DNA of 64,000 bases from Aerococcus sp. (GTDB taxonomy: Bacteria; Bacillota; Bacilli; Lactobacillales; Aerococcaceae). The position numbers and the translations under genes are program-made. The notes beneath the pieces were generated by a model. That model saw only the letters and a program-made list of their open reading frames with translations, searched no databases and had not been told where the DNA came from. Below are positions 1 through 64,000 of the stretch, in pieces (within the stretch, counting starts at the first letter, position 1; each line of letters opens with the position of its first letter). Location of the stretch: the NCBI GenBank assembly GCA_030528285.1, contig JAUMZE010000004.1, positions 124,001 through 188,000 of the forward strand. Reading direction: 5' to 3'.

Positions 1-794
1 AACGTCAAGCATTGACGGATAAACTGAAAGCGAATGAGACGAAGCTGAGTGCGCAGTTGTTACTGACGTTTAAGGGTCGACTGGAGAAAGCAACGAGTTT
101 AGAAGACTTAAGCACGATTGAAGCTGATCTCGAGGATGCCCTTAAAAAATACGACGACCAGCAAGAAGAGATCGAAGCAAAGCGTCAAGCGTTGGCAGAA
201 ACACTGAAAGCGAATGAGACGAAGCTGAGTGCGCAGTTGTTACTGACGTTCAAGGATCGGATAGAGAAAGCTAAGACGTTAGATGAACTGATAGCTATCG
301 AACAAGATCTTGATGGGGCTATCAAAGGAGCGGACCAAAACTCAGAAGAACAGGAAGATAATCCAGAAGTGACTCCGGGAGAACCAGACCAAGAAGAGGA
401 TCCAGATGTTACCCCAGGTGAACCAGGTAACGAGGACGATCCAGAAGTGACTCCGGGGGAACCAGACCAAGAAGAGGATCCGGATGTTACTCCAGGAGAA
501 CCAGGTAACGAGGACGATCCAGGAGTTGCTCCCGAAAAACCGGAGCAAGGGGACCATCCGGAAGTCGCGCCAGGAAATCCTGAACAAGAGGAGAGTGATC
601 AGAAGCCACAGCCTCAAACAGTGAAGGAGGATAAAGACACCAAAGAGAATAAAACCACTCCTGAACAACAACACCCATCAGATGCAGGAACGAAAAAACG
701 GTTGCCACAAACTGGGGCTGATGCAGTGAGTTTAGGGCTTGGAATCTTAATCTCTGCAGTTGGAGGTGCCTTTGCCCTCAAAAAGAAACAGTAA
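1..794 (+). CDS. LPXTG cell-wall-anchored surface protein, C-terminal part (5' end outside window)
   Basis: The reading frame is open from the first base, so this is the 3' part of a longer gene. It shows two copies of a 60-residue charged, helical repeat (each containing KANETKLSAQLLLTFK), then a Pro/Glu/Asp-rich spacer built from alternating VTPGEPDQEEDP and VTPGEPGNEDDP units, then LPQTGA, a hydrophobic segment and a KKKQ tail. That is the classic sortase A sorting signal, so the mature protein should be covalently linked to peptidoglycan, with the acidic spacer crossing the wall. The N-terminal functional domain is not visible, so adhesion or any other role is only inference. It is followed by a strong terminator and is not cotranscribed with kbl. 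Confidence 0.9.
   Translation, partial: RQALTDKLKANETKLSAQLLLTFKGRLEKATSLEDLSTIEADLEDALKKYDDQQEEIEAKRQALAETLKANETKLSAQLLLTFKDRIEKAKTLDELIAIEQDLDGAIKGADQNSEEQEDNPEVTPGEPDQEEDPDVTPGEPGNEDDPEVTPGEPDQEEDPDVTPGEPGNEDDPGVAPEKPEQGDHPEVAPGNPEQEESDQKPQPQTVKEDKDTKENKTTPEQQHPSDAGTKKRLPQTGADAVSLGLGILISAVGGAFALKKKQ
3..350 (+). repeat. Two tandem 180-bp coding repeats
   Basis: A 180-bp period (copies begin at 3 and 183) encodes 60-residue repeats starting RQAL. The first ~30 residues are nearly identical at the DNA level, and the second half of each copy has diverged. More copies probably lie upstream of the window. Confidence 0.85.
358..590 (+). repeat. Acidic proline-rich wall-spanning repeats
   Basis: About five units of roughly 15 residues with the core D-P-x-V-T/A-P-G-x-P. 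Two 30-residue super-units (PDQEEDPDV... and PGNEDDPEV...) are nearly identical at the DNA level. Such spacers usually vary in copy number between strains. Confidence 0.8.
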
Positions 795-831
795 TCAATC
801 ACTCATAAGCGATTAAACCACTCTTGGTTTA

Positions 832-861
832 GCGCAGTAGCCCAAAACTACTGCGCTTTTC
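832..861 (+). terminator. Rho-independent terminator of the surface protein gene
   Basis: Nine-base stem GCGCAGTAG/CTACTGCGC with a 7-nt loop, followed by TTTTCTT. Confidence 0.85.
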
Positions 862-911
862 TTGTTGTCAATCGATGAAGCTAAATTTAATAAAACTTGT
901 TCAGTAATCGC

Positions 912-939
912 TTGCATAACGAGAAAAATTTGTTAAACT
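912..939 (+). promoter_or_regulatory. Candidate promoter of kbl-tdh
   Basis: TTGCAT (912-917) and TAAACT (934-939) with a 16-nt spacer, about 75 bp upstream of the kbl start. Confidence 0.45.
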
Positions 940-1013
940 TACGGTAGAAACGCAATCAATCATGCGTGATAATGCATCATTTTTATGTGAAATCAATTAA
1001 GGAGGGATCAGCA

Positions 1014-2204
1014 ATGTCGAGTCGAACATTGAGTGATTTTTTGCAGACGAATTTAGCGAATCTGCGTGATAACGGTCTATACAATGAGATTGATGAACTG
1101 GAGAGTGCGAATGGTCCAGTGATTACAATTGGTGGGCGTGAACTCATTAATATGTCGTCGAATAACTATTTAGGGTTAGCGACGAATCCCGACATGAAGG
1201 CGAAGGCCAACGCGGCAACAGATAAATATGGGGTCGGTGCTGGTGCGGTTCGGACGATCAACGGGACCATGGACGTGCACAACCAGTTAGAGAAACGGAT
1301 TGCGTCCTTCAAACATACAGAGGCAGCCATTGCGTTCCAGTCTGGGTTCAACTGCAACATGGGCGCAATTTCCGCTGTCATGGGCAAGGAAGATGCAATT
1401 CTCTCAGATGAATTGAACCATGCCTCGATTATTGATGGTTGTCGTCTGTCCGGGGCAAAGATTATCCGCGTGAAACACCAGGACATGGCAGATCTTCGTG
1501 AAAAAGCCAAGGCAGCCGTTGAGAGCAGTCAATATGGCAAGATCATGTATATTACAGATGGAGTCTTCTCCATGGATGGAGATGTGGCGAACTTACCAGA
1601 AGCCATCAAGATCGCGGAAGAATTCGATTTGATTACGTATGTGGATGATGCACATGGGTCTGGTGTGATGGGCCATGGTGCAGGAACCGTGAAACATTTC
1701 GGACTCCAAGATAAGATCGATTTCCAAATTGGAACCCTCTCCAAAGCGATCGGCGTTGTTGGTGGCTACGTCGCAGGAAAACAGGACCTCATTGACTGGC
1801 TGAAGGTGCGCGGTCGTCCGTTCCTCTTCTCCACGTCCTTGACACCAGGAGCTGCAGCTGCCGCAACGGAAGCCTTCAACATCATGGAATCCCACCCAGA
1901 AATCGTAGACAAACTTTGGGAGAATGGCGATTACTTGAAACAAGGCTTGAAAGATTTAGGTTTCAATATTGGTCATTCTGAAACCCCAATCACCCCATGT
2001 ATTATCGGTGAAGAGAAACTGACCCAGGAATTCTCCAAAGCTTTGATTGAAGCAGGCGTGTACGCAAAATCGATTGTCTTCCCAACTGTGCCACGCAATA
2101 CCGGGCGCGTACGGAACATGCCAACAGCGGCCCACACCAAAGAACAGCTCGATCAAGTGTTGAAGATCTATGAACAAGTGGGGCAACATCTCGGTGTGAT
2201 TTAG
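1014..2204 (+). CDS. kbl: Glycine C-acetyltransferase (2-amino-3-ketobutyrate CoA ligase)
   Basis: PLP-dependent alpha-oxoamine synthase family enzyme of 396 residues. It cleaves 2-amino-3-ketobutyrate with CoA to glycine and acetyl-CoA, the second step of threonine breakdown. The sequence shows the family motifs SSNNYLGL, the VDDAHGSG segment and the PLP lysine in [12 protein letters not shown] (K244, the same number as in the E. coli enzyme). The start was set at ATG 1014, 7 nt after AAGGAGGG; a longer frame beginning at 966 has no ribosome binding site. The tdh gene follows after 39 bp with no terminator between, so the two form a threonine-to-glycine operon. Confidence 0.93.
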
Positions 2205-2243
2205 TAGAACATGATCATAACTAAGCAATAAAATAGGAGACGA

Positions 2244-3203
2244 ATGATGAAACGTATTTTAATTACAGGCGCCCTCGGGCAAATCGGAACGGCACTTACG
2301 ATGCGTTTGCGTCAGGATTATGGAGTAGATAATGTCATCGCCACCGACATTAGAGAAGTGACAGATTCTCCTGTGGTGACGGATGGACATTTTGAGGTAT
2401 TGGACTGCTTGAACCAGGAGCGTCTATTAGCATTAGTGGATCAATATGAAGTGGATACCTTGATCCATCTGGCCGCTCTGTTATCGGCCACGGCAGAAGC
2501 AAAACCACAATTCGCCTGGCAGTTGAACATGGGCGGATTAGTGACGGCTTTGGAAGTGGCACGGGAACGCCACCTCCAATTCTTCACCCCAAGTTCAATT
2601 GGCAGTTTCGGGCCAAATACGCCAAAAGATGATACCCCGCAAGATACTCTCCAGCGTCCAACCACCATGTACGGAATCACCAAGGTAAGTGGAGAGTTGC
2701 TGTGTGACTACTATCACACGAAATTCGGCGTGGATACCCGCGGTGTGCGCTTCCCTGGGTTAATCAGCTATGAAGCATTGCCGGGTGGAGGAACGACGGA
2801 CTATGCGGTTGAGATCTACTATGAAGCATTGAAACATCAACGTTACAGTTCCTTCATTCAGGAGGGGACGTACATGGATATGATGTACATGCCTGATGCG
2901 ATTCAGGCGATCATTGACTTGATGGAGGCACCGGCTGAGAATCTCGTTCACCGTAACGCCTTCAATATTTCTGCGATGAGTTTCGCACCAGAAGACATCG
3001 CCAAAGCAGTCAAAGCGGAAATTCCTGAGTTTGAGATGGACTATCAGTTAGATCCTGTCCGTCAACAAATTGCGGATTCCTGGCCAAACCGCTTAGACAT
3101 CTCGGCAGCGCAGGAAGAATGGGGCTTCCATCCAGAATATGACCTCACCAAGATGACTAAAGATATGTTAGAACATCTGAAAGCAAATGGGGTCGGAGAA
3201 TAA
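2244..3203 (+). CDS. tdh: L-threonine 3-dehydrogenase, SDR (epimerase-like) type
   Basis: Extended short-chain dehydrogenase of 319 residues with a Rossmann GALGQIG motif at residues 9-15 and the catalytic Tyr/Lys pair in TMYGITKVSG. Its pairing with kbl identifies it as the NAD-dependent threonine dehydrogenase of the nucleotide-sugar-epimerase type, not the zinc-dependent medium-chain type. It makes 2-amino-3-ketobutyrate, the Kbl substrate. Two adjacent ATG codons (2244 and 2247) follow AGGAGA, and either could be used. A strong terminator follows. Confidence 0.9.
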   Translation: MMKRILITGALGQIGTALTMRLRQDYGVDNVIATDIREVTDSPVVTDGHFEVLDCLNQERLLALVDQYEVDTLIHLAALLSATAEAKPQFAWQLNMGGLVTALEVARERHLQFFTPSSIGSFGPNTPKDDTPQDTLQRPTTMYGITKVSGELLCDYYHTKFGVDTRGVRFPGLISYEALPGGGTTDYAVEIYYEALKHQRYSSFIQEGTYMDMMYMPDAIQAIIDLMEAPAENLVHRNAFNISAMSFAPEDIAKAVKAEIPEFEMDYQLDPVRQQIADSWPNRLDISAAQEEWGFHPEYDLTKMTKDMLEHLKANGVGE

Positions 3204-3225
3204 ATAGCAGATGGCATGTAAAAGA

Positions 3226-3273
3226 TGTGCCGATCCCTACAGATAGAGTGTAGGGATCGGCACATTTTTATTT
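3226..3273 (+). terminator. Rho-independent terminator of kbl-tdh
   Basis: About 14-15 bp perfect stem (TGTGCCGATCCCTA with its complement) and a TTTTTATTT tail. Confidence 0.92.
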
Positions 3274-3289
3274 AGAGCGTAGAACATAC

Positions 3290-3321
3290 AAAAAAGGACG
3301 ACCGTAATAGCCGTCCTTTTA
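3290..3321 (-). terminator. Rho-independent terminator of rplY
   Basis: Read on the minus strand: AAAAGGACG, an 11-nt loop, CGTCCTTTTTT. It lies 26 bp beyond the rplY stop codon. Confidence 0.85.
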
Positions 3322-3346
3322 TTAGTCATTAGTTAATCGTAAAGGC

Positions 3347-3997
3347 TTATTCAGCGTCTTCTACGATTTCACCAGGTTTTTCATCGATAACTTCTGGTTC
3401 TTGTTCTTCGATACCAGCAGCTTCTAAGTCTTCATCAGATGGTTCTTCATCTGGGGCAGAGATTGAAACAACTGCTTCTTCTGGATCATCGAGGATTTCA
3501 GCATCTTCCATGTGGTCGAATTTCAACTCGGAAACAGAGACACTATCACCAATGGAGAGGCCTTTAACGCTGACTTCGATAACTTCAGGTGCCAATGCTG
3601 GGTCCATGTTAACCTTTATTTTGAACAAGCTGGTAGATGCCACACCGTCAGCATCTGCTAATTGGTCTTCATCCACAACAGAAATAGGGATGTTGATATC
3701 CAATTTTTGACCTTTCTTGATCGCTTGCATGCTGATGTTGTAAATGATTGGTTTGAGTGAGCTACGTGAGATTTCGCGCAAGAAAACGGTGCGGGTTTCG
3801 TCGCCTTCGATATCGAGATCGAATACGGAGTTTACCCCAAGTTCACGTTCAATGAGTTCAACGTCCGCAATTGGCATTTGAACTTTGATAGGGTCGATGT
3901 CGCTGGAATAAACAATACCAGGCACTTGGTCTTCTTTACGAACTTGTTTAGATGCAGTAGTACCCGCAGCTTCACGCTGTTTTGCTACAAATTTCAT
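3347..3997 (-). CDS. rplY: 50S ribosomal protein bL25, long Ctc (general stress) form
   Basis: 216 residues. The N-terminal bL25 5S-rRNA-binding domain (VAKQREAAGTTASKQVR, VPGIVYSS) is followed by the C-terminal TL5/Ctc beta domain and an acidic tail rich in Glu and Asp. It binds 5S rRNA in the large ribosomal subunit; the longer Ctc form is stress-induced in Bacillus. The ATG follows AGGAGGTAACAGA. It stands alone, with its own near-consensus promoter about 110 bp upstream and its own terminator. Confidence 0.93.
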   Translation of the reverse strand: MKFVAKQREAAGTTASKQVRKEDQVPGIVYSSDIDPIKVQMPIADVELIERELGVNSVFDLDIEGDETRTVFLREISRSSLKPIIYNISMQAIKKGQKLDINIPISVVDEDQLADADGVASTSLFKIKVNMDPALAPEVIEVSVKGLSIGDSVSVSELKFDHMEDAEILDDPEEAVVSISAPDEEPSDEDLEAAGIEEQEPEVIDEKPGEIVEDAE

Positions 3998-4108
3998 TCT
4001 GTTACCTCCTGAGAACTTTTTGGATTGTACGGATCATGAGAAAATAAAAAATCAACCACTACCGGCTGAATTCATCACATCCTATAAAATGAATCCACAT
4101 TCTTTTTC

Positions 4109-4137
4109 ATTGTAGGGATAAGGAGCGCGGTTGTCAA
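4109..4137 (-). promoter_or_regulatory. Near-consensus sigma-A promoter of rplY
   Basis: On the minus strand: TTGACA (4137-4132), a 17-nt spacer, TACAAT (4114-4109). It implies a 5' leader of about 100 nt. The 330-bp gap 3998-4327 holds this promoter and those of the flavin oxidoreductase gene. Confidence 0.85.
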
Positions 4138-4191
4138 CTCATAGGGTAAATAAATCTTTACTTTTGGGGAGAGAGATCGCTTTCTGCGGGG

Positions 4192-4200
4192 TGTTATAGT
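4192..4200 (+). promoter_or_regulatory. Candidate extended -10 element, upstream copy
   Basis: TGTTATAGT, identical to the element at 4262-4270 and 70 bp upstream of it. No good -35 is visible, so it may be a second promoter for the oxidoreductase gene or chance. Confidence 0.3.
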
Positions 4201-4261
4201 ACAGAAATGTTTCCACTGGATGGAGAGATTGAGAGGACAAATGTTTCTCCCCCGGGTAGTG

Positions 4262-4294
4262 TGTTATAGTGGTTGGGTAAATAAAGCGCTTTAT
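4262..4294 (+). promoter_or_regulatory. Extended -10 promoter with downstream cre-like site
   Basis: Extended -10 TGTTATAGT (4262-4270) without a clear -35. It is followed at 4281-4294 by the palindrome ATAAAGCGCTTTAT, which resembles the CcpA cre consensus around its CG core. Its position just after the -10 would allow catabolite repression by blocking transcription. Confidence 0.5.
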
Positions 4295-4327
4295 CAATGA
4301 AGAAAGACATAGAAAGTAGGCTACAGG

Positions 4328-5554
4328 ATGACAACACTCACCGCAATGTATCAACCGCTATTCGAACCGATCCAACTCCCCAATGGCACCACTCTTGCCA
4401 ATCGTTGGGTCCTCAGCCCGATGATCACGAACAGTTCCACCCAGGAAGGAGAGGTGACAGATGAAGATGTCCAATATGCCGAACGCCGCAGTGCCTCCGC
4501 GCCAATCCAAGTGACAGGGGCGGCCTATATTGAAGAGTATGCGCAGTTATTCGAATACGGATTCAGTGCGAGTGATGATGCGCTCATTCCTGGACTGACA
4601 CGTCTCGCCACTGCCATGAAGCAGTCAGGTGCTAAAGTGATCCTCCAGCTCACGCACGCGGGACGGTTCGCGCGCATTGCACTGAAAGATTTCGGGTTAG
4701 TATATGGGCCCTCTGAGATGCATCTGAATACCCCAAACCCACATCAGGTCTATGAGATGAGTCCACGTAAAATCCAGCACGTCATCCGCCAATATGGAGC
4801 GGCTACCCGACGCGCGATCCAAGCGGGGTTCGATGGAGTTGAGATCTCGAATGCTCAGCGCTTGTTGCCACAGCAGTTCTTCTCTAAGTTTTCGAACCAA
4901 CGTCACGATGAATACGGAGTCGATTCCCTGGAAAATCGTGCCCGGTTCGGGGTCGAGGTCATGCGGGAGGTTCAGCGCGTGGTGGATCAATATGCGCCGG
5001 ATCCAGAGCACTTCATTATCGGCTTTCGCGCAACCCCTGAAGAAACGCGCGGGAACAATATCGGCTATACCGTGGAGGAATTTAATACGTACTTCGATCA
5101 GCTGTTAGAGGTCGCTCATATCCAGTATTATGCCTCGGCTAGCTGGGGACACAATATCTTCGCTCAGAAATTGCGCAGTGGGGAGCATGCGGGCGAATTG
5201 ATGAATGAGGTCGTTCACCAACATCTCGCCGGACGGGTCCCGTTGATGGCAACAGGTGGAATTAATTCTCCCGAAAAAGCCCTCGACGCCCTCCAACATG
5301 CGGATATGGTTGGGATGTCCACTCCATTTATCACAGAACCTGATTTCGTAACGAAACTCGAACAGGGAGACGAGGATGCGATCGATCTCAGTTTAGATAA
5401 CAAGGATTTAGCGGACCTGGCGATTCCAAAACGTGCCTTCAAGGATATTGTTCAGATGATGGATTACGGCGAGTCCTTGCCGAAGAGTGCGCGTGATCGT
5501 TTCAGAAGCGACGCAAATCAGTCTGAGGTGAACTACTTCAAGGATTATCAATAA
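4328..5554 (+). CDS. NADH-dependent flavin oxidoreductase, Old Yellow Enzyme family
   Basis: 408-residue FMN TIM-barrel enzyme. OYE features are LFEPIQLPNGTTLANRWVLSPM at the N-terminus, the QLTHAGR strand, EISNAQRLLPQQFFS where active-site residues and the substrate loop lie, and the phosphate-binding TGGINSPE. The usual GAH..L..QF motif is here SNAQRLLPQQF, as in the NADH-dependent oxidoreductase subgroup of Firmicutes. The physiological substrate is unknown; enone or flavin reduction is likely. An OYE gene is often part of the SirTM/macrodomain operon in staphylococci and streptococci (recalled from the literature), and that module starts 6 kb downstream. ATG 4328 is used; M7 (4346) is an alternative. 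Confidence 0.85.
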   Translation: MTTLTAMYQPLFEPIQLPNGTTLANRWVLSPMITNSSTQEGEVTDEDVQYAERRSASAPIQVTGAAYIEEYAQLFEYGFSASDDALIPGLTRLATAMKQSGAKVILQLTHAGRFARIALKDFGLVYGPSEMHLNTPNPHQVYEMSPRKIQHVIRQYGAATRRAIQAGFDGVEISNAQRLLPQQFFSKFSNQRHDEYGVDSLENRARFGVEVMREVQRVVDQYAPDPEHFIIGFRATPEETRGNNIGYTVEEFNTYFDQLLEVAHIQYYASASWGHNIFAQKLRSGEHAGELMNEVVHQHLAGRVPLMATGGINSPEKALDALQHADMVGMSTPFITEPDFVTKLEQGDEDAIDLSLDNKDLADLAIPKRAFKDIVQMMDYGESLPKSARDRFRSDANQSEVNYFKDYQ

Positions 5555-5590
5555 AACAGAGGAGAATACTACTTATAATCAATGATAGCT

Positions 5591-5621
5591 AGCACCGCTT
5601 GTAGATCGAGCGGTGCTTTTT
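5591..5621 (+). terminator. Rho-independent terminator
   Basis: AGCACCGCT, a 9-nt loop, AGCGGTGCT, then TTTTTGCG. It ends the flavin oxidoreductase transcript. Confidence 0.88.
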
Positions 5622-5651
5622 GCGTGGGAGGGGATAGGTAAGAATTAACCG

Positions 5652-5679
5652 TTGACAATCATCAGATAAAAAGTAAACT
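5652..5679 (+). promoter_or_regulatory. Promoter of the leader RNA and ABC exporter
   Basis: TTGACA (5652-5657), a 16-nt spacer, TAAACT (5674-5679). Transcription would start near 5686, giving a leader of about 290 nt before the ATPase gene. Confidence 0.65.
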
Positions 5680-5693
5680 AAAAACATTAAGAA

Positions 5694-5806
5694 CATTGGT
5701 CAATGTCAGTACTCGTAATGGAAACGTGGGAGCTGCACGATGGTGGAGAAAGAAAGCACTCCGAATGATTTTCTTTAGTACGTGAGTCAGGACAGCCTGA
5801 CCAATG
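5694..5806 (+). ncRNA. Structured 5' leader RNA, riboswitch-like, family not recognised
   Basis: Nested perfect complements are visible. P1 is CATTGGTCA 5694-5702 with TGACCAATG 5798-5806. P2 is GTACT 5709-5713 with AGTAC 5777-5781. Inside P2 are hairpin P3, CGTG 5725-5728 with CACG 5736-5739, and hairpin P4, AAAGAAA 5749-5755 with TTTCTTT 5770-5776, which abuts P2. A TCAGG/CCTGA hairpin (5787-5800) competes with the 3' arm of P1. This is a closed multibranch fold starting within about 10 nt of the predicted transcript start. I do not recognise T-box, TPP, FMN, SAM, lysine, glycine, cobalamin or guanidine consensus sequences. Regulation of the downstream exporter is inference. Confidence 0.5.
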
Positions 5807-5831
5807 CCTCATATAGAAAGGAACATGTCAT

Positions 5832-5873
5832 ATGCTGAATGAACTGTTACGCCACCTCGTTGTGAAACCATAA
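5832..5873 (+). CDS. 13-residue leader peptide MLNELLRHLVVKP
   Basis: Short ORF preceded by AAAGGA (about 10 nt upstream) and ending 104 bp before the ABC ATPase gene. Codons 3-6 lie in the 5' arm of an 11-bp perfect inverted repeat whose 3' arm begins one base after its stop codon. A ribosome stalled on or translating it would therefore open the hairpin. This is the layout of translation- or transcription-attenuation leaders that respond to ribosome-targeting drugs or amino acid supply. The peptide sequence itself matches no arrest peptide that I know. Confidence 0.5.
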   Translation: MLNELLRHLVVKP

Positions 5874-5952
5874 AACAGTTCATTAATGTTATAAGGCCCC
5901 ATCAGTGATCAAGCTGATTAATGATGGACGAGATTGATCTAGTGGGCTGTTT
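5838..5952 (+). promoter_or_regulatory. Candidate attenuator: mutually exclusive hairpins after the leader ORF
   Basis: AATGAACTGTT (5838-5848) pairs perfectly with AACAGTTCATT (5874-5884). The 3' arm can instead pair through CATTAAT (5881-5887) with ATTAATG (5917-5923). Further options are ATCAG/CTGAT (5901-5905/5914-5918), CCATCA/TGATGG (5899-5904/5922-5927) and GGCCC/GGGCT (5895-5899/5944-5948). The last is followed by U-rich GTTTGTTT, which could act as a weak terminator. The switching model is inferred from complementarity only. Confidence 0.45.
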
Positions 5953-5977
5953 GTTTAATTAAATAAAGGATGAAAAA

Positions 5978-6745
5978 ATGCAAACAGCAACTGTTACACA
6001 TTTACGTAAGACATTTAAGACGGGAGATGAATCCTTCACTGCAGTAAAGGATGTCTCCTTAACGATTGCGCCTGGAGAAATCTTGGCGTTACTAGGACCC
6101 AATGGCGCGGGTAAGACAACCACGGTCCAGATAATTGCAGGATTACTGACGCCTGATAGTGGAGAAATTTATCTAGGCGATATCTTGCTCACACCCAAAA
6201 CGCGTCGTGAACATCTTATCGGGCTCGTTCTAGGCGGCGAACTCGGTTTCTATGGAAATGCGACGGCTCAAGATAATCTGCAATTCTTTGCTCGGTTGAA
6301 CAATCTAAGAGGTCCCAAACGCCAGCGGGAGGTTGATCGCGTTCTATCACTCGTTGATCTCACGAGTGTCAAGGATAAGAAGGTACGCGAGTTCTCACGC
6401 GGTATGCGCCAGCGTCTCCATATTGCGCGGGCATTACTTGGGCAGCCGGAGCTACTCCTGCTTGACGAACCGACGACTGGTTTAGATGTGGAGATTTCAA
6501 CTGCGATTCGTCAACTCATTCGTCGATTAGCAGATGAGGAGGGATTACCGATCCTCCTGACGAGTCATTTGATGGGAGAGGTAGAAGCCCTCGCCGACGA
6601 TATTATCCTTCTCGGTGGTGGTGAAATTTTCCATGAGGGAGACGTAAAATCCATAGTAGAACTCTCTCAGGTCAAACATATTGATCGGCCCGCCACCTTA
6701 GAAGAATCCTACTTGGCTTTGGCGCCACAGTTGCGCCGGAAGTAG
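5978..6745 (+). CDS. ABC transporter ATP-binding protein (ABC-2 type exporter)
   Basis: 255 residues. Walker A GPNGAGKTT (about residues 40-48), signature region FSRGMRQRLHIARAL, Walker B LLLLDEPTTGLD, then SHLMGEVEALADD with the H-loop. It belongs to the CcmA/DrrA-like group that works with ABC-2 permeases. It is followed by two permease genes (10-bp gap, then a 4-bp overlap), so the exporter is probably one ATPase pair with a permease heterodimer. The substrate cannot be read from sequence; a drug, peptide or lipid is usual for the family. AAAGGA sits 7 nt before the ATG, downstream of the leader RNA. Confidence 0.88.
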   Translation: MQTATVTHLRKTFKTGDESFTAVKDVSLTIAPGEILALLGPNGAGKTTTVQIIAGLLTPDSGEIYLGDILLTPKTRREHLIGLVLGGELGFYGNATAQDNLQFFARLNNLRGPKRQREVDRVLSLVDLTSVKDKKVREFSRGMRQRLHIARALLGQPELLLLDEPTTGLDVEISTAIRQLIRRLADEEGLPILLTSHLMGEVEALADDIILLGGGEIFHEGDVKSIVELSQVKHIDRPATLEESYLALAPQLRRK

Positions 6746-6755
6746 GTGAAGGATC

Positions 6756-7505
6756 ATGAGACAATTTATTGGCCTAAGTACCTTCCATTTAAAACTCTTT
6801 GCGAAGAACTCCTATTTCTTCTGGTTGATGATAACCAGTACGATTTCTTTGTTGTTCCTGCAGTATTTAGCAGCATACGCAGGTAACAGTTTGTCCGATC
6901 CTTATTTATGGCGGCGAGCCGCGATCTTTGGTTTGTGGTCATGTGGGACAACCGCTTGTGGGAGTATTGGCTTCGAGCGCGCGCAGGGAACTTTACTCTA
7001 CTTGTTGAATAATCGAGTGAGTGATCGTGTCTCTCTAGCGGCTGTCATCGTACCAGCTGCGAGCTTCGGTCTGCTGTGCTTTCCCTTAGCGTTTGGAGTG
7101 GGAAGCCTCCTGCAGTTAAATAAGACCATTTCGTCCGTCTGGCAGCTCCTCTTCTGGATGGGGGCATTATGGATAGGCGCCATGATCCTCGATTTTGCGA
7201 TTGCGGGATTATTTGTTCTGACGCCACGTGCGCTCGTGTATGAGGAGATTGTGACATTGCCATTACTTTTTGGATCTGGATTGTTTCAGTTGCCGCCTAC
7301 CTTACAGTGGATTGAGCAACTGGAGCGCTGGGTGGTACCGATCGCCAGCCCCATCCAGGCGCTCACAGGACAACCCTCATACCAGACATTCGTATTGCCA
7401 TATGCGGTGAGTCTACTAGGGTGGAGCGCGATTAGCTATTATCTCTCAACGACTCTCATTAACCAAGCCAAAAGAAAAGGTCGGTTAGGAGGGATCGGAC
7501 TATGA
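6756..7505 (+). CDS. ABC-2 type permease subunit 1
   Basis: 249-residue integral membrane protein with about six hydrophobic segments (near residues 25-45, 55-70, 95-115, 125-150, 155-180 and 215-235), the arrangement of ABC-2 permeases. Low conservation prevents a subfamily name. Its stop codon overlaps the start of the next permease gene (ATGA), which implies translational coupling and roughly equal amounts of the two subunits. Confidence 0.75.
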   Translation: MRQFIGLSTFHLKLFAKNSYFFWLMITSTISLLFLQYLAAYAGNSLSDPYLWRRAAIFGLWSCGTTACGSIGFERAQGTLLYLLNNRVSDRVSLAAVIVPAASFGLLCFPLAFGVGSLLQLNKTISSVWQLLFWMGALWIGAMILDFAIAGLFVLTPRALVYEEIVTLPLLFGSGLFQLPPTLQWIEQLERWVVPIASPIQALTGQPSYQTFVLPYAVSLLGWSAISYYLSTTLINQAKRKGRLGGIGL

Positions 7506-8218
7506 AAATCGCATTATTATCGCTTAATATCCTCGAAAATTGGCAAACCCGTTTCTTACACTTTGTCTTATTACCATTGATTGACGTGGCTTTATTGGCA
7601 CTGATCTATGCGCAATATGCTTCTGATTTTTCCTTTCAGGTAGCGATCGCGTCAGTGCTTGTTTCTACTTGTTTGATCACCATGAATACCTTCTCGGGAT
7701 TACTTGTGTCGGACCGTTTTCGTGGAATGGATCGCTATGTATTGAGTATTGGAGGCAGTAGTTATTACTGGGTCTCCAAAATCGGAGCGACTCTCGTGGT
7801 AGCTTTGGGATTGTCTTTGATTAACTTACTGATTTTAGGCGCTTTTGGGGCACCGCTTCAGTGGGTGTTCCAAGCGCTTTACTACCTACCGCCATTGGTT
7901 ATATCCGGTTTAGTGCTTGGGTTCTTCTCTTTTGTGACGGCCTGGCGCATGGATAATCCATATTTCACGAGTAACCTCATCAGTGGGGTAGCGGTGGTAT
8001 TATCGGGTGCCTTGATCCCGATTCAACAATATCCGCCTGTCCTCAAAGAATTAGCTCATCTGTTACCAATTAGTGGCTGGCTATCGGCATATTATGGGGA
8101 TCCAACCCTCATCATTCAGGATAGCATCGTGTTACTGATTTGGGGTGCTCTAGCATGGGGAATCTTCCACTATCAAACGAAACACTTAACCGATGACCAA
8201 GAGCATGGGCTATGGTAG
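7502..8218 (+). CDS. ABC-2 type permease subunit 2
   Basis: 238 residues with about six membrane segments, including a central helix LGLSLINLLILGAFG and the ABC-2-like LISGVAVVLSGALIPIQQYP followed by LLPISGWL. It is related in layout to the preceding permease and is probably its partner in a heterodimer. It starts inside the previous stop codon (4-bp overlap) and ends the operon, with a terminator 15 bp downstream. Confidence 0.75.
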   Translation: MKIALLSLNILENWQTRFLHFVLLPLIDVALLALIYAQYASDFSFQVAIASVLVSTCLITMNTFSGLLVSDRFRGMDRYVLSIGGSSYYWVSKIGATLVVALGLSLINLLILGAFGAPLQWVFQALYYLPPLVISGLVLGFFSFVTAWRMDNPYFTSNLISGVAVVLSGALIPIQQYPPVLKELAHLLPISGWLSAYYGDPTLIIQDSIVLLIWGALAWGIFHYQTKHLTDDQEHGLW

Positions 8219-8232
8219 TGAATACTTTACTT

Positions 8233-8270
8233 AGAAGAAGTCCAACTGAAAATGTGGGCTTCTTCTTTTC
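8233..8270 (+). terminator. Rho-independent terminator of the ABC exporter operon
   Basis: AGAAGAAGTCC with GGGCTTCTTCT (one G-U pair), then TTTTC. Confidence 0.85.
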
Positions 8271-8288
8271 GAATCAGGAGGCACAAAC

Positions 8289-10214
8289 ATGACGATGGTA
8301 CAATCCAATCCTAATGATCCCGAGGCGATTTATTCTTTAATTGGTTTTGACGCGATCCGCTCCAGACTATCACAACTCGCCCAGTCAGAGCAGGCGAAGG
8401 AGCGTCTTAGAACACTCACACCGGTCACGAATCCCGAAGTGGTGCGTTACTTATTGGCGGAAACAACAGAAGCCGTGCATTTATTAGGGAGTGGCGGGCA
8501 TCTGCCATTTCTGGGATTAACGCAGATCCAGCATCTAATGGATAAGATCGAAAAGGGTATCGTTTTGTCGGCAGAGGAGTTAACGATTGTGGTGGATTTC
8601 CTGAGGGGCTGCCGGTTAGGGCGCCAATTTTTCGAACGGAATGCCGGACTCACGCCGATTCTCTATCAGTACAGTCTAAATCTGGGAAACTTTTCGAGTA
8701 CAGAAGCAGCGATTTATCAGGCTATCCGTGGTAATCAATTAGTCGATGAGGCGAGTCGCACATTGAAGAAGATCCGACAGCGACGCCAAGAAAAACAAGA
8801 GAAGATGGACGAACGCTTGCAGAAAGCGCTCCAAGAAGCAAGCCAAAAGAAATACTTGCAGGAAGCGATGATTGTCGAACGCAATGGCCGGCAAACGCTC
8901 CCAATTCAAGCAACCTATAAGAACAAATTCAAAGGAACGGTGGTAGATACCTCTAGTAAAGGGCTCACGGTGTACATGGAACCAGTGTCGATTCAACGTT
9001 TAACCGCTGATGTGTGGCAACTTAAAATGGAGGAAGAAGCAGAGTCCTATCAAATTCTCGCGGAACTGACTGGCTATGTAGCAGCCGATACCTTAGCGAT
9101 TAGGCAGAGTTTAGAAGTGGTGGTGACATTAGAGGTGATTATGGCGCGTGCGAAACTCGCACGGGAGATGTCCGCCAGAGAACCTGAGATTAATGAAGCA
9201 GAAAAGATACAGCTTGTTGGTGTGAAGCATCCATTTATTGATGATCCCGTGCCACTCTCGCTGATGCTTGGCGAAGATTTTCGGGGATTGACAATTACCG
9301 GGCCAAATGCAGGTGGAAAAACAGTGGTCCTCAAAACGGTCGCACTGATGCAGGTGATGGCACAGTCTGGATTACAAATTCCGTGTGAAGCGGGGACGTC
9401 GCTACCGACATTCGATCAGGTTTTTGTATCGATCGGGGATGCTCAAAATCTAGCCAACAGTTTGAGTACATTCTCGGCACACCTCAGTGACTTGGCGAGT
9501 TTTGTCAGGAAAGCGAGACGCCATACATTGATTTTGGTGGATGAAATTGGTAGCGGAACGGATCCGAAAGAAGGGGCGGCTTTGGCGAATGCTTTATTGG
9601 AATACTTCTATCAGTCAGGGAGTCTCGTGCTCTCTACTACACATTACGGGGAGATTAAGGATTTCTCCAAGGCACATCCAGCGTTCGAAACTGCGGCGAT
9701 GGTGTTTGATTCCGAAACGCTCGCGCCGAGTTATCAATTAGTGATGGGAGAGAGTGGTGAGAGTAATGCATTCGGGATTGCTGAACACGTCCAACTCGCT
9801 CCATCCATCCAAGCACGCGCCCACGATTTCATGTCCGGGACTGTGAATTTGGAGGATCCCACTATCTATGAAGTGAAGACATTTGAGGCATCGAAAGCCA
9901 AAACAACGACCTATCAAACCGCACGTGCATGGCAGCAGGGGGACCGCGTGATTCTCACTGAGTGGGGGAATGTTGGGTTGGTGTATGAGGACGTGCCAAT
10001 GAGTAATGATGTGGTGATTTATCATAATGGTCAGATGGAGCGCGTCCCTGAAAAACGCGTAAAATTATCAATCCCTGCTAGCGAGCTCTATCCCAGAGGT
10101 TACGATAAAACACGCCTGTTTATGACGTATGAGGATTACAAGGCTGAGCATGACCTTATGCGTGGAAGCAAAAAATCACAGAAACAATTACAGAAGAAAC
10201 AGCGTAAACGATAA
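8289..10214 (+). CDS. MutS2-like DNA-binding ATPase lacking the Smr nuclease domain
   Basis: 641 residues. It has the MutS2 core and clamp (a long helical charged segment around residues 160-200), then the MutS ATPase: Walker A GPNAGGKT near 338, Walker B LILVDEIGSGTDP near 418 and the STTHYGEIK switch. Full MutS2 proteins are about 780 residues and end in an Smr domain. Here the C-terminus is a short beta-rich segment (GDRVILTEWGNVGLVYED) and a basic tail ending KQLQKKQRKR. It is therefore a MutS2 paralogue or shortened form. MutS2 acts on branched DNA or collided ribosomes; the role of this short form is unknown. AGGAGG lies 6 nt before ATG 8289. The gene is single, with terminators on both sides. 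Confidence 0.8.
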   Translation: MTMVQSNPNDPEAIYSLIGFDAIRSRLSQLAQSEQAKERLRTLTPVTNPEVVRYLLAETTEAVHLLGSGGHLPFLGLTQIQHLMDKIEKGIVLSAEELTIVVDFLRGCRLGRQFFERNAGLTPILYQYSLNLGNFSSTEAAIYQAIRGNQLVDEASRTLKKIRQRRQEKQEKMDERLQKALQEASQKKYLQEAMIVERNGRQTLPIQATYKNKFKGTVVDTSSKGLTVYMEPVSIQRLTADVWQLKMEEEAESYQILAELTGYVAADTLAIRQSLEVVVTLEVIMARAKLAREMSAREPEINEAEKIQLVGVKHPFIDDPVPLSLMLGEDFRGLTITGPNAGGKTVVLKTVALMQVMAQSGLQIPCEAGTSLPTFDQVFVSIGDAQNLANSLSTFSAHLSDLASFVRKARRHTLILVDEIGSGTDPKEGAALANALLEYFYQSGSLVLSTTHYGEIKDFSKAHPAFETAAMVFDSETLAPSYQLVMGESGESNAFGIAEHVQLAPSIQARAHDFMSGTVNLEDPTIYEVKTFEASKAKTTTYQTARAWQQGDRVILTEWGNVGLVYEDVPMSNDVVIYHNGQMERVPEKRVKLSIPASELYPRGYDKTRLFMTYEDYKAEHDLMRGSKKSQKQLQKKQRKR

Positions 10215-10227
10215 GCTGTTGATCATA

Positions 10228-10262
10228 GGAAGTGTTCATGTATATATGGACGCTTCTTTTTT
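10228..10262 (+). terminator. Rho-independent terminator
   Basis: GAAGTGTTCAT with ATGGACGCTTC (G-U pairs), then TTTTTT. It follows the MutS2-like gene. Confidence 0.82.
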
Positions 10263-10333
10263 ATGTGAAAACACAAGAAAATAGGCAGCAGGAGAATGAT
10301 AATTAAGTGAAAAAGGTTCAAGACGGCTTTCCA

Positions 10334-10396
10334 TTTACATTTAGATCTAGCTCTTTTATACTCGAATTTAATGAGTAATCAATGAAAACGCTTTGA
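10334..10396 (+). promoter_or_regulatory. Promoter with downstream cre site
   Basis: TTTACA (10334-10339), a 17-nt spacer, TATACT (10357-10362). The cre-like TGAAAACGCTTTGA lies at 10383-10396, between the start point and the gene. It agrees with the CcpA consensus except at the end, so carbon catabolite repression is likely. Confidence 0.68.
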
Positions 10397-10410
10397 CTAT
10401 AGGAGACATC

Positions 10411-11427
10411 ATGGACATCAGTATTTTAGACTATGCTCAAATGGATGAGGGGGAGAGTGCTACTCAAGCCCTCCAGCATACGGTGCGTCTCGCCCAACTC
10501 GCGGAACGATTGGGGTACAAACGTTTTTGGATGGCGGAACACCATAATGTGCCTGCTTTTGCTAGTTCGAGTCCGGCACTGATTGCACTTCAGGTGGCGA
10601 GCCAGACCCAGCATATTCGGATTGGGAGTGGCGGTGTGATGTTGCCGCATTATAGCCCGCTTCAGGTGGCGGAGAATTTCCGCGTACTGGAGGCTTACTA
10701 TCCGGGGCGCGTGGATCTCGGAATGGGGAATAATCCAGGAACCACGCTGGTACGGAACGCCATGCAGGATCCAACCCCACAAAAACAATCCTATCTCGAC
10801 AAAATGGCCACGCTCCAGAATTATCTACAAACAGATCAAACAGATCGATTGGAAGAGACGGGAGTCAGCGCCAATCCCGTGGTGAGTGAGAGTCCGGAAA
10901 TGTGGATGCTCTCAACCTCCGTTCAGCATGCGATCGATTGTGCCAAGATGGGGATGAGTTATTGCTATGGGTTGTTTCCTTATGCACGAGAGGATGGGAT
11001 TGAGGTCGGACGGGAAGCCGTCGCCGCGTACCAAAAACACTTCAAACCGTCCGCGAGTCAGCAGGAGCCACGCACCATGGCCGCTATTTTTGTCAGTGTG
11101 GCGAAGAACCAAGCGCTAGCCAACGGGATGAGCCGTGCGCTGGATTGGTGGTTATTGGGGCAGGACGATTTCAGTTACTTCAAACGTTTTCCGTCGATTG
11201 AAACGGGTGAGTCGTATGTTTATACACCGGAGCAAGAAGAACAGGCTCAGCGTAATCGCACGCGCATGGCACACGGGACGATTGAAGAGGTGAAGGCACA
11301 ACTGACTGCGCTGGTCGATACCATGAAGGTGGATGAGTTACTGTTGATGCCCCTCATGCCTGGGATCGATCGGCGCATAGAGGCACTGGAATTACTAGCG
11401 GAGGCTTTCCATTTAGGGGAACATTAG
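10411..11427 (+). CDS. LLM-class flavin-dependent oxidoreductase (luciferase-like)
   Basis: 338-residue bacterial-luciferase-fold protein. It starts ISILDYAQMDEG and contains RFWMAEHHN, IRIGSGGVMLPHYSPLQVAE and YYPGRVDLGMG, the diagnostic motifs of the single-subunit LLM group. It should bind reduced FMN and act as a monooxygenase or reductase on an unknown substrate. The start was set at ATG 10411 after AGGAGA; an upstream TTG (10393) lies inside the cre site. An LLM protein is commonly encoded next to the GcvH-L/macrodomain/SirTM operon, exactly as here, so it probably works in the same redox-linked pathway. Confidence 0.85.
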   Translation: MDISILDYAQMDEGESATQALQHTVRLAQLAERLGYKRFWMAEHHNVPAFASSSPALIALQVASQTQHIRIGSGGVMLPHYSPLQVAENFRVLEAYYPGRVDLGMGNNPGTTLVRNAMQDPTPQKQSYLDKMATLQNYLQTDQTDRLEETGVSANPVVSESPEMWMLSTSVQHAIDCAKMGMSYCYGLFPYAREDGIEVGREAVAAYQKHFKPSASQQEPRTMAAIFVSVAKNQALANGMSRALDWWLLGQDDFSYFKRFPSIETGESYVYTPEQEEQAQRNRTRMAHGTIEEVKAQLTALVDTMKVDELLLMPLMPGIDRRIEALELLAEAFHLGEH

Positions 11428-11489
11428 CGCGGGTCAGTTTGAGCACGAGCATCTGGTAACTTTTTAAAAGTAAAATTCATGCATTTACG

Positions 11490-11518
11490 TTGACGAATGA
11501 GCCGTAACCCCTGATAAT
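11490..11518 (+). promoter_or_regulatory. Promoter of the gcvH-L/macrodomain/sirTM operon
   Basis: TTGACG (11490-11495), a 17-nt spacer, GATAAT (11513-11518). It gives the operon its own start site, separate from the oxidoreductase gene upstream. Confidence 0.65.
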
Positions 11519-11520
11519 AG

Positions 11521-11541
11521 GGGAGGCATATCCTCCCTTTT
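11521..11541 (+). terminator. Short hairpin terminator of the LLM gene, at the start of the next transcript
   Basis: GGGAGG, a 5-nt loop, CCTCCC, then TTTT. It can end the LLM transcript, and because it begins 3 bp after the -10 element of the next operon it would also sit at that mRNA's 5' end. Confidence 0.6.
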
Positions 11542-11578
11542 AATGGAGGAATGGACAAAAAGAAAGGATGACAAATCA

Positions 11579-11974
11579 ATGACAAAACGAGGCAACTACT
11601 TATTTGTAGAAGAAGAAAAGACCTATACTGTTTCGATGACACCAGAATTACAGGATGATGTGGGAACGGTTGGCTACGTAGAATTTGCGAAAGGAGACAC
11701 CGTTGAAAAGAACGGCGCGCTCGCAAATATCGAAGCATCCAAAACCGTGATGGAAATCCAGTCTCCAATCGCTGGAAAGATCATTGAAAAGAACACCGCT
11801 GCGGAAGATAACCCTGCATTGTTGAACTCTGCAGACCCTAAAGAAAATTGGATCGTGCGTTTGGTAGAAGTCTCTGATGCAGATTACGACGCATTGGAAG
11901 CAGAAACAGCTGTACCTGCTGAAGATGACGGCGAAAACAGTTCTGCTGTGATCCGTCGCGAAATCATTAAATAA
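11579..11974 (+). CDS. GcvH-like lipoyl carrier protein (GcvH-L)
   Basis: 131-residue lipoyl domain protein of the glycine-cleavage H family, with the lipoylated lysine in NIEASKTVMEIQSP (K55). No gcvP or gcvT gene is nearby. Instead it heads an operon with a zinc macrodomain and a class M sirtuin, which identifies it as the GcvH-L form studied in Staphylococcus aureus and Streptococcus pyogenes. There it is lipoylated and then ADP-ribosylated by SirTM, at an acidic residue reported near position 27; D26 and D27 are present here. The start was set at ATG 11579, giving the usual H-protein N-terminus; AAAGG is about 10 nt upstream. Confidence 0.88.
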   Translation: MTKRGNYLFVEEEKTYTVSMTPELQDDVGTVGYVEFAKGDTVEKNGALANIEASKTVMEIQSPIAGKIIEKNTAAEDNPALLNSADPKENWIVRLVEVSDADYDALEAETAVPAEDDGENSSAVIRREIIK

Positions 11975-12034
11975 AACAGCCGAATTTTTTGGTAAGGTTG
12001 TAACTACTAGATGTCGGGTGGGGAGGATCGTTGT

Positions 12035-12835
12035 ATGACAGCCATACAGGAACAACTGATTGATTGGTTACAGAGCGAACGCCAGGCAGACGAGGGGATC
12101 ATTCCTGAAGACATGCCCTCTGATGATGCGTCTCAAAGGAAAATGCTCCATGGATTGATGAATATCCGGCCAGCAAAACCGATTCCCGCTGAGATATTGG
12201 ATGTACAGAATCGCTATCTCAAAGCCTTTAACCAAAATCATCCGCGCATCAGTTGGACCGATACGGAGCATTATACCGAGCAATTGTCGCTCTGGCAGGG
12301 GGACATTCGCTTGCTCGCAGTGGATGCGATTGTGAACGCCGCAAATTCGCAAATGCTCGGGTGTTTCATCCCGAATCACCTCTGCATTGATAATGTCATT
12401 CAGACGCAAGCGGGGATGCAGATGAGATACGACCTTAGTCAGATGATGGCTGCGTCCAATCAGCGTTATGAACCCATTGGCAAGGTCAAGGTCACAAATG
12501 GCTATAACCTGCGCGCACGTTATGTCTTCCATACGGTGGGCCCCCGCATCATGAAGGGTAAAGTGACCCCATTGCGTCGGGATATGCTCCGTTCGTGTTA
12601 CCTAGCGTGTCTAAAGGAAGCGGACGCAATGCAGCTGGAGACGTTGGCGTTCTGTTGCTTGTCGACGGGTGAATTCCAGTTCCCGAATGACCAAGCGGCA
12701 GATATCGCGATCAACACGGTCCGCAACTATCTCACGACCACCCATTCACGATTAAAGGTGATTTTCAATGTCTTCAAAGATCTGGATTATCATCTCTATC
12801 AAGAACGTTTAGAGAAAATCGAGAGAGGGCAGTGA
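12035..12835 (+). CDS. Zinc-dependent macrodomain protein-ADP-ribose hydrolase
   Basis: 266 residues. A helical N-terminal extension (about 1-80) precedes a macrodomain: WQGDIRLLAVDAIVNAANSQMLG (ADP-ribose binding), then C110, H115 and C117 in the GCF..NH.CID pattern that holds zinc in this subclass, and VFHTVGP and CCLSTGEF loops. Family members remove ADP-ribose from GcvH-L, reversing SirTM. The start was set at ATG 12035 behind GGGGAGGA; the upstream ATG at 12011 has no site. SirTM follows after 4 bp. The motif after the zinc site reads CIDNVIQTQAG, where I remember a His after the Ile in other members; that substitution should be checked. Confidence 0.88.
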   Translation: MTAIQEQLIDWLQSERQADEGIIPEDMPSDDASQRKMLHGLMNIRPAKPIPAEILDVQNRYLKAFNQNHPRISWTDTEHYTEQLSLWQGDIRLLAVDAIVNAANSQMLGCFIPNHLCIDNVIQTQAGMQMRYDLSQMMAASNQRYEPIGKVKVTNGYNLRARYVFHTVGPRIMKGKVTPLRRDMLRSCYLACLKEADAMQLETLAFCCLSTGEFQFPNDQAADIAINTVRNYLTTTHSRLKVIFNVFKDLDYHLYQERLEKIERGQ

Positions 12836-12839
12836 GAAG

Positions 12840-13754
12840 ATGCAACAGTTAAATCAAGCAACAACCACTGTCACTCCCGCCGTTCAAGCCGAAGCTACGC
12901 AGCTACTCACATTACTACATGACGCGGATGCGATTGTGGTCGGCGTGGGGGCGGGACTTCCCGCGTCGGACGGCTTTACCTATACGGGTGAACGATTTAG
13001 AGACAACTTTAGCGATTTCATTGAAGCAAAAGGATTCATTGATATGCTGCAAGCCTTTGTGAGCGATGAGGCGTATTCCTCCCTCACAGAGTATTGGGCG
13101 TTCAAGAGTCGATTTGTCGTGTTGAATGCGCTCGATCAGCCCGTGGGAATGGGGCATATCGCATTGAGGGAGCTCCTCGAAGGCAAACAGTGGCATCTGA
13201 TCACGACTAACGCGGATAATGGCTTTCGTGTGGCTGGTTATGAGCCAGAGAAACTCTTCTACTATCAAGGGGAGTATGCCCTGATGCAGTGCCGAAATTT
13301 CTGCCACAGTATGACCTATCGTGATGATCGCTTGATGCGACAAATGGCAACGCATCAGGAAAACTGCCAGATTGATGCGACGCTGATCCCCTATTGCCCT
13401 GTCTGTGGGGCACCGTTAGAGATCAACAAACGAGTCAGTGGGAAAGGCATGGTGGAGTCCCCAGATTGGGTGCGTCAAAACCACCGCTACCGAGATTTTC
13501 TCACTCAGCATCAAGATGAGTGCGTACTCTATCTAGAAATCGGCGTAGGTAACACCACCCCACAATTTATCCGCCAGCCGTTCCAACAGCGAGTCCTAGA
13601 AAATCCCAACGCGCGCTATGTGATGATGAATGCGAAACCGTATCGTATCCCGGCAACCATTCAGCCACAAACGGTGCGATTACGGGAAGACATTCAATCC
13701 GTTCTCTTGGAGGCAAGAAACCAACAATTAATCACACAGGCAGCAAACGTTTAG
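12840..13754 (+). CDS. Class M sirtuin, protein ADP-ribosyltransferase (SirTM)
   Basis: 304 residues. The NAD-binding motif GAGLPASDGF (37-46) and TTNADNG (122-128, replacing the TQNID of deacetylase sirtuins) are present. The catalytic His is replaced by Gln in FYYQGEYALMQC (Q143). Zinc-ribbon cysteines are C151, C155, C186 and C189. These are the hallmarks of SirTM, which transfers ADP-ribose to lipoylated GcvH-L instead of deacetylating. It starts 4 bp after the macrodomain gene, so the writer and eraser are translationally coupled. In pathogens the system responds to oxidative stress and depends on a lipoate ligase LplA2; no such ligase is encoded in this window. Confidence 0.9.
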   Translation: MQQLNQATTTVTPAVQAEATQLLTLLHDADAIVVGVGAGLPASDGFTYTGERFRDNFSDFIEAKGFIDMLQAFVSDEAYSSLTEYWAFKSRFVVLNALDQPVGMGHIALRELLEGKQWHLITTNADNGFRVAGYEPEKLFYYQGEYALMQCRNFCHSMTYRDDRLMRQMATHQENCQIDATLIPYCPVCGAPLEINKRVSGKGMVESPDWVRQNHRYRDFLTQHQDECVLYLEIGVGNTTPQFIRQPFQQRVLENPNARYVMMNAKPYRIPATIQPQTVRLREDIQSVLLEARNQQLITQAANV

Positions 13755-13766
13755 TGAGGTGAAGAC

Positions 13767-14981
13767 ATGCTGAAAGATAAACAAATTGTGGTCGTCGTTA
13801 CGGGGGGCATTGCCGCTTACAAAATCCCACTTTTAGTACGCGGACTGATCAAGCGGGGCGCGCGGGTCAGAGTGGCGATGACATCAACTGCGACTAAATT
13901 TGTGACGCGAGAAACACTCGAAGTTTTGACGCATTATCCGGTGCTTACAGAAACCTCATCGACGTATCCGGATGACGTGCCACATATTGCCTTGGCGGAT
14001 TGGGCGGATTATGCGTTGATTGCGCCAGCGACGGCGAATACAATCGGCAAACTTGCAAACGGAATTGCGGATAATGAGGCCTTGAGTGCTTTACTCGCAA
14101 TGGATGTGCCTACCTTGGTGATTCCCGCGATGAACCAACACATGTGGGCACATCCAGCTGTTATGCGGAACGTCCAGACGCTGCGTCATGATGGTTACTA
14201 TGTGCTCGAACCGGCTGTGGGCTATCTTGCAGAAGGCTACGAGGGCAAGGGCCGTATGATCGATGTTGAGAGTATCCAATATGCAATGGAGGCGCTGATT
14301 GCGAATACTGAATCAGAGGTTCCTTCTCTCGCTGGTGAAAAAATCGCGATCAGCCTAGGGGGCACCGAGGAAGTCATTGATCCAGTGCGCTATTTGACGA
14401 ATCGCTCTAGCGGGAAGATGGGGCTCGCATTGGCTTATACCGCGGTTCTAGCAGGGGCGGAAGTGACAATTATGCCAACGCCGGTTGCTCAGACCCTCCC
14501 AATGCTCAGTGAGTTTCACGTTGAACCGGTGAGTGATGCCCGCAGTCTTGAACGTGCGATGCTCCAGGCGAATCAAGAGAGTTCCATTGTGGTCATGGCA
14601 GCGGCTGTTTCCGATTACCGTGCCCAGCAGGTATCCTCCCAGAAGATCAAGAAGCAAACCCAGCAGGAACAAGCGTTGACCCTTGCATTAGCGGAGAATC
14701 CGGATATCTTAGCAGAATTGGATAACCAAACGACTTATCTCGTAGGCTTTGCGGCTGAAACGCAGGATGTGGAGAATTATGCCCGCCAGAAGTTACAGCG
14801 CAAAGGGGCGGACATGATCGTTGCGAATGACGTCAGTGACCAAACGATTGGCTTTGGGAGTCGTGATAATGCGGTGAAAATCATCACGAAAACCACGGCC
14901 ACAGCGGTCCCGAAGCAGAGTAAACTCGGGATTGCTGCCCAGATCTGGCGTGCGGTTCAAGCAGATAAAAAGCATAAATAG
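13767..14981 (+). CDS. coaBC: Bifunctional phosphopantothenoylcysteine decarboxylase/synthetase
   Basis: 404 residues. The CoaC half has VTGGIAAYK, catalytic H73 in PHIALADWAD and PAMNQHMW (N123). The CoaB half has GGTEEVIDPVRYLTNRSSGKMG, AAAVSDYR and the KIKK motif. It makes 4'-phosphopantetheine for coenzyme A. The substrate-recognition clamp reads VGYLAEGYEGKGRM, with Glu (E156) where the E. coli protein has the reductive Cys158. It begins 12 bp after sirTM without a terminator and so is probably cotranscribed with the ADP-ribosylation module, an arrangement that I do not recall from other hosts. A long-stem terminator follows. Confidence 0.92.
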   Translation: MLKDKQIVVVVTGGIAAYKIPLLVRGLIKRGARVRVAMTSTATKFVTRETLEVLTHYPVLTETSSTYPDDVPHIALADWADYALIAPATANTIGKLANGIADNEALSALLAMDVPTLVIPAMNQHMWAHPAVMRNVQTLRHDGYYVLEPAVGYLAEGYEGKGRMIDVESIQYAMEALIANTESEVPSLAGEKIAISLGGTEEVIDPVRYLTNRSSGKMGLALAYTAVLAGAEVTIMPTPVAQTLPMLSEFHVEPVSDARSLERAMLQANQESSIVVMAAAVSDYRAQQVSSQKIKKQTQQEQALTLALAENPDILAELDNQTTYLVGFAAETQDVENYARQKLQRKGADMIVANDVSDQTIGFGSRDNAVKIITKTTATAVPKQSKLGIAAQIWRAVQADKKHK

Positions 14982-14985
14982 AATA

Positions 14986-15042
14986 AATCCAGGAATACTG
15001 AGGAAGCGGATGATTGTTTCCGTCAGTGTTCCTGGATTTTTT
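14986..15042 (+). terminator. Terminator between coaBC and def
   Basis: 16-bp stem AATCCAGGAATACTGA with TCAGTGTTCCTGGATT (one G-U pair), then TTTTTT. The opposite strand also has a T-rich end, so it may serve def as well. Confidence 0.88.
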
Positions 15043-15067
15043 GATAGGCGATTATGAAGCCTTAAAA

Positions 15068-15643
15068 CTAATATTCTTCCCCCAAGAGGAAGGTGTGATC
15101 ATTCGGCAAGGACCATGGATCGTCTGGATCGATGTGGTCGTAGTAGAGATGGCCGTTGAGGTGGTCGATCTCATGTTGCAGAACAATCGCAGGGTACCCT
15201 TTGAACCGCTTCTTGAAGTGATTACCATCCAGATCATCATAGGTCACCGTAATGCGAGCATAGCGGGGCACATAGCCTGGCACATCCTCCTCAACAGATA
15301 GGCAGCCTTCGCCCATCTGCAAACAAATTTGTTCAACAGAATGGCTCACAATGCGTGGATTCACCATGACACCCTTGAGGAGTGGCTCGGCCTCGTCATC
15401 CTCCAAATCCGGCACTAGCAGAGCGATCATCTGTTTAGAGGTAGCGATCTGTGGCGCTGCATAGCCGACACCTGGGCGGATATCATATTCTTCAGCGAGC
15501 GCATCATCTTGGCTAACTTCCAGATATTCCATCATATCGTGCGCAAGTTTCAGTTCATCCTCGCTCAATGGAAAGGTTAATTTTTGTGCATGTTGGCGTA
15601 AAACGGGATTCCCGTCTTTGGTAATATCATCGCGTAGAATCAT
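15068..15643 (-). CDS. def: Peptide deformylase, type 2
   Basis: 191 residues. Motifs are GVGYAAPQI (motif 1), EGCLSVEE (motif 2, with the metal-binding Cys) and QHEIDHLNG (motif 3, two His ligands and the catalytic Glu). The acidic insertion between motifs 1 and 2 and the length are typical of Gram-positive type 2 enzymes. It removes the formyl group from new proteins in the cytoplasm. The ATG follows AAAGGAGG (read on the minus strand). It is convergent with coaBC. Confidence 0.95.
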   Translation of the reverse strand: MILRDDITKDGNPVLRQHAQKLTFPLSEDELKLAHDMMEYLEVSQDDALAEEYDIRPGVGYAAPQIATSKQMIALLVPDLEDDEAEPLLKGVMVNPRIVSHSVEQICLQMGEGCLSVEEDVPGYVPRYARITVTYDDLDGNHFKKRFKGYPAIVLQHEIDHLNGHLYYDHIDPDDPWSLPNDHTFLLGEEY

Positions 15644-16189
15644 GAACTAGCCTCCTTTAGTTTGTTCTATTCTCCTTGGCTATTTTCCCAAATCCTTGCC
15701 GTAAAGTCAAAATCAATCGTTTTAAAGCGCTAAAAACCGGTAAGAGAGAATGGATAAGCAATGGGCTGATGGTATACGATTTTGTATTTATCTGGTAAAA
15801 TCAACTCCTAAAAGGAACAAAACAACTGTACTAATCTTATATAATTCATCAGTGGTTGTAATCGCAAACAATAAGTGCAGAAACCAGGGATAGTTTGTGA
15901 AAATAATCACCATATTATGGACTGATATGACTTTGATGGACATAAATAGACCACCTACTTTCCCTATTTTTCACTAAGTTAAGGAGGGATTACCATAAAA
16001 TCAACTGTTTTACCTTAAAGCGATGGTTATCGTAAATAATCCGCTTACAAAAATGAGCGACAACAAAAATGATTTTTGTATTTTTATTGAGATTGAGAAG
16101 TTGTTTGGGAGGGACGAGTGACACAAAAACAGAGAGCCACAGAGGAGGATTGCCGATAAAGATCGTGATAAATGCAAAATGTAAGCAGA
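15644..16189. other. Intergenic region between divergent def and pdhA
   Basis: No coding region found. At 15719-15735 there is a cre-like TTTTAAAGCGCTAAAA, and a weak minus-strand promoter for def (TTGACT, 17 nt, GAAAAT) lies nearby. At 15981-15988 a good AAGGAGGG is followed by ATA and not ATG, then a 7-codon frame; I take it as non-coding. A self-complementary ACAAAAAT/ATTTTTGT lies near 16063-16079. Nothing else was recognised. Confidence 0.4.
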
Positions 16190-16218
16190 TTGAAAACTGT
16201 ACTATAATAGTTTATAGT
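16190..16218 (+). promoter_or_regulatory. Promoter of the pdhABCD operon
   Basis: TTGAAA (16190-16195), a 17-nt spacer, TATAGT (16213-16218). The transcript would have a 5' leader of about 230 nt before pdhA. Confidence 0.65.
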
Positions 16219-16219
16219 A
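16200..16219. promoter_or_regulatory. Operator-like dyad overlapping the pdh -10 element
   Basis: Perfect inverted repeat TACTATAA-TAGT-TTATAGTA (8-bp arms, 4-bp centre) that covers the spacer and -10. Its position suits a repressor. The protein is unknown. Confidence 0.45.
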
Positions 16220-16455
16220 TAGGTGTTGGAGAAATGATTGAATGCGCTTTTTTACAATGATAATCTGTACATAGATTGAATAACGGGTTTGAGATTGATC
16301 GGTTCAATTAGCGGATATGTTGATTGTTGTTGGGTCGAGGATCATAACGATACCGTCGCACCAGTTACTGAGGTTCATGCTTCAATATCTCCGTCATGGC
16401 AGAGAGCCGCTATCATTCATACTCCGGTTGGCAGTAGAAAGGAAAGTGTTAAAAC

Positions 16456-17553
16456 ATGGCAAAACAACCAGTTGATTACGAAAAACAATTGGAACACATT
16501 AGCGAAGAGTTCCAGATGGTTCGCATCTTGGATGAAGAAGGCAACGTTGTTAACGAAGATATCATGCCGGACCTCAGTGATGACGAATTAGTTGATTTAA
16601 TGAAATGGATGGTTAAATCGCGGGTACTCCATGAACGCTCAACCGCCTTTTCCAAACAAGGTCGTTTAGGTTTCTATGCGCCAACATATGGTCAAGAAGC
16701 TTCCCAAATGGCATCGATCTATGCATCTGAAGAAGACGACTGGCTCTACGGTGGTTACCGTGACTTACCACAATTAATTTACAAGGGCTTGACCTATGAA
16801 CAAGGCTTCCTCTGGTCACGTGGACATGTGAATGGAAATGATGCGAACCTCAAGGCAATGATGCCACAGATCATTATCGGGGCTCAATTGATTGAAGCCG
16901 TTGGGAACGCAACTGGTCAAAAACTCAAAGGTGAAAAGAATGTTACCTTTACCTATACCGGTGATGGTGGTTCCAGCCAAGGGGACTCCTATGAAGCATG
17001 GAACTGGGCAAGTCGTTACAAAGCACCTGTTGTTTTCGTCATCCAAAACAACGGATTTGCGATTTCAACCCCACGTTACAAACAAACCGGTGCTAAGACC
17101 TTAGCACAAAAAGCAGTGTCCGCTGGTATTCCTGGGGTTCAAGTGGATGGGAACGATGCATTAGCTGTTTATGCTGTAACAAAACAAGCGCGTGAATGGG
17201 CAGCAGCAGGTAATGGTCCTGTTTTGATTGAAACAATCACCAACCGTCTCGGCGCTCACTCCACTCAAGGAGACAATCCGAAACTTTACCGTACCCAAGA
17301 AGATATCGATATGTGGACCGCTCGTGAACCACTCATTCGTTTCCGTGCTTACCTCGAAAACAAAGGTCTCTGGAACGAAAAAATGGAACAAGAATGGCGC
17401 GATGAAGTGACCGAAGATGTGAACCAAGCAATCAAGGATGCTGAAGCACAACCAAAACAAAAAGTATCCGACTTCTTGAAGAACACCTTTGCAAATCCAG
17501 GTCAAAATATCAAAGAACAAATCGAACAATACGAAGCTAAGGAGCGTGAATAA
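16456..17553 (+). CDS. pdhA: Pyruvate dehydrogenase E1 component, alpha subunit
   Basis: 365 residues. The thiamine diphosphate motif begins GDGGSSQGD and ends in NN (about residues 172-200). It carries the branched-chain/pyruvate E1-alpha phosphorylation-loop region [12 protein letters not shown]. Together with PdhB it decarboxylates pyruvate and acetylates the E2 lipoyl group. It is first of four genes; pdhB begins 2 bp after its stop. Codon use is strongly biased (as in pdhB-D), which suggests high expression. Confidence 0.95.
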
Positions 17554-17555
17554 GC

Positions 17556-18545
17556 ATGGCGAAAAAGAAAACTGGAAAAACAATGATTGAAGCCATTACT
17601 GAAACCTTAGATCAGGAAATGGAACAAGACGATAAAATCATTCTCTTCGGTGAAGACGTCGGTAAAAACGGCGGGGTTTTCCGTGCATCTCAAGGATTAT
17701 GGGAAAAATATGGGGACGAACGTGTATCTGACACTCCATTATCTGAATCCGGTATTGGTGGTATGGCAATTGGGCTCGCAGTTCAAGGCTTCCACCCAAT
17801 CATGGAAATTCAGTTCCTCGGTTTCGTATTCGAAGTAATGGACTCCATCGCAGGTCAAATGGCTCGTACCCGTTTCCGCTTCGGTGGGCAACGTCATCTG
17901 CCAATCGTGATCCGTTCGCCATTTGGTGGTGGGACGCACACCGCTGAAATGCATGGGGACTCACTCGACGGGACCTTGGCACAAATTCCAGGCCTCAAAG
18001 TGGTTATCCCATCGAATCCATACGACGCAAAAGGGTTATTAGCAGCAGCGATCCACGATGAAGACCCTGTTGCCTTCCTCGAACATTTGAAACTCTATCG
18101 TTCATTCCGTGAAGAAGTTCCATCTGAACGCTATGAAATTCCATTGAACGAAGCACATGTTGCTCGTGAAGGAAATGACGTAACGATTGTTTCTTACGGG
18201 TACATGGTTCGTGAATCATTAAAAGCAGCAGATGAATTAGAAAAAGAAGGCATTTCGGTGGAAGTCATTGACTTACGCACGGTATCGCCAATTGACTATG
18301 AGACGATCGGTACCTCCATTGAAAAAACAGGTCGTTTAGTGATGGTACAAGAATCTCAACGGCAAGCAGGGGTAGGAGCCAACGTGATCTCTGAAGTATC
18401 ACAACGCTACATCCTTTCCTTGGAGGCGCCAATTCAGTTTGTATCGGCTCCAGACTCGGTCTTTCCATTTGCATTGGCAGAAGACTACTGGCTACCAAAT
18501 GCGGATGACATTATCCAAGCTGTAAAGAAAACAACTGAATTCTAA
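17556..18545 (+). CDS. pdhB: Pyruvate dehydrogenase E1 component, beta subunit
   Basis: 329 residues of the transketolase-like pyrimidine-binding domain plus C-terminal domain: [15 protein letters not shown] near residue 28 (with the ThDP-activating Glu), [17 protein letters not shown] and the C-terminal [11 protein letters not shown]. It forms an alpha2beta2 E1 with PdhA. It lies 2 bp after pdhA and 40 bp before pdhC. Confidence 0.95.
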
Positions 18546-18585
18546 TCGCGTCACCTAGTAATAAAAAGAAGGGATGAAAGCAAAC

Positions 18586-19911
18586 ATGGCTTATATTTTC
18601 AAAATGCCTGATGTCGGCGAAGGCATGCTCGAAGGCGACATCGACACGTGGCATGTAAAAGTCGGCGATGAAGTAAAAGAAGAAGACCTACTCGTTGAAG
18701 TTCAAAACGATAAATCCGTTTCTGAAATCGTATCACCTGTTTCTGGTAAGATCACAAACATCTACGCAGAAGAAGGGGACACCGTTGAAGTTGGGGAACC
18801 ATTAATCGAATTTGATGGTGACGGTTCCGCAGCTCCAGAAGGCGAAGGCAACGTGGAAGCAGATGCAGCAGTCGGTGGATCTGAAGTTGCACCAGAAGCA
18901 ACGCCACAACCAGCTGACGATGCACCAGCAGCGCCGAGTGCCTCTGCAGCCGGGAATAATGTTCCAGAAATTGAAAATCCAGATCGCCTCATTCAAGCGA
19001 TGCCATCTGTTCGTCAATATGCACGTGAACAAGGTGTTGATATTTCTCAAGTGCCAGGTTCCGGCGACAACGGACGTATCCTGAAGAGTGATATTGATAA
19101 CTTCAAGGGCGCACCGGCACAAACTGCTGCTCCAGAACCAGCTGCATCAGAAGCACCGGCACAAACTGCTGCTCCTGCGAAGAAAGCACCAGCACCTGCA
19201 AGCCACGAAGACCTAGTAGAACATGTCAAGATCTCTGGTATGCGTAAAGCGATTGCGAAGGGCGTTGGTCAATCTTACGCGGTCCCACAAGTGACCTTGT
19301 TCAAGCAATTTGACGCTCAAAAATTATATGACCACCGCAAACGTATGAAGAATATCGCTGCGGACCAAGATGTTCATTTGACCTTCTTGCCATATGTAGT
19401 GAAAGCATTAGTGGGCGCAATGAAGAAACACCCAACCCTCAATGCCGTTGTGGATGAAGCCAACAACGAATACTTGATCAAACACTACTACAACATTGGG
19501 ATTGCAACCGATACGCCAAACGGTCTCTATGTTCCAGTTATTAAAGATGCTGACAAGAAATCCTTGCTCCAGATCGCTAGTGAAATTACCGAGCTTTCAC
19601 AAAAAGCTCATGAAGGCACCTTATCTGCTAATGAAATGGCAGATTCTACTGTCACGATCTCTAACATTGGATCCGCACGTGGCGACTTCTTCACTCCAAT
19701 CATCAGCGGGGACGATGTAGCAATTCTCGGGTTCGGTTCTATTGCACAAGAACCAGTTGTTAATGACGAAGGCGAAATCGTAGTTGGACGAGTAGTGAAA
19801 CTCTCCTTAACCTTCGACCACCGAATCAATGATGGTTCAGAAGCACAGAAAGCATTGAATGACCTAGGACGCTTACTTGGTGATCCAGATCTCTTATTGC
19901 TGGAAGGATAA
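18586..19911 (+). CDS. pdhC: Pyruvate dehydrogenase E2, dihydrolipoyl acetyltransferase
   Basis: 441 residues. One lipoyl domain (1-80, lipoyl-lysine K43 in QNDKSVSEI), an Ala/Pro-rich linker, the peripheral-subunit-binding domain ([20 protein letters not shown]...), a second Ala/Pro linker with a repeated EAPAQTAAP-type unit, then the catalytic acetyltransferase domain ending with DHRINDG. It passes acetyl groups to CoA and forms the core of the complex. The start was set at ATG 18586; the ATG at 18574 touches the ribosome binding site. It needs lipoylation, so the cell must have a lipoate ligase or synthase outside this window. Confidence 0.93.
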
Positions 19912-19947
19912 TCAGGAAAAAGCAAGCGGAAAGGACGTAGAGAGTAA

Positions 19948-21360
19948 ATGGTAGTAGGTACATTAGCTATTGAGCTGGATACAGTTGTGATTGGGTCCGG
20001 CCCAGGAGGCTATGTCGCGGCGATTCGTGCTGCACAAGAAGGACAAAACGTTACGATTGTCGAACGCTATGACACATTAGGTGGGGTCTGCTTGAACGTT
20101 GGGTGTATTCCATCCAAAGCGTTGATTCACGCAGGACACCAATTCTTAGCAGCTAACGGGGGTGCTGAAGTCTTCGGTATCCAATCTGAAGCAAAATTAG
20201 ACTTCCAGAAGTTACAAGAATGGAAACAAAAGGATGTTGTCGGAAAGATGACGAGTGGGGTTGCGTACCTCATGAAGAAGAACAACATCGATGTTTTACA
20301 TGGGACTGCTTATATCAATGATGACCATGAGTTCACCTTGATGAAAGACGATGACACCCATCAACTATACAAATTCAATAACTTGATTGTGGCAACAGGA
20401 TCTCGTCCAATCGAAATCCCTGGCTTCAAGTTTGGTGGACGTATCATTGATTCCACCCGTGCTTTGAGCTTACCAGAATTTCCAAAACGCCTCGCTGTTA
20501 TCGGTGGTGGGGTGATCGGATCTGAACTCGGGACCGCTTATGCGAACCTTGGCTCTGAAGTGACGATCTTAGAAGGTAGCCCACAACTCTTACCTTCCTT
20601 TGAAAAGGATGTCGTAAAAGTCGTTCAAAAAGATATGGAAGGCAAAGGGATGAAGGTTGTCACCAAAGCCATGGCCAAAGAAGCTGTTGACAATGGCGAC
20701 TCCATCACCGTTAAGTATGAAGTGGACGGTAAAGAGGAAGAAGTGATCGTTGACTACGTGCTCGTATCTGTGGGTCGTCGTCCAAACACGGATGATCTCG
20801 GATTAGAAGCAGCGGGCGTTGAAATGCTCGACCGTGGCTTCGTGAAAGTCGATAACCAAGGTCGCACCTCCGTTCCTCATATCTATGCAATTGGGGATAT
20901 CGTACCAGGCGTTTCCTTAGCGCACAAAGCGTCCTATGAAGGAATCGTGGCTGCTGAAGCGATCTCAGGTAAACCAAGTGCGGTTGATTACCGTTCGATT
21001 CCAGCGGTTGCCTATGTAGACCCAGAAATTGCGCAATATGGTTTGACTAAAGCTCAAGCCAAAGAAAAAGGATTGGACGTTCATGAGTTCAAATTCCCAT
21101 GGAGCGCAAGTGGTCGTGCGGTTGCGATGCATGCTGAGGAAGGATTCCTCCGCCTAATCGCAACGAAGGGCGACAACATCATCGTTGGTGGCCAAATGGT
21201 TGGACCGCGGGCATCCGATGTCATGGCTGAAGTAGGTTCCTACATTGAAGCCGGCATGACTGCGGAAGACGTTGCCCTCACCATTCATGGACACCCAACC
21301 TTGACCGAAGCAATCAAGGATGCTGCAGAAGGTTTGTTAGGGAAACCTGTCAATCTCTAA
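19948..21360 (+). CDS. pdhD: Dihydrolipoamide dehydrogenase (E3 of PDH)
   Basis: 470 residues. FAD motif GSGPGGYVAAIRAAQ, redox disulfide C48/C53 in GGVCLNVGCIPSK, NAD motif GGGVIGSELG, and the catalytic His-Glu in HGHPTLTEA. It reoxidises the E2 lipoyl groups with NAD. The first eight residues precede the usual start of the fold but agree with the AAAGGA ribosome binding site 12 nt upstream. It is the last gene of the pdh operon, closed by a strong terminator. Confidence 0.95.
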   Translation: MVVGTLAIELDTVVIGSGPGGYVAAIRAAQEGQNVTIVERYDTLGGVCLNVGCIPSKALIHAGHQFLAANGGAEVFGIQSEAKLDFQKLQEWKQKDVVGKMTSGVAYLMKKNNIDVLHGTAYINDDHEFTLMKDDDTHQLYKFNNLIVATGSRPIEIPGFKFGGRIIDSTRALSLPEFPKRLAVIGGGVIGSELGTAYANLGSEVTILEGSPQLLPSFEKDVVKVVQKDMEGKGMKVVTKAMAKEAVDNGDSITVKYEVDGKEEEVIVDYVLVSVGRRPNTDDLGLEAAGVEMLDRGFVKVDNQGRTSVPHIYAIGDIVPGVSLAHKASYEGIVAAEAISGKPSAVDYRSIPAVAYVDPEIAQYGLTKAQAKEKGLDVHEFKFPWSASGRAVAMHAEEGFLRLIATKGDNIIVGGQMVGPRASDVMAEVGSYIEAGMTAEDVALTIHGHPTLTEAIKDAAEGLLGKPVNL

Positions 21361-21399
21361 TCGAAGTAAAACCACACTGTCAAAAGTGTTAAAGTCAGC

Positions 21400-21445
21400 T
21401 ACCGATCATTCGCCGTCATTAAGCGGCGAACGATCGGTATTTTTG
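21400..21445 (+). terminator. Terminator of the pdh operon
   Basis: TACCGATCATTCGCCG with CGGCGAACGATCGGTA (one mismatch), then TTTTTG. Confidence 0.92.
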
Positions 21446-21617
21446 TATGGAGGAGCACCTGCTATATAAAGGATGGATGTGGCAGCAATCTGCAAGCAGC
21501 GTAGCTAAATTTCTTGATCTGATAGTTGTGAGCCAATAAAAAATGCTATAAGATAACAGATGTTAAAACGAATGACAATTGTAAAGCGGATAGTGTGTTT
21601 GGAGAAGGAGGATGGAA

Positions 21618-21890
21618 ATGGGATATCAATATCCGATCGATGCTGATTGGTCTGTCGAAGAAATCAATACGGTGATTAAATTATGGACACTGATTGAAGA
21701 TGCCTACGAAGATCAAGTGGACATCAAAACTTTATTGGATCAATATCAAGCCTTTAAACAGGTGGTGCCAATGAAGATGGATGAAAAACGTTTGGGGCAA
21801 GCTTTCGAGAAGACATCCGGGTACAGTCTCTATCGCACCATCCAGCAAGCAAAGCAAGCGAAAACAAAGAAACTACAGATGGAGAAATAA
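21618..21890 (+). CDS. UPF0223 family protein (YktA-like)
   Basis: 90 residues, all helical by eye: GYQYPIDADWSVEEI and DEKRLGQAFEKTSGYSLYR are typical of UPF0223. Function is unknown. In many Firmicutes it precedes the inositol monophosphatase-like gene, as here (14-bp gap). The start was set at ATG 21618, 6 nt after AAGGAGG; the ATG at 21612 overlaps that site. Confidence 0.85.
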   Translation: MGYQYPIDADWSVEEINTVIKLWTLIEDAYEDQVDIKTLLDQYQAFKQVVPMKMDEKRLGQAFEKTSGYSLYRTIQQAKQAKTKKLQMEK

Positions 21891-21904
21891 AGGTGGAGGA
21901 TAAG

Positions 21905-22705
21905 ATGGATACACGAACACTGAGAGAGACCTTAAGAAGTTGGATTATTGAACGGGGAACGGTGATTCGTGAGGCACTCGAACATCGCGAGCAACTGATT
22001 GATGATGTCGAGACGAAGAGCGGACGCCGCGATTTAGTAACGAATATCGATAAGGAAACGGAGCGTTATTTCCGCGATAAATTGAAGACGACCTTCCCAG
22101 ATGACCTAATTCTCGGGGAAGAAGGCGGGGGTGAACAGGTGGATTCACTCGACGGCAATGTCTGGATTATTGATCCGATTGATGGCACGGCTAATTTCGT
22201 ATTGCAGCAGAATCATTTTGGCATTATGGTTGGCCGCTACAGTGATGGGAAACCACAATTTGGTGCAATCTATGAAGTGATGAGCGATCAATATTTCGAT
22301 GCCGTGATTGGTGAAGGGATTGAACGGAACGGCGAACCTTATAACTTACGTTTTGAGGACCGCAGTGTGGAACAGGCACTGGTTGCATTCAACGCAGGCA
22401 TGGCGATGAAGAACAAATACCAGGTGCAGGATTTCATCGCAAAAACCATGGGCCTGCGCGTGTATGGCTCTGCTGAAATGGAGATTCTCGGCGTTCTCAC
22501 TGGGCAATTGGGGATCTACGGCACTCAAATGTTGCACCCATGGGATATGGCAGCAGGGAACGTTCTCGCTACCGAAGCCGGCTTGAAATTCACCCAGCTC
22601 AATGGGGAACCCCTCGATCTCCTCAATGGCAGTTCCGGTTTGATCGGCTACCCAACCATTCACCAACAATTCGTTGCGTTCTATCAGGAACAGGTGAAAC
22701 AGTAG
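21905..22705 (+). CDS. suhB: Inositol monophosphatase family protein (SuhB/YktC-like)
   Basis: 266 residues. Metal and substrate motifs are GEEGGG, WIIDPIDGTANFV and WDMAAGNVLATEAG, in the order typical of Mg-dependent, Li-sensitive inositol monophosphatase folds. Activity may be on inositol phosphate or another sugar phosphate. It is cotranscribed with the UPF0223 gene. ATG 21905 follows GGAGGA; GTG 21893 is an alternative start four codons upstream. Confidence 0.88.
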   Translation: MDTRTLRETLRSWIIERGTVIREALEHREQLIDDVETKSGRRDLVTNIDKETERYFRDKLKTTFPDDLILGEEGGGEQVDSLDGNVWIIDPIDGTANFVLQQNHFGIMVGRYSDGKPQFGAIYEVMSDQYFDAVIGEGIERNGEPYNLRFEDRSVEQALVAFNAGMAMKNKYQVQDFIAKTMGLRVYGSAEMEILGVLTGQLGIYGTQMLHPWDMAAGNVLATEAGLKFTQLNGEPLDLLNGSSGLIGYPTIHQQFVAFYQEQVKQ

Positions 22706-22787
22706 GACTTGACGTCCACCCAACGCATGCAATAGGACGGAGCGATGATGATTTCGACTTGTATCGTTGAGGGCAATCATTATCGAT

Positions 22788-22836
22788 GGCCTGTGTGAGC
22801 GATCTGTTTAAATGGACCGCTTGTGCAGGCCTTTTT
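22788..22836 (+). terminator. Terminator after suhB
   Basis: 14-bp stem GGCCTGTGTGAGCG with CGCTTGTGCAGGCC (four G-U pairs), then TTTTT. Confidence 0.82.
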
Positions 22837-23019
22837 ATGACCAGAAACGGAGGTCTTTTCCGTACTATCCACCTCACTATCACTTTCCAGATGAAAAATG
22901 ATCTAATAAAGCGCACTAGCAAGGTTCTCTTGGGGAAAAGAGTAGTAATTTAAGAGTGTCAGTGTTAAAATGTAACGGGTCTTCATCCTAAATAGAGGAG
23001 AAAAGGGTCTGACTCTCTC

Positions 23020-23118
23020 TTCATGATAGAATGAGGATAGAGATTCAGGATTCATGATCATATGTATGAAATGATGGAGAGGTTGGGAGTCTTTCCCAGC
23101 TTTTCTTTTTGAAGTCGC
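23020..23118 (+). promoter_or_regulatory. typA promoter and leader hairpin with T-run
   Basis: Extended -10 TGATAGAAT (-10 at 23027-23032), no clear -35. About 50 nt into the presumed transcript, GTTGGGA/TTCCCAGC forms a 7-bp hairpin (23082-23100) followed by TTTTCTTTTT, a terminator-like element about 65 nt before typA. It may be an attenuator, or the terminator of an unseen upstream transcript. The rest of the 22837-23020 gap holds nothing that I recognise. Confidence 0.45.
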
Positions 23119-23183
23119 ATATACTGATTACCAATATCACAACGAATCATCATGAACATTACAATTAGGGGGCAATGCTACTA

Positions 23184-25022
23184 ATGACCACTCGTGACAA
23201 TATCCGTAACGTCGCTATTATCGCTCACGTCGACCACGGGAAAACGACCCTGGTGAATCAATTACTCGAAGAATCTGATACCCTAGATGAACGTACACAG
23301 TTGCAGGACCGTGCGATGGACTCCAACGACATCGAACGGGAACGTGGCATTACCATCTTAGCGAAGAATACCGCTGTTAACTACAAGGGGACCCGCATCA
23401 ATATTTTGGATACGCCAGGCCACGCTGATTTTGGGGGCGAGGTTGAACGGATCATGAACATGGTTGACGGGGTGGTGCTCGTAGTCGACGCTGCTGAGGG
23501 GACCATGCCACAGACGCGTTTCGTGCTCCAAAAAGCGTTTGAAGCCGGCAAAGTGCCCGTGGTAGTTGTCAACAAGATTGATAAACCAGCCGCTCGTCCA
23601 TTAGAAGTGGTCGATGAAGTACTCGATCTATTCATTGAGCTTGGTGCAGATGAGAGTCAAATCGAATTCCCAGTGGTGTACGCCTCCGCTGTGAATGGGA
23701 CCTCCAGCTATGCGCCTGATCCGGAAAAACAAGAAAAAACGATGGATCCAATTTTCGATACCATCCTCGAAACGGTGCCAGCACCAGAAGATGACAAGAA
23801 TGATCCACTGCAGTTCCAAGTCTGCTTGCTCGACTATAACGATTACGTGGGACGTATCGGGGTTGGCCGGATTTTCCGTGGTAAGATCAAAGTCGGTGAT
23901 ACCGTGGCCGTGAATAAATTGGACGGCACCGCGAAGAACTTCCGTGTGACGAAGCTGTATGGTTTCTTGGGGTTGAACCGAATTGAAATCAACGAAGCCG
24001 AAGCCGGGGACATTATCGCAATTTCTGGGATGGAAGATATCTTTGTTGGGGAAACGATCACTGACAGCGAAGTGCTCGAACCATTGCCACCACTCCATAT
24101 TGATGAACCAACCTTACAGATGACGTTCTTGACGAATGATTCGCCATTCGCAGGGCGTGAAGGGGATAAGGTGACCTCCCGTAAATTGGAAGACCGCCTG
24201 AAATACGAACTACATACGGACGTGTCTCTACGCGTAGATGACACACCCGATCCGGATCGTTGGATTGTGTCTGGCCGTGGGGAATTGCATCTCTCTGTGT
24301 TGATCGAGAATATGCGTCGTGAAGGATACGAATTACAGGTATCCCGTCCAGAAGTCATTGTGAAGGAAATCGACGGCAAGAAGGAAGAACCGTTTGAGAG
24401 CGTTCAAATCGATACGCCGGATGAATACTCCGGTGCCGTGATTCAATCCTTGAATGAGCGTCACGGGCAGATGATGAATATGGTAACGACCGGACGTGGG
24501 ACCACGCGTTTGGAATATATCGTCCCAGCACGTGGTATGATCGGCTACAACTCTGATTTCGTGACCGCAACACACGGTTATGGGATTTTGAACCACACCT
24601 TCAAGGAATATCGTCCATTGATCAATGAAGAAATCGGGCGCCGTCGTAATGGTTCGCTCGTCTCTACTGAAACCGGCAAAGCCACAACTTATGGGATCAT
24701 GCAGGTGGAAGACCGTGGGACGATTTTCGTGGAACCAGGGACGGAGGTTTATGAAGGCATGGTCGTTGGGATGAATGCGCGTGAGAATGATATCGACGTG
24801 AATATCGTGCGTTCCAAGAACCTCACCAACGTTCGCTCTGCAACGAAAGACCAAACCGCAACGATCAAGACACCGAAGATCATGAACTTGGAACAATCGC
24901 TCGAGTTCATGGACGAAGACGAATACTGCGAAATCACGCCAGAAAATATTCGTGTCCGCAAACAGATCCTCAACAAATCCTTGCGCCTCAAAGCCGCTAA
25001 GAAAAAGAAAAAAGATAAATAA
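23184..25022 (+). CDS. typA: Ribosome-associated GTPase TypA/BipA
   Basis: 612 residues. GTPase motifs are [10 protein letters not shown] (G1), RERGIT (G2), [14 protein letters not shown] (G3) and NKID (G4), followed by EF-G-like domains II, III and V and the BipA-specific C-terminal domain. It assists 50S assembly and growth under stress. The start was set at ATG 23184 ([19 protein letters not shown]), 11 nt after TAGGGGG; ATG 23175 is too close to that site. Confidence 0.95.
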
Positions 25023-25049
25023 TACCTTCTGTGATGGAAGGATAAGGAG

Positions 25050-25086
25050 AGCCTAAGTAATCTGATATGAGATTGCTTAGGCTTTT
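25050..25086 (+). terminator. Terminator of typA
   Basis: 14-bp stem AGCCTAAGTAATCT with AGATTGCTTAGGCT (one G-U pair), then TTTTTG. Confidence 0.9.
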
Positions 25087-25252
25087 TGTGTGATTGGGAT
25101 ATTTATTGCTTTTTATCTGGTTCATACAGGACTTCTGGGTGTGCTATAATGAATCTACGTGTAAGCTGTCAAGTATCGTCTTGGCAGCTCTCTTCTTGTT
25201 GCTCTAATACGGAACGACCCATCAACATGCGTGAATCAAAGGAGTTTCAGTT

Positions 25253-26674
25253 ATGCCACGTAAAGATCGATCTAAGCCGTCAGCTAGGCACCTAAAAAAA
25301 AGCCAGTCTACCCACCCAAAAACAACTGATAAAAAAACAAAAAAGCATTTTTCTTTACCATTCTTCAAATGGAAACATAAAAAATCTGTTAAACTAGAAA
25401 AAAAGTCAACTCAAAAACAACCGACCCAAAAGAAGAAAACCTCAAAGCTCAGTCACCTCGGCACATTTCTTCGGTATGTGAATCAGCCAGTCATGATTGT
25501 GAGCTTTATTCTCCTGATGACGGGGATTCTGATGGTATTTACTGCCAGCAGCTATATCGTGATCAACAGTGGCGGACATAATGTGGCACAATATGCGATC
25601 AGACAGGCGGCGTTCTGTTTGGTCGGGATGGTGCCGCTGTTTGGCCTCTATCCACTGAAAACTGCACTGTTCAGGAACCACCAGTTGTTGCAGATAGCCG
25701 TCGCCATCCTCGTGATCCTGCTCTTAGTGGCACGTTTCCTCTTTGCGCCGGTGAATGGGGCGCACGGTTGGATTACCCTGGGCCCCATTTCGATTCAGCC
25801 CATGGAATTCGTCAAACCAATCATTGTGCTATTGTGGGCGGATTATTACACCCTCCACGGCGCGACTATTCAGCGCATCGGTTTCTTTAAAACACTTTGG
25901 CAGCATCCGCTCGTCCCCGCAATGACGGGATTGTTCTTCCTGCTGACAGTGATGATGCCGGACTTTGGGGGATTACTGATTCTGGGATCGATCTGGGGGA
26001 TGATGTCACTCGCCTCAGGAGTTTCCCCGAAATATACTTTGCGACTTTTGGGAGCGGTGGTTGTCCTCTACCTCGTGATGGTCACGATCCTCAGTGTATT
26101 TGACCTTTCGCATTTGAACCAGTTGAGTTATGTGGTGCGGCGTTTCACTGCATTTGTGAATCCATTCGCCGACGAACGGGGAACGGGTCTCCAGCTCGTT
26201 AATTCCTACTATGCGTTGGGGCGTGGTGGGATTGTCGGTGTCGGTGCAGGGAATAGTATCCAGAAGATGGGCTATCTCCCAGAAGCGCACAACGACTTCA
26301 TTATGGCGATTGTCGGAGAAGAATTTGGGTTGATGGGGATTGTGTTGATCCTTGCTCTCTACTACTTCCTGACGTTCTATCTTTTTAACAAGGCCGTTAA
26401 AATGAAACATGGTTATCATCAGCTCGTTTTAGTGGGGATTGCCAGTTACTTCTTGGTGCAGTCGTTCGTCAATCTCGGAGCGGTCACAGGGCTGTTGCCA
26501 ATTACCGGGGTGACCTTCCCATTCATCAGTTACGGAGGCTCCTCCATTCTGGTGACGATGATTATGTTGGGGCTCGCGTTGGCGGTGCTTCGGACAGACT
26601 ACAAGCAGGAACAAAAGCAGCTCCTCTCGATCGTGAAATCACCAGTTAAACAATCCGCTACAGCCAAACACTAA
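25253..26674 (+). CDS. ftsW: Peptidoglycan glycosyltransferase FtsW (SEDS family)
   Basis: 473 residues. A 75-residue cytoplasmic N-terminus extremely rich in Lys, Ser and Thr is followed by about ten membrane helices. SEDS motifs are NGAHGWITLG, the large extracellular loop containing FADERGTGLQLVNSYYALGRGG, LPEAHNDFIMAIVGEE (the catalytic Asp region) and PFISYGGSS. It polymerises lipid II at the division septum with a class B PBP. The basic extension is unusual in length. AAAGGAG sits 9 nt before the ATG. typA-ftsW-pyc order is common in Firmicutes. Confidence 0.92.
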   Translation: MPRKDRSKPSARHLKKSQSTHPKTTDKKTKKHFSLPFFKWKHKKSVKLEKKSTQKQPTQKKKTSKLSHLGTFLRYVNQPVMIVSFILLMTGILMVFTASSYIVINSGGHNVAQYAIRQAAFCLVGMVPLFGLYPLKTALFRNHQLLQIAVAILVILLLVARFLFAPVNGAHGWITLGPISIQPMEFVKPIIVLLWADYYTLHGATIQRIGFFKTLWQHPLVPAMTGLFFLLTVMMPDFGGLLILGSIWGMMSLASGVSPKYTLRLLGAVVVLYLVMVTILSVFDLSHLNQLSYVVRRFTAFVNPFADERGTGLQLVNSYYALGRGGIVGVGAGNSIQKMGYLPEAHNDFIMAIVGEEFGLMGIVLILALYYFLTFYLFNKAVKMKHGYHQLVLVGIASYFLVQSFVNLGAVTGLLPITGVTFPFISYGGSSILVTMIMLGLALAVLRTDYKQEQKQLLSIVKSPVKQSATAKH

Positions 26675-26687
26675 TGACGATGATTCA

Positions 26688-26721
26688 AGCTTCACCTCGT
26701 TCAATAAGGGTGGAGCTTTTT
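26688..26721 (+). terminator. Terminator of ftsW
   Basis: AGCTTCACC, a 12-nt loop, GGTGGAGCT, then TTTTTG. Confidence 0.88.
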
Positions 26722-26890
26722 GTATATTAGGAGTAGGTAAGACGCTCCAAACGAAATTTCAGGGAATCATTTCCAGAAGCAGGGCAAAGTGTTGTATAGT
26801 TATAGGGAGAGAGGGCACTCAGGCAGTGTTTATCCTGATCGGCCTTCATAGTGACACTCAGCAGCATCCAAGAAAGAAAAGGAAGTTTAT

Positions 26891-29800
26891 ATGTTTAATA
26901 AGATTTTAGTCGCGAATCGTGGTGAAATAGCGATTCGTATCTTTCGCGCCTGCTATGAACTAGGAATTGAAACCGTGGCTATTTTTGCCAAGGAAGACCA
27001 GAATTCAGTGCACCGGTTTAAGGCGGATGAGTCCTATCTCGTCGGTAAAGGTAAGAAACCGGTCGAAGCCTATCTGGATATTGAAGATATTATTCGTATC
27101 GCCAAAGAAACAGGAGCTGAAGCCATTCATCCCGGCTACGGCTTCTTATCAGAAAATGAGACATTTGCGAGACGCTGCCGTGAAGAAGGGCTCGTATTTA
27201 TTGGGCCTAAAACGGACACCCTCGATACATTTGGGGACAAGATCCATGCGAAATTAGCGGCGGATCATGCGGGTATTCCATCTGTCCCGGGCACGGATGG
27301 CGCGGTGCATTCTGTGGAAGAAGTGCGCGCATTCGCCCATGAAGCAGGATACCCAATTATCGTAAAAGCGGCGCTCGGTGGTGGGGGCCGCGGGATGCGG
27401 ATTGTGAGAAATGATGACGAACTGGCGGAGAGCTACCAAACCGCTGTCAGTGAAGCTACCGCTGCATTCGGGTCTGGTGCAATGTATGCGGAGAAATACA
27501 TCGAAAATCCAAAGCATATTGAAGTTCAAATTTTGGGCGATCAACAGGGAAATGTTCGCCATCTCTGGGAACGTGATTGCTCCGTTCAGCGTCGCCACCA
27601 GAAAGTGATCGAAATGGCTCCTAGTGTGGGACTCGATCATGACTTACGGCTCAAAATCTGCCAGGCAGCCACGGATATGATGACCAAAATTGGCTATGAG
27701 AATGCCGGAACTGTCGAATTCTTGGTATCCGGGGATGACTTCTACTTTATCGAGGTGAACCCGCGTGTCCAGGTGGAACATACCATCTCAGAAGAAATTA
27801 CTGGGGTCGATATCGTCCAAGCGCAGATCCAGATTGCCGCTGGGATGACATTGGATGAAATCGGGGTACCTAAACAAGCCGACATGCCACTGATGGGATA
27901 TGCAATCCAATGCCGAATTACGACGGAAGACCCTGCCAACCAATTCTTCCCTGATACCGGGAAAATTAACACCTACCGTTCGCCAGGTGGATATGGGGTT
28001 CGTCTCGACGCAGGGAATGGTTACCAGAATGCGATGGTCTCTCCATATTATGATTCCCTCGTAGCGAAACTCGTGACCCATTCGATGTCTTTTGAAGACA
28101 CCATTCGAAAAATGAAACGCTCTTTACGAGAATATCGGATTCGTGGGGTGAAGAATAATATTGCCTTCTTGATGAATGTGTTGAAACATCCGACCTTCCA
28201 AGCGGGATTAGCAACGACGACTTTCATCGATCGGACACCGGAACTGTTCGATTTCCCGAATGAACGGAACCGCGACCGTGGCAACAAGATCCTCCAGTAT
28301 ATTGGGGATACCACGGTGAACGGCTATCCAGGGATCGAACATCAGCACAAACCGTCCTACCACCATGCCCATATCCGCCATATTGAGCCAGTCACTGCAC
28401 CAGAAAAGACCGCGAAACAGGTGCTCGACACTGAAGGAGCAGAGGCAGTAAAACGGATGATTCAAGGGAGAAACCGCCTCCTCCTCACTGAAACCACGAT
28501 GCGGGATGCCCATCAGAGTCTGATTGCGACTCGGATGCGGAGTAAAGACATCATCAAAGCCGCAACCTTTGAAGAACAGGCCAACCCAAATATCTTCTCT
28601 CATGAAGTCTGGGGTGGGGCCACGTTCGATACAGCGATGCGCTTCCTCTCTGAAGATCCATGGCAGCGGCTGGATGAGATCCGTAAAGCCATGCCAAATA
28701 CTTTGCTTCAGATGTTGTTCCGTGGCGCAAATGGGGTTGGTTACACTGCCTATCCTGATAATGTATTGGAAGCATTCATCAATCAAGCCGCGGCGAGCGG
28801 GATCGATTTATTCCGGATTTTTGACAGCTTGAATTGGCCAAAACAGATTGAGAAACCACTCGAATATGTGAAGGACACCGGTAAATTAGCAGAAGCGGCC
28901 ATGTGCTACACCGGAGATATCTTGGATCCACACCGCACGAAATATGATCTCAACTATTATGTCCAACTCGCACTCCAACTCGAAAAAATGGGTGCAGACA
29001 TCATTGCGATCAAAGACATGGCTGGCCTACTCAAACCGCGGGCGGCTTACCAGTTGATTTCAGCCCTCAAGGAGAAGGTCGACGTGCCAATCCATCTCCA
29101 TACGCATGACACCGCAGGCAACGGAATTTCTACCTATGTCGCGGCGACACATGCGGGCGTGGATATTGTGGACGTAGCGACCTCTGCCTTCAGTTCAAAC
29201 ACGAGTCAGCCGAGCTTGTCCAGTTTGTACTTCGCTTTAGAGGAGGACGAACGTCAACCGGATATTAATGTCCATAACGCGCAAAAGATGAACCAATACT
29301 GGAGCACCGTGCGTTCGTACTACCAGGACTTCAACAAGGGGCTCAATGCACCTGAAACGGAAATTTACTACATGGAAATGCCAGGAGGACAATATACCAA
29401 CCTCCAGCAACAGGCGAATTCCGTGGGGCTCGGCGAACGCTGGGATGAGGTCAAACAGATGTACCATGACGTGAACCTGCTCTTTGGGGACATTGTCAAG
29501 GTCACCCCATCCTCCAAAGTCGTCGGCGATATGGCGCTCTTCATGGTCCAAAACAACATGACGATTGAGGACTTCTATACCAAGGGAGATAAGATCGATT
29601 TTCCAACGTCTGTAATTGAATTCTTCCAGGGCAAACTCGGACAACCCACGGGCGGTTTCCCGACAGACGTTCAAGCAATTATCTTAAAGGGTGCCAAGGC
29701 TACGACTGAACGTCCAGGAGAATTATTGGAACCGGTTGATTTCCAAGCGGTGAAACAAGAACTCACTGAAAAGGTCAAAGAAGATGTCAGTGATCGTGAC

Positions 29801-30322
29801 GTCCTCAGCTACCTTATGTATCCGAATGTCTTCCTCGATTACATGAAGAAGACAGATCGTTACAGCGACCTTTCGCATTTGGACACGCCAACCTTCTTTA
29901 AAGGGATGGAACAGGGCGAAACTATTACCGTTGAAATTGAAAAGGGCAAAGTCCTCCTGATTAAATTGGTGGAAATCGGTCAAGTCGATAGCTACGGGAA
30001 CCGAACGATTTTCTTCGACTTGAATGGGCAACGGCGTGAAATTGAAGTGCATGATCAGAGTGTGAAACAAACGACAACCATGCATGAGAAGGCGGACCCG
30101 TCCAATCCAAATCAGATTGGGGCCACGATGCCAGGGTCGATTGTGAGTGTCGCTGTCAAAGCCGGAGATGAAGTCAAAGCCGGGCAAGTGGTCGTGGTGG
30201 CAGAAGCGATGAAGATGGAAACCACCATCAAAGCCCAACAAGCCGGCGTGGTCTCCAAGGTCTACGTGACCCCAGGCGACCGCATTCAAGTGGGGGATCT
30301 CCTGATTCGTTTGGAGAAGTAA
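26891..30322 (+). CDS. pyc: Pyruvate carboxylase
   Basis: 1143 residues, the full length of the single-chain enzyme. Biotin carboxylase domain (1-450: HPGYGFLSEN, the GGGGRGMR ATP loop, EVNPRVQVEHT), carboxyltransferase domain (about 530-800: TTMRDAHQSLIATRMR, HTHDTAGNG), allosteric region, and C-terminal biotin carboxyl carrier domain with biotin-lysine K1108 in AEAMKMET. It makes oxaloacetate for aspartate and related syntheses. The start is 6 nt after AAAGGAAG. ylbG follows after 24 bp. Confidence 0.96.
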   Translation: MFNKILVANRGEIAIRIFRACYELGIETVAIFAKEDQNSVHRFKADESYLVGKGKKPVEAYLDIEDIIRIAKETGAEAIHPGYGFLSENETFARRCREEGLVFIGPKTDTLDTFGDKIHAKLAADHAGIPSVPGTDGAVHSVEEVRAFAHEAGYPIIVKAALGGGGRGMRIVRNDDELAESYQTAVSEATAAFGSGAMYAEKYIENPKHIEVQILGDQQGNVRHLWERDCSVQRRHQKVIEMAPSVGLDHDLRLKICQAATDMMTKIGYENAGTVEFLVSGDDFYFIEVNPRVQVEHTISEEITGVDIVQAQIQIAAGMTLDEIGVPKQADMPLMGYAIQCRITTEDPANQFFPDTGKINTYRSPGGYGVRLDAGNGYQNAMVSPYYDSLVAKLVTHSMSFEDTIRKMKRSLREYRIRGVKNNIAFLMNVLKHPTFQAGLATTTFIDRTPELFDFPNERNRDRGNKILQYIGDTTVNGYPGIEHQHKPSYHHAHIRHIEPVTAPEKTAKQVLDTEGAEAVKRMIQGRNRLLLTETTMRDAHQSLIATRMRSKDIIKAATFEEQANPNIFSHEVWGGATFDTAMRFLSEDPWQRLDEIRKAMPNTLLQMLFRGANGVGYTAYPDNVLEAFINQAAASGIDLFRIFDSLNWPKQIEKPLEYVKDTGKLAEAAMCYTGDILDPHRTKYDLNYYVQLALQLEKMGADIIAIKDMAGLLKPRAAYQLISALKEKVDVPIHLHTHDTAGNGISTYVAATHAGVDIVDVATSAFSSNTSQPSLSSLYFALEEDERQPDINVHNAQKMNQYWSTVRSYYQDFNKGLNAPETEIYYMEMPGGQYTNLQQQANSVGLGERWDEVKQMYHDVNLLFGDIVKVTPSSKVVGDMALFMVQNNMTIEDFYTKGDKIDFPTSVIEFFQGKLGQPTGGFPTDVQAIILKGAKATTERPGELLEPVDFQAVKQELTEKVKEDVSDRDVLSYLMYPNVFLDYMKKTDRYSDLSHLDTPTFFKGMEQGETITVEIEKGKVLLIKLVEIGQVDSYGNRTIFFDLNGQRREIEVHDQSVKQTTTMHEKADPSNPNQIGATMPGSIVSVAVKAGDEVKAGQVVVVAEAMKMETTIKAQQAGVVSKVYVTPGDRIQVGDLLIRLEK

Positions 30323-30346
30323 TCCCTAAACAAAGGAGGAATCAAT

Positions 30347-30649
30347 TTGGAGAAACGCTTACCTGAACAAACACGCCAGAAACTCATTGTCTGGCTCCAT
30401 TCAACCAAGAAAACCTATCAGCTCAAGAAATACGGCTACATCTACCATATTTCTGGGAAGTTAAATTATGCGGTCATGTATGTCGATCAGGACCGCGTGA
30501 GTGAGACGATCGAACAGCTCGAGCGCTTGAAGAATGTGAAGCGTGTGGAGAAGTCAGTGAACCAAGAAATTAATATGGATTTCTCAGTCGCCCTCGATGA
30601 TGAAGAGAAGCGAATCGAAGCCCACAAGCAATCGAAGGAGGCTCACTAG
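30347..30649 (+). CDS. ylbG: YlbG family protein (UPF0298)
   Basis: 100 residues. YlbG family sequence IVWLHSTKKTYQLKKYGYIYHIS and YAVMYVD, with a charged C-terminal extension. Function is unknown; in Bacillus relatives it lies between pyruvate carboxylase-region genes and rsmD. The start codon is TTG at 30347, which is fixed by AAAGGAGG 6 nt upstream. rsmD begins 1 bp after its stop. Confidence 0.85.
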   Translation: MEKRLPEQTRQKLIVWLHSTKKTYQLKKYGYIYHISGKLNYAVMYVDQDRVSETIEQLERLKNVKRVEKSVNQEINMDFSVALDDEEKRIEAHKQSKEAH

Positions 30650-30650
30650 G

Positions 30651-31214
30651 ATGCGCGTGATTGCGGGAGAATATGGCGGGATTCCTCTGAAGGCAGTCCC
30701 AGGCAAGGGGACCCGCCCCACGACCGATAAAATCAAGGAATCCATGTTTAATCTCATTGGGCAGTTCCTAAATGGTGGGAATGTCTTAGACTTCTATGCA
30801 GGGTCTGGGGCTTTAGGGATTGAGGCTTTATCACGCGGGGCGGACACGGTTTACGCATTTGAGCGTAGTCGGAGTGCGATTGAGACGATTGAACAGAACG
30901 TCCAGAAGGTACATGCGACTGAACGCTACTACCTCTTCCCCGGCAACAACCAAAAACGCCTCCAAACATTGCGGGATCAGGATGCAACGCTCGCCTTTCA
31001 GTGGGTGTTTTTGGATCCCCCTTATAAAGCACAAAAACTCGTCTCTCTCCTCACACAGTTTCAACTCGATCACTGGCTTGCACCGGGAGCGGTGGTAGTC
31101 TGTGAACTCGGGAAGGAAGACACGCTCCCTGAGACGATCGACGACTTAACCAAATTCAAAGATGTCACGTACGGCATCACGCGGGTCGTCTGTTATCATT
31201 ACGCCGAAGCATAA
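30651..31214 (+). CDS. rsmD: 16S rRNA (guanine966-N2)-methyltransferase
   Basis: 187 residues. MRVIAGEYGG and the TRPTTDKIKESMFN N-terminus, SAM motif DFYAGSGALGIEALSRGA, catalytic DPPY. It methylates G966 of 16S rRNA during 30S assembly. ATG 30651 follows AAGGAGG within the ylbG 3' end, so the two genes are translationally coupled; a longer frame from 30597 is not the start. coaD, which usually follows, is absent here: a terminator comes directly after. Confidence 0.93.
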   Translation: MRVIAGEYGGIPLKAVPGKGTRPTTDKIKESMFNLIGQFLNGGNVLDFYAGSGALGIEALSRGADTVYAFERSRSAIETIEQNVQKVHATERYYLFPGNNQKRLQTLRDQDATLAFQWVFLDPPYKAQKLVSLLTQFQLDHWLAPGAVVVCELGKEDTLPETIDDLTKFKDVTYGITRVVCYHYAEA

Positions 31215-31225
31215 GGCCCATCTAT

Positions 31226-31262
31226 ATCCCCTGTTTGTCATTAGACAGCGGGGGATTTTTTT
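31226..31262 (+). terminator. Terminator of pyc-ylbG-rsmD
   Basis: ATCCCCTGT with ACAGCGGGGGAT around a short loop, followed by seven T. Confidence 0.85.
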
Positions 31263-31492
31263 GTGTGGAGCAGTCGGCAACAGTGAACGTAAAAAAAGAA
31301 TAGAGACTTACATGAAGCTAGATATCTGTTAATTATAAATGAAACGTATAAATCTGATATTGCGAGTCCCTTTGAGTGATTCACGAACAGATTGATCATG
31401 TATGCACAAAGAACTGCTAACATCCACCCTTGTTTTTCGATAAATATTTTTTAGGTAAAGGGTTTTAACAAGAAATTACTTGTGAAAAAGTG

Positions 31493-31520
31493 TTTAAAAT
31501 CTGAGGTGGTAGGGTATAAT
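31493..31520 (+). promoter_or_regulatory. Promoter of the xre gene
   Basis: TTTAAA (31493-31498), a 16-nt spacer, TATAAT (31515-31520). The 230 bp before it (31263-31492) is AT-rich and holds nothing recognised. Confidence 0.55.
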
Positions 31521-31569
31521 AACGATACAGACAGTCGGGATTGGTTTTTACTTTAAGCAATCGAAAAAG

Positions 31570-31579
31570 TAAGCGCTTA
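31570..31579. promoter_or_regulatory. cre-like palindrome
   Basis: TAAGCGCTTA, 50 bp after the -10 of the xre promoter. It has the central CG of CcpA sites but lacks the outer TG/CA, so it is weak. Confidence 0.3.
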
Positions 31580-31640
31580 GGGATAGTAAGCTAGTTTGTC
31601 ACTCTGAAGTATTATGTGAAAATAGAAATGGAGGCCATTC

Positions 31641-31886
31641 ATGTTAGACGAGAAAATTTGTCAAGCGATTCGATTATTGCGCAAAGAAAAAGGACTCACA
31701 CAAAAGGATTTAGCTGAGCTCTCACATATTGATAAATCCTACATCGGTAAAATCGAGCGGCAGGTTTACCGCAACTTAACCATTCAAACACTGGAAAAAA
31801 TCATTGATAGTCTGGGTGTGACCCACGAAGAGTTTTTCTGCTATGCCTTGGGGTTAGATGAGGCGACGGTTGTCATTAATGGTTAA
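31641..31886 (+). CDS. Small Xre-family DNA-binding regulator
   Basis: 81 residues consisting of little more than one Cro/CI helix-turn-helix (IRLLRKEKGLTQKDLAELSHIDKSYIGKIERQ, residues about 10-41). There is no ligand or protease domain. It is probably a dimeric transcription repressor with unknown targets. It is monocistronic, with its own promoter (-10 at 31515) and terminator, and lies just before rapZ. Confidence 0.8.
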   Translation: MLDEKICQAIRLLRKEKGLTQKDLAELSHIDKSYIGKIERQVYRNLTIQTLEKIIDSLGVTHEEFFCYALGLDEATVVING

Positions 31887-31897
31887 GGTCTTTAATT

Positions 31898-31935
31898 AAC
31901 AGTGGTCTGTGCTTTGGGCCACTGTTTTCTTTTTG
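31898..31935 (+). terminator. Terminator of the xre gene
   Basis: AACAGTGG, a 13-nt loop, CCACTGTT, then TTCTTTTT. Confidence 0.85.
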
Positions 31936-31961
31936 AGATGAGGAGGGAGACATCACAAAAA

Positions 31962-31990
31962 TTCACGTTCCGCATGTGCTCTGTTATAAT
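31962..31990 (+). promoter_or_regulatory. Promoter of rapZ-yvcK-whiA
   Basis: TTCACG (31962-31967), a 17-nt spacer, TATAAT (31985-31990), with an extended TG before the -10. Confidence 0.7.
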
Positions 31991-32026
31991 ATAAGGAGAG
32001 AAAATGTGTGAGTGAGGGGTATTGTG

Positions 32027-32932
32027 ATGACAGAACAAATGAACAATCAAACAAAATTAGTCGTCATTACGGGGATGTCCGGTGCTGGCAAGACGGTGAC
32101 GTTGCAGTGCTTTGAAGATATGGGATATTTCTGTGTGGATAATATGCCACCATCTCTATTACCGAAATTCTGGGAACTCATTCGCCATTCTGAGAGTATT
32201 TCACGGGTGTGTCTCGTGATTGATCTGCGTTCTGGGCAATTCTTCAAGGCGTTGACCGGGGCAGTGATGCAGATGGATAATGATGCCTTGATTGACATGC
32301 AGATTGTGTATCTGGAGGCGAGTGATAGTGCCCTGGTTTCTCGTTACAAGGAAACCCGCCGCAACCATCCCCTGCAGCGTGAGGGTGGGAGCATCCTCGA
32401 GGGGATCCAGCGCGAACGGCAGGAATTAGCGCCGATTCGCCAAGCCTCCAATCTCGTCTTAGATACGACGAATGTGTCACCACGGGAATTACGGGCGACG
32501 TTAAAACGGGAATTCCATACATCTGGGGACAGCGGTTTTTCCGTTGAGGTCATTTCATTTGGTTTTAAATATGGGATCCCGATTGATGCGGATATTGTGA
32601 TGGATGTGCGTTTCCTCCCAAATCCCTATTATGTGGAGTCATTGCGCATGCTGACGGGCCAGGATCAGCCAGTGTACGATTATGTGATGCAGCACGATGC
32701 GACGGAGACCTTCTTTGAGACGTGGAGCAACATGATCCAATTCACCCTCCCGCTCTATCAGGCAGAGGGCAAGAGTAACTTGACGATTGCGATCGGCTGC
32801 ACGGGAGGACAACATCGCTCCGTGGCTCTCGCAGAACGCACGGCCCACTGGATTGAGGAACATTTCGATTATCCGGTGCATATTTCTCATCGTGACATTA
32901 ACAAAAAGAAGGAAACGGTGAACCGATCATGA
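32027..32932 (+). CDS. rapZ: RNase adapter protein RapZ (YvcJ), nucleotide-binding
   Basis: 301 residues. N-terminal P-loop GMSGAGKT; the C-terminal domain has the RapZ signature SFGFKYGIP, DVRFLPNPYY and the GCTGGQHRSV phosphate-binding loop. In E. coli it controls small-RNA decay for amino-sugar synthesis; in Firmicutes it hydrolyses nucleotides and affects competence. The start was set at ATG 32027 behind GAGGGG. It overlaps yvcK by 4 bp. Confidence 0.93.
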   Translation: MTEQMNNQTKLVVITGMSGAGKTVTLQCFEDMGYFCVDNMPPSLLPKFWELIRHSESISRVCLVIDLRSGQFFKALTGAVMQMDNDALIDMQIVYLEASDSALVSRYKETRRNHPLQREGGSILEGIQRERQELAPIRQASNLVLDTTNVSPRELRATLKREFHTSGDSGFSVEVISFGFKYGIPIDADIVMDVRFLPNPYYVESLRMLTGQDQPVYDYVMQHDATETFFETWSNMIQFTLPLYQAEGKSNLTIAIGCTGGQHRSVALAERTAHWIEEHFDYPVHISHRDINKKKETVNRS

Positions 32933-33927
32933 GTAAACAAATGGTGACGCGTCCCAAGATCACAGTGGTTGGTGGCGGGACGGGCCTGCCGATTCTCCTC
33001 TCCGGCTTAAAGGAAGCCAATTGGGATATTACCGCGATTGTCACGGTATCCGATGATGGAGGGAGTAGCGGGACAATCCGCAGCGCCGTCAACACCATTC
33101 CACCTGGCGATATCAGAAACTGTATTGTGGCACTCTCAGATGTCCATGCGATTTATAAGGATGTGTTTCAGTACCGTTTTGCCCCAGAAGATCAGGAATT
33201 CTCGGGGCATGCGATCGGGAATCTGATCATTGCGGCTTTAACGGAGATGCGTGGAGATATCTATTCAGCGTTGAAACTACTGAGCCTCACCATGGATGTG
33301 AAGGGGAGAGTGCTTCCGGCGTCAGAAGATCCCTTGATTTTACAGGCGCATTATGCGGATGGGAGTACAGTCGACGGAGAAACGACCATTGTGAAGGAAA
33401 AACGCCCGATTAAGTATGTGAGTGTCCATCAGGTGAATGATCCTGAGGGGAAACAGCCTGTGCACGCGGGGCGTGGAGTCATCAAGGCGATTGAAGAAGC
33501 CGATCTCATCGTGCTAGGGCCTGGATCCCTCTACACCTCGATTCTCCCTAACCTCGCCATTCCAGAGATTAGAGAGGCGATTACCCGTTCACGTGGCTTG
33601 GTCGTCTACATCTGTAATATCATGACCCAGTTAGGCGAAACGGAGCATTTTAGTGATGCTGATCATTTAGCAGTGGTCAATCACCATCTCGGAGATGGCT
33701 TCGTGGATATTGCCTTGTTAAATAACACGCTTGTCCCACAGAGTTATATCGAAAGCAATGAAATTCAAGATTATCTCATTCAGGTGTCCCATGATCCAGA
33801 CGGTTTGCGGGATCAACAGGCACAGGTGTTTGCGTGCGATCTGTTAAATCTGAAGGAGAGCGGGGTCTACCATGATCGAACCAAGTTGGTAGAAGCGATC
33901 CGCCAAATTTATCAATCAGGAAAGTAG
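32929..33927 (+). CDS. yvcK: Gluconeogenesis factor YvcK (2-phospho-L-lactate transferase-like)
   Basis: 332 residues. KITVVGGGTGLPILLSGLK and VTVSDDGGSSGTIR at the N-terminus, GHAIGNLIIAAL, and LGPGSLYTSILPNL. YvcK is a UDP-sugar-binding cytoplasmic protein needed for growth on gluconeogenic carbon sources and for normal cell-wall synthesis. ATGA overlap with rapZ; whiA follows after 8 bp. The rapZ-yvcK-whiA order is standard in Firmicutes. Confidence 0.94.
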   Translation: MSKQMVTRPKITVVGGGTGLPILLSGLKEANWDITAIVTVSDDGGSSGTIRSAVNTIPPGDIRNCIVALSDVHAIYKDVFQYRFAPEDQEFSGHAIGNLIIAALTEMRGDIYSALKLLSLTMDVKGRVLPASEDPLILQAHYADGSTVDGETTIVKEKRPIKYVSVHQVNDPEGKQPVHAGRGVIKAIEEADLIVLGPGSLYTSILPNLAIPEIREAITRSRGLVVYICNIMTQLGETEHFSDADHLAVVNHHLGDGFVDIALLNNTLVPQSYIESNEIQDYLIQVSHDPDGLRDQQAQVFACDLLNLKESGVYHDRTKLVEAIRQIYQSGK

Positions 33928-33935
33928 GTGAAGCG

Positions 33936-34874
33936 ATGGCCTCCTTTGCGAGTGACGTTAAGAAGGAACTCACGAATCTACAAGTATCAGTTAAAGAAGC
34001 GCGCGCAGAGCTGATGGCGTTGGTGAGAATGAATGGTGTGATCTCAGTGAGCGAACATCAAGTAGTGACACTCGATATCACAACCGAGAATGCGGCGATT
34101 GCACGGCGCATTTATTCATCATTAAAAATGGTCTATCTCATCGCGCCAGAAGTGCTCGTGCGGCGCAAAATGAAATTAAAGAAGAATAATGTCTATGTCG
34201 TTCGCGTCAAGGATCACGTCAATGAACTGTTGTGTGATATGGCGATTGATTTCATGGGGACGATTCAACCGGACACCTTCCAAGCGATTGCCACAGACGA
34301 TGCCTCCAAGCGGGCGTATCTGCGCGGGGCATTCATGGCAGGTGGCTCGGTGAATAATCCGGAAACGAGTAGCTACCATCTGGAAATCTATTCGGTTCAT
34401 GAAGGGCATAATGAAGCCATCCAAGTATTAATGAATGACTATGGCTTTCATGCACGAATGGCGGAGCGACGAAAAGGATACCTCGTTTATCTCAAAGAAG
34501 CCGATAAAATTTCGGACTTTCTCGCTTTGATTGGGGCGTCTCAAGCGATTCTCAGGTTTGAAAATGTGCGGGTTACCCGCGATATGCGTAATTCGATTAA
34601 TCGGCGCGTGAACTGCGAGAATGCGAACCTCACGAAGACCGTGAATGCGGCCATGCAGCAGATTGAAAATATCGAGTTCATCCAATCCACCATTGGACTC
34701 GAGAAACTCCCGGTGAAGTTACAAGAAGTTGCTACCGTCCGTCTCAACCATCCGGATCTCTCCTTGAAACAGCTCGGTGAACTCATCCCGAATGGCCCAG
34801 TCTCAAAATCCGGCGTCAATCATCGTCTCCGGAAAATTAATCAGTATGCAGATGCTCTACGAAAAGCAGAATAA
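33936..34874 (+). CDS. whiA: DNA-binding protein WhiA
   Basis: 312 residues. N-terminal LAGLIDADG-like fold lacking nuclease residues (KRAYLRGAFMAGGSVNNPETSSYHLEI), C-terminal helix-turn-helix (LSLKQLGELIPNGPVSKSGVNHRLRKI). It affects cell division and chromosome organisation in Firmicutes. It is the last gene of the operon. Confidence 0.95.
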   Translation: MASFASDVKKELTNLQVSVKEARAELMALVRMNGVISVSEHQVVTLDITTENAAIARRIYSSLKMVYLIAPEVLVRRKMKLKKNNVYVVRVKDHVNELLCDMAIDFMGTIQPDTFQAIATDDASKRAYLRGAFMAGGSVNNPETSSYHLEIYSVHEGHNEAIQVLMNDYGFHARMAERRKGYLVYLKEADKISDFLALIGASQAILRFENVRVTRDMRNSINRRVNCENANLTKTVNAAMQQIENIEFIQSTIGLEKLPVKLQEVATVRLNHPDLSLKQLGELIPNGPVSKSGVNHRLRKINQYADALRKAE

Positions 34875-34927
34875 CAGGTCATCTGTTCTGTTAAGAGTCG
34901 TCATCATTTCGTTAAGGCACAATCGAA

Positions 34928-34967
34928 GAACCCTCAAAAGGATCTAAACAGGTCTTTTTGAGGGTTC
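34928..34967 (+). terminator. Hairpin after whiA
   Basis: GAACCCTCAAAA with its near-perfect complement TTTTTGAGGGTTC. Strong stem, but the 3' tail ACTGCATTCTT is only moderately T-rich. A-rich/T-rich stem ends could let it serve both whiA and the convergent ssb gene. Confidence 0.6.
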
Positions 34968-35035
34968 ACTGCATTCTTGGATCCGCCTATTTTATTGAGC
35001 TTTAGTGAATGGTCATTGCCTGAGGAACGGGTAAA

Positions 35036-35428
35036 TTATCCTTTTGCGACTTGGACTTCGATATTCTGGATTGGGATGTCGTCTAGCGTGGCAGTCGTTT
35101 TTTGATCGATATTTCCCTGTTTTTTTCGGAGAAATTCGATTGCTTCACAGACGACTTCCAAGGTGTAAACTTCTTCTCCCTTTTGATTGGTGTAATGCCC
35201 GCTCAGGAGATGACCAGAGATAGCGATCTCGTCGCCTTGATCTTGGTATTTTGCGAGTGAGTCACAGAGCGCATTCCACGCCACAAATGGGATAAAGTCG
35301 GTTTGCTTCTTGCCATTGTGATCGTAATGATTAATGGCGAGTGTGTTCTTGACATAGCGGCTGTTACTTTGGGTGGTCTTCACCACAATAGGACGGCAGA
35401 TGCGCCCAATCAGTTGTGTATGATTCAT
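35036..35428 (-). CDS. ssbB: Single-stranded DNA-binding protein, SsbB-like paralogue
   Basis: 130 residues with one OB fold (MNHTQLIGRICRPI, SRYVKNTLAINHY, DFIPFVAWNALCDSLAKY, GDEIAISGHL). The usual acidic C-terminal tip that recruits replication proteins is absent: the protein ends QVAKG. A short, tipless SSB is like Bacillus SsbB, which covers incoming DNA in competence; the main SSB, normally between rpsF and rpsR, is elsewhere. Assignment to competence is inference. AAGGAGGAG precedes the ATG on the minus strand. Confidence 0.75.
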   Translation of the reverse strand: MNHTQLIGRICRPIVVKTTQSNSRYVKNTLAINHYDHNGKKQTDFIPFVAWNALCDSLAKYQDQGDEIAISGHLLSGHYTNQKGEEVYTLEVVCEAIEFLRKKQGNIDQKTTATLDDIPIQNIEVQVAKG

Positions 35429-35635
35429 ACTGACTCCTCCTTCTATTAATAAATACGAGGAAGATCGCTCATTCTACTTTTAATTTTAAATAAAAGGTGG
35501 GCTTTTTTTAGGAGAAGAAGAGGCCGGGATCCGCTATAATAGGAGGCAGGTACAAAATAAGAACAAGCCCTCAGTCAGTAGGGGAGGGCGATACAAACGG
35601 CAATCAGGATGCGAAGGCCACAAAGGAGGACATCA

Positions 35636-36370
35636 ATGAACATCTTGATGATAGAAGATAGTGAAAGTGTCAGTGAAATGATGGGGATGTTTTTCGACCA
35701 GCAAGCGGATCGGCAATATCATTTCGAGTATGATGGCGAGAGCGGGTGGCAGTATTACGAGAGCCACCAAAAAGCGATTGAGATGGTGATTCTCGATTTG
35801 AATTTGCCCGGGAAAGATGGGATTAGTGTCTGTCGGGACATTAGAAAAATCGATCCGCTCGTACCGATTATCATGTTGACGGCGCGTGATAGCGAGAGCG
35901 ACCAAGTGTTAGGCCTCAGCATTGGGGCGGATGACTATGTGACGAAACCGTTCAGTCCAATCACCCTAGTGGCACGGATGAACGCATTATATCGCCGGGT
36001 TAAAACGACCGACCGTTTGAAGAGCCAGGCCGAGGAAAATAGATCCAGTGAGACGAGTGAGCCGACTAGGATTCAAACCGAGCATATCCGCATTAGCTTA
36101 GTCACCAGAGAAGCATTCTATGATGAGAAGCGGATGGAGGATCTCACGCCCAAAGAATTTGATTTATTGACCCTACTCGCGGGTCATCCAAAGCAAGTCT
36201 ATACCCGTGAAGATTTACTGGAGAATCTGTGGAGTGAACCATTCTATGGGGATGAACGCACGATTGATGCTCATATCAAGAAATTACGCCATAAGATGGA
36301 TCGTTTCGGACCACAATTGATTCAAACGGTGTGGGGTGTTGGCTACAAATTCGACGAGACGGAAGGTTAG
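35636..36370 (+). CDS. Response regulator, OmpR/PhoB family
   Basis: 244 residues. Receiver domain with acidic E7/D8, phosphoacceptor D54 (ILDLNLPGKDG), the T in MLTARDS and K in YVTKPFSP; winged-helix C-terminus (LTPKEFDLLTLLAGHPKQVYTREDLLENLW, DERTIDAHIKKLRHKM). It partners the histidine kinase 6 bp downstream. The start was set at ATG 35636, 7 nt after AAAGGAGG. A TATAAT at 35535 without a clear -35 is the likely promoter. Confidence 0.92.
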   Translation: MNILMIEDSESVSEMMGMFFDQQADRQYHFEYDGESGWQYYESHQKAIEMVILDLNLPGKDGISVCRDIRKIDPLVPIIMLTARDSESDQVLGLSIGADDYVTKPFSPITLVARMNALYRRVKTTDRLKSQAEENRSSETSEPTRIQTEHIRISLVTREAFYDEKRMEDLTPKEFDLLTLLAGHPKQVYTREDLLENLWSEPFYGDERTIDAHIKKLRHKMDRFGPQLIQTVWGVGYKFDETEG

Positions 36371-36376
36371 TCGTTC

Positions 36377-37888
36377 ATGCGCTTTCGTTATTTCTATCAA
36401 CAGCTTTTTTCTTCTTTTATTATTATTGCGATCCTACTCTTAGCGATCAGTTTTAGTGCGATGCAGTTGACGCGTAATACCATTTATGAATCCACCAACG
36501 ACATGTTGAGTGGGGCGACGGACTTTGTGACGTCTAGGGAAGAAATTACAGCGGACTATCTGAATGATATTTCGTCTCAGCTCGATCATTGGCGGGTGAC
36601 GGTTGCGTATGTGGATGAGAATAACCATTATGTTTTTCCCTATAATAAGGAAAAACAGACCGATCAGCAGCTCTCGCATGAAGAATTAAAAGCCCTAAAA
36701 GCAGGTAAAACGCTGAACCTGCATCCGTATAATTTTCAAGCAGATAAGGACAATGAGGATGAGAGTTTAACGATCATTACGCCCCTCGCGCATGCGAAGG
36801 AACACAGCTATGCGGGGTATCTCGTGATCGGGATACCCACTCAGAATGTGAACCACCAGATCAGTGAGATGAATCACGCCATTCTATTTAGTGGAGTGTT
36901 AGCGGGGACATTGGCGATTGGTTTTTCTTTCCTGATTGCGCGCTACCAGACACGACGCATTACGCGCTTCCCAGAGGGGACAAAGGAGATTCTTGCAGGG
37001 CACTACGATTATCGGGTGGAGAATAACCACATAGACGAGTTCGATGATTTGGCGAAGGACTTCAACCAGATGGCACAATCTATCGAGGACTCGTGGCAGG
37101 AGGTGGACCGCCAGTACCAGCTGCGCGACCAACTCTTGATGGATGTTGCTCACGAAATGAGAACTCCGCTTACCACCATGAATGGGTTATTGGAGGGACT
37201 GCAGTATCATGTTATTCCCGAAAACAAGGTCGACCGCTCCTTGGAACTCCTCCACAATGAGACGCAGCGCTTGATCCGGTTGGTGAATAGTAATCTCGAC
37301 TATGAAAAATTGAAATCCCATGAAATGACGCTGAATCTGATGACTTTTTCTCTGACGCCTCTGTTGAATGATTTACTCCTGCAACTGCACGATTTTGCGG
37401 CAGAAAAGGGAGATCGGTTATCTTTGAAGGCAGCAGACGATATCCAGATCTATGCAGATAATGACCGATTCCGCCAGATTGTCTTCAATATTACTCAAAA
37501 TGCGATTCAGTTTACGACAGGCGGAACTGTAACGATCAGAGCCTGGGAGGACGGAGTGAAAACAATCATCACGATCACTGACGATGGGATCGGAATGACT
37601 AAAGAGCAACTGGAGAATATCTGGGAGCGTTTCTACAAAGCCGATGAGTCAAGAAAGAGCAATAAGTATGGTGAATCGGGACTAGGGTTAGCGATTGTGA
37701 AACAGCTCGTCCATGCGCACCATGCGGATGTTGAGGTCAAAAGCGCCTTAGGAGAGGGCACACAATTTACGTTGACCTTTCCGAGGGTGAAACCAGACAG
37801 TGAAGCGCCATATCCATCAAATGACAGCACGAATGATTATCTCAATCAACAATCAACCAAAGACAATGGGGAGGGCCTATCTTCATGA
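36377..37888 (+). CDS. Membrane sensor histidine kinase
   Basis: 503 residues. TM1 (about 10-31), extracellular sensor (about 32-165), TM2 (about 168-188), HAMP-like linker, HisKA with phosphorylated H259 in DVAHEMRTPLTT, and HATPase with the N box FRQIVFNITQNAIQF, DDGIGM and SGLGLAIVKQL. The C-terminal 35 residues form a polar tail. The signal is unknown. Its stop codon overlaps the VanZ-family gene by 4 bp, so that membrane protein belongs to the same regulated unit. Confidence 0.92.
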   Translation: MRFRYFYQQLFSSFIIIAILLLAISFSAMQLTRNTIYESTNDMLSGATDFVTSREEITADYLNDISSQLDHWRVTVAYVDENNHYVFPYNKEKQTDQQLSHEELKALKAGKTLNLHPYNFQADKDNEDESLTIITPLAHAKEHSYAGYLVIGIPTQNVNHQISEMNHAILFSGVLAGTLAIGFSFLIARYQTRRITRFPEGTKEILAGHYDYRVENNHIDEFDDLAKDFNQMAQSIEDSWQEVDRQYQLRDQLLMDVAHEMRTPLTTMNGLLEGLQYHVIPENKVDRSLELLHNETQRLIRLVNSNLDYEKLKSHEMTLNLMTFSLTPLLNDLLLQLHDFAAEKGDRLSLKAADDIQIYADNDRFRQIVFNITQNAIQFTTGGTVTIRAWEDGVKTIITITDDGIGMTKEQLENIWERFYKADESRKSNKYGESGLGLAIVKQLVHAHHADVEVKSALGEGTQFTLTFPRVKPDSEAPYPSNDSTNDYLNQQSTKDNGEGLSS

Positions 37889-38550
37889 TCTTTTTAGGAC
37901 CACTTGAAGCGGTGTTAAAACGATTATTAGCGAATCAGATTAATCATTTTCCACTCGTAGAATTAGTGGTATTCAGTTTAGATAAGACCTTATTGTATGT
38001 GATGGTGTTTGGCATCGGGCAGTGGCTGTATCTGCGCCATGAAAAACAACACCAGCATTCTATTCACTGGCCGCGGGTGATTGGTTACTTTTTGTTTTTC
38101 TCCTATTTCGTGCTGCTGATTCATTTAACCGTCTTACGTTATCAGTGGCAGTGGTGGCATCTAACGCTCGATTCGACGCGTTCCTTGGCGCGGTTCCATC
38201 TGATCCCACTCATTGATACCTTCAAATTGGAGAATGGGACGTCAAGTTTTTCGTTCTGGTATAATTTTCTCGGTAATGTCGTCTGGTTTATTCCGTTCGG
38301 GCTACTGGTGCCATATTTGAGACAGCGCCGGCATCAATTCTTCACAGTAGTTGGCTGGGGGATGCTACTCAGTATGGGAATTGAGATAGGCCAATATTTT
38401 CTCGGAACAGGCGTCACACATATTGATGATGTGTTATTCAATGCCTGTGGCGTGGTGATTGGCTACGTCTGTTATGATTTAATTAATATGCTACGACAAT
38501 TATTCAAGGAGGGCACACATGCACACACTGGTCATCAAAAATCGCATTAG
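37885..38550 (+). CDS. VanZ-family membrane protein
   Basis: 221 residues with about five membrane segments and the VanZ-like core RFHLIPLIDTF, NFLGNVVWFIPFGLLVPYL, EIGQYFLGTGVTHIDDVLFNACGVVIGY. VanZ of Tn1546 gives low teicoplanin resistance, but most chromosomal relatives have no known function. Here it is translationally coupled to a two-component system, which suggests an envelope-stress role. The last 32 bp overlap the next gene. Confidence 0.85.
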   Translation: MIFLGPLEAVLKRLLANQINHFPLVELVVFSLDKTLLYVMVFGIGQWLYLRHEKQHQHSIHWPRVIGYFLFFSYFVLLIHLTVLRYQWQWWHLTLDSTRSLARFHLIPLIDTFKLENGTSSFSFWYNFLGNVVWFIPFGLLVPYLRQRRHQFFTVVGWGMLLSMGIEIGQYFLGTGVTHIDDVLFNACGVVIGYVCYDLINMLRQLFKEGTHAHTGHQKSH

Positions 38551-39697
38551 TCGGCAGATCCCAGCTGGACGACGACTCTTAGAGCGAGGAGATTTTAGGC
38601 AACTGCTAGATCTACCAGCAGGAACGATGGTGCGCCTCGTGGATTCTAAACAGCATTTTGTTGCCATGGCCTACCTCGCTAAACAGAACAAAGGAGTCGG
38701 TTGGGTCTACAGTGAAACGGATGGAGAGCAACTAACAACAGAGTGGTTCATTCAATGCCTCAAAGCAGCGCGTGATCGTCGTCAGCGCTTATTTTTTGAT
38801 GATTTAACGACCGGTTTTCGCCTCTTCAACGGGGAGGGGGACGGATTGGGCGGATTGGCAATGGATTGGTATGACGGTTATATTGTGTCCCACTGGTATT
38901 CAGAGGGGATTCTCCGATATCGCAGAATGATTCTTGAAGCCATCCAAAAGGTCTTCCCTGAATGTCTCGGCGTGGTGGGGAAGAATCGCTTTAAACACGC
39001 AGATCTACCTAAGAGTGAATGGATTTTTGGCCAAGAAGCGCCACATGATTGGGTGATTGTGGAGAATGGGATTCGTTACATGACCCATCTCAATGAAGGC
39101 TGGATGACGGGAATTTTCTTCGATCAGCGGCTGGTGCGTGATTATGTGAGTCAATATCTCGCTCCTGGGGCACGAGTTTTGAACACTTTCAGCTATGCGG
39201 GGGCTTTCTCGATTGCGAGCGCGGTAGGAGGAGCTAGTGAAACGGTGAGCGTCGATTTGGCGAAACGCACCGAAGAACTGACACAGGAACAATTTGAGAG
39301 TAACGGGATAACGATGGAATATCAGCATGTGTTTGTCATGGATACTTTTGATTACTTCTCCTATGCGAAACGTCACCATGAAACTTTTGACCTGATTATT
39401 ATGGATCCGCCGAGTTTTGCGCGCTCAGACCACGGTTATTTCAAGGTGACGGAGGATTATCAGTCGCTCGTTGAACAGGCCCTCCCACTTCTGAACGACA
39501 CAGGATACCTCCTGTGTAGCACCAATGCTGCTCAATTTACGAAAGAGGACTTCTTGGCATCGATTATGGCGGGAGCTGCGGCTACAGGGCAATCATTAGC
39601 GGTGGTGGAGCATTTCCATCTTCCATCTGATTTTCCAGTGCCAAACGCATCTCCCGAGAGTGATTATCTCAAAGTCTACCTCTTGAAAAAGAAATAA
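38519..39697 (+). CDS. Class I SAM-dependent rRNA methyltransferase, RlmI/YwbD-like
   Basis: 392 residues. N-terminal PUA domain (GTMVRLVDSKQHFVAMAYL), middle domain with GFRLFNGEGDGLGGLAMDWY, then the RlmI-type SAM domain: GIFFDQRLVRDYV, VLNTFSYAGAFSIASAVGGA and catalytic-loop DPPSFARS. Related to 23S rRNA m5C methyltransferases, with the exact base not assignable. ATG 38519 follows AAGGAGGG and overlaps the VanZ-family gene by 32 bp, so it is coupled to the two-component operon. Confidence 0.85.
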   Translation: MHTLVIKNRISRQIPAGRRLLERGDFRQLLDLPAGTMVRLVDSKQHFVAMAYLAKQNKGVGWVYSETDGEQLTTEWFIQCLKAARDRRQRLFFDDLTTGFRLFNGEGDGLGGLAMDWYDGYIVSHWYSEGILRYRRMILEAIQKVFPECLGVVGKNRFKHADLPKSEWIFGQEAPHDWVIVENGIRYMTHLNEGWMTGIFFDQRLVRDYVSQYLAPGARVLNTFSYAGAFSIASAVGGASETVSVDLAKRTEELTQEQFESNGITMEYQHVFVMDTFDYFSYAKRHHETFDLIIMDPPSFARSDHGYFKVTEDYQSLVEQALPLLNDTGYLLCSTNAAQFTKEDFLASIMAGAAATGQSLAVVEHFHLPSDFPVPNASPESDYLKVYLLKKK

Positions 39698-39767
39698 CGG
39701 ACAGTCATGAGCACCTAAAGTGATTTAGTTCTGTGGGGCACCGCTTTTTTATAGATTCAAGCCAAAT

Positions 39768-39808
39768 GCATAGATAGCATCTGATACTGGTGCTATGTAT
39801 GCGTTTTT
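39768..39808 (+). terminator. Terminator of the two-component/VanZ/methyltransferase operon
   Basis: GCATAGATAGCA with TGCTATGTATGC (one mismatch), then GTTTTTT. Confidence 0.82.
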
Positions 39809-39818
39809 TAGTGTGGGC

Positions 39819-39827
39819 TGTTATAAT
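39819..39827 (+). promoter_or_regulatory. Extended -10 promoter of the MacB/FtsX-type exporter
   Basis: TGTTATAAT with -10 at 39822-39827. The -35 region falls within the T-tail of the preceding terminator, so this is a very compact junction. Confidence 0.6.
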
Positions 39828-39887
39828 GAAGGGAGGAGGAACTGAGACGATAAAAACAACGAACAGACCATGAAATGAGGCAAATCA

Positions 39888-40592
39888 ATGGCGTTGATTA
39901 CATTAGATCATGTGACGAGGCAGTACGGCAGTGGCGACGTGGCGGTATTAGCGAATGACCAGGTGAGTTTTGACATTGAGGCGGGGGAATTCGTGGTGAT
40001 TCTAGGCCCCTCAGGCGCTGGGAAATCCACCGTTCTCAACATCCTTGGAGGCATGGATACGCCGACGTCTGGAGCGGTGTGGGTCGATGGGAAAGATATT
40101 GCGCAGATGACGGACCGCCAGCGCACCACTTATCGCCGGAATGCGGTTGGCTTCGTGTTTCAATTTTATAATCTGATCCCGAACTTGACGGCTTTGGAGA
40201 ATGTGGAGATGAGTGAACAGATCGCTAATCAGTCTTTCAATGCCGAGGAGGTGCTCGAAGCGGTCGGGCTGGCACATGTCAGTGAACGTTTTCCCGCTGA
40301 ACTCTCGGGTGGAGAGCAGCAGCGGATTGCGATTGCGCGTGCCATTGCGAAAAATCCCAAACTCCTCCTGTGTGATGAACCGACTGGCGCCTTAGATCAG
40401 GAGACGGGAGATGCGATCATGGCGCTCTTGTTAGAACAATCCAGGCAGTATCAGCGGACCGTCATTGTGATTACCCATAACCAAGCGTTTACAGCGTTGG
40501 CGGATCGCGTGATTGAGATTCATGATGGGCGCGTGAGTCGGATTTATCATTCCCAGAGAACAGATTCCTTCGAGGCGGTGAATGAATCATGA
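39888..40592 (+). CDS. ABC transporter ATP-binding protein, MacB/LolD type
   Basis: 234 residues. Walker [11 protein letters not shown]-loop [24 protein letters not shown], signature [15 protein letters not shown], Walker [14 protein letters not shown]-loop ITHN. This type pairs with FtsX-like permeases to drive mechanical work on periplasmic or surface substrates. The permease gene starts inside the last codons (4-bp overlap). Confidence 0.93.
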
Positions 40593-43432
40593 AACAACAA
40601 CCGCATTTAAAAATATTATGGAAGGACGCCTGGCGAGAGATCACAACGACCAAGGCGCGGTTTAGTGCGCTGATTGGGATTATTATTCTGGGGACGGGTT
40701 TCTTTGTCGGGATTCGTTCAGCTGCTCCGGATATGGAACAGACAGCGAGTGATTACTACCAGTCACTGCAACTCGCAGACATGACGGTGAGCGCAAATTA
40801 TGGGCTGGATCATAATACCGAAGAGGCACTAGATCAGTTGGATGGTGTAATGGTCACAGGATATGCGACCGTTGACGGTGAGGAAATGACTCAACACCGT
40901 CTGTTTAAACTCTACCCCAACTTTAATAAGGAAAAACAGCCCAATCAATTCCATGTAGTCACAGGTCACCTGCCAACACATGCGGGGGAAATTGCTCTAG
41001 ACGCAGAAACGAGTCGTGACGTCATGGGCGATAAGGGGTATCAAATAGGCGATACGCTCCAATTTGACCAAAATAAGGAAGCAACGGATATCAACACGGC
41101 CCAGCCGACATTAACGAATCAAACGTATAAAGTGGTTGGTTTTGTAGCATCTCCTCTTCACCTCGATCGTACGCGTCACCGGGGCTATACCGCACTCGGC
41201 AAGGGGATCCTCGACGCCTTTGCGGTGGTAGACCCTACTGATATCAAAAGTGAGGAGCCGACTGCTTTCGCGATTCAACTGCCGCACCTCAAAGGATTAT
41301 CCCGATACAGTGAGGCCTATCAAACCCCTATTGATCAAGAAAAAGCAAAGATAGAAGATGCACTGAAGCAACCGGAAGAAGATGCCTACCAGAAACTCCA
41401 ACAAAAATTAGAGAATCAGATCCAGTCTTCCAATCAATCGCTCGCCCAAGCAAAAGAGCAGCTCAAACAAGGTGAACAGACCCTGACTGACCAACAAAAG
41501 CAATGGGAGGAGCAGTGGCAGCAGTATCAACAGGCCCTCGAACAGGCTTGGGCACAGTATCCAAGTGGGAGAGCTCCTAAGGCTGTGACGGAGCCGTTGA
41601 ATCAAACGAAGGCACAACTAGAAGAGGCCAAACAACAATTAGATGCGCAAACAGAATCCTTTAATAAGCAGAAAGCGGTTGCCGAAAAGGAAATCAAGCA
41701 GGGCGAATCAGCTCTCACAGACGCGAAAAAGATGAAAGACCAATTGCTGAAGCCGAGCTATCAGGTCAATGTGCTCAAGGAAACGGGCGGTGTGAAGGAA
41801 TACGGTGAGAATGCGGACCGGATTGCTGCTATTGCAGAAGTCTTTCCATGGGTGTTCTTCTTAGTAGCAACTTTGGTGAGTTTCACGACGATGACACGGA
41901 TGGTGGATGAAGAACGCACGCGCATGGGAACATTGAAGGCGCTCGGTTACAAAGAGAGTGAGATTGCGATTAAATTCGTCCTCTACGCCCTGTCTGCCTG
42001 CCTGATTGGTTCCGCGATTGGAATCACGGTGGGAACGTATCTCTTCCCAGCGATTATCTATAAGGGCTACCAGTTAATGTATGCACTCCCAGATATTCAA
42101 TATCACTTCTATGCGACAGATATCTTACTGACGGTAGGTATTGCGCTCCTGACGACGGTGGGACCGACATTATGGACATTGCGCCACAGTCTTCAAGCCA
42201 ATGCCGCAACCTTGATGCGTCCCAAACCACCAAAACGGGGCCAGCATATTCTATTGGAGCGATGGTCGTGGTTGTGGCGTCACTTGAGTTTCTTGATGAA
42301 GATCACGTTGCGGAATCTCTTTCGCTACAAGGGGCGCAACAGCATGACAGTAATCGGCATTCTTGGATGTACGGCGCTGATGGTGACCGGATTTGGGATC
42401 TCGGACTCTATCTCTGGTCTACCGGAGGAGCAGTTCACTAAGATTGAAACCAACGATGCGATCGTGACCTTGATGTCTAATCCGACGCAAACAGAATTAC
42501 AGCAGGCATTGACCACAGTTCGAGAGCAAAGTGCTGTGAGTGAGGCCATGCCACTCGCTGTTGAGAGTTACCATGTTGAAACCCCACAATCAGGGGAACA
42601 GACCGTTAATCTGCGCGTGATGGGAGCGGGAGAATCATACCAGGATTATTATCACCTGCTCGATGTGAATACGAATCAGTCGCTTTCCTTACCAAACGAT
42701 GGGGTGCTGGTGACAAATAAATTATCCCAGCTTCTTGATCTCAAGGTGGGAGATACCATTGACCTCAAAACAGACCAGGGAGAGACGTTATCCCTACCTG
42801 TGCGTGGGATCGTCAAGAGCTATCTCCTCCATGATGTCTTCGTGAGTGACGCGGTTTATCAGCAGTACCAGGGGGAAGTGGCGGTACCTAATACGATCTT
42901 CCTCCATTTGAAAAATATCAATCAAAATCAGCAGGAAAAGTTGGCGGAGATGCTCATGAACAAGGATGAGATCGCCAATGTCACCTATACCGATACATTG
43001 CGTACGTCTTTCGATGATACATTGGGACTCCTCGCCAGCATCACTGTAGTATTGATCGTTGCGGCAGCCGCGCTGGCCTTTATCGTGCTCTACAGCCTGC
43101 AGAACATTAATATCTCTGAACGGTTGCAGGAACTCTCCACCATCAAAGTGCTCGGTGCCTATCCAGAAGAAGTCACACTCTACATTTATCGAGAGACTTT
43201 GATCTTAAGTGTGATCGGGATTCTTTTGGGGTTAGGTGCAGGGTATGGTCTGACTACCTTTATCCTGAAAACCGTGGAAGTGGATGCGATGATTTTCCCA
43301 ACGCACATCAGCATCTGGAGTTATCTCTGGTCAGGCGGGTTGAGTTTGCTCTTCTCCGCGATGGTGATGGGAATCATGCACCGCCGTTTACGTCAAGTCG
43401 ATATGGTAGAAGCCCTCAAAGGTGTCGAGTAA
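40589..43432 (+). CDS. Large FtsX-family ABC permease with extracellular coiled coil
   Basis: 947 residues. TM1 near 22-44, then an extracellular MacB-like domain and a long coiled coil rich in Gln, Glu and Lys (about 270-390, with many EQLKQGEQ-type heptads), first FtsX module with TMs near 410-530, then TM near 585-605, a second extracellular domain (about 610-800) and a second FtsX module (TMs near 810-930). The organisation resembles the large single-chain permeases seen in lactobacilli and streptococci, not the smaller BceB. The substrate is unknown; lipoproteins or envelope peptides are possible. No sensor-kinase gene is adjacent, though one lies 2 kb upstream. Confidence 0.87.
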   Translation: MKQQPHLKILWKDAWREITTTKARFSALIGIIILGTGFFVGIRSAAPDMEQTASDYYQSLQLADMTVSANYGLDHNTEEALDQLDGVMVTGYATVDGEEMTQHRLFKLYPNFNKEKQPNQFHVVTGHLPTHAGEIALDAETSRDVMGDKGYQIGDTLQFDQNKEATDINTAQPTLTNQTYKVVGFVASPLHLDRTRHRGYTALGKGILDAFAVVDPTDIKSEEPTAFAIQLPHLKGLSRYSEAYQTPIDQEKAKIEDALKQPEEDAYQKLQQKLENQIQSSNQSLAQAKEQLKQGEQTLTDQQKQWEEQWQQYQQALEQAWAQYPSGRAPKAVTEPLNQTKAQLEEAKQQLDAQTESFNKQKAVAEKEIKQGESALTDAKKMKDQLLKPSYQVNVLKETGGVKEYGENADRIAAIAEVFPWVFFLVATLVSFTTMTRMVDEERTRMGTLKALGYKESEIAIKFVLYALSACLIGSAIGITVGTYLFPAIIYKGYQLMYALPDIQYHFYATDILLTVGIALLTTVGPTLWTLRHSLQANAATLMRPKPPKRGQHILLERWSWLWRHLSFLMKITLRNLFRYKGRNSMTVIGILGCTALMVTGFGISDSISGLPEEQFTKIETNDAIVTLMSNPTQTELQQALTTVREQSAVSEAMPLAVESYHVETPQSGEQTVNLRVMGAGESYQDYYHLLDVNTNQSLSLPNDGVLVTNKLSQLLDLKVGDTIDLKTDQGETLSLPVRGIVKSYLLHDVFVSDAVYQQYQGEVAVPNTIFLHLKNINQNQQEKLAEMLMNKDEIANVTYTDTLRTSFDDTLGLLASITVVLIVAAAALAFIVLYSLQNINISERLQELSTIKVLGAYPEEVTLYIYRETLILSVIGILLGLGAGYGLTTFILKTVEVDAMIFPTHISIWSYLWSGGLSLLFSAMVMGIMHRRLRQVDMVEALKGVE

Positions 43433-43450
43433 TCGCAATATGATACAGGA

Positions 43451-43501
43451 AGCATCTCAGTGAAATAAATGCAATTTTTGTGCTTCATTGAGGTGCTTTT
43501 T
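43451..43501 (+). terminator. Terminator of the FtsX-type exporter operon
   Basis: 14-bp stem AGCATCTCAGTGAA with TTCATTGAGGTGCT (two G-U pairs), then TTTTTG. Confidence 0.85.
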
Positions 43502-43612
43502 GAATGTAAATAAAAAATGGTAAAGTCGGATGAATGCGCTGACAAGTTTGAACCCAATAGAAAGAAAAGAGAAAATGATAAGTAGTATACGCCGTTATGT
43601 TTTATAAAATTC

Positions 43613-43641
43613 TTGAATATAGTCAGTAAATTGGCTATGAT
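43613..43641 (+). promoter_or_regulatory. Promoter of azlCD
   Basis: TTGAAT (43613-43618), a 17-nt spacer, TATGAT (43636-43641), leaving a leader of about 125 nt. No T-box sequence is visible in it. Confidence 0.6.
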
Positions 43642-43774
43642 AATGGCACTACGTTTTCTTCCTACGTTCATGTTTGTTGTGACAGAGGATCTGTCCACCG
43701 TCTTCAGTGTGAGTGAGGGCTTGTGATAGACAGAAACAAGTAGGAATACAAAATAAGGAAAGGAGCATACATCT

Positions 43775-44521
43775 ATGCGAAATGAAATGGTTAATGGGTT
43801 CAAAGCAGCCATTCCAATCATGCTCAGCTATATCTTCCTCGGAGTTGCTGCAGGCGTCATCTTTCACAGTTCGGGGATGACCTGGTGGCAAGTGATGTTC
43901 TTCGGTTGGTTAGTATTTGGTGGGGCATCACAATTTACAGGAGCAGCTATGTTAGCGGCTGGAGGCAGTATTCCCATTATTATTATCACCATGCTGATGC
44001 TCAATATGCGCCAAGTCCTCTACTCTGTCAGTTATTCCGCCTATACAGAAGGGCAATCGACCTGGAAATCACTCGTGTTAGCAGGGATTTCTTCAGATGA
44101 AGCCTTTGCGATGAATACCTCGAAATGGGAGGCAGCCAAAAACGATCCAAGTAAATCGTGGTCCCTCAATGAAGCCGTTTGGACCGCACTATTCCCTTAT
44201 TTGACATGGGGGCTGGCAGGTGCAGTAGGTGCACTGCTCGGTCAATTGTTTACGCTCCCGGATTTGTTGACGGGTTACTTCACAACGGCGATGTTTATCG
44301 GTTTATTGATTCCGGTCTTGATCTCACGTGTCAACGTGACAGTTTCACTTTTCAGTGCTGCTTTGGCATTGGTATTGCAATTATTTATTTCTAATAGTAC
44401 GGTCATCATTATCGTTACCTTGGTCGGTTGCTACTTCGGATATCGGTTGCAGCTGCGTCAACAAGGCTATCCCAAAAATTGGGATGTCCGTCATTTAACG
44501 GAGGGGGAGAATCATGATTAG
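43775..44521 (+). CDS. azlC: AzlC-family branched-chain amino acid exporter, large subunit
   Basis: 248 residues, about seven membrane helices. AzlC features are KAAIPIMLSYIFLGVAAGVI, GGASQFTGAAML and LMLNMRQVLYSVSYS. With AzlD it exports leucine and related amino acids. AAAGGAG lies upstream of the ATG. Overlaps azlD by 8 bp. Confidence 0.9.
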   Translation: MRNEMVNGFKAAIPIMLSYIFLGVAAGVIFHSSGMTWWQVMFFGWLVFGGASQFTGAAMLAAGGSIPIIIITMLMLNMRQVLYSVSYSAYTEGQSTWKSLVLAGISSDEAFAMNTSKWEAAKNDPSKSWSLNEAVWTALFPYLTWGLAGAVGALLGQLFTLPDLLTGYFTTAMFIGLLIPVLISRVNVTVSLFSAALALVLQLFISNSTVIIIVTLVGCYFGYRLQLRQQGYPKNWDVRHLTEGENHD

Positions 44522-44843
44522 AGCGATCGAAGTGGTCTTTCTGGGAGGATTCTTCTGCATGATGCTACGTGTGGTTCCAATGTTTATCGCACACAAAGCA
44601 GAGATTCCAACCAAAATCTATATTATGCTGACTTATATTCCAACCACCGTTTTCTCGACGATGATTGCCTTAGATATGTTCTTCTGGCAGAGTTCGTTCA
44701 ACCTCAACCCCCTTGTCAATCTGAAAATCGTGGCCAGTTTAATTTCTGCGGCGGTGGCCTACTACACCAAGAGCCTCACCTGGACGATGGTGGTAGGGAT
44801 TGCTGCTCTAACAGTCTTGATGCTCCTCGCGCAGGTATCGTGA
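44514..44843 (+). CDS. azlD: AzlD-family branched-chain amino acid exporter, small subunit
   Basis: 109 residues, about four membrane helices; MLRVVPMFIAHKAEIPTKIYIMLTYIPTTVFSTM is typical of AzlD. Partner of AzlC. The ATG lies within azlC behind GGAGGGGGAG. Confidence 0.88.
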   Translation: MIRAIEVVFLGGFFCMMLRVVPMFIAHKAEIPTKIYIMLTYIPTTVFSTMIALDMFFWQSSFNLNPLVNLKIVASLISAAVAYYTKSLTWTMVVGIAALTVLMLLAQVS

Positions 44844-44865
44844 GTTTGAGTGACTGATTTTAATC

Positions 44866-44895
44866 AACGCCTTGCTGTTGTGGCAGGGCGTTTTT
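44866..44895 (+). terminator. Terminator of azlCD
   Basis: AACGCCTTGC, a loop, GCAGGGCGTT (one T/G bulge-type pair), then TTTTG. Confidence 0.85.
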
Positions 44896-45057
44896 GTGAC
44901 GCATAGAGAGGATGACTGCTTGATATAAGATGAGTGATAGATACGTCAAAGGCACCTTACTTGTTGATTACAAAATTCGTGGAAGCGTTGTGTCTCTGAT
45001 GAAATGGCGTTAATCTGGATCTTAAGACACGAGTGGCACAATGTGGGAGGTTAAACG

Positions 45058-45693
45058 ATGGCACATCATTCTAAGTGGAAGAAACGCCGCCATTCAAAGA
45101 AACAAAAACGCCAGCAGTGGCAAAAACAAGGCTTTGCGATAGGCCTATTAGTCTTGGTACTATTGATCATAAGCTTATATTTTCCTAGTAAGAAGGTCGA
45201 GATTCCCCCGGTGACTAGTTCTGATCAGGCATTTATCGATGAGGTCAGCCAATATGCGGTCGATAATTATAAAACCAGCCATGTCCTGCCGAGTGTGGTC
45301 GTCGCACAGGCGGCGTTGGAGTCGAATTTTGGGCACAGTGAACTTGCAGCTAATTATTATAATCTGTTTGGCTACAAGGCCAGTGCGGGGGAGCAGCAGG
45401 TGACGCTAACGACGAAGGAATATGTGAACGGACAGTGGCAAACGATCCAAGCGCCGTTCAAGGTCTACGTTAATTGGCAGCAATCTATCAAGGATCATGG
45501 GAAGTTAATGCAGAATGGGACCGACTGGGATCCGACGCTCTATCAAGGGGTGGTGAATGCTACCAACTATAAGCGTGCATGCCGAGCGCTCGCCAAGGCG
45601 GGCTATGCGACCGATCCGGATTATGCCGATAAATTGATTGCGATCATTCAGCAGTACCATCTAACAGCGCTCGACCAAAAAGTGAAAACCTAA
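45058..45693 (+). CDS. Membrane-anchored GH73 peptidoglycan hydrolase (glucosaminidase)
   Basis: 211 residues. A very basic N-terminus (about 1-24) and one membrane anchor (25-45) without a cleavage site, then a GH73/FlgJ-like domain: PSVVVAQAALESNFGHS with catalytic E88, YYNLFGYKA, FKVYVNWQQSIKDHG and the C-terminal YATDPDYADKLIAII. It should cut between GlcNAc and MurNAc (or be a related muramidase) while tethered outside the membrane. No SH3 or LysM domain. Single gene. Confidence 0.88.
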   Translation: MAHHSKWKKRRHSKKQKRQQWQKQGFAIGLLVLVLLIISLYFPSKKVEIPPVTSSDQAFIDEVSQYAVDNYKTSHVLPSVVVAQAALESNFGHSELAANYYNLFGYKASAGEQQVTLTTKEYVNGQWQTIQAPFKVYVNWQQSIKDHGKLMQNGTDWDPTLYQGVVNATNYKRACRALAKAGYATDPDYADKLIAIIQQYHLTALDQKVKT

Positions 45694-45720
45694 TCCGATG
45701 CGATGTTTTCGAGAATCCTA

Positions 45721-45750
45721 TTGTCCAAGATTATGGAACTAAGGTATAAT
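45721..45750 (+). promoter_or_regulatory. Promoter of the GntR gene
   Basis: TTGTCC (45721-45726), an 18-nt spacer, TATAAT (45745-45750). Confidence 0.65.
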
Positions 45751-45868
45751 TAAAGAATATAGAGTTGCTTGTGAGATTATTCCTAGTAGAAATTTCGGCT
45801 ACTAGAGAGTGCTAAAACAAAATCCTTTTTAGTGCTTGGTTTGTCAAACTGGGGTGGAGGTTATCACG

Positions 45869-46528
45869 ATGGCAAGAACGAAGAATTATACAGAGCGAGC
45901 TTACGAGTTTATTAGAAGCCAGATTGATAATAATGTTTGGCTTCCTGATACCCATCTGAAGGAAATCGAGATTGCAGAGAATTTGGGGATCAGCCGCACT
46001 CCTGTGAGACGGGCGATGAATCGTCTTCAAGAAGAAGGGTATCTCAATATTGAAGCCTACAAAGGGGCGACAGTGGCTCAACGCGACCTCACCAGTCAGG
46101 CTGTGGTGGATCGCCTGCAATTTCTGGAACTCCTCTTGGGACATTTGTTTTTACAATTACAGAACAAGGGAATCCAAATCAACGAAGCCGAGATCGATCG
46201 TCGTTATCAAGCGATTCAGTTAGCGACAGAACACCGAGATATTAAGGAGTACATGCGTTTCAAGCAACAACTATTCGATTATGTGGTTTCATTTAATGCC
46301 AATAGCTATTTCCGCCAGATCGCGCTGACGACATTCCAATGCTTGAATCAGCTCTGGGTCCAAGACGAAAACAAAAAGACCCTGCAGCATTTTGATTTTG
46401 AAATTGAGAAGGGTGCCGTTCTCTTGGAGCGTTTGATTGAGGCGCTCAAGAAGATGGACTATCCGAACGCAAACAAGCAGGCACGAATTTGGATTAATGA
46501 GTTGATCTTGGAAGAAGTTAATTGCTAA
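45869..46528 (+). CDS. GntR-family transcriptional regulator, FadR/FCD type
   Basis: 219 residues. N-terminal winged helix (ERAYEFIRSQIDNNVWLPDTHLKEIEIAENLGISRTPVRRAMNRLQEEGYL) and an all-helical FCD-like ligand domain. The ligand is probably a small organic acid, but the metal-binding His residues are not obvious, so it is uncertain. The start was set at ATG 45869 behind GGTGGAGG; the 45836 TTG start has no site. No partner gene is next to it. Confidence 0.85.
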   Translation: MARTKNYTERAYEFIRSQIDNNVWLPDTHLKEIEIAENLGISRTPVRRAMNRLQEEGYLNIEAYKGATVAQRDLTSQAVVDRLQFLELLLGHLFLQLQNKGIQINEAEIDRRYQAIQLATEHRDIKEYMRFKQQLFDYVVSFNANSYFRQIALTTFQCLNQLWVQDENKKTLQHFDFEIEKGAVLLERLIEALKKMDYPNANKQARIWINELILEEVNC

Positions 46529-46539
46529 GAGATATGGAT

Positions 46540-46578
46540 ACACAAAAGGGACTCTCACAATTAGGAGTCCTTTTTGTG
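46540..46578 (+). terminator. Terminator of the GntR gene
   Basis: ACACAAAAGGGACTC with GAGTCCTTTTTGTGT; the T-run lies within the 3' arm. Confidence 0.85.
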
Positions 46579-46588
46579 TACAACCAAA

Positions 46589-46682
46589 AGGGCTCTCAAC
46601 GGATTTAGAAAGTCCCGTCTACACAGCTCACGTGAGAATGGGAGAGCCCTGTTTACAGATCACGCAAAGAGAAGTGATCTGT
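46589..46682. repeat. Pair of perfect inverted repeats of unknown role
   Basis: Outer arms AGGGCTCTC (46589-46597) and GAGAGCCCT (46642-46650) enclose 44 nt that include the palindrome CTCACGTGAG (46627-46636). This is followed directly by a second hairpin, ACAGATCAC/GTGATCTGT (46655-46663/46674-46682), ending in GTTTTCC. The region may encode a small structured RNA or be a degenerate palindromic repeat. Confidence 0.45.
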
Positions 46683-46711
46683 GTTTTCCCCCTCATTTCA
46701 AAGAGGTAAAT

Positions 46712-46740
46712 TTGAATGCCTCATGGTGAAATGATAGACT
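46712..46740 (+). promoter_or_regulatory. Promoter of pcrA
   Basis: TTGAAT (46712-46717), a 17-nt spacer, TAGACT (46735-46740). CATTTCA/TGAAATG, a 7-bp inverted repeat, flanks the -35. Confidence 0.55.
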
Positions 46741-46823
46741 GATGTAGCATTCAACGGCTCTGAGATTCACCATTCAACCATCACTCGATTCTCCTTGGAG
46801 CCGGACTGAAATGGAGGAACAGT

Positions 46824-49289
46824 ATGCCATCAACAGTTGATTTATTACAATCACTCAATCCAAAACAACGAGAAGCCGTTCAAACCACAGAAGGGCCGGT
46901 ATTAATTATGGCGGGAGCGGGCAGTGGCAAAACTCGCGTACTCACCTATCGCATGGCCTATATTCTAGCGGAGAAAGAAGTCAATCCCTGGAACTTGCTG
47001 GCGATCACTTTTACCAATAAAGCTGCCAAAGAAATGAAAGAGCGGGTGGCTCAATTGGTAGGTGAAGTCGCTGATGATATGTGGGTATCCACCTTTCACT
47101 CGATGTGCGTGCGTATTCTCAGACGCGAAGGGGAAGCACTCGGAATGTCTCGTAACTTCACGATTGCAGATCCTTCCGAACAGCTCACGTTGATTAAACA
47201 AGTATTAAAGGACCTCAATCTCGATAAGGAGCGTTTCAAGCCAAAGAACATCCTCGGTATGATCTCAGACGCTAAGAACCGCATGGAAACACCGAAAAAA
47301 TATCGTGAGCTCCATACGGGTTACATCGAATCCGTCGTGGCGGACTGCTACGGCAACTATCAGCATGCCCTGAAAGCCGCTGATTCCCTGGATTTTGATG
47401 ATTTGATTATGCAAACGGTCCTCCTGTTCCAACAACAACCGGAGATCTTGAAGTTTTATCAACAGAAATTCCAATACATCCACGTTGATGAGTACCAGGA
47501 CACTAATGAGGCTCAGTATCAGTTGGTGCAGCTCTTGGGGCAGTACTATCAGAATGTCTGTGTGGTGGGGGACGCGGATCAGAGTATTTACGGCTGGCGT
47601 GGCGCAAACATGCAGAACATCCTCGACTTTGAGAAGGATTATCCAAATGCCCAGGTAATTCTTCTGGAGCAGAATTATCGTTCCACCAAGCGCATCCTCC
47701 AGGCAGCCAATGCGGTCATCGAGAACAACGAAAATCGTAAAGACAAAGAACTGTGGACGGACAATCAAACAGGAGAAATGATCACCTATTACCAGGCGCT
47801 GAATGAGAGCGATGAGGGCCGATTTGTGGTGGATAAGATTAAGGAGTGGCACACGGCTCCTCATACGCACAGCTATGCAGACTTTGCGATTCTGTATCGG
47901 ACGAATGCGCAATCCCGTACGATTGAAGATGCGCTCATGGCAGCCAATATTCCTTATAAAATGGTGGGTGGGCTCAAATTCTACGACCGTAAAGAAATTA
48001 AAGATGTGATGGCGTATTTGCGTCTGCTCGTGAATCCAAATGACAATCTGAGTTTCGAGCGGATTATCAATGTACCGAAGCGCGGCGTCGGTCCTGGAAC
48101 GGTCTCGAAACTGCGCGACTTTGCGAATCAACACGCCTACTCCCTCCTCCAAGCAGCAGCCGTCGTGGATCAAACACCGATCAGTGGGAAAGGGGCGACC
48201 TCGCTCAAGCAGTTTGCGGACATGATCATCACCCTCCAGAAACAGCGCACCTACCTCACCGTGACCGACATGGTGAAGGAAGTCTTGGAACAATCCAATT
48301 ATAGAAAGGATCTCGTCCAACAGAAAACCCTGGAGGCAGAAACCCGGCTCGAAAATATTGACGAATTTCTCTCAGTGACGCGCGAATTTGATCAGCGTAT
48401 GGAGCAGCAGGAGGACATAGATCCACTCGCCTTTACCCCAGAAGAAGAACGAGAGCATGAGGCATTGGATGAGGAAATCGAAATTGCTGTGACACCGACA
48501 AGTGAGACGGATGATGGGGGGCTCGCCAATGTGGAGTTATTCTCAGACCCGAAATTGGAAGCCATCAATCCACCCGAAGACGTCCAGAATAACCCAAATG
48601 ATGGTCTGACCACGTTCTTAACGGAATTGTCTCTGAACCAAGATACTGAAGAAGAAACAGCAGAAGTAGGGACAGAGGTGACACTGATGACTCTCCATGC
48701 GGCGAAAGGTCTGGAATTTCCAGTTGTTTTCATGATTGGGATGGAAGAGGGGATCTTCCCGCTATCGAGAGCTAGCGAGAGTGAGGACGAACTAGAGGAG
48801 GAACGGCGCCTCGCCTATGTTGGAATCACACGTGCCGAGGAGAAATTATTCCTCACTAGTGCCCAGCAGCGCCTGCTCTACGGACGTCATCAATATAATC
48901 CAACGTCTCGTTTCATCGCGGAAATCGATAGCGAGGTTTTAGAAACGGCAGCGAGCGAGCAGCGATTGAGTGAGTATCATACGGGACTGCAGGAGCGCAA
49001 ACGCCGATTCTTTAACCAGCGCCCATCAAGAAAACCAGGTCATCGCCATTCCCAACAAGCAGAACGGTCGCGCTCGATCTTCAGTCAGCATCCAAAATCA
49101 CAAGCGTCCACGCCACCTAAAGAAACCACGGATTGGGCAGTGGGGGACAAGGCTCGGCACAAGAAATGGGGCATTGGGACGGTGGTGGAGGTCTCTGGAC
49201 ATTCAGACCAGCAAGAGCTCACCGTCGCCTTTCCAAAACAGGGGATTAAGCATTTGATTGCGGCCTTCGCTCCAATCACTAAGGCCTAG
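46824..49289 (+). CDS. pcrA: ATP-dependent DNA helicase PcrA (UvrD family)
   Basis: 821 residues. Motif I AGAGSGKT (about 31-38), TFTNKAAKEM, motif II DEYQDTN, motif III GDADQSIYGWRGA, EQNYRSTKRIL, LMTLHAAKGLEFPVVF and VGITRAEEKLFLT. The long acidic linker about residues 530-610 and the basic PcrA C-terminus with a Tudor-like end (WAVGDKARHKKWGIGTVVEV) that binds RNA polymerase are present. It is a 3'-5' helicase in repair and removal of stalled complexes. ligA follows after 18 bp. Confidence 0.96.
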   Translation: MPSTVDLLQSLNPKQREAVQTTEGPVLIMAGAGSGKTRVLTYRMAYILAEKEVNPWNLLAITFTNKAAKEMKERVAQLVGEVADDMWVSTFHSMCVRILRREGEALGMSRNFTIADPSEQLTLIKQVLKDLNLDKERFKPKNILGMISDAKNRMETPKKYRELHTGYIESVVADCYGNYQHALKAADSLDFDDLIMQTVLLFQQQPEILKFYQQKFQYIHVDEYQDTNEAQYQLVQLLGQYYQNVCVVGDADQSIYGWRGANMQNILDFEKDYPNAQVILLEQNYRSTKRILQAANAVIENNENRKDKELWTDNQTGEMITYYQALNESDEGRFVVDKIKEWHTAPHTHSYADFAILYRTNAQSRTIEDALMAANIPYKMVGGLKFYDRKEIKDVMAYLRLLVNPNDNLSFERIINVPKRGVGPGTVSKLRDFANQHAYSLLQAAAVVDQTPISGKGATSLKQFADMIITLQKQRTYLTVTDMVKEVLEQSNYRKDLVQQKTLEAETRLENIDEFLSVTREFDQRMEQQEDIDPLAFTPEEEREHEALDEEIEIAVTPTSETDDGGLANVELFSDPKLEAINPPEDVQNNPNDGLTTFLTELSLNQDTEEETAEVGTEVTLMTLHAAKGLEFPVVFMIGMEEGIFPLSRASESEDELEEERRLAYVGITRAEEKLFLTSAQQRLLYGRHQYNPTSRFIAEIDSEVLETAASEQRLSEYHTGLQERKRRFFNQRPSRKPGHRHSQQAERSRSIFSQHPKSQASTPPKETTDWAVGDKARHKKWGIGTVVEVSGHSDQQELTVAFPKQGIKHLIAAFAPITKA

Positions 49290-49304
49290 GGAGAAGGAGG
49301 ATAA

Positions 49305-51308
<2,004 letters not shown>

Positions 51309-51365
51309 TTCGTGTTTCATGATACAATGAAGCAGTGTAACACTAGATGCGAAGGAGGACATCGC

Positions 51366-52484
51366 ATGAAAGCACCGCGGCTACTGAAATCTAGCCTATT
51401 AATGGCGACGGTACTACTGCTCAGCGCAGGCTGTCAGACGTTGCCAGAATCAACGAACGATCAATCAAATAGTGAAGCTGCAACGACCAAAACCGATACC
51501 ACCGCAGCAGCGCAGAGGGGCTACTATTCACCGGTCATTAAAGATGATCGTTACGCCCTCAATGATGCTCGGGGGCTCTCAGTGGGGAATACCTCACAGG
51601 CCAATCGCGAGAATACGGAGCGCAGTACCTACCGCATGTTGACGGAGAGTTTCCCCCCCGATGATTACCAACTGAAGGAAGGTGCTGTCATCTCCAAAGA
51701 CCAGCTCTCGAAATGGTTAGGCGCCAAAACCAAGGATAATAGTGAGGGACTGAATCCCGAGAAGAGTGATTCAGGGAAAGCAAACGACTTTGAGCCTCAT
51801 TATCTCAATACGATTTTCGAGTATGATCTGATGGGTAACAAACAGGAGAACTCAGATAAATTGCAGGCCATCAGTCTAACACTTGTATTGAATAGTGAGG
51901 ATCAAGCAACGAGTGACTCCAAGATGGTAACGATTGACCAGAAGACCGCCATCAAGCAAGGTAAATCAATCGCCCAGGAAATCTTGAATCGATTGCGTCA
52001 ACAGAAGGACTATCAGGAAATCCCAATTCAGTTCTATCTGTTCTATAATGCACCATCCGATAATCTCGCAGGTGGTAGCATTGTCTCTAGCACCCAGGTG
52101 AGTCCAGATAGTTCTTCATTTGGGGACTGGGAGGATAACAATGCCCAGCACATCGCATTTGGCGTTGACAAAGCCCCTAATCAAGAAGATACAACGAAAT
52201 TTGATCGTTACCGCCAGTCGGTTGTGACCCTGTTCCCGGAATTGAGCGGGATCAGCGGAGTGGGTCTCTATCAAGACAGCAAACTCAGTCAACTGACACT
52301 GACGATCCACACGCCTTTCGATGGTTATTCCGAAACAGTAGCGCTGATGGAACAGGCCATTGCCCAGGCTAACAGTACCTTCGACAAGAACCTGAATATC
52401 AACATTAAAATCCAAGGCCCGAGCGGAAACACCGCTTCAGCTCAGCGCACGAGTGGAAATGACTTTTCCATGACGATCTTTTAA
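51366..52484 (+). CDS. camS: CamS-family lipoprotein (sex pheromone precursor type)
   Basis: 372 residues. Signal peptide MKAPRLLKSSLLMATVLLL with lipobox LSAGC (lipid-modified C23), a Ser/Thr/Asn/Gln-rich linker, then the CamS domain (DDRYALNDARGLSVGNTSQANRENTE, FEYDLMGN, QEIPIQFYLFYNAP). In enterococci and staphylococci the cleaved signal peptide tail can act as a pheromone; here the hydrophobic stretch before C23 is ATVLLLSA. The function of the mature lipoprotein is unknown. The start was set at ATG 51366 after AAGGAGGAC. Confidence 0.9.
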   Translation: MKAPRLLKSSLLMATVLLLSAGCQTLPESTNDQSNSEAATTKTDTTAAAQRGYYSPVIKDDRYALNDARGLSVGNTSQANRENTERSTYRMLTESFPPDDYQLKEGAVISKDQLSKWLGAKTKDNSEGLNPEKSDSGKANDFEPHYLNTIFEYDLMGNKQENSDKLQAISLTLVLNSEDQATSDSKMVTIDQKTAIKQGKSIAQEILNRLRQQKDYQEIPIQFYLFYNAPSDNLAGGSIVSSTQVSPDSSSFGDWEDNNAQHIAFGVDKAPNQEDTTKFDRYRQSVVTLFPELSGISGVGLYQDSKLSQLTLTIHTPFDGYSETVALMEQAIAQANSTFDKNLNINIKIQGPSGNTASAQRTSGNDFSMTIF

Positions 52485-52503
52485 TGCGCGGGGCGAATTA
52501 TGA

Positions 52504-52509
52504 TAAAAT
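52504..52509 (+). promoter_or_regulatory. Candidate extended -10 of gatCAB
   Basis: TGATAAAAT, 38 bp before gatC, no clear -35. Confidence 0.4.
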
Positions 52510-52547
52510 ACCAGAGACACTGAATCAAGCGAACTAAGGAGGAAATT

Positions 52548-52856
52548 ATGAGCTCAATTAATGCTGAACAGTACAAACATATTGCAGCGTTGGCTAAGTT
52601 AGTCTTTCCTGAAGAAGAGATTGAGAACAACGCCCATGTGTTTGATGACATCCTGCACATGGTAGACCAATTGGACGAGGTGGACACCACCGACGTTCCG
52701 GTATTGCGTTCTGGGATCGAATTGAAGAATGTCATGCGTGAAGATACCCCAATTCCAGGGATGTCCCGCGATGAACTGATGAAGAATGTTCCAAGTGAAA
52801 AAAACGGATTTATTCATGTACCAGCTGCCTTTGATGAAAGTGAGGATAATGCCTAA
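52548..52856 (+). CDS. gatC: Asp-tRNA(Asn)/Glu-tRNA(Gln) amidotransferase subunit C
   Basis: 102 residues. [15 protein letters not shown], then [13 protein letters not shown] and the C-terminal region with a longer tail. It stabilises the GatA-GatB complex. The stop codon overlaps the gatA ATG by one base. Confidence 0.94.
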
Positions 52857-54307
52857 TGAGTCGATTTGATGAAACCATCGTTGGCCTTAACCAACAACTC
52901 GTAAATGGAGAAACCACGGCTGTTCAATTAGTCAAGGAAGCCATTGAACGGATTAAATCCCTCGATGATAAATACAATGCCTTCATTACGTTAAATGAGG
53001 AAGAAGCCCTCAAACAAGCAAGACTCAGTGATGAAAAAGGATATAGTGTGGATCGTCCGCTCCAAGGTATTCCACTGGGGATCAAGGACAACATCGTCAC
53101 AAAAGGTCTCAAAACCACCGCTGCTTCTCATATTCTCGATAACTTCATCCCAATCTATGATGCCACTGTCATGGAGAAACTTAACGCAGCCGGTGCTATC
53201 ACGATTGGTAAATTGAACTTAGACGAATTCGCAATGGGTGGATCCACTGAAACGAGTTACTTCGGCCCAACCAAGAATGCCTGGGATACCGATCGCGTAC
53301 CGGGCGGCTCCTCGGGTGGATCAGCGGCAGCCGTTGCGAGTGGTCAAGTAGTTGCGGCATTGGGATCCGATACAGGTGGTTCCGTGCGTCAACCGGCTGC
53401 TTTCAATGGGATTGTTGGGATGAAACCAACATATGGCCGTGTTTCACGGAATGGGTTGATCGCATTTGGTTCCTCTCTCGACCAAATTGGACCAATGACC
53501 CGCACCGTAACGGATAACGCCATCCTCCTCGAAGCAATTTCCGGGTTAGATGAACGTGACTCCACGACAGGCGATGTAGATGTGCCTCATTATCTCGATT
53601 CTATCAAAGACGGTGTAAAAGGCATGAAGATTGCGGTGCCACGCGAATTCTTTGAAGAAGGCACCACGGAAGAAGTCTCCAAAGCGGTGCATCAAGCGAT
53701 CGAAACCCTCGAATCTCTCGGCGCAACCGCTGAAGAAGTAAGTCTGCCACACATGCGTTACGGAATTCCGGTTTATTACATTGTGGCTTCCAGTGAGGCG
53801 TCTTCTAACTTGCAGCGTTTCGATGGGATCCGCTATGGTTACCGCGCAGAAAACGTGAAAGACTTGGAAGACCTCTACGTTCGCAGCCGTTCAGAAGGAT
53901 TCGGCGATGAAGTGAAACGCCGGATTATGTTAGGGACCTTCTCCTTATCATCTGGTTTCTATGATGCTTACTTCAACAAAGCCGGCAAAGTACGGATGGT
54001 CATTGCGCGTGAGTTCCAATCCATTTTCGAAAACTACGATCTCATCATGGGACCAGTAACCACAACGACCGCCTTCAAACTGGGTGAGCGGACAGAGGAT
54101 CCTGTGTCCATGTACATGTCTGACTTGTTGACTGTCCCAGTGAACCTCGCGGGATTACCAAGTATCGCTGTGCCAGGTGGATTTGATTCCAATGGTTTAC
54201 CAATCGGCATCCAAATGATTGCCAACCACTTCCAGGAAGGAACCATCTACAAGGCAGCTTACGCCTTTGAACAAGCAACAGACTTCCATACACGCCATCC
54301 AGAATAA
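52856..54307 (+). CDS. gatA: Asp-tRNA(Asn)/Glu-tRNA(Gln) amidotransferase subunit A
   Basis: 483 residues. Amidase-signature catalytic triad: Lys in GIKDNIVT, cis-Ser in [15 protein letters not shown], nucleophilic Ser in [12 protein letters not shown]. It releases ammonia from glutamine for the GatB step. Presence of GatCAB implies that the cell makes Gln-tRNA, and perhaps Asn-tRNA, by the indirect route. Confidence 0.96.
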
Positions 54308-54320
54308 GGGAGGAATGAAC

Positions 54321-55748
54321 GTGAACTACGAAACAGTCATTGGGCTTGAAGTCCATGTAGAACTAAAAACTAAGAGTAAAGTCTTCTCCCCGGCACCAAC
54401 AAGTTTTGGGGCAGAACCAAATACTAACACGAACATCATTGACTGGGGTTATCCAGGTGTTTTACCGGTTGTTAATAAACAAGCGATTGAGTACGGATTA
54501 AAAGCAGCGACCGTTTTGAACTGCGAAATTAACCCCGTTCAACGTTTCGACCGTAAGAACTACTTCTACCCAGACAATCCGAAAGCCTACCAAATCTCCC
54601 AGCTGGATCATCCACTCGGGGAGAACGGCTACATCGAAATTGAAATTGACGGCGAGAAGAAGAAAATCGGGATCGAACGCATTCACTTGGAAGAAGATGC
54701 TGGGAAGAATATCCACGATGAATCCGGTACTTTGGTCGACCTCAACCGCCAAGGCACGCCACTAGTGGAAATCGTCTCCAAACCAGACATGCGCTCTCCA
54801 GAAGAAGCCTATGCCTACTTGGAACGTTTGCGTGAAGTGATCATGTTTACCGGCGTTTCCGATGTGAAGATGGAAGAAGGGTCTATGCGCTGTGATGCGA
54901 ACATCTCCATTCGACCATATGGACAGGACGAATTCGGGACGAAGACCGAAATCAAGAACTTGAACTCTTTCAACAATGTGCGTCGTGGGTTAGCGTATGA
55001 AGAGCAACGCCAAGCACACGTGTTGAATAGCGGCGATCGTGTGGTACAATCCACCCTGCGCTGGGATGACGGCAACAAGAAGACGGTTCTCATGCGTGTC
55101 AAAGAAGGGGAATCCGATTACCGGTACTTCCCAGAACCAGATATTCCAGATTTCGAAGTGAGTGAGGATTGGTTGAAAGCCATCCGCTCAGACCTCCCAG
55201 AAATGCCAGAGAAACGCCGCCAACGCTACGTAGAGTCATTCGGTTTGCCCGCGTATGATGCGGGGATCTTGACCCAAACGTTAGAGATGTCCGATTTCTT
55301 CGATGCGACCGTTGCCTTAGGGGCCGATGCGAAATTGACCTCGAACTGGCTCATGGGCGAAGTCTCTGCTTATATGAATGACCAAGAAACTGCCTTGGAA
55401 GACATGGCACTCACCCCTGAAAACTTAGCTGAAATGATTCAGTTAATCGCAGACGGTACCATCTCTTCTAAGATCGCTAAGAAGGTATTCAAACACCTCG
55501 CAGATGAAGGGGGCAGTGCGAAAGCTTTTGTAGAAGAACAAGGACTCGCGCAGATTTCAGATGAAGCTACCCTCTTGCCACTGATTGAACAGGCGATTGC
55601 GGATAACCCACAATCCGTTGCCGATTACAAGAAAGGTAAGAAGAAAGCTCAAGGCGCCCTCGTTGGTCAAATCATGAAAGCGACGAAAGGAAAAGCTGAT
55701 CCGAAAGTCCTCAATCAATTATTAGGGAAAGCATTGAGCGAAGCCTAA
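54321..55748 (+). CDS. gatB: Asp-tRNA(Asn)/Glu-tRNA(Gln) amidotransferase subunit B
   Basis: 475 residues. [19 protein letters not shown] start, [28 protein letters not shown], and the C-terminal YqeY-like tRNA-binding domain. It phosphorylates and amidates the misacylated tRNA. The start is set at GTG 54321, 7 nt after AAGGGAGGA, matching the length of other GatB proteins; ATG 54315 two codons upstream lies too close to that site but cannot be excluded. Confidence 0.93.
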
Positions 55749-55771
55749 GTTGATCAATAACAAGAATCTAG

Positions 55772-55806
55772 ACAGCTAGCTGGAGATTTCGGCTAGCTGT
55801 TTTTTG
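55772..55806 (+). terminator. Terminator of gatCAB
   Basis: ACAGCTAGC, an 11-nt loop, GCTAGCTGT, then TTTTTTG. Confidence 0.92.
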
Positions 55807-56238
55807 CGTGGATGGGATTTATTTATAAATGATAATGACGGACAAGAGAGAGAAAATGGATGAGCTTAGTGATGAATTGAAAAGAATGTGAGAAGGAGGC
55901 GATCACGCATTTAATATAGAAAGAAGTCTTTGAGTAACATCAAAAAGTGATTTAAATGACTGTGGGAGATCAAAAGAAGTGTGGCACCCTCACCCTGAAG
56001 ACCATCAAAATCACTTAGTTATCATTTAGTGAAATATTGATCAAATAAGATGTGAAAAAAGCAATGGTTAATACGATAAAATGTTGATTTAATGCGGATG
56101 TATAAGGCGATATCCTTATCTTTTAAGGTCTAAAACTTTAATAAATAAATCACAATAAACGCTTTTTTCGCTAAAAAGTGATAAGCTAAAGGAGTGAAAG
56201 GTAATATACTCACAGTTTAAAAAGTAAGGAGTTGCATT
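55807..56238. other. AT-rich intergenic region before the broken adh gene
   Basis: No supported gene. There is a short 11-codon frame near 55857, and a good AAGGAGG at about 55893 with no start codon after it, so parts may be decayed coding sequence. A presumed adh ribosome binding site, AAGGAG, lies at 56226-56231. No clear promoter. Confidence 0.4.
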
Positions 56239-57216
56239 ATGAAGGCGATTGTTGCTAGCGAAGACCATACCGCAAAATTGTAGATAAACCATTACGTGAG
56301 CTCCAATCGGGTGAGGCATTGCTCAAAATGATCTGCTGTGGTGTCTGTCATAGGGATCTCCACGTGAAGAACGCAGATTTCGGCGATGTATCCGGGACTG
56401 TCCTCGGTCACGGAGGCATTGGGGAAGTCGTTGAAGTTTATGATGGTGTCACGAGTCTCAAGATTGGTGAGCGTGCAAGTGTGGCGTGGTTCTTCGAGGG
56501 TTGCGGACACTGCGAATATTGCACGAGTGGCCGTGAAAAATGCGGGTTACACGGCAGATGGTGGGATGGCAGATTACTGCATTGTTCCAGCTGACTATGC
56601 GGTGAAGGTGCCAGATGAATTAGATTCAGCATCAGCATCTTCTATCACTTGCGCTGGAGTCACCACCTACAAAGCCATCAAGACATCTGGCGTGTGTCCA
56701 GGACAATGGCTCTTGATCGCAGGGTTAGGCGGACTTGGAAACTTGGACCTGCAATATGCGAAGAACGTCTTCAATGCGATGGACGTGAACGATAAACAAC
56801 TGGCATTCGCCAAAGAAATGGGTGCAGATATCCTCGTGAATCCATTAAAAGAAGATCCTGCCAAAGTTGCCCAAGAAAAAGTCGGAGGCGTATACATAGC
56901 TGTCGTTACTGCAGTCGCAAAATCTGCCTTCAATCAAGCAGTGGATTCTGTACGTGCGGGTGACTGTTTCGTTGGGGTTGGCTTGCCATCTGAAACCATG
57001 GACCTCTCCATTCCTCATCTCGTGCTCGATGGGATTGAAGTCGTGGGTTCGTTCGTAGGTACGCGTCAAGATTTGAAGAAAGCTTTCCAGTTTGGAGCAA
57101 AAGGCAAGGTGGTTCCAGTTTGCCACATGCGCCCAATGGAAGACATCAATGATATCTTTGAAGAAATGGAACAAGGTAAGAGCAAAGGCCGCATGGTTAT
57201 TGACATGACGAAATAA
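56239..57216 (+). pseudogene. adhP: Broken zinc-dependent alcohol dehydrogenase (AdhP-like)
   Basis: The intact start [14 protein letters not shown] runs into TAG at 56281. A one-base loss there moves the frame to [31 protein letters not shown], which continues to the structural zinc cluster [14 protein letters not shown] second frameshift, with loss of about five codons including one cysteine position, then restores the original frame at [17 protein letters not shown] further in-frame gap removes about five residues at [12 protein letters not shown] in the NAD fold. GHGGIG replaces the catalytic-site GHEGIG. The C-terminus (to GRMVIDMTK) is intact. At least two frameshifts plus substitutions make it non-functional. 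It once turned acetaldehyde to ethanol. It still has a ribosome binding site and terminator. Confidence 0.88.
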
Positions 57217-57275
57217 GGAAAGTACCTGTTTGATGCGCTAAAAAATCACTTCTTAATGAGACTACTCATAAAACG

Positions 57276-57306
57276 AAGCTTCTGGTTAACGGCCGGAAGC
57301 TTTTTT
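57276..57306 (+). terminator. Terminator after the adhP pseudogene
   Basis: AAGCTTCTGG with CCGGAAGCTT (one G-U pair), then TTTTT. Confidence 0.85.
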
Positions 57307-57430
57307 GATAAATGAGTAATATGGGGGTAGAATAGTGGAAAAGAGTTCTGATGCAAAAAAAGTTATATAAAAAATAGAGATCATAACCTTTATCTAAGTA
57401 CTCAGGAAGCAGGGGGAATGAGTACCACTC

Positions 57431-57688
57431 ATGGAAGAGATCCTATCACTTTTAGACCAATTAGAACAAATGATGAGACAGCATCATAATGATCGTCCAG
57501 AATATGGATTGGATCAGTGCCTGCAAGCAATCCAGAATGAAAAGGTGCGCATCGAAAATCACAAACAAACGCCGGAGCTCAAAGCGCGTGCACTCTATCA
57601 GCAATTGTCTAGTTTATCTTTATTTAAGAAAGTTCCATTTACTGCTGAAGAGAAGCTACTCCTTGAAGCTATCAAGCAGTTTGCTTAA
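57431..57688 (+). CDS. Small helical protein of unknown function
   Basis: 85 residues with high helical propensity and many Gln, Glu and Leu: MEEILSLLDQLEQMMRQHH, then a charged middle and the hydrophobic C-terminal half ALYQQLSSLSLFKKV. No signal peptide, membrane segment or known motif. Its size and four-helix-like pattern recall enterocin A-type bacteriocin immunity proteins, but there is no bacteriocin gene nearby and the similarity is only by general appearance. AGGGGG is 14 nt before the ATG, farther than usual. A terminator about 100 bp downstream supports a real transcript. Confidence 0.5.
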   Translation: MEEILSLLDQLEQMMRQHHNDRPEYGLDQCLQAIQNEKVRIENHKQTPELKARALYQQLSSLSLFKKVPFTAEEKLLLEAIKQFA

Positions 57689-57781
57689 CGTAAAGGCGCA
57701 AAAGGGGAGTTTGAGACGCTCTCAATCACGAATATGTGGCCCCACGGTTAAGGAATATATAGTCATAGTGCGATATTTGCG

Positions 57782-57817
57782 CTCACACCCGGAGGCATTA
57801 CTGGTGTGAGTTTTTTC
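57782..57817 (+). terminator. Terminator after the small unknown gene
   Basis: CTCACACC, a 13-nt loop, GGTGTGAG, then TTTTTTC. Confidence 0.88.
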
Positions 57818-57972
57818 TTATTCGTTTGGGGTATATTGTCGGTACGGAGATTGCTAGCTTGAACGTGTTGAAGTCGGACAAATTAATTAATGAAGTCCGA
57901 TTACTTCGTGAAAATTCTCTGGGTCAATAAGGATTATCCTTGTTATCAATTAGACAAGCGACTTATTTGTGA

Positions 57973-57986
57973 TGTAAACGTTAACA
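57973..57986. promoter_or_regulatory. CcpA cre site of the aldehyde dehydrogenase gene
   Basis: TGTAAACGTTAACA is a full match to the cre consensus TGWAANCGNTNWCA. It lies 124 bp before the gene. The 57818-58110 gap holds this site and no clear promoter. Confidence 0.75.
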
Positions 57987-58110
57987 TGATATTCTTTAAA
58001 CAAGTAAGTGATATCTGGGATGGCAGAGATGCAGCTTTTCCTAACTAGTGAAGAGGAATCATGTGCCATCACGGATAATAGGTTTGATTGTGATCAAGGA
58101 GGTCATAATA

Positions 58111-59604
58111 ATGGCGAAACCAACTCTAAATTTACAAGACGAATATGGTTTATTCATTAATGGTGAATTTGTGCCAGCTGAGGGAGGCAAGACGCGCGAT
58201 GCTTATTCCCCTGCAGACGGCTCCAAACTGGCAACATTTGCGGATGGTAGCAAGGGGGATGTTGATCGCGCCGTCCAAGCAGCCAAGGTAGCGTTTGAGG
58301 AGTTCCGCACCTGGAACAATCACCAGCGCGCAGACCTACTCAATCAGATTGCGGATATTATTGACAAAAACAAGGAACATCTCGCCCAGGTAGAAACGAT
58401 GGACAACGGGAAACCAATCCGCGAAACGATGGAGGTCGACGTGCCTGACTCTGCTGACCATTTCCGCTTCTTTGCGGGATTGATTAAGACAGATCAGGGG
58501 ACCGTCCGCAAGATTGATAATAACATGCTTTCCATGGTGCTCCGTGAACCAATTGGCGTGGTAGGGCAGATCATTCCGTGGAACTTCCCACTGTTGATGG
58601 CTGCCTGGAAACTCGCGCCTGCACTGGCAGCTGGCGATACGATTGTGATTAAACCGTCCAGCTCAACCTCTCTATCATTATTAGAACTGGCACGTCTCAC
58701 CAAAGATATTATTCCAGCGGGTGTTTTGAACGTGGTGACAGGTGGCGGTGGAACCACGGGTGAATATATCTTGGAACATCCTGATATCAAGAAACTTGCC
58801 TTTACAGGGTCAACCGAAATCGGCTACAACGTCTACAAACATGCGGCAGAACGGATGGTACCGGCGACACTCGAACTCGGGGGTAAGAGTGCCAACATTA
58901 TTTTTGAGGATGCAGATATCGATCTGGCGCTAGATGGCGCAGCGAAGGGGATTCTGTTCAATCAAGGTCAGGTCTGCTCAGCGGGATCGCGCCTGTTTGT
59001 TCAGGAAAGCATCTATGACCAATTTGTGGACCGCCTAACCGATACGTTCGAACAAGTGAAAGTCGGCATGCCTTGGGAAGAAGATACTCAAGTAGGGGCT
59101 CAGGTCAACGAGAATCAGTCCAAGAAAGTGGCGGGCTACATGGATATCGCCAAAGAAGAAGGCGCAACCATTGCAGCAGGTGGACATCGATTGACAGAGG
59201 GCAAATTCGAGCAAGGGTATTACTTCGAACCAACTCTGATCACTGATGTCGACAATCACAGCCGTCTTGCTCAGGAAGAAATCTTTGGACCAGTACTCAC
59301 GGTGATTAAATTCAAGGATGAGGCGGATGCAATCAAGATGGCGAACGACTCGGATTACGGGTTAGCGGGTGCCGTCTTCACCCAGGATATCAGCCGAGCA
59401 TTACGTGTCAGCCAAGCGATGGCGACGGGCCGGGTATGGATCAATACCTATAACGTTCTGCCAGCTGGTGCGCCATTTGGAGGCTACAAGGAATCGGGGG
59501 TCGGACGTGAAAATGATGAACGGGCCCTCGATGCTTATTCTCAGGTGAAGAATATCATGATTGACATCTCAAACCAACCGAGTGGACTCTATGACATTCA
59601 ATAA
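58111..59604 (+). CDS. NAD(P)-dependent aldehyde dehydrogenase (acetaldehyde dehydrogenase type)
   Basis: 497 residues. Motifs are PWNFPLLMAAWKLAPALAAG, FTGSTEIGYNV, general-base Glu in LELGGKSANI (about residue 255), catalytic C289 in FNQGQVCSAGSR, EEIFGPVL and PFGGYKESGVGRE. It resembles the acetaldehyde dehydrogenases that oxidise acetaldehyde to acetate. The upstream frame from 58048 is not used: ATG 58111 follows AAGGAGGT. With adhP dead, ethanol formation through that pair is lost but aldehyde oxidation remains. A consensus cre indicates repression by preferred sugars. Confidence 0.92.
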   Translation: MAKPTLNLQDEYGLFINGEFVPAEGGKTRDAYSPADGSKLATFADGSKGDVDRAVQAAKVAFEEFRTWNNHQRADLLNQIADIIDKNKEHLAQVETMDNGKPIRETMEVDVPDSADHFRFFAGLIKTDQGTVRKIDNNMLSMVLREPIGVVGQIIPWNFPLLMAAWKLAPALAAGDTIVIKPSSSTSLSLLELARLTKDIIPAGVLNVVTGGGGTTGEYILEHPDIKKLAFTGSTEIGYNVYKHAAERMVPATLELGGKSANIIFEDADIDLALDGAAKGILFNQGQVCSAGSRLFVQESIYDQFVDRLTDTFEQVKVGMPWEEDTQVGAQVNENQSKKVAGYMDIAKEEGATIAAGGHRLTEGKFEQGYYFEPTLITDVDNHSRLAQEEIFGPVLTVIKFKDEADAIKMANDSDYGLAGAVFTQDISRALRVSQAMATGRVWINTYNVLPAGAPFGGYKESGVGRENDERALDAYSQVKNIMIDISNQPSGLYDIQ

Positions 59605-59639
59605 TTAAACAGACTGCTGAAATCACAAGCACAGTGTAA

Positions 59640-59684
59640 AAATCTCGCACAGCCTGATACAAAGGAGGTTGTGCGAGATTTTTT
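59640..59684. terminator. Bidirectional terminator between aldehyde dehydrogenase and aldo-keto reductase genes
   Basis: AATCTCGCACA with TGTGCGAGATT; T-runs occur on both strands (TTTTTT and, on minus, TTTTTACA). It serves the convergent genes. Confidence 0.88.
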
Positions 59685-59761
59685 ATGAGTGATCAAAAGT
59701 TAGAGGTGATACTGACTATTTAAAGGCAACAAACGTCAGATCAAATCTGTTTCACTCATTA

Positions 59762-60592
59762 TTAGAGCTTCACATGATCCAACATTTCGCGGTCTGCGTC
59801 CTCTAACGTGAAATCAAGCTCGCTGTTTTGTTGAATCCATTGTTCATGCGTTGATTTAGGGAGCACAATCAACCCTTTATCGAGGACATAACGCAGAGCA
59901 ATTTGAGCGATACTCTTATGGTATTTATCGGTCAGACTTGCGATCTCAGGATTATCGAGGAGGCCTCCCGTTTGAAGCGGTGAATAACCTTCCAGGGCGA
60001 TCTCGTGTTCGGTGCAGTAGTTCACCAGTTCGTCATTCGTATGTTCATGACCGATGTGATATTTAATTTGGTTCACGGCAGGCGTTACCTCGACATGTGG
60101 CAACAGGTGATTCAAGTCGTCGATCTCGAAATTGGACACCCCAATCGCACGGATCTTCCCAGCGCGGTAATCTTCCTCCAGCGCTGCCCAGACTTCGCGG
60201 TTCTCTTCATAGTAGCGGTGATAGGGATCTTCCAAACTCATCATTTCCCATGGGCGCGGCGCATGCACGAGAATCAGATCGAGATAGTCCTGCTTCATTT
60301 GATAGAGGATCTCATCGACTTGTTGGTGCACCTCATGTGGACGTTTGCAGGCCGCTTGGATTTTTGACGTGATGAAGATGTGGTCACGAGGGATCGTGCT
60401 ATCATTGATGGCTTTTCCTACCATTTCCTGATTGAAATATTGAAAGGCCGTATCGATATGACGATAGCCGTGTTTCAATGCGAGGTCGGTGGCGTCATAA
60501 GCTTGTTGTTTGGTGGCCTTCCAGGTGCCGAGGCCAACGATAGGGATCTCGACCCCGTTATTGAGCGTGAGTGTCTTTTCTAGAACGGACAT
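59762..60592 (-). CDS. Aldo-keto reductase
   Basis: 276 residues. TIM-barrel AKR: GLGTWKAT, D in YRHIDTAFQYFNQE (catalytic Asp and Tyr region), Lys in FITSKIQAA, His in LDLILVHAPRP, IGVSNFEIDDL, and the NADPH-binding LPKSTHEQWIQQN. It is of the 2,5-diketogluconate reductase-like bacterial group with broad carbonyl substrates. AAGGAGGAAC precedes the ATG on the minus strand. It is divergent from the RlmCD gene, with overlapping -35 elements. Confidence 0.92.
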   Translation of the reverse strand: MSVLEKTLTLNNGVEIPIVGLGTWKATKQQAYDATDLALKHGYRHIDTAFQYFNQEMVGKAINDSTIPRDHIFITSKIQAACKRPHEVHQQVDEILYQMKQDYLDLILVHAPRPWEMMSLEDPYHRYYEENREVWAALEEDYRAGKIRAIGVSNFEIDDLNHLLPHVEVTPAVNQIKYHIGHEHTNDELVNYCTEHEIALEGYSPLQTGGLLDNPEIASLTDKYHKSIAQIALRYVLDKGLIVLPKSTHEQWIQQNSELDFTLEDADREMLDHVKL

Positions 60593-60635
60593 TGCAGTTC
60601 CTCCTTAACAATACATGAAAGCTGTTTCTTCATTC

Positions 60636-60664
60636 ATTATACCAAGAGTCCCAGGACTTGTCAG
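60636..60664 (-). promoter_or_regulatory. Promoter of the aldo-keto reductase gene
   Basis: On the minus strand: CTGACA (60664-60659), a 17-nt spacer, TATAAT (60641-60636). The -35 hexamer overlaps that of the divergent promoter. Confidence 0.75.
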
Positions 60665-60686
60665 AGGAGAAAGGGATGCTTATGAT
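60658..60686 (+). promoter_or_regulatory. Promoter of the RlmCD-type methyltransferase gene
   Basis: TTGTCA (60658-60663), a 17-nt spacer, TATGAT (60681-60686). Confidence 0.7.
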
Positions 60687-60713
60687 AGGAGAGAGAAAAA
60701 CTGGGAGGTAAAC

Positions 60714-62087
60714 ATGAAAAAAACAACGATTCCTGTCTATAAAAACCAAACGCTCACACTGACAATTACCGACCTCACCTATGAAGGGCTCGGTGTGGGG
60801 AAGGTGGACGGCTATCCGCTATTTATCGCGGATGCCTTGCCTGGAGAGGTATGCCAGGTCCACGTCACCAAGGCCAACAAACATTACGGCTATGCGAAGG
60901 TGATTAAGCGCGAGAATGATTCAGCGGACAGAGCGCCTTTATCTGAAACAGCGGGCGTGAAAAGTGGCACCATGCCACTTGCCCATCTGACCTATCCAGC
61001 ACAACTTGCTTTCAAGAAGCAACAGGTCATCAATAATTTACAGAAGCAAAACTTGCTGGAACAAACGACAGTGTTAGATCCCCTCGGCATGGCAGATCCG
61101 TGGCATTACCGAAACAAAGCACAGGTACCTGTGGGCGGAACCGCGGGGGACTTGAAAACAGGAATTTATCGTCGTGGCAGCCACCGTTTGATTCCCGTTC
61201 AGGATTACCAGATTCAATATGAAACCATCGACACCACGCTTCAAATCGTGATAAATGTCCTCAATCAGTACCAAGTGAGTGCTTATGACGAAACTACCCA
61301 GCGAGGCCTCCTCCGTCATGTCGTGGTGCGGGAGGGCTACTATACTCACGAACAGATGGTGATATTGGTTATTAACGGTGAGGCACTGCCACATGAGGCG
61401 GAGATTACCCGTGATCTAGAGCAGCAACTGCCACATCTTGCTTCACTCATCCTGAATACCAATACCCAGAAAACCAACGTCATTCTAGGCAAAACCAACC
61501 GCGTACTCTGGGGGCGGGAGGTTTACGATGACCAAATGTTTGATCTGACATTCCATATCTCGGCACCGTCCTTCTTCCAGGTGAACGTGACGCAGGCGGA
61601 GCGTCTCTATCAGGAGGTCCTCAACCGCGCAGGCTTAACAGGGAACGAGGTCGTGATCGATGCATACTGCGGGATCGGCACCCTCTCCCTCTGTCTCGCC
61701 AAACACGCCAAAACCGTTTATGGGGTAGAAATTGTGCCCGACGCGATCCGCATGGCGAAACAGAATGCTCAGGATAATCAGATTGAGAACACCCATTTCG
61801 TCGCGGGGAAGGCGGAGCAGTTGATGCCGCAGTGGGTGAATGACGGACTGAAGCCGGATGTAATTGTGGTGGATCCTCCAAGAAAAGGACTCGATCCAGC
61901 CTTTATTCAGAGTGCAATTGATGTCGCTCCAGAGAAAATCATCTATGTGAGTTGTAATCCTGCCACCTTGGCGCGCGATCTGCGACAATTCGTGGATGCG
62001 GGTTACCAATTAGGGGATGTTCAACCCGTGGACATGTTCCCACAGACAACGCATGTGGAGACGGTCATGCTTTTACAACAAAAATGA
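60714..62087 (+). CDS. rlmCD: 23S rRNA (uracil-C5)-methyltransferase, RlmCD/RlmD type
   Basis: 457 residues. N-terminal TRAM domain (LTITDLTYEGLGVGKVDGYPLFIADALPGE), then the RumA-type SAM domain: SFFQVN, VIDAYCGIGTLSLCLAKHA, VDPPRKG and catalytic C414 in YVSCNPATLARDL. In Gram-positives one enzyme usually makes both m5U747 and m5U1939. The cysteine cluster that holds an iron-sulfur centre in E. coli RlmD is missing. The start was set at ATG 60714 behind GGGAGG. Confidence 0.9.
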   Translation: MKKTTIPVYKNQTLTLTITDLTYEGLGVGKVDGYPLFIADALPGEVCQVHVTKANKHYGYAKVIKRENDSADRAPLSETAGVKSGTMPLAHLTYPAQLAFKKQQVINNLQKQNLLEQTTVLDPLGMADPWHYRNKAQVPVGGTAGDLKTGIYRRGSHRLIPVQDYQIQYETIDTTLQIVINVLNQYQVSAYDETTQRGLLRHVVVREGYYTHEQMVILVINGEALPHEAEITRDLEQQLPHLASLILNTNTQKTNVILGKTNRVLWGREVYDDQMFDLTFHISAPSFFQVNVTQAERLYQEVLNRAGLTGNEVVIDAYCGIGTLSLCLAKHAKTVYGVEIVPDAIRMAKQNAQDNQIENTHFVAGKAEQLMPQWVNDGLKPDVIVVDPPRKGLDPAFIQSAIDVAPEKIIYVSCNPATLARDLRQFVDAGYQLGDVQPVDMFPQTTHVETVMLLQQK

Positions 62088-63740
62088 TAAAATTATTTTT
62101 GTTTAATTATTTTTAATTAGTTTATCTTTATTTAAAACGGTATTTTTGATGTAAAAATACGAAAGATGTACATCAATGTAAACGTCCGTTTCTATGTAAG
62201 CTACGTAGATAAAAAATGGATACTTCGTTTAAAATTTAATCTCACTTTAATTCCACACGGGGGTAGTATCCACAAAGCACTATGGGGGTATCAAAAACAG
62301 CTAAGGGTGGTCTTTATTTTAGCCCTAGTGAGGCTAATATTAGCGAAACTAAAGTGAGTGAGTTAGTCCTTGAGAAGGAGAAGTAACAGGTGAGAAAATA
62401 ATACTCAAATTTTTCATCAGAATGGTGAGATGAATTATAAGAAGCAAGAGAGATTGCATGTGAGGATTAGGAATGATTTAGATTATCATTGAACAACCAA
62501 TACTCCAGAAATGGAAGAATATCGTTAGGTAAGGACGTTACACGAACAGCGAGGGTTTGCGTCAAAAAGAGTGAGAGACATAGAGTTTTTAGATTTGTTT
62601 TCAGGAAATAGGGAAATTGCGAATAGATTATGAGGATATTATTTTTTATATTTATAAGTTTTAGAGGAAATCTTACAACGCTATTTATAAGACCGAAGGG
62701 ATCGTATTTCGTGATATTAGGCAATTCACAGGTACAACTAAGAGGGAGAGTGGACGTCACTCATGGGGGATGCTCCTACCAAGTATTTTCACTTGCTGGC
62801 AGACGATTGAGATTTGAGGATAACTGAGGAAAATACGTTCTTTGAGATTCCTCGAGCGGCCAAACAGCTTCAACCACTTTTTATTCCTCGAAAATGGCAA
62901 AAGCTTATTTAATCAAGTCAAAGGAGAGAGAACAATCCTTACCACATTGGATATTTTGATGTATACTATCTAAGAACAGTTACTTAATAATAAATGTTTT
63001 TAAGTTCTTCAAAACTGAGAAAGAGATAAGATAACCATTTACTCCTAATCTCAGATAGGCTAGAGAAATCCCAGTATGGGAGGAACTTGAAGGGGATTAG
63101 TCAATATTCAAGGTTTTTGTATCCTATTTCAGTTCTGGTCAGTTATGCTTTGCCTGTCACAGGTTCGGGAGATTTATGTAGCTTCCTTGGCGAGTATGGC
63201 TATCGCTAATGTTCCCGATAAAAAGGTCAGCTCAACATCTAGGATTTATAGGATGGTAAATTCATTAGGTGGAGCTGTTGGAGTATCAACTTCAATTTTT
63301 ATTTATTACCTTTTTTGGGAAATGCGAATTAAAATTAGTTCATTATTTATGGATTGGTTTTAATTTAGTCTTTTTCTCCTAGCAAGTTTGTTAACCATTT
63401 TTCTTATTACTTGAAAAATAAAGAAAGGGAATAATAAAAGCTAAAATGTATCATTTATGATGCTGAAGTATCTATTTTTATATGTTATGTAAAAAAATAT
63501 TTAGTTATTGCTAGAATGGTTTGCGGTTTATTTTTGTTCGTTATCCTAACGCTAAACGGATCAACAGTTATTACTTTTAGCACGATATATACGATTTGTC
63601 TTATACGTTTTGATCAGAATAAAAAGTGAAAGTGATTTATAAAATAAGTAGATTACAGTGACTGGTATGGCTAAAAAATAATAATAGAAAGGCTTTATTT
63701 AGTAGGAACCACTTGCTAATATAAATGTAAGGTACATATT
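62088..63740. other. AT-rich decayed region without intact genes
   Basis: Base composition changes sharply after the rlmCD stop codon. No frame longer than about 100 codons has a proper start and ribosome binding site. One forward frame between about 62432 and 62910 reads protein-like in patches (for example EEILQRYL and TEENTFFEIPRAAKQLQPLF) but carries about ten stops, close to chance for such DNA. A relic of an MFS transporter gene lies at about 63145-63444. No transposase motif or terminal repeat was found. Confidence 0.5.
63145..63444 (+). pseudogene. C-terminal remnant of an MFS (DHA2-type) transporter
   Basis: The translated frame contains ASMAIANVPDKKVSSTSR and YRMVNSLGGAVGVSTSIFI, typical of the region before the last helices in 14-TM drug-proton antiporters. 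After an in-frame TAA at 63361 the same frame continues with the hydrophobic FSLFLLASLLTIFLIT, a TGA at 63412 and a basic KIKKGNNKS end, as expected for the final helix and tail. There is no start site or preceding 5' portion, so only the tail of the gene survives. Confidence 0.65.
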
Positions 63741-64000
63741 ATGTATAAAATGACTGAAAAAGAGAAGATAGATTTATTGTCAAGATTAATATCATTTAAA
63801 TCAGTTAATAATGGTGAGTTGGAAATAGCAGCCTTCATAAAGCAGCTATTTAGTGCGCATGGTATCGAAAGTGAGATTTTACCTATTACTGAAAAGAGAT
63901 CAAATTTAGTGGCAGAAATTGGTCAGGGTGGTCCAGTTATTGCTATCTCGGGACATATGGATGTTGTATCTGAAGTAGATGCCAATTTATGGGATACTGA
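63741..64000 (+). CDS. M20-family metallopeptidase (ArgE/DapE-like), 5' part, cut by window end
   Basis: The frame is open from ATG 63741 to the window end (86 codons): TEKEKIDLLSRLISFKSVNNGELEIAAFI, then AISGHMDVV, where the His is a zinc ligand of M20 enzymes. Family members hydrolyse N-acyl amino acids (acetylornithine or succinyl-diaminopimelate) or dipeptides; which one cannot be said from this part. TAAGG lies 8 nt upstream; ATG 63750 is an alternative start. Codon use is much more AT-rich than in the core genes, in line with the flanking decayed region. Confidence 0.82.
   Translation, partial: MYKMTEKEKIDLLSRLISFKSVNNGELEIAAFIKQLFSAHGIESEILPITEKRSNLVAEIGQGGPVIAISGHMDVVSEVDANLWDT

Follow-up and report, generated by a model that had tools for sequence, protein, structure and literature searches.

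In the SirTM operons described from Staphylococcus aureus (sav0322-sav0327) and Streptococcus pyogenes (spyM50865-spyM50870), a GcvH-L lipoyl carrier, a zinc-dependent macrodomain (Zn-Macro) and a class M sirtuin (SirTM) are encoded in one tight block, and the GcvH-L and LplA2 genes are described as flanking SirTM (Rack et al., 2015; PMC4518038). The published model is a cycle of lipoylation, ADP-ribosylation and removal of the modification, in which the carrier links lipoate chemistry to flavin oxidoreductases (Rack et al., 2015, PMC4518038; Ariza et al., 2024, PMC11490716). Macrodomain and SirTM are described as fused in fungi and encoded by adjacent genes in bacteria (Rack et al., 2015; PMC4518038).

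The window (the whole stretch of DNA analysed here, 64,000 nucleotides) has the same GcvH-L/Zn-Macro/SirTM block, and its gene set agrees with the legend to Figure 1 of Rack et al. (2015; PMC4518038). We read the locus, with a probability of about 0.9, as the extended SirTM operon of an Aerococcus-like bacterium, predicted to run a lipoate-linked ADP-ribosylation cycle. The module is the extended operon of Rack et al. (2015), intact but rearranged, and largely ordinary. As in S. aureus and S. pyogenes, the luciferase-like monooxygenase (LLM) and the Old Yellow Enzyme-type oxidoreductase (OYE) are encoded nearby, key residues are kept, and the LplA2 of this genome belongs to the same clade as the operon-borne ligases. 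Unlike in those operons, LplA2 lies on another contig, coaBC follows SirTM, OYE is four genes away from LLM, the macrodomain has an Asp-Gln in place of an Asp-His pair, and GcvH-L carries an extra C-terminal tail. The kind of system is thus one already described in Staphylococcus and Streptococcus, and the value of the present locus is in its natural variants; a literature search found no paper combining "Aerococcus" and "SirTM".

Features of the SirTM locus in the window (coordinates in the window)
Feature	Coordinates	Strand	Remarks
OYE, Old Yellow Enzyme-type oxidoreductase	4328-5554	+	Partner gene, now apart from LLM
Four genes between OYE and LLM	5978-10214	+	ABC-transporter-like ATPase, two membrane proteins, MutS2-like protein
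LLM, luciferase-like monooxygenase	10393-11427	+	Start codon uncertain; just upstream of GcvH-L
Probable promoter TTGACG-17-GATAAT	11490-11518	+	10 of 12 consensus bases
GcvH-L	11579-11974	+	131 aa; reading frame open and intact
Zn-Macro	12035-12835	+	266 aa; reading frame open and intact
SirTM	12840-13754	+	304 aa; reading frame open and intact
coaBC, CoA biosynthesis flavoprotein	13767-14981	+	12 bp after SirTM

The sequence-only reading had assigned the three central genes to their families, and correctly so: the best PDB matches are all solved S. pyogenes or S. aureus proteins, namely 5a35 for GcvH-L (E 1.4e-31), 5kiv for the macrodomain (E 2.9e-69, followed by 8rsl at 3.5e-69) and 5a3a for the sirtuin (E 1.1e-98). 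We take these three entries to be SpyGcvH-L, SauMacro and SpySirTM. The same reading drew the module too small: LLM, OYE and the remote LplA2 are members as well, and the block runs on past 13754 into the attached coaBC. Its description of the genes as tightly packed holds for Zn-Macro and SirTM, where the macrodomain gene ends 4 bp upstream of the sirtuin gene, and less well for GcvH-L and Zn-Macro, which are 60 bp apart. Between the window and the closely grouping genome G011, pN/pS is 0.21 for GcvH-L, 0.21 for Zn-Macro, 0.29 for SirTM, 0.29 for coaBC, 0.27 for LLM, 0.11 for OYE, 0.18 for LplA2 and 0.07 for PDH-alpha, values that are rough because pS approaches saturation in every case except PDH-alpha. 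A decayed operon is unsupported: internal stops are absent and pN/pS is low.

The macrodomain scores 309.3 bits against the NCBIfam model NF003163, "protein-ADP-ribose hydrolase" (cut-off 272). It shares the zinc loop C-x4-H-x-C of the Zn-Macro family, known from structures 8RSL, 8RSM, 8RSI, 8RSN and also 5KIV (Ariza et al., 2024; PMC11490716). The ligands C110, H115 and C117 are those that had been read from the sequence, and all 24 aligned proteins have them. Furthermore, N120 and N43 match S. aureus Asn123 and Asn46, and D119 is also kept. Because of the zinc loop and the score above a curated hydrolase cut-off, we place the protein close to the family, as a Zn-Macro with an altered dyad, without extending the published dyad chemistry to it. 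The dyad of MorMacro is Asp116/His120, and the His is described as conserved (Ariza et al., 2024; PMC11490716). In the window protein the Dx3H motif is absent and reads D119-x3-Q123, with the Asp kept and the His replaced. His stands at this position in 19 of the 24 aligned proteins and in all four solved Zn-Macros; the five with Gln are those of the window, G011, G014, G005 and G033. A second difference concerns Arg42 of the S. aureus protein, which together with two other residues is said to keep the zinc loop in place (Ariza et al., 2024; PMC11490716). The alignment sets H39 of the window protein against this Arg, which the S. pyogenes and M. oralis macrodomains share with that of S. aureus; His occurs in three of the 24 (window, G011 and G004) and Arg in 21.

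With Q123 and H39, hydrolysis by the window macrodomain could be weaker. This leads to an alternative in which writer and target are the same and the eraser is weak or altered: the Gln dyad and the loss of the zinc-loop Arg would slow hydrolysis, and GcvH-L would stay tagged longer, or a second hydrolase would do the job. The replacement of a dyad His described as conserved, the Gln in 5 of 24 relatives and the His for Arg42 in 3 of 24 all speak for it. Against it, the zinc ligands are intact throughout, pN/pS of the macrodomain equals that of GcvH-L, and in the five Gln-bearing genomes the GcvH-L/Macro/SirTM block is otherwise complete, which points to the Gln being tolerated. We regard a weakened eraser as unlikely, and favour the extended operon with a functional cycle.

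Completeness of the system was a further claim of the sequence-only reading, which had listed writer, eraser and target together. All three genes are indeed present, but the ligase is encoded elsewhere. The genome has four LplA/LipB-type matches; one of them, the LplA2 at C16:126727-127749 on a separate contig, falls into a clade with the operon-borne ligases, supported at 100/99. The tree comprised 31 of 47 matches and four operon ligases from named Staphylococcaceae; the other 16 matches were lower-ranking, without a locus and at most 42% identical. Every one of the 20 genomes that have the GcvH-L/Macro/SirTM block also has a ligase of the LplA2 clade. Its gene adjoins the GcvH-L/SirTM locus in 12 genomes and a second SirTM in two (G001 and G002); in the remaining six (G000, the window genome, and G004, G005, G011, G012 and G034) it is unlinked. 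The two genus genomes without SirTM (G007 and G008) have a single ligase match each, in the other clade. That LplA2 accompanies SirTM even when unlinked supports it as a functional part of the system. Loss of LplA2 is ruled out by the clade member elsewhere in the genome, and from the phylogeny we infer that the C16 ligase would serve GcvH-L. The window would then work like the extended operon with one member, LplA2, moved out.

LLM (NCBIfam TIGR03558, 337.7 bits, cut-off 166.95) stands directly upstream of GcvH-L in the two nearest relatives, G011 and G004, as well. In both of these the order is OYE-LLM-GcvH-L-Macro-SirTM-coaBC, followed by def on the other strand, and OYE and LLM are separated by 3 bp (G011) or 11 bp (G004). 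In the window, OYE (Pfam Oxidored_FMN, 183.1 bits; 87% identical to the OYE of G011) is about 4.8 kb upstream of LLM. The names of the ATPase and the two membrane proteins in between were read from sequence alone. The fourth intervening gene, at 8289-10214, encodes a MutS2-like protein of 641 aa; a longer MutS2-like gene is present elsewhere in the genome, and of the 14 other genus genomes searched, G007 and G010 alone have full-length relatives of the 641-aa protein (41-42% identical). Near the start of the window, 12-794 encodes the end of a repeat-bearing protein with an LPQTG-type wall anchor, as read from the translation.

The promoter lies where it had been proposed, with TTGACG at 11490-11495, a 17-nt spacer and GATAAT at 11513-11518, beginning 89 bases before the GcvH-L start. 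A match of this quality is by itself not above chance (6 found against 5.3 expected). We keep it as a probable promoter because it recurs in both nearest relatives, each with a 10/12 match at the same spacing, 82 and 72 bases before the GcvH-L start: TTGACG-17-GATAAT in G011, and TACTAT after TTGACA-17 in G004. When each of the 150-base stretches was shuffled by single bases, matches of the 10/12 type arose in 4%, 3% and 0% of 300 shuffles. A match of at least 10 was seen at just 2 of the 21 other loci, which makes the site a feature of this branch and not of the operon in general. A scan of the plus strand from 11518 to 14016 found no promoter-like site. A terminator-like hairpin at 11520-11535 was discarded as not above chance (3 found against 4.2 expected).

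The coaBC gene (NCBIfam TIGR00521, 407.7 bits, cut-off 219.7) occupies the same position after SirTM in G011 and G004, one often taken by LplA2. Its DFP domain was found once in each of the eight genus genomes searched, and in three of them (the window genome, G011 and G004) the gene is at the SirTM locus. In G033, of another genus, coaBC is found downstream of the SirTM block (L055), in the same orientation and about 1.3 kb past OYE; loose proximity of coaBC is accordingly not unique to this branch. These features allow a second alternative, that of a rewired module with the ligase under separate control, the only coaBC found being read from the SirTM transcript, a Gln eraser and a tailed carrier. 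If so, a "stress" operon would need constant expression to sustain CoA synthesis, and control of tagging would lie in the supply of ligase and not in induction of the operon. We hold this rewiring to be a doubtful proposition next to the ordinary extended operon.

The GcvH-L protein matches Pfam GCV_H at 70.4 bits, and K55, already picked out as the lipoyl lysine, corresponds to Lys56 of SpyGcvH-L. By alignment, D26 and E23 correspond to Asp27, the likely ADP-ribose acceptor, and to Glu24 of the same protein, a Glu said to occur only in GcvH-L (Rack et al., 2015; PMC4518038). Equivalents of E23, D26 and K55 are present in all 24 aligned GcvH-L proteins. A C-terminal tail of about 20 residues occurs in only 2 of the 24, those of the window and G011 (residue and tail counts are from the 24-row alignment, of which alignment A1 contains 12 rows). 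The tail deserves attention because GcvH-L has been argued to lack the C-terminal helix of canonical GcvH, a helix that would lie over the acceptor position (Rack et al., 2015; PMC4518038).

Its GCV_H match could make GcvH-L an ordinary glycine cleavage H-protein with coincidental neighbours. It scores, however, only 68.6 bits against the NCBIfam model of canonical gcvH, far below the cut-off of 115.85; it has the GcvH-L-specific Glu, and its linkage to Macro and SirTM is conserved. A search of the genome for the glycine cleavage P-protein, GcvP, gave no match, and a search for a second H-protein left the window GcvH-L as the only GCV_H match; such absences are provisional because the assembly is 85% complete. 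A GcvP match of some kind was obtained in 12 of 22 genomes; it was strong (below 1e-130) in five, and the seven with partial matches only (about 110-125 residues, E 4.1e-4 to 9.5e-9) were set aside. Since neither GcvP nor another H-protein was found, GcvH-L is unlikely to work in glycine cleavage, and together with the sub-cut-off score this leads us to reject the ordinary H-protein as very improbable. The finding fits the suggestion, made for S. pyogenes GcvH-L, of a function other than glycine cleavage (Rack et al., 2015; PMC4518038).

The sirtuin has, as had been noted, Q143-G144 where other sirtuins have the catalytic His, and QG in place of HG is the class M motif (Rack et al., 2015; PMC4518038). 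The TTNADN stretch (N124-A125-D126) is likewise confirmed, against TQN-D in 28 of 28 canonical rows. By alignment, N124, D126, Q143 and R198 correspond to Asn118, Asp120, Gln137 and Arg192 of SpySirTM, whose activity needs Asn118, Gln137 and Arg192 (Rack et al., 2015; PMC4518038). The protein also carries GVGNTTP, which fits the class M motif GVGx[NT]TP (Rack et al., 2015; PMC4518038), and GAGLPASDG where 20 of 30 aligned rows show GAGMSA. C151, C155, C186 and C189 probably bind a structural zinc. Searches of Pfam and NCBIfam at E 0.001 gave no match for it, and the Pfam SIR2 model matches one other gene of the genome, on C1.

Phylogeny had been named beforehand as the analysis that could place the sirtuin with deacetylases. 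In a tree of 58 rows, all 28 canonical sirtuins fall on one side and 30 SirTM-like proteins on the other side of a branch supported at 100/100, and the window sirtuin groups with those of G011 and G004. Canonical rows were picked by a Pfam SIR2 match and an HG dipeptide and include the genome's own canonical sirtuin; the tree was built without SpySirTM itself and without the fragment L125. Its depths are unsure since long branches meet (L061, L062 and the canonical rows, with a warning from the tool). A deacylase, as suggested by the "deacetylase SIR2" annotation of plasmid-borne relatives (26 records in a plasmid search, all below 60% identity), is therefore rejected as highly improbable: the protein lies outside the canonical clade, Pfam SIR2 finds only the other gene, the catalytic His is Gln and TTNADN replaces TQN-D, and SpySirTM and SauSirTM are reported to be without deacylase activity (Rack et al., 2015; PMC4518038).

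A SirTM match was obtained in 22 of the 60 genomes searched, a set that contains the window genome itself. GcvH-L, Macro and SirTM occur together in that order in 20 of these 22, among them G017 with its fused Macro-SirTM frame. The other two have distant sirtuin-like proteins of another family of the order (L061:9461-10267 and L062:9250-10050), 26-28% identical to that of the window, which carry FG instead of QG. Although they are two of the 30 rows on the SirTM-like side of the tree, their sequence does not make them SirTM.

A second SirTM clade (97/80) is present in four genus genomes (L057:9117-10055, L058:525-1463, L059:9083-9946 and L060:9073-9981). It has GCGYMAP where others have GVGxTTP, and no Macro or GcvH-L match was found in the fetched stretches, of which L058 begins at a contig end. 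The gene adjoins LplA2 in G001 and G002, and an undecaprenyl diphosphate synthase-like gene in G012. In G017, Zn-Macro and SirTM form one 573-aa reading frame (L040:8903-10624, minus strand) within a bacterial extended operon that includes GcvH-L, LplA2, LLM and OYE. The same two activities would be expected of the fungal macrodomain-fused SirTM (Mfs1) and of the window proteins; unlike Mfs1, the window has two separate genes plus GcvH-L, whereas the bacterial G017 frame is fused.

Together, apart from its departures, the window fits the model of Rack et al. (2015) and Ariza et al. (2024), as judged from its genes and residues. In the proposed cycle, LplA2, encoded elsewhere, would attach lipoate to Lys55 of GcvH-L; SirTM would use NAD+ to ADP-ribosylate the lipoylated carrier, most likely at Asp26; and the zinc macrodomain would take the tag off again. 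The untagged lipoyl carrier would probably exchange electrons with LLM and OYE, in which case a small redox carrier would be turned off by the tag and on again by its removal. We infer the chemistry and its dependence on lipoylation from the published S. aureus and S. pyogenes work, where the redox-switch role is a proposal; biochemical activity and a link to oxidative stress are likewise presumed by analogy with work on S. aureus, S. pyogenes and Candida.

The locus adds a well-supported member to the lipoate/ADP-ribosylation system, with natural variants at positions stressed in the literature, namely the macrodomain dyad His, the GcvH-L C-terminus and the linkage of the ligase. In particular, macrodomains that naturally carry either His or Gln offer a way to learn whether the dyad His is required.
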